From Clostridia bacterium (lineage in GTDB: Bacteria > Bacillota > Clostridia > Oscillospirales > CAG-272), in the NCBI GenBank assembly GCA_017456895.1, contig JAFTIN010000054.1, forward strand, positions 1 to 51,112: 51,112 bases of DNA, read 5' to 3'. A program made the position numbers and the translations under genes. This document shows positions 1 through 51,112 of this stretch, in pieces. Within the stretch, counting starts at the first letter, position 1. Each line of letters starts with the position of its first letter. The notes below the pieces were generated by a model. The model saw only the letters and a list, made by a program, of their open reading frames with translations, was not told where the DNA came from and did not search any database.

Positions 1-1162
1 AGAATGCTATGAAAACAGAATCTATAACCACATCATCCCCGAAATCGGTAAAATACCGCTGAATAAGCTGTCACAGAACGATCTTCAGCAATTTTACGCA
101 CGGCTGAAGAAAGGCGGTAGGCGCAGGCTCACAGAATTTTATGGCGAGGGATTGTCCGACAGAATGGTGCGCTCGTGTCACACCACCTGCCATACGGCAC
201 TCGAAAAGGCTGTAAGCGAAGGACTTATAACAAGAAATCCTTCAATCGGTTGCAAACTGCCGCCGAAGAAATCCCGTGAGATGCAAGTGCTGACTCAAGA
301 CGAGGTCAGAAGATTTCTGACTCAGGCGAAGGAAGAAGGATATTATGAAATCTTCCTTCTCGAGCTGACCACGGGAATGCGACGAGGAGAGATACTCGGA
401 CTTCAATGGAAGGATGTCAACCTTCACACAGGTGAGCTTCACATCAGACGGCAGGTTGTAAAGAAGGGCGCAAAAACGCTGATATCAAAGCCTAAGACAA
501 AATCCTCGATACGCACACTGATGTTGCCGATCGATATGGTGGAAATCCTCGCAGAGCATAAGAAAACAGCAACCTGCGAGTGGGTGTTCCCATCACCCGT
601 AAAAGAAGGAGAACCCCGAAACCCTGCATCGATATACGGAAAGTTCCAAAAGATACTCGAAAGATCGCATTGCAAGAAAATCCGCTTCCACGACCTACGG
701 CATACCTTTGCTACGATGGCACTCGAAAACGGCATGGATATTAAAACGCTGTCAGCAATGATAGGTCACATAAGCTCAGAAACGACCTTAAACATCTACA
801 GCCACATCACAGACACGATGCAACAGCAGGCAGCGGTTCGCATCGACCGAGAGATCGGCGGTACAAACGCAGAAATGCCCGAACCGCCACCTCCCAAGGT
901 AAGTGCCGAGCCAAGCCGTGATATCGCCACAGAAACGGTTTTTGAGCCGTACAGACCGAAGATAAGAAAGAGTGGCACGGGATGCGTGACGATGATAAAC
1001 GACCACCTCTACGAAGGACGGTTTACACCGAGAGTCAACGGCAAACGCATCTCCAAGAATGTATATGCAAAGACACGAGAGGAATGCGAGGAAAAGCTCG
1101 CGGAGCTGATAAAAACAATGAAAGCGGAAATCGCAGAGATGAAAAGGGCAACGAATGCGTAA
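1..1162 (+). CDS. Tyrosine-type site-specific recombinase (integrase), 5' end cut by window edge
   Basis: This enzyme carries out integration or excision of a mobile element through a phosphotyrosine intermediate. The frame is open from base 2, upstream of the first internal start, so the true N-terminus lies outside the window; about 386 codons are visible. The core-binding segment comes first, then the catalytic domain with TGMRRGE (Arg), HDLRHTFA (HxxR), MIGH (His) and NIYSHIT (nucleophile Tyr). After the catalytic tyrosine there is an unusual tail of about 110 residues. Its last part (GTGCVTMINDHLYEGRFTP onward, with KNVYAKTREECEEKL) resembles the AP2-like arm-binding domain normally at the N-terminus of such integrases. 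It is followed by its own terminator and, 1.9 kb on, by a tRNA-Pro, a typical target. Family call is certain; the role of the tail is inference. Confidence 0.92.
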   Translation, partial: ECYENRIYNHIIPEIGKIPLNKLSQNDLQQFYARLKKGGRRRLTEFYGEGLSDRMVRSCHTTCHTALEKAVSEGLITRNPSIGCKLPPKKSREMQVLTQDEVRRFLTQAKEEGYYEIFLLELTTGMRRGEILGLQWKDVNLHTGELHIRRQVVKKGAKTLISKPKTKSSIRTLMLPIDMVEILAEHKKTATCEWVFPSPVKEGEPRNPASIYGKFQKILERSHCKKIRFHDLRHTFATMALENGMDIKTLSAMIGHISSETTLNIYSHITDTMQQQAAVRIDREIGGTNAEMPEPPPPKVSAEPSRDIATETVFEPYRPKIRKSGTGCVTMINDHLYEGRFTPRVNGKRISKNVYAKTREECEEKLAELIKTMKAEIAEMKRATNA

Positions 1163-1167
1163 CACAT

Positions 1168-1198
1168 AAGGGCTGACAGAAGAAAACTGTCAGCCCTT
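1168..1198 (+). terminator. Intrinsic terminator after the integrase
   Basis: A 12-bp perfect stem (AAGGGCTGACAG / CTGTCAGCCCTT) with a 7-base loop starts 5 bases after the integrase stop. The downstream T-tract is weak (ATAGCTTT). The stem resembles the terminator at 2918-2946, which suggests both genes belong to one unit. Confidence 0.7.
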
Positions 1199-1280
1199 AT
1201 AGCTTTGAACGGTTGAAATATTCACAAAAACATGATATAATATTATTGGGAGATAAAGTAATTACACGGAGGTGACTTTT

Positions 1281-2882
1281 ATGAAAATTCAATTTATCGG
1301 AGCAGCGCAGGAAGTAACCGGTAGCTGTACCTTGCTTGAAATCAACGACAGATATTATCTTGTCGATTGCGGCATGGAGCAAGGGATTGATGTTTTTCAG
1401 AACGTTGCCTTACCGATCTCACCGAGTCAGGTCGATGCGGTCTTTTTAACCCACGCGCATATTGACCATTCGGGAATGTTGCCAAGACTTTATAAGGACG
1501 GCTTCCGTGGCATTATATACGCAACAGAGGCAACGGTAAGGCTTGCCGACATTATGCTCAAGGATAGTGCTCACATTCAGATGAGCGAAACCGAATGGAA
1601 AAACAGAAAAGCGGAACGCTCCGGCGACGAGAATCAGCAGCCTACCTATACTTTGGAGGATGCGATTGGCGCTATCAAGCTGTTTCGCGGTGTTCCTTAC
1701 GATCAAAAGATTACGGTGTCCGCAGGCGTGGATATTCGCTTCACGGATATTGGGCATCTTCTCGGCTCTGCGGCAATCGAGATATGGTTGCGCGAAGGTG
1801 AGTATGACAGAAAGATCGTGTTCAGCGGTGACGTGGGCAATACCAATCAGCCCATAATCAAGGATCCTTCGCCCGTAGCGGAAGCTGACTATCTTGTTTT
1901 AGAATCGACCTACGGCAGCCGAAACCACGAGCGTCACACCGATACCATTGAGGTGTTGGCAGAGCTTATCGACAGAACGCTGAGTAAGGGCGGCAACGTT
2001 GTCATTCCATCCTTTGCCATCGGACGTACACAGGAGCTTCTGTATGCCATTCGTGAAATAAAGCAAAGAAAGCTTGTCAAAGATGTAGAATTTCCCGTCT
2101 ACGTTGACAGCCCATTAGCGATTGAAGCAACGGAGATATTCTCAAAGTGCGATCCCTCTTGCTTCGATGATGAAACGAAAAACTTAATTGAGCAGGGGAT
2201 CGATCCTATCAAGTTCCCCAACCTGCGCCTTTCGGTAACGGTCGAGGAATCCAAGCGTATCAATGAAACACCCGAGCCGAAGGTCATTCTTTCTGCAAGT
2301 GGAATGTGTGAGGCAGGCAGAATCCGCCACCATCTCAAGCACAATCTGTGGAGGCCGCAGAATCTTATATTGTTTGTCGGCTATCAAGCGGAAGGAACAC
2401 TCGGCAGAAATCTCATTGAGGGAGTGCAGAACGTGCGCCTGTTCGGTGAGGATATTGCCGTAAGAGCCGAGATCAAGTCGCTCAAGGGAACAAGCGGTCA
2501 TGCCGATCAGCAAGGACTTATCTCTTGGCTTGAGAGCTTTGTGAAAAAGCCGCGCACGGTGTTCCTCAACCACGGCAATGAGGAATCCATCGCAGTTCTT
2601 GCTGACGAGCTGAAGGAGCGTGGCTATGCGGTGGAAGCTCCGTATAGCGGTACGGAATATGACCTTGTAAAAGGCATTATGACCGCCTATACCGAGAAGA
2701 AGCGTGTGACGGCAGCCGACGTTGCCAAGGCACGCTCAAGAAAGAACAGCATCCACCGTGACCTCGTATCGCAGGCTGAGGCACTTCTTGCACTTACAAA
2801 GCGCTGTGAGAGCCGTCCGAACAAGGAGAACGCAAAGTTTGCCGCGCAGATCAGAGCGTTGATGGATAAGTGGGAGAGATAA
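1281..2882 (+). CDS. Metallo-beta-lactamase fold RNase with beta-CASP and RMMBL domains
   Basis: Predicted cytoplasmic RNA-processing nuclease of the CPSF/Int11-like metallo-beta-lactamase family, 533 residues. The zinc motif THAHIDHSG lies at about residues 57-65 (His58, His60, Asp62, His63), with further ligands in IGHLLGSA and FSGDVGN. The beta-CASP part includes ESTYGSR, PSFAIGRTQE and SASGMCEAGRIRHH. The RMMBL segment has GTSGHADQQ and FLNHGNEE. The ATG at 1281 is chosen because GGAGG sits 8 bases upstream; an in-frame GTG at 1272 lies within that ribosome binding site region. It lies between the integrase and tRNA-Pro and is probably cargo of the integrated element or host DNA at its edge. 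Whether it acts as endo- or exonuclease cannot be told from sequence. Confidence 0.9.
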   Translation: MKIQFIGAAQEVTGSCTLLEINDRYYLVDCGMEQGIDVFQNVALPISPSQVDAVFLTHAHIDHSGMLPRLYKDGFRGIIYATEATVRLADIMLKDSAHIQMSETEWKNRKAERSGDENQQPTYTLEDAIGAIKLFRGVPYDQKITVSAGVDIRFTDIGHLLGSAAIEIWLREGEYDRKIVFSGDVGNTNQPIIKDPSPVAEADYLVLESTYGSRNHERHTDTIEVLAELIDRTLSKGGNVVIPSFAIGRTQELLYAIREIKQRKLVKDVEFPVYVDSPLAIEATEIFSKCDPSCFDDETKNLIEQGIDPIKFPNLRLSVTVEESKRINETPEPKVILSASGMCEAGRIRHHLKHNLWRPQNLILFVGYQAEGTLGRNLIEGVQNVRLFGEDIAVRAEIKSLKGTSGHADQQGLISWLESFVKKPRTVFLNHGNEESIAVLADELKERGYAVEAPYSGTEYDLVKGIMTAYTEKKRVTAADVAKARSRKNSIHRDLVSQAEALLALTKRCESRPNKENAKFAAQIRALMDKWER

Positions 2883-2917
2883 AGCTGGTTTTTAATGGCG
2901 TGAGCTGAAAAAGCAAA

Positions 2918-2946
2918 AGGGCTGACGGAGAACATCCGTCAGCCCT
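2918..2946 (+). terminator. Terminator after the beta-CASP RNase gene
   Basis: Perfect 12-bp stem AGGGCTGACGGA / TCCGTCAGCCCT with a 5-base loop, 35 bases after the stop. The 3' T-tract is poor (CAAAATTT), whereas the opposite strand reads CTTTTGCTTTTT, so it may work in both directions. Confidence 0.65.
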
Positions 2947-2976
2947 CAAAATTTGCGGTGCAGTAGGCAAAGAAAA

Positions 2977-3004
2977 GGGTTTTGGAAATTGTTTCCCAAA
3001 ACCC
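2977..3004 (-). terminator. Terminator of tRNA-Pro
   Basis: Hairpin GGGTTTTGG(G) / (C)CCAAAACCC read on the minus strand just after the tRNA 3' end, followed by TTTTCTTT. Confidence 0.7.
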
Positions 3005-3008
3005 AATT

Positions 3009-3084
3009 TGGTCGGAGTGACACGACTCGAACGTGCGATCCCCGCATCCCAAATGCGGTGCGATACCAGCTTCGCTACACCCCG
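3009..3084 (-). tRNA. tRNA-Pro(UGG), intact
   Basis: Folds as a full cloverleaf of 76 nt with encoded CCA. The acceptor stem is CGGGGTG / CACTCCG, with C1-G72 and A73 as expected for bacterial tRNA-Pro. The anticodon loop is TTTGGGA (anticodon UGG) and the T-loop is TTCGAGT. Its sequence differs clearly from the broken tRNA-Pro 5' half at 3226-3272, so the two are not a recent duplication. It lies on the integrase side of that broken copy and may be carried by the element. Confidence 0.95.
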
Positions 3085-3108
3085 ATATTGTATTAAATTT
3101 TTCCGTAA

Positions 3109-3129
3109 GTGGTCAAATCTGTGGTCAAA
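3109..3129. repeat. Paired GTGGTCAAA repeats, candidate integrase arm sites
   Basis: GTGGTCAAA occurs at 3109-3117 and again at 3121-3129, 12 bp apart, inside a larger imperfect palindrome (AAGTGGT ... ACCACTT, 3107-3134). Short directly repeated sites beside an attachment core fit arm-type recombinase sites. This role is inference from position only. Confidence 0.4.
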
Positions 3130-3225
3130 CCACTTTGTTGCGAGATTTTTGAAAAGTGAAACACCCGAAAAAGTCAGTGTTTACAAGGGATTTCGGGCCT
3201 CCCGAAAATGAAAAGACAGAAACTG

Positions 3226-3272
3226 CCTGCACGCTCCCAAAGCACGCGCGCTACCAACTGCGCTACATCCCG
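3226..3272 (-). pseudogene. 5' half of a disrupted tRNA-Pro(UGG), probable attachment-site remnant
   Basis: Read on the minus strand this gives the acceptor 5' strand CGGGATG, D stem GCGC/GCGC and an anticodon stem-loop CGTGC-TTTGGGA-GCGTG. tRNA similarity stops after CAGG; the T-arm and 3' acceptor strand are absent and replaced by unrelated sequence. The break falls just past the anticodon arm, a known crossover region for tyrosine integrases, and the integrase gene lies on the side of the missing 3' half. Confidence 0.75.
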
Positions 3273-3460
3273 CTAAAATTTTTATTTACTTTGTTTTTTC
3301 TTCTACTGCGTACAGATTTGCCGCGCGCCCTACCGGGCTGAACGCCACCGTCGCATAGTCGTCGCCTATCGCCTACGCAAGTCTGCGGCTCTGCCGACTC
3401 CTTGCTTTGGGCGGTTTCGCTGCGCCAAAAAACGTCGTTTAGAAGTTTTTTGTCTTGCTA
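3273..3460. other. GC-rich spacer between two tRNA-Pro 5' fragments
   Basis: A 188-bp segment without a convincing ORF. On the minus strand it starts A-rich, carries short complementary stretches around CGACGTTTTTTGGCGCAGCG, and ends with GCGGCAAATCTGTACGCAGT then GAAGAAAAAAC. The end resembles the end of the spacer at 3620-3747, so the two may belong to one repeat family. Confidence 0.5.
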
Positions 3461-3482
3461 CTACCAACTGCGCTACATCCCG
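3461..3482 (-). pseudogene. 22-nt duplicate of the tRNA-Pro 5' end
   Basis: Identical over 22 bp to 3251-3272, the acceptor 5' strand and D-arm of the broken tRNA-Pro, and in the same orientation 210 bp away. tRNA similarity ends within the D-arm. Confidence 0.75.
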
Positions 3483-3520
3483 GAAATTAAGTAATAGGTA
3501 ATAGTGAAAAGTGAAAAAGT

Positions 3521-3543
3521 AAGGGACTGATTCCTCAGTCCCT
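3521..3543 (-). terminator. Terminator of tRNA-Lys
   Basis: On the minus strand the stem AGGGACTGA / TCAGTCCCT follows the CCA end of tRNA-Lys directly and is followed by ACTTTTTCACTTTTC. Confidence 0.75.
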
Positions 3544-3619
3544 TGGTGCTCCTGCGGAGAATCGAACTCCGGACACCTTGATTAAAAGTCAAGTGCTCTA
3601 CCAGCTGAGCTACAGGGGC
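3544..3619 (-). tRNA. tRNA-Lys(UUU), intact
   Basis: Complete 76-nt cloverleaf with encoded CCA. Acceptor GCCCCTG / CAGGAGC, D-arm AGCTCAGCTGGTAGAGC, anticodon arm CTTGA-CTTTTAA-TCAAG (anticodon UUU), T-loop TTCGATT. A truncated copy lies upstream on the same strand. Confidence 0.96.
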
Positions 3620-3747
3620 GTATTATTTTTCCTCCGCAGTAAAATGCAGAGAATTTGCTACGCGTGGGTACTGCGCTGTAATTGTTCCGCCCCGTACCGG
3701 ACATATCTCAGTTCTCCGCGTGACGCAATATACCGCGAGGCGGTATG
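3620..3747. other. Spacer between the intact and truncated tRNA-Lys copies
   Basis: A 128-bp segment with small palindromes (ACCGC-CTC-GCGGT near 3730-3745) and no convincing gene. On the minus strand its end (CGCGTAGCAAATT ... ACTGCGGAGGAAAAAT) resembles the end of the 3273-3460 spacer. Confidence 0.5.
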
Positions 3748-3804
3748 CGAACTCCGGACACCTTGATTAAAAGTCAAGTGCTCTACCAGCTGAGCTACAG
3801 GGGC
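3748..3804 (-). pseudogene. Truncated tRNA-Lys(UUU), first 57 nt only
   Basis: Identical to nucleotides 1-57 of the intact tRNA-Lys, including acceptor 5' strand, D-arm, anticodon arm and half of the T-arm. It ends at GTTCG in the T-loop; the 3' half of the T-arm and the acceptor 3' strand are absent, so it cannot fold as a tRNA. Confidence 0.9.
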
Positions 3805-3933
3805 GTAATTTTTTGCGCTTAAATATAATACCACATTATCCGGTGTTTGTCAATAGTTTTCGTTAACTTTTCCTTACTAATTTCTAAATGCGCAGTGGAG
3901 CGAGGATAAAATGTCACAAGCTGTAAAAATTTG

Positions 3934-3963
3934 ACCGCCGCTTACATCTTGTCAAGCGGCGGT
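3934..3963 (-). terminator. Terminator of the 3971-5321 membrane-protein pair
   Basis: Perfect 10-bp stem ACCGCCGCTT / AAGCGGCGGT with a 10-base loop, followed on the minus strand by CAAATTTTTAC. Confidence 0.85.
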
Positions 3964-3970
3964 ATGAAAA

Positions 3971-4747
3971 TTATACATTTTCTTTTTCAATTTCTATAAC
4001 TTCATCCTCAGTTGGAGCAGGGAGCTCTTTAAAGGGCTCATCAGCACTTTTTTTCTTGCGCTTTAAGCTGATCTTTGAGATATGGCTGTCCAGCCAGGCA
4101 GAGATTTTCTCGCCTCTTTCTGCTTTTGCTGATGCTTTAGCCTTGGATTTAGCGTCTCTCTCATGATTGACGAGCTCGTCAAGATACTTTCGGTCCTTGG
4201 ATTTTTCCTTCTCGGGCTCAACCTCCTGGCCGGTTATCTTCTTGAACACGTTCTTTACCGTATTTACCGGCTTCGTTACAAATTCGATATCCGCGCGCAG
4301 AGCCTCGACAAACATGCCAAAACGCTTTTCAACTATACTTACCGATACCTCGAGTACAAGCTGTACAATTAGCATTATTGCCATGAAAACCGTTGCAAGC
4401 AGCTTGAAAGGGTGAACGGCGAACGGAGTTACCCAAATAGAGTAGAGCGCGGTTGCGAGCGTTACCATATTTATTACGTATTTAGAATATTTATAGCTTT
4501 TTTTGATGATCTTCTTTTTGGACTTCAGAGCGTCTGAACCCTTGAGAGTCATTATAAGATACAGAGCAAAATAAACGGCTGTAAGAGTTAGTAAAATTAT
4601 ATTTGCGACAAGAGATCCGGAACTCGCAGCAATTGCATATATGAGATATGCGATATACACTCCAAGGGTGCTTATAGTCCATATCTTCGCAAAGAGCTTC
4701 AGATCTGATAGTGTCTTATTAAAAATGGCCTTTGTATAGTCAAGCAT
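3971..4747 (-). CDS. Multi-pass membrane protein of unknown function
   Basis: I do not recognise a family. The 258-residue protein has about four hydrophobic segments: roughly residues 22-40, 45-68, 92-110 and 113-135. A long charged cytoplasmic tail of about 110 residues follows, rich in Lys, Glu and Ala and ending in an acidic stretch (EDEVIEIEKENV). It lies 25 bp downstream of another small membrane protein gene on the same strand, shares its terminator, and is probably co-transcribed and works with it. No catalytic motif is visible. Confidence 0.75.
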   Translation of the reverse strand: MLDYTKAIFNKTLSDLKLFAKIWTISTLGVYIAYLIYAIAASSGSLVANIILLTLTAVYFALYLIMTLKGSDALKSKKKIIKKSYKYSKYVINMVTLATALYSIWVTPFAVHPFKLLATVFMAIMLIVQLVLEVSVSIVEKRFGMFVEALRADIEFVTKPVNTVKNVFKKITGQEVEPEKEKSKDRKYLDELVNHERDAKSKAKASAKAERGEKISAWLDSHISKISLKRKKKSADEPFKELPAPTEDEVIEIEKENV

Positions 4748-4772
4748 TGATCTGTCCTTTCAATGTTGCGTA

Positions 4773-5321
4773 TTACTTTTTCTTGCTCGGTGAGAAGAGC
4801 AGCGCCAGCCCGCCAAATGCAAGAGCGCTTACAAAGAAGAAAATGCATATTGCCCAGTTGAGCACGAGGTTAGTGAACAAGGGGTGTGCAAAAAGGTACA
4901 TACCGATTGAAATTAGTAAAATTCTGGATAAAAAGCTTAGCAGACTGCTTTTTTTGCGGCTTGATGAAAGGGCGGTTATGTACATTCCTATGGCTGAAAT
5001 AGTACCTCTTACCCACAGTACGAGACCAAGAGCACGGCATACGCTGAGCACCTCAAACACGTTGAACTGCTGTATGATAAGATCTATGACAACAAAGAAG
5101 TAGATAACGCATTCCACCACCGTAAGGATAAAGATAGAGCCCTTTGTTCTGCCGAGCTTATCCCATAGGTAGACGAGGAAATATACGACGATCGTAGCCG
5201 CGAGCAGGGTGTTGAGCGCATACACTCCGATACCGAAGGGCGGAAGCATAATGATTCCAAGCACCAGTGCGGTTATTGCTATCGTCAGGTCAAATATAAA
5301 ATTGCGGTACAGCTTTTTCAT
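4773..5321 (-). CDS. Small multi-pass membrane protein of unknown function
   Basis: 182 residues with about six hydrophobic segments spread over the length and a short basic end (SPSKKK). The layout of short paired helices is loosely like HdeD/DUF308 proteins, but I see no signature that proves it. The start follows a purine-rich GGAGGCAAAA site on the minus strand. It is the first gene of a two-gene unit with the 258-residue membrane protein. Confidence 0.72.
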   Translation of the reverse strand: MKKLYRNFIFDLTIAITALVLGIIMLPPFGIGVYALNTLLAATIVVYFLVYLWDKLGRTKGSIFILTVVECVIYFFVVIDLIIQQFNVFEVLSVCRALGLVLWVRGTISAIGMYITALSSSRKKSSLLSFLSRILLISIGMYLFAHPLFTNLVLNWAICIFFFVSALAFGGLALLFSPSKKK

Positions 5322-5476
5322 TTTTGCCTCCTTGATTATTCTACCGATATTTTACCACTATCTTATTTTAGAGTCAATAGAAGGAAAAGAAAAAACAAAA
5401 AATTAACATAATCGACAAAAACTTACCTAGTTAGGTTTAATTTAAATCAACTGTTGTTATAAAGGTCAAAAATATA

Positions 5477-5520
5477 AAGCGGAGAAAACCTCGGGTGTTG
5501 CCTTTCGGTCTTCTCCGCTT
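5477..5520 (-). terminator. Hairpin, likely terminator of the GH95 gene
   Basis: Perfect 10-bp arms AAGCGGAGAA / TTCTCCGCTT around a GC-containing loop. On the minus strand it is followed by TATATTTTTGACC. Confidence 0.6.
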
Positions 5521-5531
5521 ATTTCTTTCTT

Positions 5532-5569
5532 GATAGGAGCATAGTGATTCTATGCTCCTATCGTTTTTT
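5532..5569 (+). terminator. Strong hairpin with a plus-strand T-tract
   Basis: Perfect 13-bp stem GATAGGAGCATAG / CTATGCTCCTATC with a 5-base loop then GTTTTTT. The T-tract is on the plus strand, although the only nearby genes are on the minus strand; it may block antisense transcription into the GH95 gene. Confidence 0.6.
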
Positions 5570-5601
5570 CGAGCCCACGCTTTAATGTGGGAGCAGTGGA
5601 A

Positions 5602-8600
5602 TTACTTATCCTTATTCGAATCCTTGGAGAAGCCCTTGAAGAACTCAACTATTTTGTTGAAGAAGTCAAGTATAGCCTGCCAGATTCTTTCGAATATACT
5701 CATTTCCTTTTCCTCTTCATCATCAGGATCGGGATCAGGATCGGGATCTGGAGTGGAATCGGGATCAGGTGTGAGTTCGGGAAGCTTTTCTCCCTCGGTA
5801 GCACCGCAGTCTAAACATGTTCTGGGAGCCTCTGTCGTTGCGCTGACCCAGTTATGACCGAGAGCGTCGACAGTATCTTGAGCAGCAGTGACCTCACCAC
5901 AAACAGAGCAGTGCTTACCTTCGGTAAGACCCGTTTCGGTACAGGTGGGAGCTACTGCCTCATCCGTAACCTCGGTGTGAGCAAGCTTCTCAACAGTCTC
6001 TTGAGGAACGAGAACTTCATTACAAGCAGAGCAGTGCTTACCCTCGGTAAGACCGGTTTCGGAGCATGTGGGTGCCTTTGCATCCGTGATAGCTTCGGTG
6101 TGACCGATAGCATCGACAACAGTCTGAGCGATAAGAACCTTGCCACAAGCAGAACAATGCTTACCTTCGGTAAGGCCGGATTCGGTACAGGTGGGAGCTA
6201 CTGCTTCATCTGTAACCTCGGTATGACCGGTAGGATCAAGGATCTCCTGAGGAACGGTTATTCTGTTACATACAGAGCAATGCCTACCTTCGGAAAGACC
6301 GTTTCCGGTACAGGTGGGAGCTATACCCGCATCCACGACCTCGGTGTGAGCGATCTCTTCAATAACGCTTTGAGGAACGGTGATATCGCCGCATACGGAG
6401 CATTTTTCGCCGTCTGTCAGGCCGGTCTCGGTACAAGTGGGAGCCTTACCGGGAATTACTACGGTAACGTGCTCTCCGAGAGAACCGTACATTTCACCGC
6501 ATATAGAGCATATTGCCTTTTTAATACAGGTTGCTTCGCCACCGGTACAAGTGTGATCGCCGCACTTTGTGCACACACCGTCTACGTAATCGTGTTCGGT
6601 ACATTCGATAGCGGGGATGAAGACCTCATCTGCGCTGACTTCAACAAACTCGTCGCCATTCTTGACGTAAAGCTTGTCACATCCGGTGCAGCTATAGTAT
6701 TCCACGTTACCTGCGGAAGTATATGTGGGATCTACAGCGGGATGTCTCTGGGATTCACTGGTGTAGTCGTGATAGCTCTTGTACAGTCTTAACTCGGGAG
6801 TGGCCGTGTTCTGCATCTTTATCTCATACTCCGAGTTGAGAATAGCATTTGCGAGCTTCTTAACATCGGGATAATCCTCATCATACTTTGTCGAAGCAAT
6901 AATCGTCTCGGCATAGTTCTTGACGGATACAAGCGTTTCGCTCGTGGATGTGAAGTCGCCAAATACGATAGCTACCGTGATCTCGTCTGCAACGGAACCG
7001 TCGGGAAGGGCAATGGAAAGAACGTATCTTCCGCTCTTATCGGTAGTAAGCTCGGACAGACAAACTCTGTGGAGTGTTCCGTCCTTATACTTGATGATAA
7101 CGTAGCTGCCCTCGGGAGCGTTTATAAGGTCTAAATACAGACGAAGGCCAACCTTATTGGAGAGCTCGAGATTATAGCTTGCGAAATCGCCGTGCTCGGT
7201 GGTCTTGAAGCCTGCATTGGACTTCTCAACGAGTATGTTGATAGCTTCTATGTAAGAGTCAATAGTCTTCTTGTCAGCCTTTGTATCCATAAGGAGCTCC
7301 TTCATAGCTGTAAGAGCGGACTTTTTAACCTCGGATGCTGCAAGACCGTCGATCTCTGTAGCCTCGAGCTTCTTGTACGCCTCAAGTAAAGGCTTGCGGT
7401 CGGCTATGTCGGAAACGCTTGTGGTACATGTGATCTCGAATATAGAAGCGTTTGTTGTTCCGCTCTTGTTTGCGAAGGTGATTCTTACCTTTTCCGCAAC
7501 TACGCCGCCAAGAGAAGCGATTGTAGGCTCTGCCGTAGGTGCGATCTCAAGGCCGGTAACAACTGTGATCCATACTCCGTCAGCGTACACTTCTATCTTT
7601 GTATTATCACTTCTTGACGTTGTGTCACCGAGATAGAAGGGATAGAACGCCATAGTGTAAAGGGGAGCGGGATCGTTAAGAGCAATCTCAACAGAGAAGT
7701 ACTCGGGAGTGCCCAATATTGCGAATCTCGAGGATGAACCGGTCTTATCTCCGTCAAATGCAGAGGTAATAGGTCCTGCACCCGGATGCAGAGTTCCTCC
7801 ATTAAGCACGAGCTGATCCTCGGTTCTGTTAGCGAGAACGTTAGAGTTCAGATCCTCCTGCACAGCGAGGTTGCCTGCAGAGATACCGGTACATTCGATC
7901 TCATATATAGTTGCATTCTGGGAGCTCTTTGTGTTCTTGAATGTAATTCTGATCTTACTTGCCATAGCACCGCCGAGCGACACGCTGCTGCAGTAAGAGG
8001 GCTCTATAGTAAAGCCGGTTACAACTGTTGTCCATACGTTGTTGTAGAAGACCTCTATCATGGTGTCGTCACTTCTCGATGTTTCGCCCTTATTGAAGAA
8101 GGGATAGAAGGACATAACGTAGAGTTGATAGGTATCGTCAAGGTCGATCTCAAGGGAGTAGGTATAGGGAGCTGCGTCCTTCACGGCGTATCTGGTAGAT
8201 AAGTTACCGTCAAACGCAAAGTCGAGGTTGGGTACGCTCGGGTGAACGGTCGCACCGGAGAGAGTGATCTGCTCCTTGGTAGTACCGAGAAGAATGTTAT
8301 CGGTAGGAACCGTAGCGCCGGTGATCTCATAACCGGTACACTTCATCTCGCTTATACCTATGTAGTTGGCGTCTGAGCGTTGACCCGAAACGGTGAAGCG
8401 GATCTTTTCTGCCTCTATGTCATTGAGATTGTACGTGATTCTTGATACTCCGGTATCGTATACCTTGTCTACGACCTTAGTCCACACGCCGTTACGGTAA
8501 ACGTATACGCACAGATCACGGCCACAGAGGTTGGCCATGGTGTATTCGATATCGAGCTCGGAAAGAATATATACCTTACCGCCGAAATCAAGAGTTGCAT

Positions 8601-11600
8601 CTGCAGGCTTGCCGCTTATAGTTGCAAATCTACCGGGATCCGACCAGCCTACAAGACCGTCGGTAATATATTTGTATGCCTTCCATTCGCTGTTCATTGA
8701 GGGATCGGTAGCTGAAAATACGTAGCCGTCGAATACATTTTCATGGCTCACAACTCCGCTGCCTATACTGATACCGGTACACTGTATCTCATTGAGTGAG
8801 AGCGAGCGGATCTCGGTATCGTTGATGGTTGTGTCAAGTCTTATGCGTATGATCTGTCCTTTGTAGGACGACAGATCAATACTGATATAATTTCCGTTTG
8901 CATCGGATTTACGGAGTGCAAGGATCTCTGCGTTAGAGGAACACTCCTTTACCGTTGTCCAGGTTCCGTCACAATAGACTTCTACCTTGAGATGTTGACC
9001 CATATAGAGAGCCTCTGTGGACGAGCCGTTGAAGTCGTAGAGCTTCAACTCGCCAAGTATAAACTTTGCGGGAAGTGCTACAGTAGCTTCAAGCACGTCG
9101 GAGAGGGTACCCTTGGTGGAGAATCTTCCGGTAGATGCGCTGAGGTCTCCGTCGGTAAGCTTACCGTAATCGCCATAGCTTGCGCTTGCGTGCTTATAGG
9201 AATTTCCGTCCGCAGAGGGAACGAATACGGTACCCTCAAGAATGTTTGCGGAGTTGAAGTCCTCAACGTCGGTCGACGTGGTGTAAACCGTTACCTTGGT
9301 GATCTCGCTCTCTTCACCCATACGGTTGATAACCGAGACACCGTAGATTATTTCTTTGTCGTAGGTGTTTTCAATAATTACAGGGTAGCTACTTTCGCTG
9401 ACCAGAGTCCATGTTCCGGTAGCGGAGGCCTTGCTGTAGAGTCTGTATTTACTGGAATACTCGTTACTCTTTATCACCACCTGGAGCTCGCCGTTAACTA
9501 TTCGCGCATTTGCATCAAGCACGGGCGCGGAAAGATCGTCGGGAACTCTGTAGACGAGTGCACGTGCACTTTCGGAGCCGTCGGAGCCGATTGCGGTGAC
9601 TGCAAATGTAAGACGCGCGTTCTCGCCCGCGGGACGGTCATAGGTGTAGGCAGTGTCGGTAGTAGTGGTAAGAAGGGTATATGTGGGAGCATCTTCCTTT
9701 GCTACGTATACGTTGTAGGCTACTGCTTCGTCAGATGCGCTCCAGCTAAGATAAGAGGGAGCAAGAACGTCAGTCTTAAGAGTGAGATTCTTGACAGCCT
9801 GGGGAGTTTTCTTTGCGGTGAAGCCCCAAATAATATAGGTTTCGCCCTTCTCGGTATCGAAGGTTATGATATCGGTTCCGCTTACAGAATATTCAACCGC
9901 CTTACCTTTTGAATCGGTAACGGTTGCATTTTCGATTCCGCTATACTTAACCGAGAGCTCTCCGCCATTCTTCGAGAGAATGTTGAATGAGGTTGCCAGA
10001 CCGTCAGCCCAAGCTGCGCTGACCTCGAAGTTTCCTCTTGCAACAAGACCGGTGTAGGAGCCATTGGCCCAAGTGGAAGGAATAGCTGCGAGCGGCTCTA
10101 CGTAGTTTGCGTGAGACTGAAGGAGCATTTCGGAGATACCGGATGTACCACCGAGGTTACCGTCGATCTGGAACGGGGGATGGAGGTCCCAGAGGTTAGT
10201 CGCGGTGTTTACCTTGAGCAACTGTTCAAGAAGGTCGTACGATCTCTCTCCATCCTGGACGCGGGCCCAGAGGTTGAGTCTGTGAGCCACACCCCAACCG
10301 GTCGCGTTGTCTCCACGCTCTGTGAGTGTGTACTTCGCTGCGTCGATCCATGCAGGGGTAGTGCCGTTGATCACGTTGCCGGGGTAAAGGCCGACGAGCT
10401 GTGAAATATGTCTGTGAGTATATTCGCCGAGATCACCGTAGTAGTCTTCCTCGTAGAATTCCTTAACCTGACCGGAGTATCCTACGCGTACGGGATCATA
10501 CTTGTCTATCTGCTTGAGAACGGTATTAAGTATAGCGTAATCTTCGTTGGTGGTGTCGGTTACGTCTATACCGAGCTCCTTTGCAGCGAGCAGAAGATTA
10601 TAGTTGTTCTGGTATGCGAAGGACTGTGCGTATCCCGTACCCTCACCGGTAAAGTACCATACGCCGTTAACGTATTGCTCGGGAGAGTCGGAATGGATAG
10701 CTATGTAATTGCCGTTTGCATCTTCCTTTACCATCTTGGTGATGAAGCGAGCGGCAGAAACAAGAACGGGATATACCTTTTCGCGCAGGAGATCTTCGTC
10801 TCCGGAGTAAGCGTAATATTCCCAGAAGAGCTGTGTGGTAAAGCCAAGGTTACCGATAGATTCCGAACCGTATACGTCAAATACGTATCCACCGGTTGCA
10901 ACAGACCAACCGTTGCCGCCATCCTTACCGTAGGCGCTGTTGTTGTACTGCCTGATAATGCTGTTAGCGCCGTCCTGCGCCTTTGCCATATACGCCTTGT
11001 TATATTCAACGTATGCCTCAAAGGTTTCGGCAATATTGGTGGAGAATGCGGGCCAATAGTTCATCTGAACGTTGATATTGTGCCAGTATCCGCTCGACCA
11101 AGGGGTATGGTTGTATCTGTTCCAGGTTCCCTGAAGGTTTGCGGGAAGCGCGCCGGAACGGGAAGAAGCAATAAGAAGATATCTTCCGTACTGGAAGTAG
11201 AGCGCCTCAAGATATGAGCTGCCGGAGCCCTTCTTATACTGTGCAAGAAGCTCGTCTGTGGTGAGCTCAAAGTCACTTTCCTTACAGTCAAGATCAAGAG
11301 ATACTCTGCCAAAGATCTCGGTATAATCCTGAAGATGTCTTTCCTTGAGCTGGCCGTAACTGTATTTAGCAGCACTCTCCATATATTTCTCAGCCTTTGC
11401 CATAGCGTCGGCGAGAGTAGTCTTGAAGGTAGGCTTGCTTGTAGTTGAAGCGAGGAAGGTGTCGGAGCTGAGCTCGTAGTCGGTCGCCATCGTTACAACG
11501 ATGTATGCGCTGGTAGCGTTTTCTACCGTGATCGTGCCGTCGGTCTCGCCGTTTTCGTTAGTGCAGGTAGTAGCGGAGAGTGTACCGTCGGTATAGACCT

Positions 11601-12372
11601 TGTAGATACCGGCAAAATCAATATCGAAGTATTCGAGCTTGCCGGACAGAACGATCGTTCCGACGCCGTTTTCACAAGAAGAAACGACTGTACCGGTCTT
11701 ACCGCCGCGGTCACCGGGATTGGTCATATATTCCTGCTCGTATGGAACTGTGGGGCGCAGAACAAAGTCGAGAGCGCCGTCCACAGAGGCGTCAAGCTTG
11801 ATAACCAACGCTCTGTCGGGGTATGAGGTGAAATACTCACGGCTGTAATTTACGCCGTTGTATTTATAATTAACGGTAGAAATCGCAGTCTTAAGATCAA
11901 GCTCGCGGCTATAATCGGTAACTGACGAATTTACGTGTCCGAAATCAATATAGGTTTCGGAGAAGTTGTTAAGACCGTCCGTGGGAAGGGAGCTGTCATT
12001 AACTATTCTGTACGGGTTAGCGAGCGTCTTTTCGGTAAGCTGAACACGCTCGGTTTCGGTCCTACCGAACAGGTTGGCTCCGAAGTAGCCGTTACCGATC
12101 GGGATCGACCATCTTTCCCAGTCGTCATTGGGATGCGCCGCGATAAGCGATGATCCCGAGCCGAAGTAGGTATCTACGTCATCGTAGCCCTGAGCTACAC
12201 CGTGAGATGCCTCCTCGTCGTAATAGAGTCTAAGCGGTATATCATTTTCATCAATAATGTAGGGCGATACGTCCTCTGTGACCGCTGTAGCTGCGGCAAC
12301 AGAAAGTATGCCTGATGAACATGCCAACAATAGACTGATTAGAAGAAGTACTGATAGTAATTTTACTTTCAT
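5602..12372 (-). CDS. Secreted multi-domain glycoside hydrolase family 95 (alpha-L-fucosidase family)
   Basis: A very large exported enzyme of 2256 residues, expected to remove terminal alpha-L-fucose (or alpha-L-galactose) from host or plant glycans. A signal peptide (residues 1-28) precedes the GH95 region (about 55-830). Key sites are NINVQMNYWP (Asn432, Asn434), Glu565 in SPEQ and Asp737 in HPPFQIDGN, matching the Asn/Asn/Glu/Asp catalytic set of the family. Next are an Fn3-like segment (about 860-1030), four discoidin-like beta-sandwich repeats (about 1040-1650, probable carbohydrate-binding), a short helical region and a further beta domain. About six Cys-rich 44-residue repeats (to about 2200), an acidic Asp/Pro linker and an amphipathic C-terminal helix (about 2223-2250) end the protein. 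AGAAAGGT lies 7 bases before the ATG. It is divergent from an AraC regulator. Fucose versus galactose specificity is not settled. Confidence 0.93.
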   Translation of the reverse strand: MKVKLLSVLLLISLLLACSSGILSVAAATAVTEDVSPYIIDENDIPLRLYYDEEASHGVAQGYDDVDTYFGSGSSLIAAHPNDDWERWSIPIGNGYFGANLFGRTETERVQLTEKTLANPYRIVNDSSLPTDGLNNFSETYIDFGHVNSSVTDYSRELDLKTAISTVNYKYNGVNYSREYFTSYPDRALVIKLDASVDGALDFVLRPTVPYEQEYMTNPGDRGGKTGTVVSSCENGVGTIVLSGKLEYFDIDFAGIYKVYTDGTLSATTCTNENGETDGTITVENATSAYIVVTMATDYELSSDTFLASTTSKPTFKTTLADAMAKAEKYMESAAKYSYGQLKERHLQDYTEIFGRVSLDLDCKESDFELTTDELLAQYKKGSGSSYLEALYFQYGRYLLIASSRSGALPANLQGTWNRYNHTPWSSGYWHNINVQMNYWPAFSTNIAETFEAYVEYNKAYMAKAQDGANSIIRQYNNSAYGKDGGNGWSVATGGYVFDVYGSESIGNLGFTTQLFWEYYAYSGDEDLLREKVYPVLVSAARFITKMVKEDANGNYIAIHSDSPEQYVNGVWYFTGEGTGYAQSFAYQNNYNLLLAAKELGIDVTDTTNEDYAILNTVLKQIDKYDPVRVGYSGQVKEFYEEDYYGDLGEYTHRHISQLVGLYPGNVINGTTPAWIDAAKYTLTERGDNATGWGVAHRLNLWARVQDGERSYDLLEQLLKVNTATNLWDLHPPFQIDGNLGGTSGISEMLLQSHANYVEPLAAIPSTWANGSYTGLVARGNFEVSAAWADGLATSFNILSKNGGELSVKYSGIENATVTDSKGKAVEYSVSGTDIITFDTEKGETYIIWGFTAKKTPQAVKNLTLKTDVLAPSYLSWSASDEAVAYNVYVAKEDAPTYTLLTTTTDTAYTYDRPAGENARLTFAVTAIGSDGSESARALVYRVPDDLSAPVLDANARIVNGELQVVIKSNEYSSKYRLYSKASATGTWTLVSESSYPVIIENTYDKEIIYGVSVINRMGEESEITKVTVYTTSTDVEDFNSANILEGTVFVPSADGNSYKHASASYGDYGKLTDGDLSASTGRFSTKGTLSDVLEATVALPAKFILGELKLYDFNGSSTEALYMGQHLKVEVYCDGTWTTVKECSSNAEILALRKSDANGNYISIDLSSYKGQIIRIRLDTTINDTEIRSLSLNEIQCTGISIGSGVVSHENVFDGYVFSATDPSMNSEWKAYKYITDGLVGWSDPGRFATISGKPADATLDFGGKVYILSELDIEYTMANLCGRDLCVYVYRNGVWTKVVDKVYDTGVSRITYNLNDIEAEKIRFTVSGQRSDANYIGISEMKCTGYEITGATVPTDNILLGTTKEQITLSGATVHPSVPNLDFAFDGNLSTRYAVKDAAPYTYSLEIDLDDTYQLYVMSFYPFFNKGETSRSDDTMIEVFYNNVWTTVVTGFTIEPSYCSSVSLGGAMASKIRITFKNTKSSQNATIYEIECTGISAGNLAVQEDLNSNVLANRTEDQLVLNGGTLHPGAGPITSAFDGDKTGSSSRFAILGTPEYFSVEIALNDPAPLYTMAFYPFYLGDTTSRSDNTKIEVYADGVWITVVTGLEIAPTAEPTIASLGGVVAEKVRITFANKSGTTNASIFEITCTTSVSDIADRKPLLEAYKKLEATEIDGLAASEVKKSALTAMKELLMDTKADKKTIDSYIEAINILVEKSNAGFKTTEHGDFASYNLELSNKVGLRLYLDLINAPEGSYVIIKYKDGTLHRVCLSELTTDKSGRYVLSIALPDGSVADEITVAIVFGDFTSTSETLVSVKNYAETIIASTKYDEDYPDVKKLANAILNSEYEIKMQNTATPELRLYKSYHDYTSESQRHPAVDPTYTSAGNVEYYSCTGCDKLYVKNGDEFVEVSADEVFIPAIECTEHDYVDGVCTKCGDHTCTGGEATCIKKAICSICGEMYGSLGEHVTVVIPGKAPTCTETGLTDGEKCSVCGDITVPQSVIEEIAHTEVVDAGIAPTCTGNGLSEGRHCSVCNRITVPQEILDPTGHTEVTDEAVAPTCTESGLTEGKHCSACGKVLIAQTVVDAIGHTEAITDAKAPTCSETGLTEGKHCSACNEVLVPQETVEKLAHTEVTDEAVAPTCTETGLTEGKHCSVCGEVTAAQDTVDALGHNWVSATTEAPRTCLDCGATEGEKLPELTPDPDSTPDPDPDPDPDDEEEKEMSIFERIWQAILDFFNKIVEFFKGFSKDSNKDK
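5840..6480 (-). repeat. In-gene tandem ~132-bp repeats (Cys-rich module)
   Basis: Five to six tandem copies of a ~132-bp unit inside the GH95 gene encode the pattern GHTEVTDEAVAPTCTETGLT then EGKHCSVCGE, each with one TC and one CxxC pair and a GH or AH boundary. DNA identity between neighbours is high, so the array can change copy number by recombination. Confidence 0.9.
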
Positions 12373-12416
12373 AGCATGACCTTTCTTAATTTTTTACAAA
12401 AAAATATCGCTACATA

Positions 12417-12448
12417 TTGATTTTAACAGACATATATGCTAAAATCAA
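12417..12448. promoter_or_regulatory. Palindromic two-way promoter for GH95 and AraC genes
   Basis: Perfect 9-bp inverted arms TTGATTTTA / TAAAATCAA are separated by 14 bp. On the plus strand they read TTGATT-17-TAAAAT (12417-12422 and 12440-12445), pointing at the AraC gene. On the minus strand the same bases read TTGATT-17-TAAAAT (12448-12443 and 12425-12420), pointing at the GH95 gene. The -35 of each is the complement of the -10 of the other, so polymerase can use only one direction at a time. Confidence 0.7.
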
Positions 12449-12479
12449 TGTAAAAACATACAAGTTTTATTGTAAAAAC
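12449..12479. promoter_or_regulatory. Direct-repeat operator, candidate AraC binding sites
   Basis: TGTAAAAAC occurs at 12449-12457 and 12471-12479, 22 bp apart (two helical turns). The first copy abuts the -35 box of the minus-strand GH95 promoter. An inverted TGTAAAAA copy lies at 12391-12398. Two direct sites directly upstream of -35 is the usual activating layout for AraC-family proteins; here they also lie in the regulator's own leader. Confidence 0.5.
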
Positions 12480-12494
12480 GGTTAGGAAATCAAT

Positions 12495-13430
12495 ATGGAA
12501 GAAATTATTGACATAGAAGCGATTCCGCGAGCACCCAGGTATATCTACACGGTGGAGTACATATTCCATAATCAATTTGAGACAGCCTCCGCATTTGTAA
12601 AGAGGAATGACGAGACGGGATTTCACATACAGGAGTTCTATGAAATATGTGTCATCAGCAAGGGGGAAGGCTATCACGTTATCGAAGATACTGTCGTAAA
12701 GGCGAAGAAGGGCGACGTCTTTATCGTTCCGCCGTGGCGCCGTCACGCAATACGCGGAGGCAGGACTGTAGACGTACACTATATGCACCTCTCTCCTAAA
12801 TTTTTCGAGCAGTATCTTGATAAGATGACCGAGCTTCCGTCGTTTCTGAGCCTTTTCAGAATAGAGCCTATGATGCGAGTAAGCGGAGATACGTATAGGC
12901 ATTTATACCTCGAGGATTCGGTCTTAAATGAGGTCACAACTATCATTGAGTCGCTTGAGGGAGTGTGGCAGCACGATCATGCCAGCAAGCTGATATTAGA
13001 GGGTTATATGATTGTTCTGCTTACGATTTTCTGCAGAGAATACGAAAAACTGCAAACTAAAGCCGGCAAAAACGCGAGTAACGATAAGCTTTTCATGGAT
13101 AGCATATCCTACGTCATTAATAACTATAACAAGCGGATCACCATAGACGAGCTTGCGCATTCCGCGGGCCTTTCGCGTACCGCATATATCAAGCGCTTCC
13201 GTGATACGACCGGAAAATCTCTTAAGCAGTTTATGACACACTTAAGGATCACCGCAGCAAAAAAGCTGCTTGCCCTGGATCAACCGATAAGTAGGATCGC
13301 GGAGGAGTGCGGATTTTACGATGCCGCGCATTTCATCAAGACCTTTATAGCTGCAACGGGTATGTCCCCCACAGAATACAAGAAGAGTGATAAGGACAGC
13401 CCTTCGCAGTATAAGCCCCTAATCGATTAA
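12495..13430 (+). CDS. AraC-family transcriptional regulator (cupin sensor)
   Basis: 311 residues. The N-terminal half is a cupin-type sensor (EFYEICVISKGEGYHVIED, GDVFIVPPWRRHAI). The C-terminal ~100 residues carry the two AraC helix-turn-helix motifs (ITIDELAHSAGLSRTAYIKR and the block ISRIAEECGFYDAAHFIKTF). It is divergent from the GH95 gene, 122 bp apart, with the two-way promoter and direct repeats between them, so it most likely activates GH95 in response to a sugar and may repress itself. The ligand is unknown; fucose or a fucosylated glycan is only a guess from the neighbour. Confidence 0.92.
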   Translation: MEEIIDIEAIPRAPRYIYTVEYIFHNQFETASAFVKRNDETGFHIQEFYEICVISKGEGYHVIEDTVVKAKKGDVFIVPPWRRHAIRGGRTVDVHYMHLSPKFFEQYLDKMTELPSFLSLFRIEPMMRVSGDTYRHLYLEDSVLNEVTTIIESLEGVWQHDHASKLILEGYMIVLLTIFCREYEKLQTKAGKNASNDKLFMDSISYVINNYNKRITIDELAHSAGLSRTAYIKRFRDTTGKSLKQFMTHLRITAAKKLLALDQPISRIAEECGFYDAAHFIKTFIAATGMSPTEYKKSDKDSPSQYKPLID

Positions 13431-13459
13431 GGCAGGCGGAGGGCATCTACACAAAAAAT

Positions 13460-13492
13460 ATCCCCGTGAGACCGGTTTGGCCTCACGGGGAT
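13460..13492. terminator. Two-way terminator between AraC and tyrS
   Basis: Stem ATCCCCGTGAG / CTCACGGGGAT with an 11-base loop lies between two convergent genes; ATTTTGC follows on plus and TTTTTTGTG on minus. Confidence 0.9.
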
Positions 13493-13513
13493 TTTGCTAT
13501 CTTAAAGCGATCA

Positions 13514-14731
13514 TCAAAGAACAAACTTGTTGAAGCTCTTCTTACCTCTCTTGATAAGCAGGCCTTCCTTAAGCTGTGCCTCGGTAACTGTCGCTTTTAC
13601 ATCTGTGACCTTGACGCCGTCGATAGTAACGCCGCCCTGCTCGATAGCGCGTCTGCCCTCGGACTTAGAGGGAACCATCTTGCCGAGTACGAGCAGACTG
13701 TTAACGTCGATCACGCCGTCTGTGAGCATATCCGCAGGAACGGTAACAGAGGGAGTGAGCGAACTGTCGCCGCTTCCGAAGAGAGCCTTGGAGGCGTTTC
13801 TCGCCTTTTCCGCCTCTTCCTCACCGTGAATGAGCTTGGTGAGCTCGTATGCGAGGATGTCCTTAGCGGTGTTGAGCTGTGCGCCCTCCCAGGAGTCCAT
13901 CTTGTCGATCTCCTCAAGGGGAAGGAAGGTGAGCATTCTGATACACTTGAGAACGTCCTTGTCGTCAACGTTTCTCCAGTACTGGTAGAAGTCGTAGGGA
14001 GCCGTCTTCTTGGGATCAAGCCATACTGCGCCGCTTGCGGTCTTACCCATCTTCTTACCCTCGGAGTTGAGGAGAAGATTGATAGTCATAGCGTAAGCGT
14101 CCTTGCCGAGCTTACGTCTGATGAGCTCGGTACCGCCGAGCATGTTGGACCACTGGTCGTCGCCGCCGAACTGCATATTACATCCGTATTCCTTGTACAG
14201 ATGGTAGAAGTCGTAGGACTGCATTATCATGTAGTTGAACTCAAGGAAGGAGAGTCCCTTTTCCATTCTCTGCTTGTAGCACTCTGCGGTGAGCATTCTG
14301 TTGACAGAGAAGCAGGCACCGACGTCGCGGAGCACGTCAATGTAGTTGAGGCCGAGGAGCCAGTCCGCATTGTTTACCATAGTCGCCTTGCCCTCGCCAA
14401 AGTCGATGAATCTCTCCATCTGTACCTTGAAGCAGTCGCAGTTGTGCTGTATGGTCTCGCGCGTCATCATAGAACGCATATCCGTTCTTCCCGAGGGGTC
14501 ACCGACCATAGCCGTACCGCCGCCGATAAGAACCACGGGCTTGTTGCCCGCCATCTGTAAGCGCTTCATAAGGCAAAGCGCCATAAAGTGACCGACGTGC
14601 AGGGAGTCTGCCGTCGGGTCAAAGCCGATGTAGAAGGTAGCCTTACCGTTGTTGATAAGCTCCTTGATCTCGGCCTCGTCCGTTACCTGCGCGATCAGAC
14701 CGCGGGCAACGAGTTCTTCATAAATTTGCAT
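13514..14731 (-). CDS. tyrS: Tyrosyl-tRNA synthetase
   Basis: Charges tRNA-Tyr in the cytoplasm; a class Ic synthetase of 405 residues. The HIGH motif appears as HVGH (residues 45-48), after GFDPTADSL. The KMSKS loop is KMGKTASG near residue 229. The C-terminal S4 RNA-binding domain includes LLVLGKMVPSKSEGRRAIEQ. The start is the ATG at 14731, five bases after GGAGG; a TTG four codons upstream lies before that ribosome binding site and is rejected. A tyrosine T-box leader precedes it. Confidence 0.97.
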   Translation of the reverse strand: MQIYEELVARGLIAQVTDEAEIKELINNGKATFYIGFDPTADSLHVGHFMALCLMKRLQMAGNKPVVLIGGGTAMVGDPSGRTDMRSMMTRETIQHNCDCFKVQMERFIDFGEGKATMVNNADWLLGLNYIDVLRDVGACFSVNRMLTAECYKQRMEKGLSFLEFNYMIMQSYDFYHLYKEYGCNMQFGGDDQWSNMLGGTELIRRKLGKDAYAMTINLLLNSEGKKMGKTASGAVWLDPKKTAPYDFYQYWRNVDDKDVLKCIRMLTFLPLEEIDKMDSWEGAQLNTAKDILAYELTKLIHGEEEAEKARNASKALFGSGDSSLTPSVTVPADMLTDGVIDVNSLLVLGKMVPSKSEGRRAIEQGGVTIDGVKVTDVKATVTEAQLKEGLLIKRGKKSFNKFVL

Positions 14732-14777
14732 AAAAACCTCCAATATATAGACAAAATTTAATAATCAAAATAAAAAA

Positions 14778-15022
14778 GTCCTTGAGCCGCAGCTCAAGGA
14801 CGTAAATAACGTGGTACCACCTTGATTTGTAACAATGCAGAATTCATAATGCATAATTACCTCAATACGCTGTAACGGGCGTCAACCGTCGTAGCCTACA
14901 CACCTTTGCGGCTTCGGTACGAGCTCAGAGATGTATTCACTGAAAAGAACTCGCGCGCCTCTCATCACCCGGCAACTTTCTGTTTTCCATTCTTATCAGC
15001 TACTTGTTCTCGTCATAGCTTT
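14778..15022 (-). promoter_or_regulatory. T-box riboswitch leader of tyrS
   Basis: On the minus strand the leader holds the T-box sequence AAGGTGGTACCACG (about 14823-14810) and then a terminator hairpin GTCCTTGAGC / GCTCAAGGAC (14801-14778) with TTTTTTA. A UAC tyrosine codon in GAATACATC (14935-14933) lies on the 3' side of the stem I region and is the probable specifier. Uncharged tRNA-Tyr should favour readthrough. Between stem I and the antiterminator there is an AT-rich near-palindrome (AATTATGCATTATGAATT) unusual for T-boxes. Confidence 0.92.
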
Positions 15023-15028
15023 GAAGTT

Positions 15029-15057
15029 ATTGTATCATAACAAAAGGGAAAAGTCAA
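15029..15057 (-). promoter_or_regulatory. Promoter of the tyrS T-box transcript
   Basis: TTGACT-17-TACAAT on the minus strand, just upstream of the T-box leader. Confidence 0.8.
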
Positions 15058-15158
15058 TATGTTTTTTGTATATTCAATTTATCGTTTTTTGTATTTGTTT
15101 TGATGGATTTATCCTGTCAATATAAATGTATCCGCCTGGGGTAAGATTTCCAAGCAGC

Positions 15159-16160
15159 TCACATTTTCTTCACCGAATATACGGTCGCGTGAGTATAAAA
15201 CTCACCCAAACCGTAGAATCCGTGTCCGTGATTTACAGAATTAGGCTCGGTCTGTGTCTCAAGACAGAAGGCGCCGTGCTTTACCTGCTTGATACCGCCG
15301 TGGAAGTCCGCACCGCTGCCTAAAAAGTTTCCGGTGTAAAGCTGTACGCCCGGCTGGTCGGTATATACCTCCATAGTGATCTCATCTCCCTCGACCTTGG
15401 CAGCGAGACCGAGCTTCTTGCCGTCAAACTCCTTAAATACGGTGGGGTGGAGTATGTAGTTGTGGTCGTAGCCGCCGTCGGTATCGTCTATTCTTTCGCC
15501 TATCGTGTGCGGCTTCCTGAAGTCAAAGGGGGTGCCTATCACGAGCGGCCTTTTTCCCGTGGGGATCAGATCCTCGCCTACCTCGGTGTATTGGTTGGCA
15601 TATACGGTCAGCTTGTGCGAGAGTACGTCGCCGCCAAATCCGTTTAAATTAAAGTAAGAGTGATTGGTGAGCGATATCGGAGTTCTGCCATCGGGGATCG
15701 CTACGTAGAGTATAGAGAGGTCAGAGCCCGTCAGCGTGTAGATGACCTTGACCGCAAGGTTAGAAGGGAAGCCCTCCTCACCGTCATACGACATATATGA
15801 AAATACGATATGCTCCTCATCATACTCCGGAACCTCCCAGAGCCTGAAGTCGAAGCCGTCACCTCCGTGCAGGCAGTTATCTCCGTCGTTCCTCGGTAAG
15901 GAATATTCCTTACCGTCCATCGTAAAACGCGCGCCGGCAATTCTGTTTGCGACACGTCCGATAGTCGCGCCCTGGTGTGAGTCATCGGTGAAATACGGCT
16001 CGAGAGTGTCAAAGCCGCCGACTATATTCTTGCCGTTAAAGATAAAGGAGATGACCCTTGCGCCATAGTCGCTGAATACCACCTCGCACTTATCGTTTTT
16101 TAATGTATATAGGTTGGCATCTCTGCCGCTCGGAGTCTTTCCGAAAAATTCCTTCTTCAT
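15159..16160 (-). CDS. galM: Aldose 1-epimerase (galactose mutarotase)
   Basis: Interconverts alpha and beta anomers of aldoses; 333 residues, cytoplasmic. Family motifs: IGRVANRIAGARF, NCLHGG (His), SLTNHSYFNLNG (catalytic His), GGYDHNY (substrate Asp) and the catalytic Glu in FCLETQTEPN. The start MKKEFFGKTPSGR at 16160 follows AGAGGTG; upstream in-frame codons lack a site. It sits alone between tyrS and a divergent kinase-like gene. It fits the sugar-degrading theme of the region. Confidence 0.95.
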   Translation of the reverse strand: MKKEFFGKTPSGRDANLYTLKNDKCEVVFSDYGARVISFIFNGKNIVGGFDTLEPYFTDDSHQGATIGRVANRIAGARFTMDGKEYSLPRNDGDNCLHGGDGFDFRLWEVPEYDEEHIVFSYMSYDGEEGFPSNLAVKVIYTLTGSDLSILYVAIPDGRTPISLTNHSYFNLNGFGGDVLSHKLTVYANQYTEVGEDLIPTGKRPLVIGTPFDFRKPHTIGERIDDTDGGYDHNYILHPTVFKEFDGKKLGLAAKVEGDEITMEVYTDQPGVQLYTGNFLGSGADFHGGIKQVKHGAFCLETQTEPNSVNHGHGFYGLGEFYTHATVYSVKKM

Positions 16161-16236
16161 AGAGCACCTCTTGGTATTTTGTCGAAAACATTTTATCACA
16201 ACCGAGGATAAAAGTAAACATATAATCTGAAATTCA

Positions 16237-16265
16237 TTGACTTTTCTTTAAACGTGTGGTAAAAT
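16237..16265 (+). promoter_or_regulatory. Promoter of the kinase-like/heparinase-like operon
   Basis: TTGACT-17-TAAAAT, with the predicted transcript start about 35 bases before the kinase-like ATG. Confidence 0.75.
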
Positions 16266-16304
16266 TTAAGTGTCAAAAAAGTGAAACGAACTGTGAGAGA
16301 TAAT

Positions 16305-16814
16305 ATGAAAAAAACAGTTTTTGTAATCAACGGCGCCGGCGGAGTCGGTAAGGATACTCTCTGCGATCTCGCCGCAAAGCATTTCAAGGTTTATAACGTC
16401 TCTAGCATAGATCCCATCAAGGAGATCGCGACTATGACAGGCTGGGCGGGAGAAAAGACGGATAAAGCGCGCAGATTCCTCTCGGACATCAAGCGCCTTA
16501 CCATAGAATACAACGATTACCCCACAAAATGGGGTAAGGCTCGCTTCGACGAGTTTATGCAGTCGGAAAATGAGATCATGTTCTTCCACATCCGTGAGGC
16601 CGAGGAGATCAGAAAATACGTTCTTGCGACCGGCGGCGTTGCCAAGACGCTTCTTATCCGCGGCGGTGATAGAATGAACAAGTCGCACTACGGCAACGTG
16701 TCGGACGATCTCGTGGAGAACTATTCCTACGACTATTATTTCGTTAACGATAAGTCTCTTGAGGAGACGGAAAAGGCTTTCTGTGAATTTTTACAGAGCG
16801 TGATGGCAGAGTGA
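16305..16814 (+). CDS. P-loop kinase-like protein (deoxynucleotide monophosphate kinase-like)
   Basis: 169-residue P-loop protein with Walker A GAGGVGKDT (residues 10-18). Conserved elements NVSSIDPIKEIA, FFHIREAEEI and LLIRGG resemble bacteriophage-type dNMP kinases. The start at 16305 follows GAGAGA; a GTG at 16281 lies too close to the -10 box. It is 22 bp upstream of the heparinase-like gene and shares its promoter, a pairing with no obvious reason. Substrate could be a nucleotide, a sugar or something else; I would not name it further. Confidence 0.75.
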   Translation: MKKTVFVINGAGGVGKDTLCDLAAKHFKVYNVSSIDPIKEIATMTGWAGEKTDKARRFLSDIKRLTIEYNDYPTKWGKARFDEFMQSENEIMFFHIREAEEIRKYVLATGGVAKTLLIRGGDRMNKSHYGNVSDDLVENYSYDYYFVNDKSLEETEKAFCEFLQSVMAE

Positions 16815-16836
16815 TTCTGCGACAAACGGAGAAACC

Positions 16837-18540
16837 ATGGCAAAGATTTTTAGAGAGTTCACCCCCGAAAAGCTTGAGCAGGTGAGAACTCACCCCTATT
16901 ACGAGAAGGCTCGTAAAACAATAATCGAGAGGGCGGATCACTATGCGGTTACCGACCCCCCGGTAATGAAGTTTTCAAAAATACATCTCTACGTCGAGTG
17001 CGGCAACCGCGAGATATTTGAGCGCGACCACGTCGAGTACGAGACCAGAATGCTCACCCTCTTTCTCGCATATCTTATTACCGAGGATGAGAAGTACCTG
17101 TCGCCCCTTGCGGATATTATGTGGAGCATATGCGACTTTGAGTCCTGGTCCATACCCGCGCACGTTTCCGAGGAGCTATCTATAGAGGAGAGAAGACGTA
17201 ATCTCGACCTTTGCTCCTGTATCCTTGGATACAGACTCTCCGAGATAGTCTATCTTATCGGTGATAAGCTTCCCGCTCTCGTGGTTAAACGAGTGAAGGC
17301 AGAGGTTAGGTACCGAGTTATCGAGTCCTTTAGGGACTGCGCAGGAGAGAAGAGATATTTCTGGCTCACAGGCACCAACAACTGGGCTGCGGTCTGTATC
17401 GCCGGTGTTCTTTGTTCATATCTGTACCTCGCCACCGACGAGGAGATCAAGGAGCAGCTCCCCAGAATGATGACTATAGCTGACAACTACCTTGGCGGAT
17501 TTGAGGACGATGGCTGCTGTACCGAGGGCTACGCCTACTGGAACTACGGCTTCTCCTTCTTCTGCGTGTTTGCCAAGATGCTCCTTGACTATACCGACGG
17601 CGAGATCAACTATTTCGAGAACAAAAAAGTGCGTAAGATCGCCATGTTCCAACAAAATATACTCCTTAACGAGACTCAGTGTCTTAGCTTTTCGGACGGC
17701 GGACTGGACTTTGAGCCTTATATATGGCTCTCACATTTCTTGAAGAGGATCTATCCCGAGATGCGCCTTCCCGCGCTTCCTCGCGAGTGTGTTATAGATT
17801 ACTCCACGGCTCCGCTTAAACAGGGAGCTCCCATCAGATACATACTCTGGACCGACCCCGATCTTAAAACGAGGGGTATGACTCCCAAGAGCCATATATT
17901 CAAGAATGCAGAGTGGTTTCTTCACCACGGTGAGGGCTACTCCCTCGGCGCAAAGGCAGGGCATAATAAAGAGTTCCATAATCACAACGACGTCGGCTCC
18001 TTCCTCGTTTCCAAGGGAGGCAGGGTCACATTCTGCGACCCGGGTGGAGGAGAATATACTGCAGACTACTTCGGCGAGAACAGATACTCCATCTTCGTTA
18101 CCTCGGGCAGGGCTCATTCGGTACCTGTTATCAACGGTAAGTATCAGTCTTTCGGTAAACGCGAGGGCGGTGTTATCATAGCCGAAAAAGACCGCTTTAA
18201 ATTCAGTATGAAGGGCGGATATGAGATAGATACTCTCGACTCTCTCGTCCGTGATTTTGAGTGCCTTGAGGACGGTATACGCCTTACCGATACCTTTGAG
18301 TTTTCCGAGTGCCCCGCCTCGGTTGCAGAGCGTTTCGTGTCACTCTTGCCCATCGAGCAGGGGGACGGATGCCTCATCTGCGGTGATGCAACTCTCACCT
18401 ATGATAAGGAGCTCTTTGACACCTCCTTCGACTCCGAGATCGTCTCCCGTAAGGGAGGTGTAAAGGAGACTGTTTACTACGTCGACCTTACGGTAAAGAG
18501 GCCCGAAAAGTGCTTTGAATTAATCTTTGAAATCAAGTAA
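16837..18540 (+). CDS. Heparinase II/III-like polysaccharide lyase family protein, no signal peptide
   Basis: 567 residues with the heparinase II/III layout: an alpha-helical (alpha/alpha) domain to about residue 330, then a beta-sandwich domain. Likely active-site elements are GTNNWAAV (Asn about 181), GYAYWNYG (Tyr) and EFHNHNDVGSFLV (His381, His383), where PL12/PL21-type enzymes carry their Asn/Tyr/His set. No signal peptide is seen, so it would act on imported oligosaccharides in the cytoplasm. It is the second gene of an operon with the P-loop kinase-like gene. Uronic-acid oligosaccharide substrate is inference. Confidence 0.85.
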   Translation: MAKIFREFTPEKLEQVRTHPYYEKARKTIIERADHYAVTDPPVMKFSKIHLYVECGNREIFERDHVEYETRMLTLFLAYLITEDEKYLSPLADIMWSICDFESWSIPAHVSEELSIEERRRNLDLCSCILGYRLSEIVYLIGDKLPALVVKRVKAEVRYRVIESFRDCAGEKRYFWLTGTNNWAAVCIAGVLCSYLYLATDEEIKEQLPRMMTIADNYLGGFEDDGCCTEGYAYWNYGFSFFCVFAKMLLDYTDGEINYFENKKVRKIAMFQQNILLNETQCLSFSDGGLDFEPYIWLSHFLKRIYPEMRLPALPRECVIDYSTAPLKQGAPIRYILWTDPDLKTRGMTPKSHIFKNAEWFLHHGEGYSLGAKAGHNKEFHNHNDVGSFLVSKGGRVTFCDPGGGEYTADYFGENRYSIFVTSGRAHSVPVINGKYQSFGKREGGVIIAEKDRFKFSMKGGYEIDTLDSLVRDFECLEDGIRLTDTFEFSECPASVAERFVSLLPIEQGDGCLICGDATLTYDKELFDTSFDSEIVSRKGGVKETVYYVDLTVKRPEKCFELIFEIK

Positions 18541-18541
18541 G

Positions 18542-18580
18542 AAAAACCACCGTGATCACACTATGATCGCGGTGGTTTTT
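18542..18580. terminator. Terminator after the heparinase-like gene
   Basis: Stem AAACCACCGTGATCA / TGATCGCGGTGGTTT with one mismatch, followed by TTTAAAAT; A-rich on the other side, so possibly two-way. Confidence 0.85.
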
Positions 18581-18668
18581 AAAATATAAAGCTATATTAT
18601 GTGGCAGAAAGCATTATCAAAGTCAATTGTCAACGCTCGATAGCCGTGTATAAGCGTGCATTCTACCG

Positions 18669-20126
18669 TTAAAGCAGAATACAGAGCAGTCCTCCTGCGC
18701 CCTCGTTTATTATCCTCTCCAGAGTCTCGCCGAGCTTTTCTCTCGACTCGTCGGGCATATGCTCGAGCTTCGACTTCATACCGTCGCTGACAAGGTCGTA
18801 CAGGGATTTGCCGAACATGTTGGACTCCCATATCCTTTCCGGTGCTTCCTCATACTCGGAGATCAAGTATTTAACGACTTCCTCTGACTGCTCCGCAGAG
18901 CCGACGACGGGGCATAGATCCGCCCTTATTCCGGTCTTTATCATATGGATCGATTCGGCTCGTGCACTCACCTTTACACCGTATCCGTTTGCTTGCTTTA
19001 CCAGCCTTGGCTCGTCGAGACGCATCTCATCTGCTGTGGGCATAACTATGCCGTATCCCTTGCTCTCGACGTCTGCAAGAGCATCGGCTATTTTGTCATA
19101 CTTTTTCTTAACGTTCGCCAGTTCGTTTACTGTGGAGAATAAGCGCTTTTTATCCGTAACGTCTAAACCGGTTACTTCCGCAAGAGTCTCGTAGTAGGTT
19201 TCGTCGGATAGTGGGATAGACATCTCGCCGGTTCCGTCTCCTGCATCGATTCTTTCAAGCTTGATACCGGTGTGTCTATCAAGGGCAGGGGATATATCGC
19301 CGATCTTTTCTGCCTCGTCGGTGAAGCGGCTTATACACTCGAGCATATCGCATCTTAACCTGTGATCGCTCGGCAGAGCGAGAGTCCAGTCTGGGAGTTT
19401 AAATCGTAATTCCTTAATGGGGAACTCACCGAGCACCAGCGCGAGTATCTCTCGTATATCCTCACTGTTTAGGTCGGGACAGCTTACGAGCGCTACGGGT
19501 ACTCCGTACTTTTCCTCAAGCTCAAGCGCAAGAGCTTTTGCTTCATCGCTGCCGGGATGCGCGGAGTTTAGCACGATGGCGAAGGGCTTGCCAAGTTTTT
19601 TTAACTCACTTGCTACTCTTTCCTCGGCCTCTATGTAGTCTTCTCTCGGAATATCCGTTATAGTTCCGTCGGTAGTTACCAGCATTCCAATTGTTGAGTG
19701 CTCGCCGATAACCTTACTTGTGCCGAGTTCTGCGGCTTCGGTGAAGGGCATAGCCTCCTCGCTCCACGGAGTCATGATCATTCTTTGAACTCCGTCCTCC
19801 TCAGAGCCCAGAGCGCCGCCCACCATATATCCGACACAGTCTATCATTTTTACGTTCAGCTCGGTTTCTCCTACGTTGATCTTCACCGACTCATCGGGCA
19901 CGAACTTCGGCTCGGTCGTCATAACCGTCCTGCCCGTCGCACTCTGCGGTATCTCGTCGATAGTGCGCTGCTTGTCGTACTCGTCCTCAATGTTCGGCAG
20001 TACAATACTGTCGAGGAACCTGTGGATAAAGGTGGATTTTCCCGTCCTTACGGGTCCGACGACTCCTATGTATATGTCGCCTCCCGTCCTTTTCGCTATA
20101 TCTCTGTATATCGAGTTATCCTGCAT
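18669..20126 (-). CDS. spoIVA: Stage IV sporulation protein A (spore coat ATPase)
   Basis: Cytoskeleton-like ATPase that polymerises on the forespore surface as the base of the spore coat. 485 residues, close to the usual ~490. Walker A is GPVRTGKST (24-32) after MQDNSIYRDIAKRTGGDIYI. Further family stretches are TVMTTEPKFVP, DCVGYMVGGALG and MTPWSEEAMPF. It ends at GGLLCILL, typical of the family. The start is set by homology and AAAGGATCTAT just upstream; 29 further in-frame codons upstream are rejected. Its presence shows a sporulating lineage. The upstream CATACG-type -10 might be sigma-E dependent, not proven. Confidence 0.98.
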   Translation of the reverse strand: MQDNSIYRDIAKRTGGDIYIGVVGPVRTGKSTFIHRFLDSIVLPNIEDEYDKQRTIDEIPQSATGRTVMTTEPKFVPDESVKINVGETELNVKMIDCVGYMVGGALGSEEDGVQRMIMTPWSEEAMPFTEAAELGTSKVIGEHSTIGMLVTTDGTITDIPREDYIEAEERVASELKKLGKPFAIVLNSAHPGSDEAKALALELEEKYGVPVALVSCPDLNSEDIREILALVLGEFPIKELRFKLPDWTLALPSDHRLRCDMLECISRFTDEAEKIGDISPALDRHTGIKLERIDAGDGTGEMSIPLSDETYYETLAEVTGLDVTDKKRLFSTVNELANVKKKYDKIADALADVESKGYGIVMPTADEMRLDEPRLVKQANGYGVKVSARAESIHMIKTGIRADLCPVVGSAEQSEEVVKYLISEYEEAPERIWESNMFGKSLYDLVSDGMKSKLEHMPDESREKLGETLERIINEGAGGLLCILL

Positions 20127-20235
20127 ATAGATCCTTTCCGTCGCAGAGCGACAACACAAATTTGTTTTCATACAAGCGTATGCCAAAGAAGAATGAATTA
20201 TACCTTTTGTCAAAAGAAGAATTTGTTACATTGCT

Positions 20236-20264
20236 TGACAATTGCATAGGGGTGTGGTACTATG
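20236..20264 (+). promoter_or_regulatory. Promoter of the second heparinase-like gene
   Basis: TTGACA-17-TACTAT. The predicted transcript start is near 20271, giving a leader of about 83 bases. Confidence 0.85.
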
Positions 20265-20353
20265 TTTATAAAGATTTTTAAGCTGGAGCGGAGCTTGTAC
20301 TTATTCTCGCGTTTTCTTTGGCATGCCGCTCAAAAAACGGAAAGGATGATAAT

Positions 20354-22720
20354 ATGACAATGGATAATATACAAGATAATCAGCAGAGTATTGACTCCTG
20401 CATCGACCCAAATGAGCGTTACAATGCTCAAATTAAGCAATACGTGGAGCTGATAAATAGATTTGATACCGAGGATTTTGGAACAATGCCGTCTGTTGAG
20501 CTCTCCGGTTTTTATAATAAGCCTCTCTATTCCCCCGTGAAGGGGGAGCATCCGCGTCTTTTGTTTACCTCGGATGATAAAGAGAGAATAATCAACGGTT
20601 TTTCAAAGAAGGAAAACAAAGTTGCTTTTTCAAAATACGAGTCTCTGATCTTGCAGGATACGTCCGGCAGCTTTATGGGGGGCACGGATTCGACCAATAT
20701 AAACTTTGACGTTTTGTCGATCATTGAGGCAAAGGCGTTCAGATATGCCATAACCGGAGAAAAATTATACGGATATCAGGCTGTATACGCAGTTAAGAAC
20801 TCGATTCTTACAATAGATGTCGTTAAAGGCTATTCCGATCCGTACCGTTATTACGGACACGTTATGTTTGTTGCCGCCTGTGTTTACGATTGGTGCTACG
20901 ATCTGCTCAGCGATGTAGATAAGCAGCAGCTGATCAACGGCTGCGTTACACTGATGACAAAATTTGAGATCGGCTTCCCTCCGAGTAAGGCGGGGGGTGT
21001 AACCGGACATAATTTTGAGTGTCAGCTTCTCAATAATATCCTTGCCTTCGCAATATCTGTGTATGATGAGTATCCTCAAATCTACGAGTACGCCGCAGGC
21101 AGATTGTTTGATGAGTATGCAGAATCGCAGAACATCATATACGCATCGGGAATGCAGCACGAGGGTAACTATTACGGGCCTTTCCGTATGGGATTTACGA
21201 TGAAAGCTCAGGTCTTGATGTCTGTTATGTCACACGGCAAGTGCGCGCTGTTTGATAAGGAGAGCTTACACTCGGTTTGCGACACCTACATTGATATGAT
21301 CGCTCCTGACGGATATACGTTTAGAATAGGTGACAGTGAATTAAAGGTTAGTGTAAAAGGTGCTGACTATACCTCTATGTTCTTCTGGGCGTCGACCTAT
21401 TTTGGCGATCCAAATATGAAGAGCCTCTATCTTGATGCGTATAGTAGCAGCGACAGTCTGTTGAGCCATTATTCGGGCGTATCCTCCGTCTGGTTCTTGA
21501 TCTTTAATGATCCGGATCTAAAGCCTAAACCGGCGTATGAAGGACGTGGCCTTATTAATGTAGGAAGATTTCCGCTTACCAAGATTTTTGCAAGGAGTGA
21601 TTGGAATGACAAGCAGGCCTTTGCAATCTATATGACTATGCCCGAAATGTTCTTGACGAGCCACGATCATATGGAGTGCGGTTCATTCCAGATTTACTAC
21701 AAAGGAATGCTCGTTTCCGACTCGGGATATTACGACGGATACGGAACCAAGCACCATAATTGGTACTCTCGTCAAACCATTTCTTCCAATTCGTTGTTGA
21801 TATATAATACGGATATGCCCGAGGAACTCGCCTTTATAGATGGGAAATACTCGGGGGGTCAGTCCTTAGATCCGGGTAGATGCCGTAGGTATGTTCCTAC
21901 TTCGATACGTGATGCGCTTGATACCTTACAGTGCGTATCCTTGGGAAAGGCGTCTAAAGAAGTGGATGGCAAGTATTTCTACACTTATCTTGCGGCAGAT
22001 ATGACTAAGGCTTACGATGAAGTTACCGTGGATGAAGTAACCAGATATATGATTTCCGTCGCCACTAAAGATGCGGATTATCCTATGGTGTTTGCGACCT
22101 TTGATCGCATAACGGCAAAAAAAGCAGAGTATAAGAAGACCTCGCTTCTTCACGCTCTTGTCAGGCCGGAAGTGACGGATGAAGGCTTTGTTATCATTAG
22201 TAACACAGAAGATGATAATAGAGGAAAGCTGATCTCTCAGTCGCTTATCACCGATATGAAGACTACGGTATACGGCGGAAACGGAGAAGAATATAGCGTC
22301 AACGGTGAGTACTGTACACCTAACGGTTACAATGCTTCAATGCCCGAATACCGTATAGAAAGTACACCTGTGAATGCATCTTTGACAGATCAATTCCTGA
22401 CTGTTATGTACGTCACGGATTCGTACAACAGCTCAGAGCCCATAAAGGCTAAGGAGATCGAAACCGATGACGTAGCAGGAGCCGTTATTTTCAATCAGGT
22501 GATGATCTTCCCGAAAAATGAAAAGAAGATAGATTGGACTATCCGCTTTAATACGGATAACGCTCAGCAGTTGGATTATTATATTGTCGGAATAACCTCC
22601 GGTAAGTGGAGTGTTTCCGTCAATGGCAGTCTGATCAAGACAGCAACGGTAATCGATAACGAAGGGATCCTCACCTTTACCGCTCCGGCAGGAAGCGTTG
22701 AGATCGCGCCCGTTCGATAA
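20354..22720 (+). CDS. Heparinase II/III-like protein, second paralogue, no signal peptide
   Basis: 788 residues. The N-terminal half is the helical domain (GEHPRLLFTSDDK, DPYRYYGHVMFVAACVYDWC, GHNFECQLLNNILAF, GMQHEGNYYGPFR). The C-terminal half is beta-rich with FARSDWNDKQAFAIYMTMPE and SHDHMECGSFQIYY, a His-containing segment like the heparinase II/III HNHxD region. The start at 20354 follows GGAAAGGATG; the N-terminus (MTMDNIQDNQQ) is polar, so it is probably cytoplasmic, odd for a polysaccharide lyase of this size. It is longer than and distinct from the 567-residue paralogue. Substrate unknown. Confidence 0.82.
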   Translation: MTMDNIQDNQQSIDSCIDPNERYNAQIKQYVELINRFDTEDFGTMPSVELSGFYNKPLYSPVKGEHPRLLFTSDDKERIINGFSKKENKVAFSKYESLILQDTSGSFMGGTDSTNINFDVLSIIEAKAFRYAITGEKLYGYQAVYAVKNSILTIDVVKGYSDPYRYYGHVMFVAACVYDWCYDLLSDVDKQQLINGCVTLMTKFEIGFPPSKAGGVTGHNFECQLLNNILAFAISVYDEYPQIYEYAAGRLFDEYAESQNIIYASGMQHEGNYYGPFRMGFTMKAQVLMSVMSHGKCALFDKESLHSVCDTYIDMIAPDGYTFRIGDSELKVSVKGADYTSMFFWASTYFGDPNMKSLYLDAYSSSDSLLSHYSGVSSVWFLIFNDPDLKPKPAYEGRGLINVGRFPLTKIFARSDWNDKQAFAIYMTMPEMFLTSHDHMECGSFQIYYKGMLVSDSGYYDGYGTKHHNWYSRQTISSNSLLIYNTDMPEELAFIDGKYSGGQSLDPGRCRRYVPTSIRDALDTLQCVSLGKASKEVDGKYFYTYLAADMTKAYDEVTVDEVTRYMISVATKDADYPMVFATFDRITAKKAEYKKTSLLHALVRPEVTDEGFVIISNTEDDNRGKLISQSLITDMKTTVYGGNGEEYSVNGEYCTPNGYNASMPEYRIESTPVNASLTDQFLTVMYVTDSYNSSEPIKAKEIETDDVAGAVIFNQVMIFPKNEKKIDWTIRFNTDNAQQLDYYIVGITSGKWSVSVNGSLIKTATVIDNEGILTFTAPAGSVEIAPVR

Positions 22721-22775
22721 ATACGTGTCGTGCGTAGAATATCTTTCGCGTTTTAAGATGAATTGTTAAAAAAAT

Positions 22776-22800
22776 GGGGTGGCTGAAACTCAGCCACCCC
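22776..22800 (-). terminator. Terminator-like hairpin with T-tract on the minus strand
   Basis: Perfect 11-bp stem GGGGTGGCTGA / TCAGCCACCCC with a 3-base loop. On the minus strand it is followed by ATTTTTTTAAC; on plus only by AAAATTG. It lies between two plus-strand genes, so its orientation does not match them. Confidence 0.65.
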
Positions 22801-22901
22801 AAAATTGTACCCATAGTATACTTCATATCTGACTTCATCTTCGATAGAGGCGGATTTTACATATTAATTAGCTGAAAATATAGCGCAGACAACATCCGAT
22901 A

Positions 22902-22930
22902 TTGACATATTTTAATGTTCGTTGTATACT
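22902..22930 (+). promoter_or_regulatory. Promoter of the SGNH multi-domain gene
   Basis: TTGACA-17-TATACT, about 60 bases before the ATG at 22991. Confidence 0.85.
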
Positions 22931-22990
22931 AAAAGAAAAATATTTTTTAAAAAAAGCCGCAGTATCCTCAAAAAAGAGAGAAGGACAGCT

Positions 22991-25900
22991 ATGAAAAAGT
23001 TAACCGTACTTACTTTAGCGATAATTATGCTTATTACCATTTTCCCGCTTGTTATTTGCGCCTCCACGGCTGAGGGAGATAACAAGCTTGAAGGGAAGAC
23101 TATAGCCTGCATTGGCGACAGTATCACTGCTGCAGTTGGAGTAACAAAGGATGAGAACGACTATGTTACTCTCCTCGCCGAGCAGCTGGGTATGGATTAT
23201 TTAAGGCTCGGTGTCAGCGGTACGACTCTGTGTACCGGCGGACATAGAACCTGCAATATAGGCAAGCTGACCGAGAGCAATCTTGCAGGCTCTGACGTCG
23301 TTACCATACTTATGGGTATCAACGACTTTGACCAGGCAAAGGCAGGATACTATACTCTCGGAGATATATCTTCAACCGATACCTCTACCGTCTACGGCGC
23401 TATGAGAATGTGGTGCGAGAGGATCGTAGAGCTTAGAAAGACCGATACCTTCAGCGAAACCGAGTTCTATTTTATAACGCCTATGATCACCTCGTGGAAT
23501 GACTCCGTGTCCTATTCGAGAGATTGGGATCAGTCCAAAACCAACGTTCACGGATACACCCTCCGCGATATGTGTAACGCCATTATCGAGGTCTCCGCTC
23601 TTTACGGTATTAAGTCTATAGACTTAAATCTCATCAGCGGCATCTACTACAACAGCGTCGAGGATAACAATATTTCACTCTTTGGCGGTGACGGTGTCCA
23701 CCCCGGAGCCGTTGGCCACTCCATGATGGCAAAGGCGATAGCCAACGTACTCTTAAAGAAGGATCAAGCTAACGACCATGAGCACACCTACACAAGTTGG
23801 GTGATTACCACATATCCCTCTTGCGCTAAAGGAGAGAAAAAACGCGTCTGCACTGTTTGCTCTGCAACCGAAAATAGAGAAGCGGCCGCAATCAAAGAGC
23901 ATAGCTACGAGAGGGGCATTTGCTCCTTATGCGGAACAGAGCATCCAAATACGGAAAACTATAAAGGAAAGATTATATCTATCCTTGGCGACAGTATATC
24001 CACGTTCAAAGGATATATTCCGATTTCGGATGGGTTTAACTTGAATCACAGACCAAGATATCCACAGGATAATTTATTGAGTGATGTTAATGAGACCTGG
24101 TGGATGCAGATTATTCACGACTTAGACGCCAAGCTTGGAATAAACGATAGCTGGGCAGGTTCGATAGTAACCAACACCATTTCCGGAAACTCAGGTGATC
24201 AAGGTGAGAATGCAGCGATGGCATCTCTGACACGTATTCAAAATTTGGGCTCCAACGGTACACCGGATGTTATTCTTTTTTATGGCGGTACAAATGACAT
24301 TGGTCACTCGATGCCCTTAGGTAGCTTTGATTCATCCGATGCACCCACGGTAGTTGATTTGTCAAGCACAAGGTGGGATAGTGTAGCGGATGCATATGTT
24401 GAAGCTATCCTTAGAATGAAGTATTTTTATCCCAATGCTGAAATTATCGCTATGCTCCCAACCTATACGAGCAGTTATTACACAAATTCAAGGCTGGCTG
24501 AATATAATGCTGTATTTGCTGAAATATGTGAGCATTATGAAGTAACGTATGTTGATCTTAGGTATTGCGGAATTACCACTTCAGATTTGCCGGATGGAAT
24601 TCATCCTGATGCTACCGGTATGGATTACATCACCGAAGCAGTAGCTGAGATTTTACTAAACGAATGTGAGATATCGGCAGGGGAGAACATCGTTCACTCT
24701 GTGACTCATAATTTGACAAACGCAGAAGCAGGAAAAAGCTACTACAAAGGAATTTCGGACGGAGCCGCATTTGAAGAAACATTGCACGGAGATGACTTAG
24801 CGGTTACTGTCATTATGAACGGTGCGGATATTACCGCTTCGGTTTTATCCGGTAGTGTTATTCATATACCTGCTGTGACAGGCGATGTGATTATCACCGT
24901 AACCGCAACAGCTAAGCCAATCTTTGATAATTATTTGCAGCAATTCCCTGAAAGTGTTTGCCTAAACACTAATTTGTGGAACACATTGGAGCATGACAAT
25001 ATTTATTATACATCAAGTGGATGGGGCAATCTTAGTGGAAATACAGTTTATTCCGTTACCATTCCGGTAAATAGTGGTGATCGGATTTTTGCAACTTCCT
25101 TCGGAGCAAATCCATCGAACGGAAACACAACAAATTCTTCGAGCGGAATCCGCGTAACGTGGTTTGGTGAAATAGGTGTGCTAAAATCTATGAGCCCCTC
25201 CGAAACTTACGCCGAATTTAGTCAGAATGGCTATTTAACCGCTCCCGAAGGCGCATTTGCCATTAATATTCCTATGTGGAATAACAGCGATGACAACGAA
25301 GTCTATATATTAAACCGCGAGCACTCCTACACCCCCACCATCACCCCTCCCACCTGCACAGAGCAGGGCTATACGACCTACACCTGCGAGTGTGGTGACA
25401 GCAATGTCGGTGATTATGTGGAAGCAATGGGGCATACCTACAAAAACGGAATTTGTGCGCTTTGTCAAAGTGTAAGTCCTTTATATAACAAAAATGTTTC
25501 CATTTTAGGAGACAGCATTTCCACATTTGCCGGTATCTCAAAATGTTCTTCCTCATTTTACAATGGCAGTAATCGAAATGTTCTATCTGTTTATGACACA
25601 TGGTGGGGAAAACTTATTGAAGATCATGGTATGAGCCTTTGCGTGAATTACTCGCAGGGAGGCAAAGCCATGTTTGATTCTGCGGTCTATAATAATCGGG
25701 TATTAGAATTGCATACCGATGATTCTTCTCCTGATATTATCTTTGTGTTCTTAGGTCACAATGATAAATTGGAGCAGGTAAAACCTTTTGAGGATATTCG
25801 CTGGAGTATGATTATTCAGGAAAGTGCAGATGGCACATACACATATGCTGAACCGGATTCCTTTACAGAGGCTTATGCAATTGCCGTACATAAAATGCTT

Positions 25901-27988
25901 GAAGAATATCCCTTGGCTGAAGTTGTATTGTTACAGTGCCTGATGGCTGAAACAAGTGAGACATATAATCAAATTAATCCAATAATTCAAGCTATTGGCG
26001 ATAAATTCGGGCTAACAGTTGTGGATTTCTATGAAAACGGTCTTTGCCGCGAAAATAAAACTTATTTTCCCAATGACGTTCATCCCAATAAAGCGGGTAT
26101 GAATAAGATCACAGATATTTTAGAGCAGGTGTTAGAAAACACACATTTGCACAGTTTTAATTCTGTGGTAACCCCTCCCACCTGCACAGAGCAGGGCTAC
26201 ACAACCTACACCTGCGAGTGCGGCGATAGCTATGTTTCCGATTACGTTAAGGTGGTTGATCATAGCTATGGTTTATGGATTGAGTCAATCGCTCCTACGT
26301 GCAATTCCGAAGGAAAGGATGTTCGTACCTGCGAGGATTGCGGATATTTGCAGTACCGTGATACTCGCATATCGGGAGATCTTAATAAGATACTGGTTTC
26401 ATCTCCCGTTGATATTTCCTTCTTTGATGGAAAGGTGTTAATGGCGATCGGTGATAGCATTACAGCAGGTACCGGAGTTACCGCAGAGGAACGTTATCAT
26501 TATCTCACAGCTCAAGCATTGGGCATGACTAATATTAACAGCGGCACGAGCGGTGCTGTTTTATGCCCGGGAGGACATTTACCTAACAAGTTTGACACAC
26601 TCATGACCGCTGAGTTTCTGAAAAATAGAAACGTTGACGTTGTCACCATTTTGCTCGGTGTTAATGATTGGGATAACGGTGTAATAAACGGAACGTATCA
26701 AGGTAAACTGAAATACGATGAAAACGCAACGTATTATGATCTTGGTGTATTTGGTACGGATGATACAACAACGATCTACGGCGCGGCAAAAATGTGGTGC
26801 GAGCGAATTTTGGAGCTGAAGGCAACAGACGGCTGTGAGGATATTCAATTCATTTTCTTAACTCCGGTTATCACAAGCTACAACAAGTCAATAACCTATG
26901 ATAAAGATTGGGATCAGACAAAGCTAAACGTTTTCGGTTATACACTAAGACGGTATTGTCAAGCAATTATGGAAGTTTGTGCATATTATGAAATTCCTGT
27001 TCTGGATTTAAATATGTACAGCGAAATGTATTATCATAGTGAGACCGATAACAATGTTGATCATTTTGGTGGCGACGGCATTCACCCTGCAGCCAACGGT
27101 CATGCTATGATGGCTGATGCACTTGTTGAATTCCTTCTTGAGGGGTATAGCTACGAAATCCGTTCTAACCTCGGTCATGATTATAACGAAACTATAAAAG
27201 AGCCCACCTGTACAGAAGGTGGTAGTACAACGTTTAGTTGTCCTGATTGTTACTATAGCTATGTGACGGATGAGAGGGAAGCACAAGGCCATAACTATAT
27301 AGAAAAGCTCACCCCTCCCACCTGTACAGAGCAGGGCTACACGACCTACACCTGCGAGTGCGGAGATAGCTACATTTCCGATTATGTAGACGCGACTGGA
27401 CACAATATGGGTGAGTGGTTCGTAGTAACCGAAGCAACATGCACGGATGACGGTGAAAAGCAAAGAAAGTGTAATAACTGTGGTTATTACGAGGCAGAAA
27501 GCGTAAATGCTAATGGCCATAATTATTCTGCAGTCACAACAAATCCAACCTGTACCGAGCAAGGATACACAACCTACACGTGTAAATGTGGTGACACTTA
27601 CGTTTCCGATTACGTCGATGCGCTCGGTCACATCTATGGAGAATGGCAGCTTGACGACGAGTATCATTGGCGCGCTTGCTCGACTTGCGGCGCACCGGAT
27701 TCCGAGAAAGAAGAGCACGTGGATCAGGATGAAAACGAGCTCTGTGACCTATGCTCAAAGGAGATGCCCAAGGCCGAGACTCCCGAGCCGAATCCCGAGC
27801 CGGATCCAAAACCCGAGCCTGAGCCCGAGCCTCCTACTCCCGATGATCCGACTGTAGAGCCCGAGGCTCCCACCCCGACTCCCGATGGGCAGGAAAATGT
27901 AAAACAGAGCTTTATTGCTATGTTCTTGGAGCTCCTCATTGAACTGCTTAAAGATATAGCGAGAGCTTTTGTCGGTATTTTCAAATAA
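22991..27988 (+). CDS. Exported protein with four SGNH/GDSL hydrolase domains and Cys-rich repeats
   Basis: 1665 residues. Signal peptide (1-26) then SGNH domain 1 (about 36-257), domain 2 (327-557), two beta-sandwich-like inserts (about 575-780), domain 3 (834-1050) and domain 4 (1148-1380). Nucleophile serines in GDS are Ser44, Ser335, Ser842 and Ser1156; the Asn blocks are GIND, GTND, GHND and GVND. Catalytic His lies in DGVHP, DGIHP, NDVHP and DGIHP. Domains 1 and 4 resemble each other, as do 2 and 3. Cys-rich repeats (PTCTEQGYTTYTC.CGDSYV) separate the domains and follow domain 4; a Pro/Glu linker and a hydrophobic amphipathic end (FLELLIELLKDIARAFVGIF) close the chain. Likely removes ester groups such as acetyl from glycans at the cell surface. 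The start at 22991 follows AGAAGGACAGCT. Confidence 0.92.
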   Translation: MKKLTVLTLAIIMLITIFPLVICASTAEGDNKLEGKTIACIGDSITAAVGVTKDENDYVTLLAEQLGMDYLRLGVSGTTLCTGGHRTCNIGKLTESNLAGSDVVTILMGINDFDQAKAGYYTLGDISSTDTSTVYGAMRMWCERIVELRKTDTFSETEFYFITPMITSWNDSVSYSRDWDQSKTNVHGYTLRDMCNAIIEVSALYGIKSIDLNLISGIYYNSVEDNNISLFGGDGVHPGAVGHSMMAKAIANVLLKKDQANDHEHTYTSWVITTYPSCAKGEKKRVCTVCSATENREAAAIKEHSYERGICSLCGTEHPNTENYKGKIISILGDSISTFKGYIPISDGFNLNHRPRYPQDNLLSDVNETWWMQIIHDLDAKLGINDSWAGSIVTNTISGNSGDQGENAAMASLTRIQNLGSNGTPDVILFYGGTNDIGHSMPLGSFDSSDAPTVVDLSSTRWDSVADAYVEAILRMKYFYPNAEIIAMLPTYTSSYYTNSRLAEYNAVFAEICEHYEVTYVDLRYCGITTSDLPDGIHPDATGMDYITEAVAEILLNECEISAGENIVHSVTHNLTNAEAGKSYYKGISDGAAFEETLHGDDLAVTVIMNGADITASVLSGSVIHIPAVTGDVIITVTATAKPIFDNYLQQFPESVCLNTNLWNTLEHDNIYYTSSGWGNLSGNTVYSVTIPVNSGDRIFATSFGANPSNGNTTNSSSGIRVTWFGEIGVLKSMSPSETYAEFSQNGYLTAPEGAFAINIPMWNNSDDNEVYILNREHSYTPTITPPTCTEQGYTTYTCECGDSNVGDYVEAMGHTYKNGICALCQSVSPLYNKNVSILGDSISTFAGISKCSSSFYNGSNRNVLSVYDTWWGKLIEDHGMSLCVNYSQGGKAMFDSAVYNNRVLELHTDDSSPDIIFVFLGHNDKLEQVKPFEDIRWSMIIQESADGTYTYAEPDSFTEAYAIAVHKMLEEYPLAEVVLLQCLMAETSETYNQINPIIQAIGDKFGLTVVDFYENGLCRENKTYFPNDVHPNKAGMNKITDILEQVLENTHLHSFNSVVTPPTCTEQGYTTYTCECGDSYVSDYVKVVDHSYGLWIESIAPTCNSEGKDVRTCEDCGYLQYRDTRISGDLNKILVSSPVDISFFDGKVLMAIGDSITAGTGVTAEERYHYLTAQALGMTNINSGTSGAVLCPGGHLPNKFDTLMTAEFLKNRNVDVVTILLGVNDWDNGVINGTYQGKLKYDENATYYDLGVFGTDDTTTIYGAAKMWCERILELKATDGCEDIQFIFLTPVITSYNKSITYDKDWDQTKLNVFGYTLRRYCQAIMEVCAYYEIPVLDLNMYSEMYYHSETDNNVDHFGGDGIHPAANGHAMMADALVEFLLEGYSYEIRSNLGHDYNETIKEPTCTEGGSTTFSCPDCYYSYVTDEREAQGHNYIEKLTPPTCTEQGYTTYTCECGDSYISDYVDATGHNMGEWFVVTEATCTDDGEKQRKCNNCGYYEAESVNANGHNYSAVTTNPTCTEQGYTTYTCKCGDTYVSDYVDALGHIYGEWQLDDEYHWRACSTCGAPDSEKEEHVDQDENELCDLCSKEMPKAETPEPNPEPDPKPEPEPEPPTPDDPTVEPEAPTPTPDGQENVKQSFIAMFLELLIELLKDIARAFVGIFK

Positions 27989-27993
27989 CAAAC

Positions 27994-28033
27994 AAAAAGA
28001 GGGAAGCTCCAACCGGAGCAACCCTCTTTTCTA
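27994..28033. terminator. Two-way terminator between SGNH gene and fba
   Basis: Stem AAAAGAGGG / CCCTCTTTT with an inner GCTCC-AACC-GGAGC stem; T-rich on the plus side and A-rich on the other, between convergent genes. Confidence 0.85.
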
Positions 28034-28052
28034 TATCCCCATGGCGCGGGAT

Positions 28053-28127
28053 TTCATCACTTTTTGATTTCATCCACCTAAGGTGGATCTATTCCGTCAT
28101 AAGACGGATCTCGTTGCGCTTTAGCGC
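28053..28127. repeat. Stacked small palindromes beside the fba stop
   Basis: Three short hairpins follow one another: ATCCACCTA/AGGTGGAT (28072-28088), TCCGTC/GACGGA (28093-28108) and GCGCT/AGCGC (28116-28127), preceded by two direct GATTTCATC-type 9-mers. This looks like a REP-like intergenic repeat rather than a gene. Confidence 0.55.
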
Positions 28128-28128
28128 C

Positions 28129-28992
28129 TTACGCCTTACCTGCAGAGCCGAAGAGCTCGATCTTTTCTCTTACGGTAGCCTTGATAGCCTCGACACCGGG
28201 AGCGAGAAGCTTTCTGGGGTCAAAGCCCTTGCCCTCAAGGTCCTTGCCTGCCTCAATATACTTTCTGGTAGCAGCAGCGAAGGAGAGCTGACACTCGGTG
28301 TTAACGTTGATCTTGGATACGCCGAGAGAGATAGCCTTCTTGATCATATCCTCGGGAATACCTGTACCGCCGTGGAGAACGAGGGGCATATCGCCGACCT
28401 TCTCGCTGATCTTCGCGAGAACCTCAAAGTTAAGGCCTGTCCAGTTTGCGGGATACTTACCGTGGATGTTACCGATACCTGCAGCGAGCATAGTTACGCC
28501 GAGGTCTGCGATCATCTTGCACTCGTCGGGAGAAGCAACCTCGCCGCCGCCGATAACGCCGTCCTCTTCGCCGCCGATAGAGCCTACCTCTGCCTCAATG
28601 GAGAGACCCTTCTCGTTACATACTGCAACGAGCTCCTTGGTCTTTGCGATGTTTTCCTCGATGGGGTAGTGCGAACCGTCGAACATTACGGAGGAGAAGC
28701 CTGCCTCAATGCACTTGTAAGCGCCCTCGTAAGAACCGTGGTCAAGGTGGATAGCTACGGGAACGGTAATGCCGAGACCCTCGATCATACCCTTAACCAT
28801 TCCTACGATGGTCTTGTAGCCGCACATATACTTGCCCGCGCCCTCGGATACACCGAGAATAACGGGGGACTTCATCTCCTCTGCGGTGAGCAGGATAGCC
28901 TTTGCCCACTCGAGGTTATTGATATTGAACTGGCCTACTGCATAGTGGCCTGCTTTTGCCTTGTTAAGCATTTCCTTTGCAGAAACTAACAT
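28129..28992 (-). CDS. fba: Class II fructose-bisphosphate aldolase
   Basis: Zinc-dependent aldolase that splits fructose 1,6-bisphosphate in glycolysis (287 residues, cytoplasmic). The motif VAIHLDHGS (residues 79-87) gives catalytic Asp84 and zinc-ligand His85; EAEVGSIGGEEDG and LHGGTGIPEDMIKKAI with KINVNTE complete the active site. The ribosome binding site AAGGAG lies 7 bases before ATG. Tagatose-bisphosphate aldolase is an alternative reading; the length and motifs favour the fructose enzyme. Confidence 0.96.
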   Translation of the reverse strand: MLVSAKEMLNKAKAGHYAVGQFNINNLEWAKAILLTAEEMKSPVILGVSEGAGKYMCGYKTIVGMVKGMIEGLGITVPVAIHLDHGSYEGAYKCIEAGFSSVMFDGSHYPIEENIAKTKELVAVCNEKGLSIEAEVGSIGGEEDGVIGGGEVASPDECKMIADLGVTMLAAGIGNIHGKYPANWTGLNFEVLAKISEKVGDMPLVLHGGTGIPEDMIKKAISLGVSKINVNTECQLSFAAATRKYIEAGKDLEGKGFDPRKLLAPGVEAIKATVREKIELFGSAGKA

Positions 28993-29027
28993 GATTTATC
29001 TCCTTGGTATAAATTAATTACCCATCT

Positions 29028-29056
29028 ATTATACAGGAAACCTTGGAAAAAATCAA
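29028..29056 (-). promoter_or_regulatory. Promoter of fba
   Basis: TTGATT-17-TATAAT on the minus strand, about 30 bases before the fba ATG. Confidence 0.8.
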
Positions 29057-29114
29057 TAGTGAAAATGACAAAAGTGAGATTTAGGCCACTTTTTTATTTT
29101 TTTTACAAAATCCC

Positions 29115-29143
29115 TTGAAATATTTTCAATATTGTTATATAAT
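29115..29143 (+). promoter_or_regulatory. Promoter of the serS T-box transcript
   Basis: TTGAAA-17-TATAAT, with a predicted start near 29150 at the head of the T-box leader. Confidence 0.85.
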
Positions 29144-29149
29144 AAAGTA

Positions 29150-29358
29150 TCTTTGACGAAAGAATATGCAATCAGCCTCTTTTCAGAGAGTCCGCGGTTG
29201 GTGTGAGCGGACATGCGGCGTTGCTTTCCGCTTTCCGAGATTCGGTGATGAGCCGAGGGTTGCCGCCTTATAGGCTTTCGAGTGGAGACTACGGTCTCAA
29301 TTTGGGTGGTAACGCGGAGTCTCTTCGTCCCATTTTAGTGGGAGAGGACTCTTTTTTT
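29150..29358 (+). promoter_or_regulatory. T-box riboswitch leader, presumably serine-responsive
   Basis: AGAGAG and GGTTGGTGTGAG stem I elements are followed by a GAGAC/GGTCTC hairpin. Then come the T-box GGGTGGTAACGCGG (29304-29317) and a terminator GAGTCTC ... GAGAGGACTC with TTTTTTT (29317-29358). The nearest synthetase downstream is serS, so serine sensing is inferred. I could not fix the specifier codon; UCC occurs twice in TTTCCGCTTTCCG. A mobile-looking unit now separates it from serS. Confidence 0.88.
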
Positions 29359-29362
29359 GTTA

Positions 29363-29406
29363 GCCTTCTCCTGCGGGAGAAGGGGGACCGCTTGCGGTGG
29401 ATGAGG
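29363..29406 (+). repeat. Left inverted repeat of the DUF559 unit
   Basis: 44 bp made of two imperfect hairpins: CCTTCTCC-TGC-GGGAGAAGG and ACCGC-TT-GCGGT, followed by GGATGAGG. Matches the right repeat in inverse orientation at 42 of 44 positions. Confidence 0.9.
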
Positions 29407-29471
29407 AGTTAGCTCCACATAGTACAAAAGCTCTGTGTCTCTCTTATACGTACCTACCGTAAGGAGTTTTT

Positions 29472-29867
29472 ATGATACCATACAACAGAAAACTCATTAA
29501 TAATGCGCAAGAACTTAGAAAAAACATGACACCCGAAGAAAAGCACTTATGGTATGACTTTTTAAAGCGTCTGCCATGCACAGTGAAACGTCAACATAAT
29601 ATTGATAACTACATTGTGGATTTTTATATCCCCAAGAAAAAGGTAGTTATCGAGGTGGACGGCATACAGCATAACAGCGCAGAGCATATAGAAGCCGATG
29701 CCAAACGAGATGCAGTTCTCGCTGAATGGGATATAACGGTACTGAGATATTCCAACGAAAGTATAAATAAGAGCTTTGCCTATGTCGCACAGGATATACT
29801 GAACAAAATAGGCTTGAGCTTTGAAGATTTAAAACCGCTTACAAGAAGAGAGAAATATATTTATTAA
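29472..29867 (+). CDS. DUF559 (Vsr-like endonuclease fold) protein
   Basis: 131 residues. Opens with MIPYNRKLINNAQELRKNMT, typical of small DUF559 proteins. The nuclease-like core is NYIVDFYIPKKKVVIEVDG then IQH (Asp50, Glu61, Asp63, His67), the Vsr/PD-(D/E)XK arrangement. A perfect AAGGAG lies 6 bases before the ATG. It lies between inverted 44-bp repeats and between a T-box and serS, so it is probably co-transcribed with serS. It might be a nicking enzyme that spreads its own flanking repeats, or a repair nuclease; activity is not shown. Confidence 0.9.
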   Translation: MIPYNRKLINNAQELRKNMTPEEKHLWYDFLKRLPCTVKRQHNIDNYIVDFYIPKKKVVIEVDGIQHNSAEHIEADAKRDAVLAEWDITVLRYSNESINKSFAYVAQDILNKIGLSFEDLKPLTRREKYIY

Positions 29868-29900
29868 CAAAACTCAAATTTGCGCTAATTCAGACCAACA

Positions 29901-29944
29901 CCTCATCCACCGCAGGCGGTCCCCCTTCTCCCACAGGAGAAGGC
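29901..29944 (-). repeat. Right inverted repeat of the DUF559 unit
   Basis: Inverse copy of the left repeat with two differences. Hairpins ACCGC-C-TGCGGT-like and CCTTCTCC-TGT-GGGAGAAGG read on the minus strand. Confidence 0.9.
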
Positions 29945-29976
29945 TTATGAAGTAATTAATTTCAAGGAGAAATAAA

Positions 29977-31266
29977 ATGATCGACATCAAATTTTTAAGA
30001 GAAAATCCCGAGATCGTGAAGCAAAATATCCGCAACAAGTTCCAGGATAACAAGCTTCCTCTCGTCGACGAGGTTATCGCTCTTGACGAGCAGCTTCGCC
30101 AGAATAAGAAGAGAGCGGACGACCTCCGCGCAAACAGAAACAAGGTCTCCAAGTCCATTGGTATGCTCATGGGACAGAAGAGATTTGAGGAGGCCGAGGA
30201 GGCTAAAAAGCTTGTTGCCGCTCAGGCAGAGGAGCTGAGGGCTTGTGAGGTGCTTGAGGCAGAGCTTGACGAGAAAGTCAAGAATATTATGATGATAATC
30301 CCCAATATCATCGATCCCACCGTACCGATCGGTAAGGACGATTCTGAGAACGTTGAGGTAGAGAGATACGGTGAGCCCGTGACTCCCGACTTTGAGATTC
30401 CTTATCACACCGATATCATGGAGAGATTTGCAGGCATTGACCTCGACAGCGCAAGAAAGGTAGCGGGCAACGGCTTCTACTATCTTATGGGCGATATCGC
30501 AAGACTCCACTCCGCGGTGATCTCTTACGCAAGAGACTTCATGATCGACAAAGGCTTTACCTATTGCATTCCTCCTTATATGATTCGTTCCGGTGTTGTT
30601 ACCGGCGTTATGTCCTTCGCAGAGATGGATGCTATGATGTACAAGATCGAGGGAGAGGATCTCTTCCTCATCGGAACCTCCGAGCACTCTATGATCGGTA
30701 AGTTCATCGACACCATCAACCCCGAGGCATCTCTTCCTTACACTCTCACCTCCTACTCTCCTTGCTTCCGTAAGGAGAAGGGTGCTCACGGTATAGAGGA
30801 GAGGGGCGTTTACCGCATCCACCAGTTTGAGAAGCAGGAGATGATTGTTGTATGTAAGCCTGAGGAATCTCCCGTTTGGTTTAACAAGCTCTGGCAGAAT
30901 ACCGTAGATATGTTCCGCACTCTCGACATTCCCGTAAGAACTCTCGAGTGCTGTTCCGGTGACCTTGCAGACCTTAAGGTCAAGTCCATTGACGTTGAGG
31001 CGTGGTCCCCCAGACAGCAGAAGTACTTTGAGGTAGGCTCCTGCTCCAACCTTGGTGACGCGCAGGCAAGACGCCTAAAGATCAGAGTGAAGGGCGAGGA
31101 CGGAAAGACCTATCTTGCGCATACCCTCAACAACACAGTTGTTGCTCCTCCCAGAATGCTTATTGCATTCCTTGAGAATAATCTTAATGAAGACGGCTCT
31201 GTAAACATCCCGCTTGCTCTCCGTCCTTATATGGGCGGCAAGGAGAAGCTCGTCCCCACAAAGTAA
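29977..31266 (+). CDS. serS: Seryl-tRNA synthetase
   Basis: Class II synthetase charging tRNA-Ser, 429 residues. An N-terminal coiled-coil arm (about residues 30-100) binds the tRNA long variable arm. Motif 2 is SPCFRKEKGAHGIEERGVYR and motif 3 is NNTVVAPPRMLIAFLENNL, ending in GSVNIPLALRPYMGG. The motif 2 loop (AHGIEERGVYR) differs from the common bacterial AGxxxRDTRGLIR form and represents a divergent SerS branch. AAGGAG precedes the ATG. It heads a run with gmk-like and MazG-like genes. Confidence 0.97.
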   Translation: MIDIKFLRENPEIVKQNIRNKFQDNKLPLVDEVIALDEQLRQNKKRADDLRANRNKVSKSIGMLMGQKRFEEAEEAKKLVAAQAEELRACEVLEAELDEKVKNIMMIIPNIIDPTVPIGKDDSENVEVERYGEPVTPDFEIPYHTDIMERFAGIDLDSARKVAGNGFYYLMGDIARLHSAVISYARDFMIDKGFTYCIPPYMIRSGVVTGVMSFAEMDAMMYKIEGEDLFLIGTSEHSMIGKFIDTINPEASLPYTLTSYSPCFRKEKGAHGIEERGVYRIHQFEKQEMIVVCKPEESPVWFNKLWQNTVDMFRTLDIPVRTLECCSGDLADLKVKSIDVEAWSPRQQKYFEVGSCSNLGDAQARRLKIRVKGEDGKTYLAHTLNNTVVAPPRMLIAFLENNLNEDGSVNIPLALRPYMGGKEKLVPTK

Positions 31267-31273
31267 GAGAAAT

Positions 31274-31939
31274 ATGAAAAGAGAGAATTGCGTATTGATA
31301 ATCGCCGGACCCTCCGGCGCGGGTAAGACCGTTATTGCCACCTCGATAGTAAATTCACATCCCGAGTTCACCTTCCTTCGTTCGGGTACCACCAGGCCGA
31401 AGAGAGGAGATCAGCACGACGACGAGTACATATATTACACAACGGAGGAGTTCAAGGCCGCTATCGCCAACGGTGAGATGGCCGAGCACGCTATCTACGG
31501 CGGAAATATGTACGGCACCCCCAATGCGGAGCTTGATCGCGCGTTTGGTGAAGGGAAGACACCGCTCCTTGTTCTTGATCTTAACGGTGTAAGGAGCCTT
31601 GCGCTTCACCCCAAGTATTCCGCATGCAATGTCTACATCTACACCGATATTGAGGTTATAGAAGATAGACTCAGGGCGCGTTACTTCGGTGAAAATGAGA
31701 AGCCGGACAGTGAGAAGAACTTCAACACCAGACGAGAGCAGAATCTCGCGGATTGGCGCACCATTTCCGAGTTTGAGGACTATATTCACGCCTTCATCGA
31801 GAATGATCGCACGGTAGAGGAGTGTTGTGACACCGTACTCAATACCTTCTACGCTTACGTTGACGGTGAGGAAAAGGATGAGTGGGCAAACCACGCCATA
31901 GTAAACGGACTTGTCGAGTCGGCAAATGAAAGAGGCTAA
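31274..31939 (+). CDS. gmk: Guanylate kinase-like P-loop protein
   Basis: 221 residues. Walker A is AGPSGAGKT (11-19), followed by FLRSGTTRPKRGD and the guanylate kinase elements YYTTEEFKAAI, AEHAIYGGNMYGTP (GMP binding) and LLVLDLNGVRSL. Guanylate kinase makes GDP from GMP. The start at 31274 is 7 bp after the serS stop. The C-terminal ~35 residues extend past the usual length, and the sequence is divergent, so another kinase of the same fold is possible. Confidence 0.85.
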   Translation: MKRENCVLIIAGPSGAGKTVIATSIVNSHPEFTFLRSGTTRPKRGDQHDDEYIYYTTEEFKAAIANGEMAEHAIYGGNMYGTPNAELDRAFGEGKTPLLVLDLNGVRSLALHPKYSACNVYIYTDIEVIEDRLRARYFGENEKPDSEKNFNTRREQNLADWRTISEFEDYIHAFIENDRTVEECCDTVLNTFYAYVDGEEKDEWANHAIVNGLVESANERG

Positions 31940-31940
31940 T

Positions 31941-32270
31941 ATGACTATAAATGAGTATCAACAGCTCGCAATGACAACTCTTAACAAGGACCTCTCCAAG
32001 AAGGATATTCTTATTAACGGAGTTATGGGCCTTTGCGGAGAGTCGGGCGAGGCTATCGACCTTGTCAAAAAGTGGCTCGCCCAGGGACACGAGCTCGACG
32101 AGGACAAGCTTATTAAGGAGATAGGCGACGTCGCGTGGTATATCGCGGAGATTGCCACGGTACTCGGCGTAACCCTCGAGGACGTACTTACAAGAAATAT
32201 CGAGAAGCTGAAGGCTCGTTATCCCGACGGCTTCAAATACGCAGATTCACTCAATAGAAAAGAAGATTAA
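31941..32270 (+). CDS. MazG-like nucleotide pyrophosphohydrolase
   Basis: 109 residues. The all-alpha NTP pyrophosphatase signature appears as CGESGEAIDLVKKW and KEIGDVAWYIAEIA (metal-binding Glu/Glu/Glu/Asp). Such proteins hydrolyse noncanonical NTPs. The ATG comes 1 base after the gmk-like stop with AAAGAGG upstream, so it is translated in the same operon. Exact substrate unknown. Confidence 0.88.
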   Translation: MTINEYQQLAMTTLNKDLSKKDILINGVMGLCGESGEAIDLVKKWLAQGHELDEDKLIKEIGDVAWYIAEIATVLGVTLEDVLTRNIEKLKARYPDGFKYADSLNRKED

Positions 32271-32278
32271 TAGAAAAA

Positions 32279-32314
32279 AGCACTTATGACTCTCATATCG
32301 AGGTCGTAAGTGCT
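32279..32314. terminator. Two-way terminator between MazG-like and MBL genes
   Basis: Stem AGCACTTATGAC / GTCGTAAGTGCT with one mismatch, flanked by AAAAAA and TTTTTCTT, between convergent genes. Confidence 0.9.
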
Positions 32315-32319
32315 TTTTC

Positions 32320-33135
32320 TTATATTTCTATAACCTTTGTACCGTCCTTTTCGACTATATGCTCGGTGACACCGAGCTCGGCTATCCACTCTCTCGTCCT
32401 TACTGTATGCCACGGACCTGTGTCAAATCCGTCGCCGTTGTCATTGTCGTACAGCCAATCCGGAGAGGGCCACAGACAGCATTTCGGCCTTATATACTCG
32501 TAAAAGTCGCGGCTGACACCGCCTTGACCGTGGTGGGCCATCTGCGTGTAGTCTGCTTTGAGGTCATCGGGAGTGTATTTTTCCTTCACCTCGTCGCCGC
32601 CCTCACGTCCAAGATCACCGAGGACCAGCGCCGATGACTTTTCTCCCTCGATCCTATAGACCGTGGAGCTGTTGTTGACGAAGTTGTCGAGTATTCTCTT
32701 GTTGTACGTTCGTAAGACCGAGATTTTCACCTTGCCTAAGGAAAAGACGTCACCCTCATTCAGGATATTTACCTTATCTCTAAGATCTCCTTCAAGCCTC
32801 GAGAACAGACCTTCCCAAAGCGCGATCTCCCCATCGTGCCTTGATCCGTATTCCTTTAGCTCGTCAAGGGAGGGGAAGTGGTGATATATTTTGTCTATGC
32901 TAATAGCAGAGGAGTGACGGAGTATTTTGTAAAATGCTCCGATATGATCGTGGTGCGGATGAGTGAAGAACCACGCGTCCACGTGTCCGCCGTTTATCTC
33001 AAGCAGCAGATCCTCGAGCTGGCGTCTGTCACCGAAGCTGCCGCCGTCTATAACCGCGACGTGGCCGTCGCTCTCGATCACGATGCCAAGCATCTGTACC
33101 TTGGTCGTGTTACCGAGAAAATATAGCTTTGCCAT
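32320..33135 (-). CDS. Metallo-beta-lactamase fold hydrolase (ComEC/Rec2-C-terminal-like)
   Basis: 271 residues. Zinc motif THPHHDHIGAF near residue 55-65, then LVLGDLGREGGDE and MAHHGQGGVSRDFYEYIRPK. This set resembles the detached metallo-beta-lactamase domain of ComEC proteins. The ATG at 33135 is used because it sits one base after the stop of the upstream membrane protein gene and matches the family start (MAKLYFLGN). No signal peptide. It ends a minus-strand run secA, 228-aa and 468-aa membrane proteins, MBL. Substrate unknown. Confidence 0.86.
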   Translation of the reverse strand: MAKLYFLGNTTKVQMLGIVIESDGHVAVIDGGSFGDRRQLEDLLLEINGGHVDAWFFTHPHHDHIGAFYKILRHSSAISIDKIYHHFPSLDELKEYGSRHDGEIALWEGLFSRLEGDLRDKVNILNEGDVFSLGKVKISVLRTYNKRILDNFVNNSSTVYRIEGEKSSALVLGDLGREGGDEVKEKYTPDDLKADYTQMAHHGQGGVSRDFYEYIRPKCCLWPSPDWLYDNDNGDGFDTGPWHTVRTREWIAELGVTEHIVEKDGTKVIEI

Positions 33136-33136
33136 A

Positions 33137-34543
33137 TTAACTGTCCTTGTCGTACTTGAATTTGACCTCGTCCTTGAGATTTGAAACCGTGACGAAGGAG
33201 TAGATGACAAATCCAAGTGAAATGAAGAAAATAAGCGTGTCCATGTAAGGAGCGCTTGATGCTACGATCCCCTCACTGTTGGCGTCGGAATATATCACGG
33301 TAGTGAACTGCTTCAGGAAGACGTTTACACCCTTAAGAAGATTAATGATTGCCGAAAGACAGAGGATAAGAGAAGCTCTTATCGACAAGCGCTTATGGTT
33401 CCTTTCGTTAGTCCTCGTATATGTCGGATCGGTGGGTGATACGTCTGTATTTTCCCTGATAAAGCCTATCAGCGCCTTTACGCATACAGCAAGGAATAAA
33501 ATAAGGATCAGCACTTCAAAAACGGTAAATATCTTCACGGGCATGTAGTCCGCCTTCGCAGGATCGGAGTATCTGAGATCTGCATAGGTGAAGCTGTCAA
33601 AGAAGCGTAAGGTGAAGAAATGACATAGCATCGACACCAGCGAATACGCCCCTGCGCATGCAGTGATGCAGATCCTGCCGTGTCTGTCTACAGATAAACT
33701 GTAAATAGCAAAGAAAAGTAAAATTCCGTAAATAAAGTGAGGCAGTATATTGTATCCGCCGAAATCCGAAAGAGTAATATCAAATATAAAGAGCGATGAA
33801 ATTGCAAGGAGTGAGAGTGAGCCGTTAAGCTTTTTCACTCTTTCCTTAACACTCATTTCCTCCGGTGCCACGTGTACCTTAAGCGAGTCGATAGCGGCCT
33901 TGAGATCTCCCTTTTTTCTTATTGCCTTCACGTATCCGAGAGCATTTACAAGCCATACAATGCCTATAATGATCGCCGTGATAATGCATATTACAAGCAC
34001 CGCGGGATAGTTCTCCTGCAGCTTTCTTCTGAGCTCGGTATCCTCCGGTGTCAAAAGCATAATTTCGGGGATAAGATTGAGCACCGCCCTTGCTATAAGG
34101 AATATGTACGTAAGCACCCTCAGTGCCTCGGGCGTTGCCGATCTTTTGCCGATAGTGTACGGATCGCGAACCGACGCACAGTCGGTTCTTTCACCTATGT
34201 ATCCGAGAGCTCTGAAGCAATTCTCAACCGCGGAGTAGAGAAGTATCAGCTCAAGCGCAACGAACACAAGGGTGAAGAGAGGAACAATATCCTTGCCCCA
34301 TCCCATGTTCGCGTACATTACCGAGAAGGCGGGTATCTTTATGAGAGTTACAAGCGTCAGCTTTACGAGTGCGCCCTTACATTCCGCAAGGTAGGGTACA
34401 GTCTCGTGAAGTCTTCCTATTGCGAATATCAGAAGCAGATATGCTACGCAGTCGGGTAGAATATCAATAAGGTTTACGTTTGGGTTGAAGAGAAATACGA
34501 GTGCGATAGCAATGAGGGCATAGACGTTTTTTCTTTTCGTCAT
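33137..34543 (-). CDS. Polytopic membrane protein of unknown function
   Basis: 468 residues with about nine to ten predicted membrane segments (for example 7-24, 30-45, 60-75, 88-108, 140-160, 180-205, 250-290, 315-335, 400-420, 440-460). Opens with NVYALIAIALVFLFNPNVNL then IDILPD, a pattern seen in uncharacterised clostridial membrane proteins. It overlaps the upstream 228-residue gene by 4 bp (ATGA), so the two are translated together. I do not recognise a family. Confidence 0.8.
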   Translation of the reverse strand: MTKRKNVYALIAIALVFLFNPNVNLIDILPDCVAYLLLIFAIGRLHETVPYLAECKGALVKLTLVTLIKIPAFSVMYANMGWGKDIVPLFTLVFVALELILLYSAVENCFRALGYIGERTDCASVRDPYTIGKRSATPEALRVLTYIFLIARAVLNLIPEIMLLTPEDTELRRKLQENYPAVLVICIITAIIIGIVWLVNALGYVKAIRKKGDLKAAIDSLKVHVAPEEMSVKERVKKLNGSLSLLAISSLFIFDITLSDFGGYNILPHFIYGILLFFAIYSLSVDRHGRICITACAGAYSLVSMLCHFFTLRFFDSFTYADLRYSDPAKADYMPVKIFTVFEVLILILFLAVCVKALIGFIRENTDVSPTDPTYTRTNERNHKRLSIRASLILCLSAIINLLKGVNVFLKQFTTVIYSDANSEGIVASSAPYMDTLIFFISLGFVIYSFVTVSNLKDEVKFKYDKDS

Positions 34544-35226
34544 TTTTTCTTCCTCTTTCTTTCCGCCCTTGCTTTTAGCTCTTCGGCTCTTCTTTTTGTC
34601 TCTTCCGCTTCACGCTCCGCCTTTCTTGCTCTGTATTCATTCACGAAGGCAAATCTCGAGGGCTTGTCCTCCGATCTATCCTCGTCACCGGGCATACATA
34701 TCTTCATATAACAGGTATAGATAACCGTGAGATTTATGATGATGAGAGCTATGGTTATGAGTATCGTTATAAGCGAGAGTACCGCGAGCACGTAGCTGTC
34801 GATAAAGGAGAGCGGAGCCTCGAGCAATATCCACAGAGAGTAGGTTATTGCCGTGATGATCGACATTCTTGCCGCCTTCTTGGGCAGATTATCAACGTCC
34901 ACCTCGCGCGCTACGTCCTCGATCGCCTTCAGGATGATAACGGTGAGCGTACCTACTATCAGGCATCTGAGAATACTCATCGCCGAGACGAGCGCAGCAG
35001 AGCCGATAGGACGGAAGAAGAGCTCGTACGCCGAGATACCGAGCTCGCCGAGTGAATAGACGAGGAAAACAGCCGACGATATTGCCGCCGCCTTAAAGTA
35101 TTTGTTGACGGGGGAGAGCTTGTAGAGTCCAAGCAGCATTACCGACGCTGCAATAACGTCGGTAAAGCCGAAATATGTCAGATTTAAAAGTAAAAAGTAT
35201 CCGATAAATAACGTTCCGAATCCCAT
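34540..35226 (-). CDS. Membrane protein of unknown function with basic coiled tail
   Basis: 228 residues, about five to six membrane segments up to residue 175, then a charged tail rich in Arg, Glu and Lys (RARKAEREAEETKRRAEELK) likely to form a cytoplasmic coiled coil. It starts 12 bp after secA and overlaps the next gene. Placed in the secA operon, it may serve the envelope, but that is only positional. Confidence 0.78.
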   Translation of the reverse strand: MGFGTLFIGYFLLLNLTYFGFTDVIAASVMLLGLYKLSPVNKYFKAAAISSAVFLVYSLGELGISAYELFFRPIGSAALVSAMSILRCLIVGTLTVIILKAIEDVAREVDVDNLPKKAARMSIITAITYSLWILLEAPLSFIDSYVLAVLSLITILITIALIIINLTVIYTCYMKICMPGDEDRSEDKPSRFAFVNEYRARKAEREAEETKRRAEELKARAERKRKKK

Positions 35227-35238
35227 TTTTAAGATCCT

Positions 35239-38004
35239 TTAGATCTGCGAGTTGTTAGCTCCGCAGCATTTTTTGTATTTTTTACCGCTTCCGCAGGGGC
35301 AGGGCTCGTTTACGCCGATCTTTCTGCCGACCTTTACGGGTGAGGGCTTCTGTGTCGGTGCTATATTGTTCTGTCCCGCGCGAGCGACCTTGATAGTCTG
35401 CGTTCTTTCTGTGGAGGAGAGTCTCGGTACCACAGAGAGCACCTTCTTGACCGTGCAGTCTTTGATGTCCTCGATCATCTCGTCAAACATATCCGCGCTT
35501 TCGAGACGGTAGATAGCTACGGGGTCTCTCTGAGCATAGGAGTTGAGTCCGACGTATTCCTTGAGCTCGTCCATAGCCTCGAGATGCTCCATCCAATGCC
35601 TGTCGACCTCCTCGAGGAGTATCTTCTTCTCCACCTTGCGCATAGCGTCCTCGGGAACTCCGGGTACAGCCGCGAAAAGTGCGTCCTTCGAGTGATAGAG
35701 CTTCAGCGCCTCGTCGACAAGCTCTGCCTTCCAGGCCGCCTTGTCTATGCTCTCGAGCTCCTCGTCGGTATACTTGAGTCCGTGACTGTCTGTGACGAGT
35801 CCGTAATATATATCCCTGAACTGGTCAAATTTATATTCCCTGTAGTCCTCCATGCCGAAGCAGAAGTCAAAGTTTGCCTCGACCGAGCTTCTGATCATAT
35901 CCTCGATATTATCCTGTATCGAGTCATTGAAGAGAACAGTACCTCTCTGGGAATAGATAACGTTTCTTTGCTGGTTCATTACGTCGTCGTAGGAGAGGAC
36001 GTTCTTTCTTCTCTGGAAATGGTTTGCCTCAATACGCTTCTGCGCGTTCTCGATAGTACCCGAGAGTATTCTGGCGTCGATGACCATATCCTCGCTAAAG
36101 CCCATTCTTTGGAGCATAGACTTGACTCTGTCAGTGGTGCCAAAGAGTCTGACGAGTTCGTCGTCGAGGGAAATATAGAACTTGGATTCACCGGGATCTC
36201 CCTGACGTCCGCTTCGACCTCTCAGCTGGTTGTCTATACGTCTGCTCTCGTGACGCTCGGTACCGAGAATGAAGAGACCGCCTACCTGACGTACCTTCTC
36301 CGCCTCGGGCATAAGAGCTTCTTTATGCTTTGCATAAAGCTCGTCGAATTTTTTTCTTATTTCGAGTATTTCGGGAACAACTGTCTCCGCGGTTCCGGTT
36401 GCCTCGTTTATGAGCTCGTCCTCGTATCCGAGACGCTTAAGATCGCGCTTTGCTAAGAACTCCGGATTACCGCCGAGCATAATATCCGTACCACGTCCGG
36501 CCATATTGGTGGATATGGTTACTGCGCCAAAGCTTCCTGCCTGTGCAACAATCTCCGCCTCTCTTTCGTGCTGCTTTGCATTAAGCACGTTGTGGGGGAT
36601 ACCTTCGCGCTTCAAGACCTTGGAGAGCTCCTCTGATCTTTCGATGGATACGGTACCGACGAGCACGGGCTGTCCTTTGTCGTGGCATTCCCTTATCTGT
36701 CTAACGATAGCCCTCGTCTTTGCGGCAACCGTGCTGTACACCGCGTCGTTGTGGTCTATCCTTATCATAGGCTTGTTTGTGGGAACCTCGACTACGTCGA
36801 GAGCGTATATCTGCTTGAACTCGTCCTCTTCGGTCATTGCCGTACCGGTCATGCCCGAGAGCTTCTTATACATTCTGAAGTAATTCTGGAAGGTTATGGT
36901 CGCGATAGTCTGGTTCTCGCTCTGTACGTCAACGTGCTCTTTGGCTTCAATAGCCTGGTGCAGGCCGTCGCTGTATCTTCTTCCGGGCATAAGTCGGCCG
37001 GTGAATGAGTCGACGATAACTATAGCATTGTCCTTTACTATATAGTCGATATCTCTCTTCATTACGCCGTGAGCCTTGATGGCTATAATGACGTGATGGT
37101 ATAGCGTACTGTTTTCTCTGTCGGAGAGGTTCTCTACGCCAAAGAAGGCCTCCGCTTTTTCTATACCGTGCTTGGTGAGTACGGCGGTACGCGCCTTTTC
37201 GTCTACGATATAGTCCTCTTTATAGGTGTCGAGATCCTGCTTGGTGTCCATCTCCTTAATGACGAAGCGGGAGAATCTCGAGACGAGTTGATCGGCTCTG
37301 TCATACAGATCGGTGGACTTTTCTCCCTTACCCGAGATGATAAGGGGCGTTCTCGCCTCGTCTATGAGTATTGAGTCTACCTCGTCTATGATAGCGAAGT
37401 TGTGGCCTCTTTGTACCATCATTTCCTTGTAGGGAACCATGTTGTCTCTCAGATAGTCGAAGCCGAGCTCGTTATTCGTTCCGTAGGTGATATCCGAGTT
37501 ATATGCCTTTTTTTTCTCGTTTCTATCCTGACCGTGAATGATAAGACCGGTGGTGAGACCGAGGAAGGAGTATACTCGTCCCATCTCCTCACTGTCACGC
37601 TCTGCAAGGTAGTCGTTTACCGTAACGATGTGTACGCCGTTGCCTGTCAGAGCGTTGAGGAAAGCAGGCATGGTTTCAACGAGCGTTTTTCCTTCGCCCG
37701 TCTTCATTTCCGCTATTCGTCCCTGGTGCAGGAGAATACCGCCTATAAGCTGTACTCTGTACGGCCTCTTGCCGAGCACTCGGTCGTCAGCCTCTCTCAC
37801 GAGTGCAAACGCCTCGGGTAATATATCGTCGAGAGTCTTGCCTTTTGCAAGATCTCCTTTGAGCTTATCGGTGTATGTGCGTAATTCGTCATCGGTCATG
37901 GCGCCGAATTTATCAGCGAGCGCCTCGATCTCGTCCACTACGGGAATGATCCTTTTAATTTGTCTTTCACTGTAGTTTGGGAAGAGCTTGTTCAATAATC
38001 CCAT
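35239..38004 (-). CDS. secA: Preprotein translocase ATPase SecA
   Basis: Motor that drives unfolded proteins through SecYEG; 921 residues. Starts MGLLNKLFPN at 38004; a longer open frame upstream is not used, because the family N-terminus and AAGGGTTGG site lie here. Walker A is MKTGEGKTLV (100-109), DEVDSILIDEA carries Walker B, and MAGRGTDIMLGG and HESRRIDNQLRGRSGRQGDP mark the second helicase domain. The C-terminal zinc-binding SEC-C motif is CPCGSGKKYKKCC. First gene of a run with two membrane proteins and an MBL protein. Confidence 0.98.
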   Translation of the reverse strand: MGLLNKLFPNYSERQIKRIIPVVDEIEALADKFGAMTDDELRTYTDKLKGDLAKGKTLDDILPEAFALVREADDRVLGKRPYRVQLIGGILLHQGRIAEMKTGEGKTLVETMPAFLNALTGNGVHIVTVNDYLAERDSEEMGRVYSFLGLTTGLIIHGQDRNEKKKAYNSDITYGTNNELGFDYLRDNMVPYKEMMVQRGHNFAIIDEVDSILIDEARTPLIISGKGEKSTDLYDRADQLVSRFSRFVIKEMDTKQDLDTYKEDYIVDEKARTAVLTKHGIEKAEAFFGVENLSDRENSTLYHHVIIAIKAHGVMKRDIDYIVKDNAIVIVDSFTGRLMPGRRYSDGLHQAIEAKEHVDVQSENQTIATITFQNYFRMYKKLSGMTGTAMTEEDEFKQIYALDVVEVPTNKPMIRIDHNDAVYSTVAAKTRAIVRQIRECHDKGQPVLVGTVSIERSEELSKVLKREGIPHNVLNAKQHEREAEIVAQAGSFGAVTISTNMAGRGTDIMLGGNPEFLAKRDLKRLGYEDELINEATGTAETVVPEILEIRKKFDELYAKHKEALMPEAEKVRQVGGLFILGTERHESRRIDNQLRGRSGRQGDPGESKFYISLDDELVRLFGTTDRVKSMLQRMGFSEDMVIDARILSGTIENAQKRIEANHFQRRKNVLSYDDVMNQQRNVIYSQRGTVLFNDSIQDNIEDMIRSSVEANFDFCFGMEDYREYKFDQFRDIYYGLVTDSHGLKYTDEELESIDKAAWKAELVDEALKLYHSKDALFAAVPGVPEDAMRKVEKKILLEEVDRHWMEHLEAMDELKEYVGLNSYAQRDPVAIYRLESADMFDEMIEDIKDCTVKKVLSVVPRLSSTERTQTIKVARAGQNNIAPTQKPSPVKVGRKIGVNEPCPCGSGKKYKKCCGANNSQI

Positions 38005-38111
38005 TTTTACCAACCCTTTCTTGGTGTATAGCATATCTATTATAGTATAACACACAAAAAGAAAAAAATAAAGAGATATTTGTAAATAAATAAAATATTT
38101 AGCCGCGAGAC

Positions 38112-38140
38112 TTGTAAAGTGAGGCACATTGTGGTAGAAT
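38112..38140 (+). promoter_or_regulatory. Promoter of trmL
   Basis: TTGTAA-17-TAGAAT, about 30 bases before the trmL ATG. Confidence 0.65.
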
Positions 38141-38169
38141 ATATCCGAAAAAGAAATAAGGAACCTAAT

Positions 38170-38637
38170 ATGAAGGATATAAATATCGTACTTTACAACC
38201 CTGAAATACCGCAAAATACAGGTAACATCTCGCGCACCTGTGCCGTTACCGGCGCTGCCTTGCATATTATTAAGCCTACAGGCTTTGAGATTTCCGATCG
38301 CACTCTGAGGCGTGCAGGACTTGATTATTGGGATAAACTCGACGTCACCTACTATGATTCCTTTGAGGAGTTCATGTCGATACATGGCGATGAGCCTATG
38401 TATTTCTTTTCCTCCCATGCCAAAAGATCTTACACAGACGTTGACTACCCAAAGGGAGTTTTCCTCGTCTTCGGCAAGGAATCGGTTGGTCTTCCGAGAG
38501 AACTCGTTGAGAATAATAAGCATAGAGCTCTCCGCATTCCCATGCTACCGACTCTCAGATGCTTAAATCTTTCCAATTCCGTTGCAGTATCTGTTTACGA
38601 GGTCTTGAGGCAAAGAGGCTTTGAAAATATGGCTTAA
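38170..38637 (+). CDS. trmL: tRNA (cytidine/uridine-34 2'-O-)-methyltransferase
   Basis: SPOUT-fold methyltransferase modifying the wobble base of tRNA-Leu; 155 residues, standard length. Family motifs: YNPEIPQNTGNISRTC at the start, FLVFGKESVGLP in the knot region and IPMLPTLRCLNLSNSVAVSV at the end. The ATG at 38170 follows AAGGAA; upstream in-frame codons lack a site. Divergent from secA. Confidence 0.96.
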   Translation: MKDINIVLYNPEIPQNTGNISRTCAVTGAALHIIKPTGFEISDRTLRRAGLDYWDKLDVTYYDSFEEFMSIHGDEPMYFFSSHAKRSYTDVDYPKGVFLVFGKESVGLPRELVENNKHRALRIPMLPTLRCLNLSNSVAVSVYEVLRQRGFENMA

Positions 38638-38678
38638 ACGGAAAAATATATTTTTGGCCTGAAAATGCGGTGTTTTAC

Positions 38679-38707
38679 TTGACATTTTCCGGCTATAAAT
38701 GTATAAT
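38679..38707 (+). promoter_or_regulatory. Consensus promoter of the metal-GTPase module
   Basis: TTGACA-17-TATAAT, an exact consensus match. Two copies of AAAAATATATTT (about 38643 and 38717) bracket it. No Zur-like palindrome is evident. Confidence 0.9.
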
Positions 38708-38760
38708 TAATATATAAAAATATATTTATGGAGGCTTGCCCCTCGGGCAATTACTGTAAA

Positions 38761-39918
38761 ATGACGAAAATAGATATTTTTTCCGGCTTTCTCGGAGCCG
38801 GCAAGACCACACTCATAAAAAAGCTTATCAAGGAGGCGTATGCCGGTGAAAAGCTCGTCCTCATTGAGAACGAGTTTGGCGAGATCGGTATAGACGGCGG
38901 CTTTCTTCAGGACGCGGGTATAGAGATTACGGAGATGAACTCCGGTTGCATCTGTTGCTCACTCGTCGGTGACTTTTCGAAGGCTCTTGTAAAGGTGCTT
39001 GACGAGTTCCACCCCGACAGAGTAATTATAGAGCCCAGCGGAGTAGGAAAGCTCTCCGACGTTATCAAGGCGGTAAAGTCGGTTGACACCTCTGATGCCG
39101 AGCTTAACTGCTTCACAACCGTTGCCGACGTCAACAAGTGTAAGATGTATATGAAGAACTTTGGCGAATTCTACAACGACCAGATAGCCAACGCGTCGTG
39201 CATAGTTCTTTCGCACACCGATATCGCCAAGGCGGAGAAGGTCGAGACTGCTGTTGCGCTTATCAGACAGCACAATCCTACCGCAACTATCGTTACCACC
39301 CCGTGGGACAAGCTTGACGGTAAGGATATTCTCGCCGCTATGGAGAAGAAGGATACTCTTGATTCGGCTATTGAGGCTCTTGAGAAAGAGCATAAGCACC
39401 ATCATCACCATCACGACGAGGAATGTCACTGCCACGATCACGAGCATCACCATCACGATGAGGAGTGCCATTGCCACGATCACGAGCATCACCACCACGA
39501 CGAGGAATGTCACTGCCACGATCACGAGCATCACCATCACGATGAGGAGTGTCACTGCGACGATCACGAGCATCATCACCATGATCACGGTGAGCATTGC
39601 TCCTGCGGATGTCATGACCATGATCACCATCATCACCACGCGGATGAGGTCTTCACCAGCTTTGGCTGTGAGACTACCAAGAAGTTTACTGTCGACGCTA
39701 TCAACGCTATTCTTGAGACCTTCTCTGAGGATGACTCCTACGGTATGATCCTTCGCGCAAAGGGAATAGTTGAAGGTGAAGACGGAGAGTGGATACACTT
39801 CGATTACGTACCCTCAGAGCCCAACGTAAGGTACGGTACACCAGGCATCATAGGTCGTCTTTGCGTTATAGGCTCCGGCATTAACAATGATAAGATAAAG
39901 GAGATTTTCGGACTTTAA
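38761..39918 (+). CDS. COG0523 (CobW/ZNG1-like) metal-chaperone GTPase with His/Cys-rich repeat
   Basis: 385 residues. G3E GTPase: Walker A GFLGAGKTT (9-17), the metal-binding CICC (Cys63, Cys65, Cys66) between Walker A and B, and LSHTD as base-recognition motif. A His/Asp/Glu/Cys-rich insert of about 90 residues (212-300) holds four 14-residue repeats (HDEECHCHDHEHHH) and then the CobW C-terminal domain. Probably binds zinc and delivers it to client proteins; zinc rather than cobalt or nickel is inference. The start ATG at 38761 matches the family; an upstream in-frame ATG (38728) lacks a binding site. GGAGG lies 26 bases upstream with a small hairpin (TGCCC-CTC-GGGCA) between. Confidence 0.93.
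   Translation: MTKIDIFSGFLGAGKTTLIKKLIKEAYAGEKLVLIENEFGEIGIDGGFLQDAGIEITEMNSGCICCSLVGDFSKALVKVLDEFHPDRVIIEPSGVGKLSDVIKAVKSVDTSDAELNCFTTVADVNKCKMYMKNFGEFYNDQIANASCIVLSHTDIAKAEKVETAVALIRQHNPTATIVTTPWDKLDGKDILAAMEKKDTLDSAIEALEKEHKHHHHHHDEECHCHDHEHHHHDEECHCHDHEHHHHDEECHCHDHEHHHHDEECHCDDHEHHHHDHGEHCSCGCHDHDHHHHHADEVFTSFGCETTKKFTVDAINAILETFSEDDSYGMILRAKGIVEGEDGEWIHFDYVPSEPNVRYGTPGIIGRLCVIGSGINNDKIKEIFGL
39412..39579 (+). repeat. Four tandem 42-bp repeats in the metal-GTPase gene
   Basis: Four in-frame 42-bp copies encode HDEECHCHDHEHHH with few changes (one His to Asp in the fourth). Together with flanking His runs they give over 40 possible metal ligands. Confidence 0.95.
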
Positions 39919-39931
39919 TTCCGAGCAGAAT

Positions 39932-40873
39932 ATGGAAGTTCCGGTTTATTTATTTACAGGATTCCTTGAGGCAGGCAAGACCAGCTTTATCAAGGAGACT
40001 ATGCAGGATCCTAATTTCAACGATGGAAAAAAGCAATATCTCATCATCACCTGTGAGGAGGGCGAGGAAGAGTTTGAGGCAGCAGATTTCCCGGACAACG
40101 TTCACTTTTCCTCGTTTGACGACGTTCAGCGTCTGACACCCGACAGACTTAACGCTATGGTAAAAAGAGCGGGCGCGGATATTGTTGTAGTAGAGTACAA
40201 CGGTATGTGGACGATAGACGCCTTCTACAACGCTCTTCCTCCAAATTGGATGGTCTATCAGGAAATTCTCATAGTAGACTCGACCACTATTATCAGCTAT
40301 AACGCGAATATGCGCCAACTCGTTGTGGACAAGCTTACCAGCTGCGAGATGGTTGTCTTTAACCGCTTTAAGCCTGAGTACGATAAGATGGCTTTCCACA
40401 AGATCGTCAGAGGCGTTTCCAAGAGAGCAAACATCTGCTACGAGGATATGCAGGGCGAGATCGAGTTTGACGACATTGAGGATCCCTTGCCTTATGATAT
40501 TAACGCCGACGTCATTGAGATAAAGGATGAGGATTTTGCTATCTTCTACCGCGATATGACCGATGAAATGGCAAAGTATAAGGACAAGACCATTCGATTC
40601 AAGGGAATTGTAGCGCTCGATCCTTCCTTGCCTAACGGCAGCTACGCTATAGGCAGGCATATTATGACCTGCTGTGCTGACGACATAGCATATCGCGGCG
40701 TGGTTGCTAAGGGCATGGGTAGTTTAAAGCTCACAACGCGTGATTGGGTTATCGTGGAGGGAAAGCTTACCGAGGAGTACTCGAAGCTCTACCGCGGTGT
40801 CGGCCCTGTCCTTTACGTTAAGCAAATAGAAAGAGCAGAGAAGCCTATTCAAGAGGTCGCAACCTTCTATTAA
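39932..40873 (+). CDS. G3E-like GTPase joined to a DUF1980/TIGR03943-like domain
   Basis: 313 residues. N-terminal P-loop FTGFLEAGKTSF (residues 8-19) as in CobW proteins, but without the CxCC motif. The middle has VVVEYNGMW and NRFKPEYDKM. From about residue 215 the C-terminal domain (DKTIRFKGIVALDPSLPNGS, GRHIMTCCADD, YVKQIERAEKP) resembles the DUF1980 partner of the YcgQ/YcgR-type permease pairs. It starts 13 bp after the His-rich GTPase and is surely co-transcribed. A role in metal supply is inferred from the neighbour. Confidence 0.82.
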   Translation: MEVPVYLFTGFLEAGKTSFIKETMQDPNFNDGKKQYLIITCEEGEEEFEAADFPDNVHFSSFDDVQRLTPDRLNAMVKRAGADIVVVEYNGMWTIDAFYNALPPNWMVYQEILIVDSTTIISYNANMRQLVVDKLTSCEMVVFNRFKPEYDKMAFHKIVRGVSKRANICYEDMQGEIEFDDIEDPLPYDINADVIEIKDEDFAIFYRDMTDEMAKYKDKTIRFKGIVALDPSLPNGSYAIGRHIMTCCADDIAYRGVVAKGMGSLKLTTRDWVIVEGKLTEEYSKLYRGVGPVLYVKQIERAEKPIQEVATFY

Positions 40874-40912
40874 TTATTTATCAATACAATAAATCAACAG
40901 GAGAAGCAGTAT

Positions 40913-41752
40913 ATGAAGAAAGATGATACTAAGTTCCCCTTTTCAATGTATAAGGAATCCGGTGAGGGTAGAATAGTCAACAGTCGTTCACACACAACCT
41001 CTATGGAGATAGTTGAGGTCACCTCGGGTGCAGTTATGGTGCAGATCGGCACCGAGCTCGTTGCCGCAGGTGAGGGAGATTTCCTTTACATTCCTCCGAC
41101 AATGACCTTCAGAGTTGACGCCGCTACTGACTATGCGGCTGTAAGAGGCATGATATTCGATATGTCTATCATCGAGGCTAATCTTGAGAATTTCGACAGC
41201 GAGATCTTCTATATGTTCTACGTCCAGTCGAGAAACAAGATCACCGTCTTTGGTGAAGATCATCCCGTTCATAGGACTCTTAAGAGATTTATGCAGGAGT
41301 CCTACGACGAGTATTCCGAGAAGGATATTTGTTATATGCTTCCGATAAGAGCGAACATATATCATATGATGACCGCTTTTCTTCGCTATTACTGCGGCTC
41401 CAAGAATGAGCTCGACCGTATGATCTACCACAACGTTTTGAGGCTAAGACCGGTCATCACATATATCGACGAGCACTTCAGAGAGAAGATATATATCGAG
41501 GAGCTCTCGGCTATGATAAACGTCTCTGCAGACTACTTTACCAAGATGTTCAAGGAGTCTATAGGTAAAACTCCTATTGACTATATTAATGGTATGCGTG
41601 TAAATTCGGCTATGAATCTTCTTTGCACTACCGAGATGCCTATGACTGAGATCGCGGATTCCATCGGCTTCTGCAACCCCAACTACTTCCATAAGATATT
41701 CAAGCAGTATATGATGACAAGTCCCTTGGTTTATCGCAAGAGCGCGAAATGA
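40913..41752 (+). CDS. AraC-family transcriptional regulator
   Basis: 279 residues. N-terminal cupin-like sensor (TSMEIVEVTSGAVMVQIGTE, GDFLYIPPTMTF) and C-terminal AraC DNA-binding domain (IYIEELSAMINVSADYFTKM, MTEIADSIGFCNPNYFHKIF). CAGGAGAAG lies 7 bases before the ATG. It is 39 bp behind the two GTPase genes and could share their transcript, but sugar-type AraC sensors are not usual metal regulators, so its target may lie elsewhere. Confidence 0.92.
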   Translation: MKKDDTKFPFSMYKESGEGRIVNSRSHTTSMEIVEVTSGAVMVQIGTELVAAGEGDFLYIPPTMTFRVDAATDYAAVRGMIFDMSIIEANLENFDSEIFYMFYVQSRNKITVFGEDHPVHRTLKRFMQESYDEYSEKDICYMLPIRANIYHMMTAFLRYYCGSKNELDRMIYHNVLRLRPVITYIDEHFREKIYIEELSAMINVSADYFTKMFKESIGKTPIDYINGMRVNSAMNLLCTTEMPMTEIADSIGFCNPNYFHKIFKQYMMTSPLVYRKSAK

Positions 41753-41815
41753 GGAGCAAAATTCTAACGGTTGCTTACGCGTTCAGGGGGAATATCCTCT
41801 ATTACATATTATAAT

Positions 41816-41856
41816 AAAAAAAGCAAAGGCCGACTCTTCAGCCTTTGCTTTTTTTA
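41816..41856. terminator. Two-way terminator between AraC and clpX
   Basis: Stem AGCAAAGGC / GCCTTTGCT with a 10-base loop, flanked by AAAAAA and TTTTTTT, between convergent genes. Confidence 0.92.
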
Positions 41857-43158
41857 TGCTTTTCTTATAACCGTAATAGGCTCCTCGCCCTTTACGTATT
41901 TAGCCGTTACGATTACCTTTTCCACGGTTTTGTCCGAGGGTAGCTCGTACATAGGCTTTATAAGTATTCCTTCGACGATTGATCTGAGACCTCTTGCGCC
42001 GGTGTTTCTCTCGATAGCGAGATGGGCAATAGCGCGGAATGCCTCGTCCTCGAACTCAAGCTCAATTCCGTCGAGCTCAAAGAGCTTCTGATACTGCTTA
42101 TAAAGAGCGTTTTTCGGCTCCTTGATTATTCTCACGAGCGCATCCTCGTCCAGATTATCGAGCGATACTATAACGGGCAGACGGCCGACAAGCTCGGGTA
42201 TAAGTCCGTACTTTACGACGTCGTGCGCCTCTACGTCCTTGTACACGCCCTTGGCGACCTTTTCCTTTGCGGTCATCTTCTCGGTGCCAAAGCCTATGAG
42301 CTGAGAGCCCTTTCTCGTTTCTATAAGCTTTTCTATGCCGTCAAAGGCTCCTCCGCAGATAAAGAGGATGTTCTTGGTGTTGATCTGGATAAATTCTTGG
42401 TTGGGGTGCTTTCTTCCGCCCTGAGGAGGGACGTTGGCTGTCGTGCCTTCAAGGATCTTCAGTAGTGCTTGCTGTACGCCTTCACCCGAGACGTCACGGG
42501 TTATTGAGCGATTTTCGCTCTTTCTCGATATCTTATCGATCTCGTCGATGTAGATGATACCTCTTTCCGCCTTTGCGACGTCAAAGTCTGCCGCCTGGAT
42601 GAGTCTTAAGAGTATATTTTCCACGTCCTCGCCGACGTATCCCGCCTCGGTGAGCGTTGTAGCATCAGCAATAGCGAAGGGAACCTTAAAGCTTTTTGCC
42701 AAAGTTTGCGCAAGATAGGTCTTGCCGACACCGGTCGGTCCGAGCAGGAGCACGTTGGACTTCTGTATCTCGACTCCGTCGTCCTCCTCGATGTCTGCCT
42801 TTTTACCATGCCTTTTTTTGTTTGCCTCGTCAAGTGTGAGTATTCTCTTGTAATGATTATATACTGCGACCGCGAGGGCGAGCTTAGCATTGTCCTGTCC
42901 AATGACGTGCTCGTCGAGCATATTCTTGATGTCGATGGGGCGGGGCAGAGTCTCTATGCTAAGACCGCTGTCCTCGCTTTCCTCAGGATTTATTGTATCG
43001 CCGAACTGCTCCTCGATAAAGTCGGAGCATACGAATATACAGTCGTCGCAGATATAGGTCTTTCCATCCTGCGCAGGGATTAGAAGCTGAACCTTTGTCT
43101 CATCCCTTCCACAGAAGGAGCAACGGCGCAGTGTTCTGTTGTTATTCTCGTTAGACAT
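41854..43158 (-). CDS. clpX: ATP-dependent Clp protease ATP-binding subunit ClpX
   Basis: AAA+ unfoldase that feeds substrates to ClpP; 434 residues. N-terminal zinc-binding domain with Cys13, Cys16, Cys37, Cys40. Walker A is [13 protein letters not shown], Walker [11 protein letters not shown], followed by the [20 protein letters not shown] stretch and the IGF ClpP-binding loop (QLIGFGTE). It starts 3 bp after the clpP stop, so translation is coupled. Confidence 0.98.
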
Positions 43159-43161
43159 TTA

Positions 43162-43746
43162 TCAGTCCTTCTTGGTGATTACTTTGTCGATAAGACCGTA
43201 GGCGCATGCCTCCTCAGCGGTGAGGAAGTTGTCTCTCTCGGTGTCACGCTCGATCTCTTCGATAGGCTTACCGGTGTGCTCTGCAAGAAGCTTGTTAAGC
43301 TTTGCACGGGTCCTTAAAATATGGTCTGCATGGATCTTAATGTCAGATGCCTGACCCTGTGCGCCGCCCAGAGGCTGGTGGATCATGATCTCCGCGTTGG
43401 GAAGAGCGAGTCTCTTTCCTTTCGTACCGCCGGAGAGCAGGAATGCGCCCATAGAAGCCGCCATACCCATACAGATAGTGCATACGTCACACTTGATGTA
43501 GTTCATAGTGTCATAGATGGCAAAGCCTGCGGATACCGATCCGCCGGGGCTATTGATATAGAAATAGATATCCTTGTCAGGATCCTGCGCCTCAAGGAAG
43601 AGCATCTGAGCTACGACGAGTGATGCGGTGACGTCGTTTACCTCGTCTGTGAGCATAACTATTCTGTCAGATAGGAGTCTTGAATATATGTCGTAAGCGC
43701 GTTCTCCGCCCGGAGTCTGTTCTATTACGTTTGGTACAAGTGGCAT
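43162..43746 (-). CDS. clpP: ATP-dependent Clp protease proteolytic subunit
   Basis: Serine protease of 194 residues that forms tetradecamers with ClpX. Catalytic triad Ser98 (GMAASMGA), His123 (MIHQPLGG) and Asp172 (ERDTERDN). The start [10 protein letters not shown] at 43746 has AGGAGG 8 bases upstream; an open frame of 30 more codons upstream is rejected. Two hairpins lie in the leader between tig and clpP. Confidence 0.98.
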
Positions 43747-43776
43747 GGTAAAAACCTCCTGATTATTTTTTAAAAT

Positions 43777-43835
43777 GGCCGACAGCCCGTGTTTTGTGCA
43801 GGGATGTCGGCCGTATTGTCCGAGACGGTCGGACA
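43777..43835 (-). promoter_or_regulatory. Two hairpins between tig and clpP
   Basis: GGCCGACA ... TGTCGGCC (43777-43812, with inner GCCC/GGGA pairing) and TGTCCGA-GACGG-TCGGACA (43817-43835). The first is followed on the minus strand by ATTTTAAAAAA. It may be a leaky terminator setting tig versus clpPX levels, or a processing site. Confidence 0.5.
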
Positions 43836-43861
43836 TAGTCTGCTAAAGATTAAGTAGGGAA

Positions 43862-45130
43862 TTACTTGATTTTTGCGTTTTCCTTAACGAGCGCCATTGC
43901 CTTAGCTGTAAGAAGATCCGCCTTTACGTCCTCGGGAGCGATCATCTTCTTTACCTCTTCAATGTCTACGCCGTAGGTAGCGCCGATTCTGTTGAACTCG
44001 TCGTTTACCTCATCCTCGGTCGCCTCAACGTTTTCAAGAGAAGCTATCTTCTCAAGAGCGAGTCTGATCTTAACCTGCTTCTCAGCCTGGGGGCGGAGCT
44101 GTGCGCGGATAGCGTCAAGGGTAAGACCTGTGTACTGCATATAGGTCTTGAGGTCAAGGCCGGAGGAACGGAGTCTGGTGTCATAGTCACGCAGATAGTT
44201 CTCGGTCTCAGCCTCGAACATGGGCTCGGGAATCTCTGCTACGAGGAGGTCCATGAGCTTCTCTGCGAGAGCGTTCTCGAGCTCTCTTTCTGCGTTTGCT
44301 TCGGCTCTCTCGGTAAGTTTAGACTTGAGATCAGCCTTATATTCATCAACGGTATCAAATTCGGAAACGTCCTTTACGAACTCATCGTCGAGCTCGGGGA
44401 GCTGCTTGAGAGACTTAACTGTGCACTTGAAGGTTGCTGCCTTGCCTGCGAGATCCTTTGCGGAGTAGTCCTCGGGGAAGGTTACGTTAACGTCGAAGTC
44501 CTCGCCGATCTTGTGGCCGACGATCTGAGCCTCAAATCCGGGGATAAAGCTGCCGGAACCGATCTTGAGCTCATAGTTCTCGCCCTTGCCGCCGTCAAAA
44601 GCTACGCCGTCAACAAAGCCCTCAAAGTCGAGAGTTACGGTGTCGCCATCAGCTACAGCGTCGTCGGACTCCTGGATAAATCTTGCGTTTCTGTCTCTTG
44701 CCTTGTCGATCTCAGCGTTGATCTCGTCCTCGCTTACCTCGACTACCTTCTTTTCTACCTCTATGCCCTTGTAGTTCTCGATGGTAACTTCAGGCTTAAC
44801 AAAGCCCTCTGCCTTGAGGACGATGTCGCCCTCCATGGAAACGAGATCAAACTTGGGGTTGCCTACGATATCGTAGCCTGCCTCGGTGATAGCTGCCTCG
44901 AATGCCTCGGGAATACAAGCGTTGATAGCATCCTCGAAGAATACCTCCTTGCCGTAGAAGGTCTTGATAACGTGCATGGGCGCCTTGCCCTTTCTGAAGC
45001 CGGGAACGTTCATAGACTTAACGTTCTTCTTGTAGGCCTCAAGCTCAGCCTTCGCGTAGGTCTCCTTGTCGATGGAGAACTCGATCACGTAGCCGTTCTT
45101 TTCAGTAAGTTCCTTATTGATAAGGCTCAT
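43862..45130 (-). CDS. tig: Trigger factor (ribosome-bound chaperone)
   Basis: 422 residues. N-terminal ribosome-binding domain with the signature NVPGFRKGKAP, a FKBP-type prolyl isomerase domain (about 150-235, GDTVTLDFEGFVDGVAFDGG), and the helical C-terminal chaperone domain. Folds newly made proteins at the ribosome exit. GGAGG lies 8 bases before ATG. It has its own promoter and precedes clpP and clpX. Confidence 0.98.
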   Translation of the reverse strand: MSLINKELTEKNGYVIEFSIDKETYAKAELEAYKKNVKSMNVPGFRKGKAPMHVIKTFYGKEVFFEDAINACIPEAFEAAITEAGYDIVGNPKFDLVSMEGDIVLKAEGFVKPEVTIENYKGIEVEKKVVEVSEDEINAEIDKARDRNARFIQESDDAVADGDTVTLDFEGFVDGVAFDGGKGENYELKIGSGSFIPGFEAQIVGHKIGEDFDVNVTFPEDYSAKDLAGKAATFKCTVKSLKQLPELDDEFVKDVSEFDTVDEYKADLKSKLTERAEANAERELENALAEKLMDLLVAEIPEPMFEAETENYLRDYDTRLRSSGLDLKTYMQYTGLTLDAIRAQLRPQAEKQVKIRLALEKIASLENVEATEDEVNDEFNRIGATYGVDIEEVKKMIAPEDVKADLLTAKAMALVKENAKIK

Positions 45131-45192
45131 TGTTTTTTCCTCCGGAAATTTACATGTATTTTTTAAATAATAATTACTTTTATAACCACACT

Positions 45193-45221
45193 ATTTTACA
45201 ACAATAAAAACTCTTTGTCAA
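45193..45221 (-). promoter_or_regulatory. Promoter of tig
   Basis: TTGACA-17-TAAAAT on the minus strand, about 60 bases before the tig ATG. Confidence 0.82.
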
Positions 45222-45262
45222 GTGATTTGGAAGATATTAACCAAAAATCTTTTATAAACTTG

Positions 45263-45991
45263 TTAAAACTTCACGATTTTTGGGATAAATTCGAGGTAAT
45301 CCGCGGAGATCATATGCATTTCGATGCCTTCGTAGTTGAATGAAGGAGGCTCGGTATACGCTCCGTGTATATGTCCGAAGTACACGTGCCTGATGTTGTA
45401 TTCCTTAAGTATATCGACGAGCGATTCCGATGCCTTGCCCGACCAGAATGGAGGAAAGTGCATAAAGACTATGATCTCTTTTTCCGGTGATGCCTCGCGT
45501 AGCTTTAAGGCTGCGGCAAGGCTCATTTTTAACCTACCTGCCTCTCTGTTAACGAGCTTGTCAAAGTCGGCGTTATCCGGCGCGTTTTTTGCATCCTCGT
45601 CGTGATACCATCCTCTGGTACCTGCGATGATGTATTCCTCGGTTTCTATCGCATTATTAAAAAGGAATGAAATCGTGGATATACCGTGCTTCTTGAAGAG
45701 CTCGTCGTGCTTTTTCATCGTACACCACCAGAAGTCGTGGTTGCCCTTACCGAGTATCTTCTTTCCGGGTAGGGAATCTATAAATTTGAGGTCGGACACC
45801 GCCTCCTCGAGTGAGAGCGCCCATGAGACGTCTCCCGGGATCACTACTGTGTCCTCATCTGTGACGAGCCTTTCCCAGTTTTGCTTTATTCTCGTCATAT
45901 ATCCGTCCCATCTTCGGCCAAAGACCTCCATTGACTTGTTTGTGGAGTCTAACGTCGATAGATGCAGGTCGGCGATAACATATAATGACAT
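45263..45991 (-). CDS. Calcineurin-like metallophosphoesterase
   Basis: 242 residues. Metal motifs in order: IADLHLS (DxH), IPGDVSWA (GDxxx), LGKGNHDFWW (GNHD), FMHFPPFW and YFGHIHGAY (GHxH). Hydrolyses phosphoesters; substrate unknown. CGGAGAAACGT precedes the ATG. It is a lone gene, convergent with nothing, upstream of tig on the same strand. Confidence 0.94.
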   Translation of the reverse strand: MSLYVIADLHLSTLDSTNKSMEVFGRRWDGYMTRIKQNWERLVTDEDTVVIPGDVSWALSLEEAVSDLKFIDSLPGKKILGKGNHDFWWCTMKKHDELFKKHGISTISFLFNNAIETEEYIIAGTRGWYHDEDAKNAPDNADFDKLVNREAGRLKMSLAAALKLREASPEKEIIVFMHFPPFWSGKASESLVDILKEYNIRHVYFGHIHGAYTEPPSFNYEGIEMHMISADYLEFIPKIVKF

Positions 45992-46081
45992 ACGTTTCTC
46001 CGAAATGTATAAATTAAGTGTTGAAGGGTATAATACCTATGCAGGCAAGTGTGAAGCGCCTGCGGAAAAGAGAATGAAAGA

Positions 46082-46279
46082 ATGAACGAAAAAATGCAGA
46101 AGAATGAATGTTGCCACGATAGCGCAAAGCATATCAAAGGTGTTATGTGTGACGTAAAAAATTGCGCGTACCATAACGGTGTGAATGAGTGTTACGCAGG
46201 TTGCATTTACGTAGGACCTCACGAGGCAAAGTGCTCCGCGAATACGTCCTGCGCGACGTTTAAGCCCAAGGAGTGCTGA
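46082..46279 (+). CDS. DUF1540 small Cys-rich protein
   Basis: 65 residues with ten Cys. The DUF1540 pattern is KGVMCDVKNCAYHNGVNECY then AGCIYVG and CSANTSCATF. Likely binds a metal; family members are common in spore formers but their role is unknown. A TATAAT-like box lies at about 46030. Its TGA stop abuts the stop of thrC on the other strand (TGATCA), leaving no room for a terminator. Confidence 0.92.
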   Translation: MNEKMQKNECCHDSAKHIKGVMCDVKNCAYHNGVNECYAGCIYVGPHEAKCSANTSCATFKPKEC

Positions 46280-47764
46280 TCATTCCTTGGCGAATTTGCT
46301 GACCGCATCCTTCATATCGGTCTTACTTATAACAGAGGTGTGGATAATTTTCCTTTTACCGAGGTCACGAAGTGGCGCGGGAATGGGTTCACTCGTCAGA
46401 GTCTCGAGCATAGATAATGCCTCGAGCTCATCCATAGGATGAGTACCTGTAAGGGAAGTGTATACGTCCGCAGCAAACTTGTAAGCTGAGGCCGTGGATA
46501 CGGTGAGTATCCTTCTCTCTGCCTTATTGTCTTCGATATATCTCTTCGTAGCGTAGAATGCTACGGCGGTATGGGGGTCGATAAGGCAGTTTTTATTTTC
46601 GTAGACCGCTTTTATGGTCGCCGCAGTCCTTTCCTCATCGGAGGAATAGCCGACAAAGTCCTTTGTTATTTTTTCGAGATCCTCTCCCGAAAGCACATAT
46701 TTGCCTTCCGTAGCGAGCATATCCATATACACCGCGGTCTTTTCTTGACCAAGTGTGACGTAGAGCAGTCTTTCGAGGTTAGAGGAGATGAGTATATCCA
46801 TAGATGGAGACATTGTCGTGTGGAAGATTCGGTTTTTATTGTAAACACCGGTTGATAAGAACTCGGTGAGTACGTCGTTTTTGTTGGAAGCGCAGATGAG
46901 CTTGCCTATAGGAAGTCCCATTAGCTTAGCAAGATAGCAGGCAAAGATATTGCCAAAGTTACCCGTGGGTACAGATACATCGATGCTTTCCCCGAGCTTG
47001 ATCGCACCGCATTTTACCATATCGCAGTATGCGGATACGTAATACGCGATCTGTGGTGCAAGTCTGCCCCAGTTGATCGAGTTTGCGCTGGAAAGGAAGA
47101 CGCCTTGTTCGTCAAGATATTTTGCAAAGCCCTCGTCAGCAAAAATCTCCTTGACACCGCTTTGCGCATCATCAAAGTTTCCTTCGATTCCGCTAACAGA
47201 TACATTACTTCCGCACTGTGTCTGCATTTGCAACTTCTGGACTCTGCTCACGCCATCGATGGGGTAGAACACCTTCACTTTTGTGCCTTCGACGTCGCGG
47301 TATCCCTCGAGTGCCGCCTTTCCGGTATCTCCGGAGGTGGCTACGAGTATAAGTGCAGTACGTTCTTCACCGCATTTTCTCAGCGCTCTGACAAAGAGGC
47401 GGGGCATTATCTGCAACGCCATGTCTTTGAAGGCGGATGTGGGACCGTGCCACAATTCGAGCATATACGTTCCATCCTTCATATCTGTCAGCTTGGCGGG
47501 GAAGTCCGAGAATTTTTCTTTCGAGTAAGCCTCGCGGGCATCCTCAAGTAACTCCTCGTAGGTGTAATCGTCGAGGTAGCGTGCAAGCACCGAGGCCGCC
47601 CTTTCGGGATAGGACGAGTCGATTAGCTTTTCTATATCTTGTAAGGTGAGCGTTGGGATGGTATTTGGCATATACAATCCCTTGTCTGAGGCGAGTCCGG
47701 TTTTTATCGCATAGGCGGAAAAGACCTCTTTCGTGTCAGTGCCTCTTGTGCTTATATACTTCAT
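46280..47764 (-). CDS. thrC: Threonine synthase
   Basis: PLP enzyme making threonine from O-phosphohomoserine; 494 residues, of the longer type. PLP lysine is Lys113 in HGPTSAFKDMALQ; phosphate-binding VPTGNFGNIFACYLAKLMGL and catalytic ASNKNDVLTEF follow. Begins with YISTRGTDTKEVFSAYAI. It overlaps yraN by 4 bp and ends the lepB-rbgA-rnhB-yraN-thrC run. Confidence 0.97.
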   Translation of the reverse strand: MKYISTRGTDTKEVFSAYAIKTGLASDKGLYMPNTIPTLTLQDIEKLIDSSYPERAASVLARYLDDYTYEELLEDAREAYSKEKFSDFPAKLTDMKDGTYMLELWHGPTSAFKDMALQIMPRLFVRALRKCGEERTALILVATSGDTGKAALEGYRDVEGTKVKVFYPIDGVSRVQKLQMQTQCGSNVSVSGIEGNFDDAQSGVKEIFADEGFAKYLDEQGVFLSSANSINWGRLAPQIAYYVSAYCDMVKCGAIKLGESIDVSVPTGNFGNIFACYLAKLMGLPIGKLICASNKNDVLTEFLSTGVYNKNRIFHTTMSPSMDILISSNLERLLYVTLGQEKTAVYMDMLATEGKYVLSGEDLEKITKDFVGYSSDEERTAATIKAVYENKNCLIDPHTAVAFYATKRYIEDNKAERRILTVSTASAYKFAADVYTSLTGTHPMDELEALSMLETLTSEPIPAPLRDLGKRKIIHTSVISKTDMKDAVSKFAKE

Positions 47765-48189
47765 TTTCTTGGCCTTTCGTAAGCTGTGTTGAGATTGAAG
47801 GTGTTGATCAAATGCTTTATTTCTGCTAAATAATATTTGCCGTTTTTCTGATTTACGTACACCTCAACAATGTCGAACCGTTTTTTCTTCGGCGTGGGGT
47901 TGTATGCGGTGTAGAAGGTGGCCGCTTTGATTATTCCTCGCTGTTTCTTTTGGTCAACGCTTGATGCCGGGCGCGGCTCATTCGGGTTTTCATGACCTAT
48001 GGTTCTTGTCTTTACTTCCACGAAAGCGAGGGTTTCTCTGTTCTCGGCAATTATATCTATTTCGTTTGACTCGGCGACGAAATTCTTCTTTATGATTCTG
48101 TATCCGTGCCGTCTTAGGTAACGCCTTGCCATCTTCTCTCCGTATTTACCTAAGAGTGCCTTCGGCGTTTTTATATTCAGTATTTTCAT
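47761..48189 (-). CDS. yraN: YraN family (UPF0102) endonuclease-like protein
   Basis: 142 residues with the Holliday-resolvase-like nuclease core: NFVAESNEIDIIAENRETLA then FVEVKTRT (Glu, Asp, Glu and Lys). The conserved G(E)xxAxxYLxxxGYxI motif is GEKMARRYLRRHGYRIIKKN. Function is unproven. Starts 1 bp after rnhB, as in many Bacillota. Confidence 0.93.
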   Translation of the reverse strand: MKILNIKTPKALLGKYGEKMARRYLRRHGYRIIKKNFVAESNEIDIIAENRETLAFVEVKTRTIGHENPNEPRPASSVDQKKQRGIIKAATFYTAYNPTPKKKRFDIVEVYVNQKNGKYYLAEIKHLINTFNLNTAYERPRK

Positions 48190-48190
48190 A

Positions 48191-48793
48191 TTATTCCTTG
48201 TCGAGGAATTTTAAGAAGCTCTTGCGGTATATGGGCGCGACGCCGTGTTCTCTGACAGCATTCATATGGTCTTTTGTGGGGTAGCCCTTGTGCTTGGCTA
48301 TACCGTACATAGGATACTGTTTGTCAAGCTCGATGCAGCCTCTGTCACGCGTCACCTTTGCAAGTATGGAAGCAGCGGCAATAGAAGAGCTTTTTGCATC
48401 TCCTTTTACGACGGTTTCGGTAGGTATACCGAATCCTCGCGAGCAATTGCCGTCGATTAGAGCAAAGTCCGCTTTTACCGATAACTGCTCAACGGCTCTT
48501 CTCATAGCGAGCATTGAAGCGTTCAGTATATTGTACTCGTCTATCTCCTCGGGAGAGCATTCTGCTATAGCGTACGCTACAGCCTTTTCCTTGATTATAT
48601 AGAAGAGCTTCTCGCGCTTTTTCTCCGTGAGCTTTTTTGAGTCGTCAAGACCCTCTATCTCTATATCGCGGGGTAGAATTACAGCCGCCGCTACAACCGG
48701 TCCGCACAACGGACCTCTGCCTGCCTCATCACATCCGCATATCGCTGTATAGCCCTCGGCGTAGTGCTTGTCCTCGTATTCAAAGTTTGGCAT
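48191..48793 (-). CDS. rnhB: Ribonuclease HII
   Basis: Removes RNA from RNA-DNA hybrids; 200 residues. Active-site acids in CGCDEAGRGPLCGPV (Asp and Glu), LIDGN (Asp) and KVTRDR (Asp). Spacing to rbgA is 15 bp. Order rbgA-rnhB-yraN matches the common gene order. Confidence 0.97.
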   Translation of the reverse strand: MPNFEYEDKHYAEGYTAICGCDEAGRGPLCGPVVAAAVILPRDIEIEGLDDSKKLTEKKREKLFYIIKEKAVAYAIAECSPEEIDEYNILNASMLAMRRAVEQLSVKADFALIDGNCSRGFGIPTETVVKGDAKSSSIAAASILAKVTRDRGCIELDKQYPMYGIAKHKGYPTKDHMNAVREHGVAPIYRKSFLKFLDKE

Positions 48794-48808
48794 AAAAAAC
48801 GTCCTTAT

Positions 48809-49678
48809 TTATATTTTGTTCGGCCTTTCAAGGGAAATTCTGCCGATTTTAGCGCTTCTAAATTCCTCGAGGAGCATTTCTGCCGTTCTCTGGTGATTGA
48901 TCTCGCCGCCCGAGATGAGGAATCCGCGCTTTCTTCCGACAAGCTCAAATAGATCATAGCAGTCAAGACCTTCGGCCTCGGCCTCCGTGAGCTTGTATCT
49001 TGCCATAAACTCCTCCTTTGCCACCTCCATGAGGCGTCCGCAAAGCAGCATGGCAATTTCTTCAATATCGAGTATCTGGTCACGGATAGCGCCGGTCATG
49101 GCAAGGTTTTGTCCGACTCTCTCGTCCTCGAACTTCGGCCATAAAACGCCTGGCATATCGAGTAGATCAAGTCCGATCTCGGTGGGAACCCACTGCTTAT
49201 TGAGTGTAACGCCCGGTCTGTTCTCGACCTTAGCCTTTTTACTGCCTGCAAGCCTGTTGATAAGAGAAGACTTACCTACGTTGGGGATACCTACGATCAT
49301 GGACTTCAGCTTCCTGCCGGCCATACCCTTGTCGCGGTATCTTTCCAGCTTTTCGGACATTACCGTCCTTACTGCCTCCTCGAGGGCAGGGATACCTGCG
49401 CCGGTGTTGTTGTCTATGACTACGGCAGTAACACCTTGTTTTTTATAATACTCCACCCACTCGCGCGTAACTTCGGGGTTTGCCAGGGCGGATTTTGTGA
49501 GCACGGCAACTCTTGGCTTTGTGCCGAGCAGCTTTTCTATTTCCGGGTTCTTGGAGCTATAAGGTATTCTTGCGTCGAGCAGCTCGAGGACAAGATCCAC
49601 CTGAGAGAGGCTTTCCTGCATCAGGCGGCGTGTTTTCGCCATATGCCCCGGGAACCACTGTATGGGATTTGATGACAT
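48809..49678 (-). CDS. rbgA: Ribosome biogenesis GTPase RbgA (YlqF)
   Basis: Circularly permuted GTPase needed for late 50S assembly, 289 residues. MSSNPIQWFPGHMAKTRRLM at the start is the family signature. G4 (TKSA) comes before G1 (GIPNVGKSS) and G3 (DMPG), proving the permutation. The ANTAR-like C-terminal domain follows. 9 bp after lepB. Confidence 0.98.
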   Translation of the reverse strand: MSSNPIQWFPGHMAKTRRLMQESLSQVDLVLELLDARIPYSSKNPEIEKLLGTKPRVAVLTKSALANPEVTREWVEYYKKQGVTAVVIDNNTGAGIPALEEAVRTVMSEKLERYRDKGMAGRKLKSMIVGIPNVGKSSLINRLAGSKKAKVENRPGVTLNKQWVPTEIGLDLLDMPGVLWPKFEDERVGQNLAMTGAIRDQILDIEEIAMLLCGRLMEVAKEEFMARYKLTEAEAEGLDCYDLFELVGRKRGFLISGGEINHQRTAEMLLEEFRSAKIGRISLERPNKI

Positions 49679-49687
49679 ATCTGTTCC

Positions 49688-50683
49688 TTATTCTATTTTT
49701 CCGTATTTGTCAAATGGGAAGAGACGGAGCACGACCTTGCCGATTATGGCATCCTCATGGAGTGTTCCTACGTCTCTTGAGTCTTTTGAGTTGTTTCTGT
49801 GGTCCCCCATCACGAATATCTGATTCTCGGGTACGGTTATCTCATAGAATACACCGTCTTCTCTGTCGGTTACGATGGAGAGTAATGCATCGGAAGGGTA
49901 GACCGAGTATCTGTATACGTCGTCGTCGCCAAAAGGATTGTCGTAGTCTAAGGTGTATACGTATGGCTCGTCAAGCTTGACTCCGTCAACGTAGACCGCA
50001 TCGCGTGTGAACTTTACTCTCTGTCCCTCTGTTGCTATGATCCTTTTTACTATCGGATCCTGAAGATCGGTGGATCTGTCCTGTACGACAACGATATCTC
50101 CTGCCTCAGGCTCGTAGAGGAATGAACGCAAAATGAGTATTTCCTCGTCCATAAGTGTATTCATCATAGATCCTCCGTCTACAACCGAGTATCTGAAGAA
50201 GAATGAAACCAGAATAAATACTCCAATGAGTGTGAAAGCGAAAATTTCGATAAAATCGAAGAGCATGTCTACGCGTCTCTGCTTTTCTTCGGGCTCACTG
50301 TTAGCTTCGGTCTGCTTTTCCGTGTTTTCTTCACTATCTTCACATGTAGGATCAGAGGATTCGGCTTCCGCTTCAGTATTCTCTTTCTCGGTAGGAACGT
50401 CCTTGATCAAGGCATCCTCACCGTCGAAATCCTCATCAGGACCCGCCTTGGTCATCTCATCGCCAAAAAGGGTTAGGGAAGAGTCGACGCTCTCTTTGAC
50501 TGTATCTGTATCCGCAGACTCTCCGAGGACATCCTTTGAGAATGCTGTGTCTGTGTTTTCGCAGTCAACCTCTGTCTCTTCGGCTTCGGGCGCAATCTCT
50601 GTTTCTTTGGCCTCGGCATCATTTTCTATGTCAAAGGAGAGGGCAGAGTTGAGATCGCCGTTCGTATATTCATCGGTTTTCAA
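49688..50683 (-). CDS. lepB: Type I signal peptidase with long acidic N-terminus
   Basis: Cleaves signal peptides outside the membrane; 331 residues. A very acidic N-terminal cytoplasmic part (about residues 1-135, rich in Glu, Asp, Thr, Ser) precedes one membrane segment (about 142-163). Catalytic Ser172 is in GGSMMNTL (where SMxPT is usual) and Lys213 in VKRIIA; GDHRNNSKDSRDVG follows. The start is the TTG at 50683, because GGAGGTGAT lies 10 bases before it; the in-frame ATG 7 codons upstream overlaps that site. First gene of the run to thrC. Confidence 0.93.
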   Translation of the reverse strand: MKTDEYTNGDLNSALSFDIENDAEAKETEIAPEAEETEVDCENTDTAFSKDVLGESADTDTVKESVDSSLTLFGDEMTKAGPDEDFDGEDALIKDVPTEKENTEAEAESSDPTCEDSEENTEKQTEANSEPEEKQRRVDMLFDFIEIFAFTLIGVFILVSFFFRYSVVDGGSMMNTLMDEEILILRSFLYEPEAGDIVVVQDRSTDLQDPIVKRIIATEGQRVKFTRDAVYVDGVKLDEPYVYTLDYDNPFGDDDVYRYSVYPSDALLSIVTDREDGVFYEITVPENQIFVMGDHRNNSKDSRDVGTLHEDAIIGKVVLRLFPFDKYGKIE

Positions 50684-50830
50684 AGGTAAATCACCTCCGG
50701 GCATACTAATTCATTCTCTATTTTAACATATTTAAAATAAAAATACAAGTCGAATAACGATTATTTTTTTCTTATAAACCGGCAATTATTTTGCGGCAAA
50801 TAAATTATTTTGTTTTTTTTGAAAAAACTA

Positions 50831-50859
50831 TTGATTTTTCACAAACTTTATGATACAAT
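50831..50859 (+). promoter_or_regulatory. Promoter of rplS
   Basis: TTGATT-17-TACAAT, about 100 bases before the rplS ATG. Confidence 0.82.
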
Positions 50860-50865
50860 ATCTAC

Positions 50866-50957
50866 AACTGTGCGTATGCCTATTTGCATACAATGGTATT
50901 ATTTTCAGAACAGTCCTCTGCAAGCTCTGCACGAATGTTCGTAGTATTAAGGAGGGC
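50866..50957 (+). promoter_or_regulatory. Possible ribosomal protein L19 leader
   Basis: The ~90-base leader has short stems (GCAAGCTCTGC, CGAATGTTCG) just before GGAGGG. L19 autoregulatory leaders are known in Bacillota; I see position and small stems but cannot confirm the consensus. Confidence 0.4.
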
Positions 50958-50963
50958 CATAAA

Positions 50964-51112
50964 ATGGAAAAGATCCAGGCTTTTGTAAATGAGCAGCTTA
51001 AGACTGAGGTTCCTCAGTTCGAGATCGGTGACAGTGTAAAGGTTTACATTCGTATCACCGAGGGAGAGAAGACCAGAACTCAGATGTTCGACGGTACCGT
51101 TATCGCTAAGCA
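50964..51112 (+). CDS. rplS: Ribosomal protein L19, 3' end cut by window edge
   Basis: First 49 codons of bL19: MEKIQAFVNEQLKTEVPQFE then IGDSVKVYIRITEGEKTRTQ and FDGTVIAK, the standard start of the family. GGAGGG lies 8 bases before the ATG. The rest of the gene is outside the window. Confidence 0.97.
   Translation, partial: MEKIQAFVNEQLKTEVPQFEIGDSVKVYIRITEGEKTRTQMFDGTVIAK

Follow-up and report, generated by a model that had tools for sequence, protein, structure and literature searches.

What is a small nuclease gene, enclosed by inverted repeats, doing in the leader of a seryl-tRNA synthetase gene? The question is raised by a contig of a Clostridia bacterium, analysed over its whole length of 51,112 nucleotides (the window), in which a DUF559 unit is placed between a T-box terminator and serS. 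The T-box leader (29144-29335, plus strand; Rfam RF00230, 85.6 bits, E 6e-19, under the Rfam gathering score of 93) is read as host sequence that predates the insertion, and serS (29977-31266, plus strand, profile match) is the host gene downstream. A second T-box leader occurs in the window at 14793-15025 on the minus strand (93.3 bits). The whole unit spans 582 bp (29363-29944, plus strand) and comprises a left arm (29362-29410, plus strand), a ribosome-binding site AAGGAG read from the sequence (29461-29466, plus strand), a DUF559 nuclease gene of 131 codons identified by its ORF and a PF04480 profile match (29472-29867, plus strand), and a right arm (29897-29945, minus strand).

The arms are 49 nt each and 94% complementary, with a core (29362-29406 versus 29901-29945) identical at 43/45 positions. 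They form the longest and best-matched inverted pair listed at most 2 kb apart in the 51-kb window; the runner-up among the pairs listed within that distance is 36 nt at 72%. Structurally, each arm consists of two hairpins, an 8-bp outer stem and a 4-bp inner stem (fold z -3.0 and -4.4), located at 29364-29383 (outer) and 29387-29398 (inner) in the left arm, followed by an inward-pointing tail GGATGAGGAG, and at 29909-29920 (inner) and 29924-29943 (outer) in the right arm, whose tail also points inward. The inward tail of each arm is GGATGAGG. An earlier note on this DNA had described 44-bp inverted repeats (42/44 identical), each a double hairpin, around a DUF559 gene between the T-box terminator and serS, and this description is confirmed. 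It had also reported TTA on both outer sides. The triplets are present (29360-29362, a candidate 3-bp target duplication, and 29945-29947), but as a duplication they are not general: an exact 3-bp flanking repeat was found by script in 1/32 units with clear ends (L103, likewise TTA), the script having placed the ends of the window unit inside the stem, and setting these by hand brings the count to 2/32 against a chance expectation of ~0.5. A general target-site duplication was therefore rejected.

By homology, the encoded protein is predicted to be a single-domain nuclease of the Vsr / EDxHD / PD-(D/E)XK fold. Profile search places it in PF04480 (90.5 bits, curated cut-off 20.6), and it is homologous to the solved structures PDB 3hrl (E 7e-29) and 3r3p (E 7e-6). 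Its predicted catalytic residues are intact: among the conserved positions, D50, D63, H67, R79 and R92 are invariant in 90/90 DUF559 proteins, and E61 and D76 are found in 89/90. The profile search returned no PF01797 (Y1_Tnp) match in this protein, no intron or intein was noticed at the gene, and the 131-aa protein has no extra DNA-binding region.

Relatives' serS leaders reveal what the site looks like when empty. SerS is present in 57/60 genomes of the genus; 30 loci were obtained, of which 29, including the window's own, have readable leaders. A T-box motif occurs in 20/29 of these, the remaining nine being uninformative. The distance from T-box to serS is 673 bp in the window; in the other 19 T-box leaders it is 78-182 bp, too little to accommodate a DUF559 unit. 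Base-level resolution of a close empty site comes from one relative, the closest (G134, SerS 96%), which is alignable end to end along the T-box leader of the window; its terminator T-tract runs directly into the serS ribosome-binding region, with neither unit nor arm. The comparison of leaders with and without the unit, suggested in the earlier note, thus yields empty leaders, the closest of them free of arms. Judged from this alignment, the unit would have been either gained in the window's lineage or cleanly lost in G134. Three relatives' leaders have one short arm-motif match each, 319-365 bp upstream and outside the gap between T-box and serS. In another locus (L118) the contig ends 98 bp before serS and opens with arm-like sequence, so that another element possibly sits upstream of its serS. 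A further candidate empty site, for a unit adjoining lysC in G143, was discarded, the neighbouring esterase gene being found in no relative and synteny being broken; arm motifs occur within the 520 bp adjoining lysC in 4 of the 29 relatives' loci scanned.

The window's genome (81 contigs, 64.75% complete) contains further copies. Contig C18 carries a second DUF559 gene close to its end. One side of this gene has an arm, and the stretch between its other side and the contig end has an arm-like fragment. A 60-base arm query gives 14 matches at E <=10, 12 of them with E <0.001, including the window's own two arms, and contig C52 carries an inverted arm pair (151-268) without a DUF559 gene. No PF01797 match was found in this 64.75% complete genome, though arm repeats are present.

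Across the family, PF04480 occurs in 56/118 genomes, with up to 6 matches per genome. The 90 DUF559 loci, together with the window and L017, contain 94 DUF559 ORFs. When flanking inverted repeats are scored, 52 of the 91 scorable DUF559 ORFs exceed all 131 control ORFs taken from these loci (medians 18 versus 9, control maximum 13.5), although some high scores, those of L023 and L082 among the 52, are not arm-like. In a replicate set of 80 named loci, a score of at least 18 is reached by 42/79 DUF559 ORFs versus 4/340 controls, which reach scores up to 70. By strict arm patterns, arms are found on both sides of 33 DUF559 ORFs, on one side of 38 and on neither side of 23, versus both sides of 0 and one side of 38 among 250 other ORFs of the same loci. 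The link between repeat and DUF559 is therefore strong elsewhere in the family (52/91 above all controls; 33/94 versus 0/250 both-sided), and the arms near DUF559 point their tails inward in 93 of 108 cases. The same strict patterns place an arm within 400 bp of 0/26 Y1_Tnp-like ORFs (from 30 loci, four without a usable ORF; one locus, L330, has an arm-like match elsewhere). With no arms at these ORFs and no PF01797 match in the window's genome (64.75% complete), a RAYT as the enzyme of these arms was rejected as unsupported. In L050, a RAYT-like ORF (~2107-2667) is found outside a type-B DUF559 unit, at a distance of some 230 bp, and the arms do not flank it.

Arms were also sought irrespective of genes. 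The type-B/C pattern occurs in 35/118 genomes, and its reversed-pattern control in 0. Among the matches listed, 38 type-B/C pairs lie tail to tail within 1 kb. Of these, 27 have short loops of 20-26 bp and no gene, so that the search for the repeat alone, also suggested in the earlier note, did reveal gene-less dimers, while 11 have long loops of 345-347 bp and contain DUF559 in 11/11 cases; type-B/C pairs in other orientations, again among the matches listed, contain DUF559 in 0/5. The type-A pattern is found in 48 genomes and its reversed control in 2, some single matches being plainly chance. Type A or B/C arms are present in 46/56 genomes with DUF559 versus 15/62 without a DUF559 match (p 2e-10), and some of the matches in these 15 are plainly chance. 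Gene-less derivatives with the same ends, as insertion sequences and MITEs have them, thus exist in the form of the C52 pair and the type-B/C dimers.

Arm type follows protein clade. Of 90 DUF559 proteins of 95-170 aa, 60 could be assigned an arm type and 30 could not. On the tree of the typed proteins the five arm types require 5 changes, where the minimum is 4 and shuffled labels average 32.3, an equally low number being reached in 0/200 shuffles; support is weak for 22/57 inner branches of the tree, and part of the clustering comes from near-copies. Counted per type, A, C and E change once each, B twice, and F (4 rows) three times; taken by itself, type F clusters no better than shuffled labels do (25/500 as good). 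Several clades, with a different arm type apiece, can inhabit one genome (A, E and F in G085; A and B in G088). Two type-A rows, the second copy of the window's genome and L054, stand apart from the main type-A group.

For a nuclease so often paired with a matching double hairpin whose gene-less dimers are scattered, the best reading is that it serves this repeat as its enzyme. We therefore consider it likely that the DUF559 unit is a REPIN-like mobile palindromic element whose enzyme would be a Vsr/EDxHD-type nuclease that binds, cuts and moves it. The window unit would represent the full-length member, with two inverted double-hairpin arms, tails inward, around the DUF559 gene, and the gene-less arm pairs with a ~23-bp loop would be its non-autonomous derivatives, in the way that REPINs relate to RAYTs. 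The nuclease would recognise the arm type that belongs to it and make a cut or nick there; the unit, or a gene-less derivative, would then be copied or moved to new intergenic sites, with host repair or replication probably completing the process. That DUF559 is the enzyme of a short palindromic mobile repeat, as the earlier note had proposed, gains support from association, dimers and co-divergence, from which we infer arm recognition, cutting and transposition by the protein.

REPIN/RAYT is the closest known kind: the elements of the layout are shared, and the Y1 transposase is not. The REP/RAYT analogy drawn in the earlier note extends to layout, gene-less dimers and co-divergence of enzyme and repeat. 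In both systems, short-spacer inverted palindrome dimers are dispersed between genes (here the 27 type-B/C dimers among the matches listed), and the same repeats flank the enzyme gene. According to PMC8049555, genomes with a RAYT carry more repeats, and arms are likewise commoner in DUF559-bearing genomes. Unlike the RAYT, a Y1 tyrosine transposase (PF01797), DUF559 is a PD-(D/E)XK/EDxHD-type nuclease; its arms are double hairpins, often with several enzyme genes per genome, and its gene lies inside the dimer. No consistent GTAG tag was seen at the palindrome ends (window arms and 39 unit ends, by eye). The MITEs of insertion sequences resemble the present system in that gene-less inverted-repeat elements occur beside gene-bearing ones, but DUF559 units have neither a transposase fold nor a general target duplication. 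CGTC-tagged REPs, palindromic repeats reported without a dedicated transposase (PMC3733652), are likewise palindromic but are not the same repeat as the DUF559 arms. The CGTC-REP core was dropped as a candidate, with only scattered single hits near DUF559 in the fetched loci and no link. No report of a link between DUF559 and a palindromic repeat was found in the literature searched, which was mostly without subscription papers and bioRxiv preprints, and such a link may be in print elsewhere.

The main rival is homing, in which DUF559 would cut gene-less dimers and its gene would be copied into their loops by double-strand-break repair, the arms serving as homology and spreading by other means. 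Several observations point this way: the gene takes the position that the 20-26 bp loop has in a dimer, some DUF559 genes adjoin a complete dimer (L048, L378), and at one site a gene-less palindromic element in Shinella corresponds to DUF559 plus a palindromic element in Sinorhizobium. The fold is also homologous to that of PDB 3r3p (E 7e-6), a 'mobile intron protein' that we take to be I-Bth0305I. I-Bth0305I is described as an EDxHD homing endonuclease in PMC3943268. The EDxHD homing endonucleases and DUF559 thus share a homologous catalytic domain and the character of selfish nuclease genes, whereas the window gene is flanked by arms, encodes 131 aa and has no noticed intron or intein. Although the gene occupies the loop of an arm dimer, the closest empty serS site (G134) is armless, which speaks against homing as the only route. 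The tracking of protein clade by arm type, moreover, requires a protein that acts on arms generally, and type A, E and F units show flanks that are unrelated on both sides: in 26 pairs of units at least 65% alike, the two 100-bp flanks are 0.58 and 0.57 identical, against a random baseline of 0.56. Homing into dimers is accordingly judged unlikely as the explanation of the units.

In type-B units the left flank is mostly near random, whereas conservation is frequent on the right (0.7-0.9 for the pairs shown); by eye, the conserved right flank is common to 10/13 type-B units, one of them in part only. Four type-B units are nested in larger elements, which have inverted ends AAAACTGTCCTTTAGAGT and carry a variable cargo ORF (L030 539-2014; L032 124-2018; L034 1299-3172; L040 1294-2402). 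With units inside larger elements or sharing a right flank, the spread of type B need not be its own doing, and because larger elements can carry the unit, type B is a weaker case of independent movement; the repeat-first test (27 short-loop and 11 long-loop pairs) rests on types B/C, B being the flank-sharing type. Within type B, both protein and arms are conserved: the genes have a median dN/dS of 0.05 (61 usable of 66 pairs), and in 12 units identity is 95.3% for the left arm and 99.3% for the right arm, compared with 93.8% at codon positions 1+2 and 68.6% at third positions. The arm identity could come partly from gene conversion with dispersed arm copies. Longer ORF versions in type-B units start within the left arm.

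These larger elements, and the RAYT-like ORF ~230 bp beyond the unit in L050, are what would be expected if another enzyme (IS200/RAYT or another transposase) moved the palindromic elements and DUF559 were cargo. Such a passenger role is improbable. Arm repeats occur in the window's genome, 64.75% complete, alongside no Y1_Tnp match; the Y1_Tnp-like ORFs of the family are without arms within 400 bp (0/26); and cargo status leaves unexplained both the tracking of clade by arm type and the presence of DUF559 in 11/11 of the long-loop pairs listed.

Beyond the family, the association recurs in several lineages. Searches of plasmids and phages gave 28 hits, and 12 DUF559 loci were fetched and read without scored control ORFs. 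Arm-like inverted repeats surround DUF559 in 6/12 of these (Azospirillum, two Deinococcus, Pseudanabaena, Sphingomonas and Sphingobium), and no such arms are found in the other six (two Synechocystis, E. coli, Photobacterium, Sinorhizobium and one phage record, which has a dimer-like repeat upstream of DUF559 only). The unit lies in the hpa operon of both Deinococcus species, at a different junction in each, and the operon is without DUF559 in D. deserti, D. ficus and D. radiophilus; D. radiodurans also has no DUF559 there, and D. wulumuqiensis retains a short DUF559 remnant at one junction. An empty orthologous site, as expected of a mobile element, is thus found both at serS (G134) and in the Deinococcus hpa operon. 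For Azospirillum brasilense no empty site was found, the segment being kept in 7/7 matched Azospirillum records (99-100% covered).

In two orthologous Sinorhizobium loci (L378, L379), DUF559 lies between two copies of a ~131-bp palindromic element, one copy being shortened in L379; a query with these copies matched 127 plasmid records, mostly over the repeat in the rows shown, and many Rhizobiales plasmids carry elements of this type. At one shared site (L152/L158), Sinorhizobium has DUF559 plus a palindromic element and Shinella a gene-less palindromic element. The site comes directly after a terminator-like hairpin. Two further loci show no arms at DUF559 (L377) or repeat stretches without a clear pair (L380). 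In the class to which the genome of L233 belongs, 9/20 small DUF559 ORFs versus 0/17 controls score at least 15, and 7/30 DUF559 hits fall in ORFs of 656-1104 aa. In L279 and L284, DUF559 lies directly upstream of an ORF that, to our eye, resembles cas2.

It could be argued that DUF559 is kept for the host, as a nuclease of Vsr-like repair or with structure specificity, for which the arms are regulatory or processing sites. The Caulobacter protein VsrA shares the DUF559 domain with the window protein and is likened to Vsr, and it is required for the DNA damage response of Caulobacter without ScmA methylation (PMC12907096). The E. coli relative YcjD, used as a PD-(D/E)XK member in PMC1189080, belongs with PDB 3hrl to the same family as the window protein but has no arm pair: only repeat-like stretches lie downstream of ycjD, and a stretch GGGGAGAGGGTTAGGGTGAGGGG follows the gene. 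The sapF-ycjD-fabI segment (L146, L157) is at least 80% covered in 3362/5426 E. coli genomes; two other E. coli that were read have efflux genes after sapF in place of the ycjD segment. The E. coli control genome gave no PF04480 match, although the K-12 record L157 annotates ycjD as DUF559. As a general account of the armed units, a host function is hardly probable, given a patchy presence (56/118 genomes of the family, at most 6 matches per genome), sites that differ between species and unrelated flanks. An adaptive arrangement at serS, with the nuclease expressed by T-box read-through at serine starvation, would fit the position between terminator and serS but can be set aside as most improbable, with no room for the unit in the 19 other readable T-box leaders of the genus, G134 included, and with the other units read sitting in other contexts.

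The REPIN-like reading of the window unit may extend further. We put forward, tentatively and with somewhat less than even confidence, that DUF559 proteins serve as the dedicated mobility enzymes for palindromic repeats of one class, which occurs in several phyla and includes dispersed repeats of Rhizobiales, Deinococcus and cyanobacteria. In it a small restriction-like nuclease alone, without a classical transposase, would drive the spread of the element by cutting its cognate double hairpins, with one hairpin type per clade. We know of no enzyme for these dispersed repeats. The proposal would assign a function to a widespread but uncharacterised protein family, and an enzyme to palindromic repeats that may be without their own; the match between arm types and protein clades offers a recognition code that can be tested directly. 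If true, a single small nuclease would represent a new way to run a mobile repeat.
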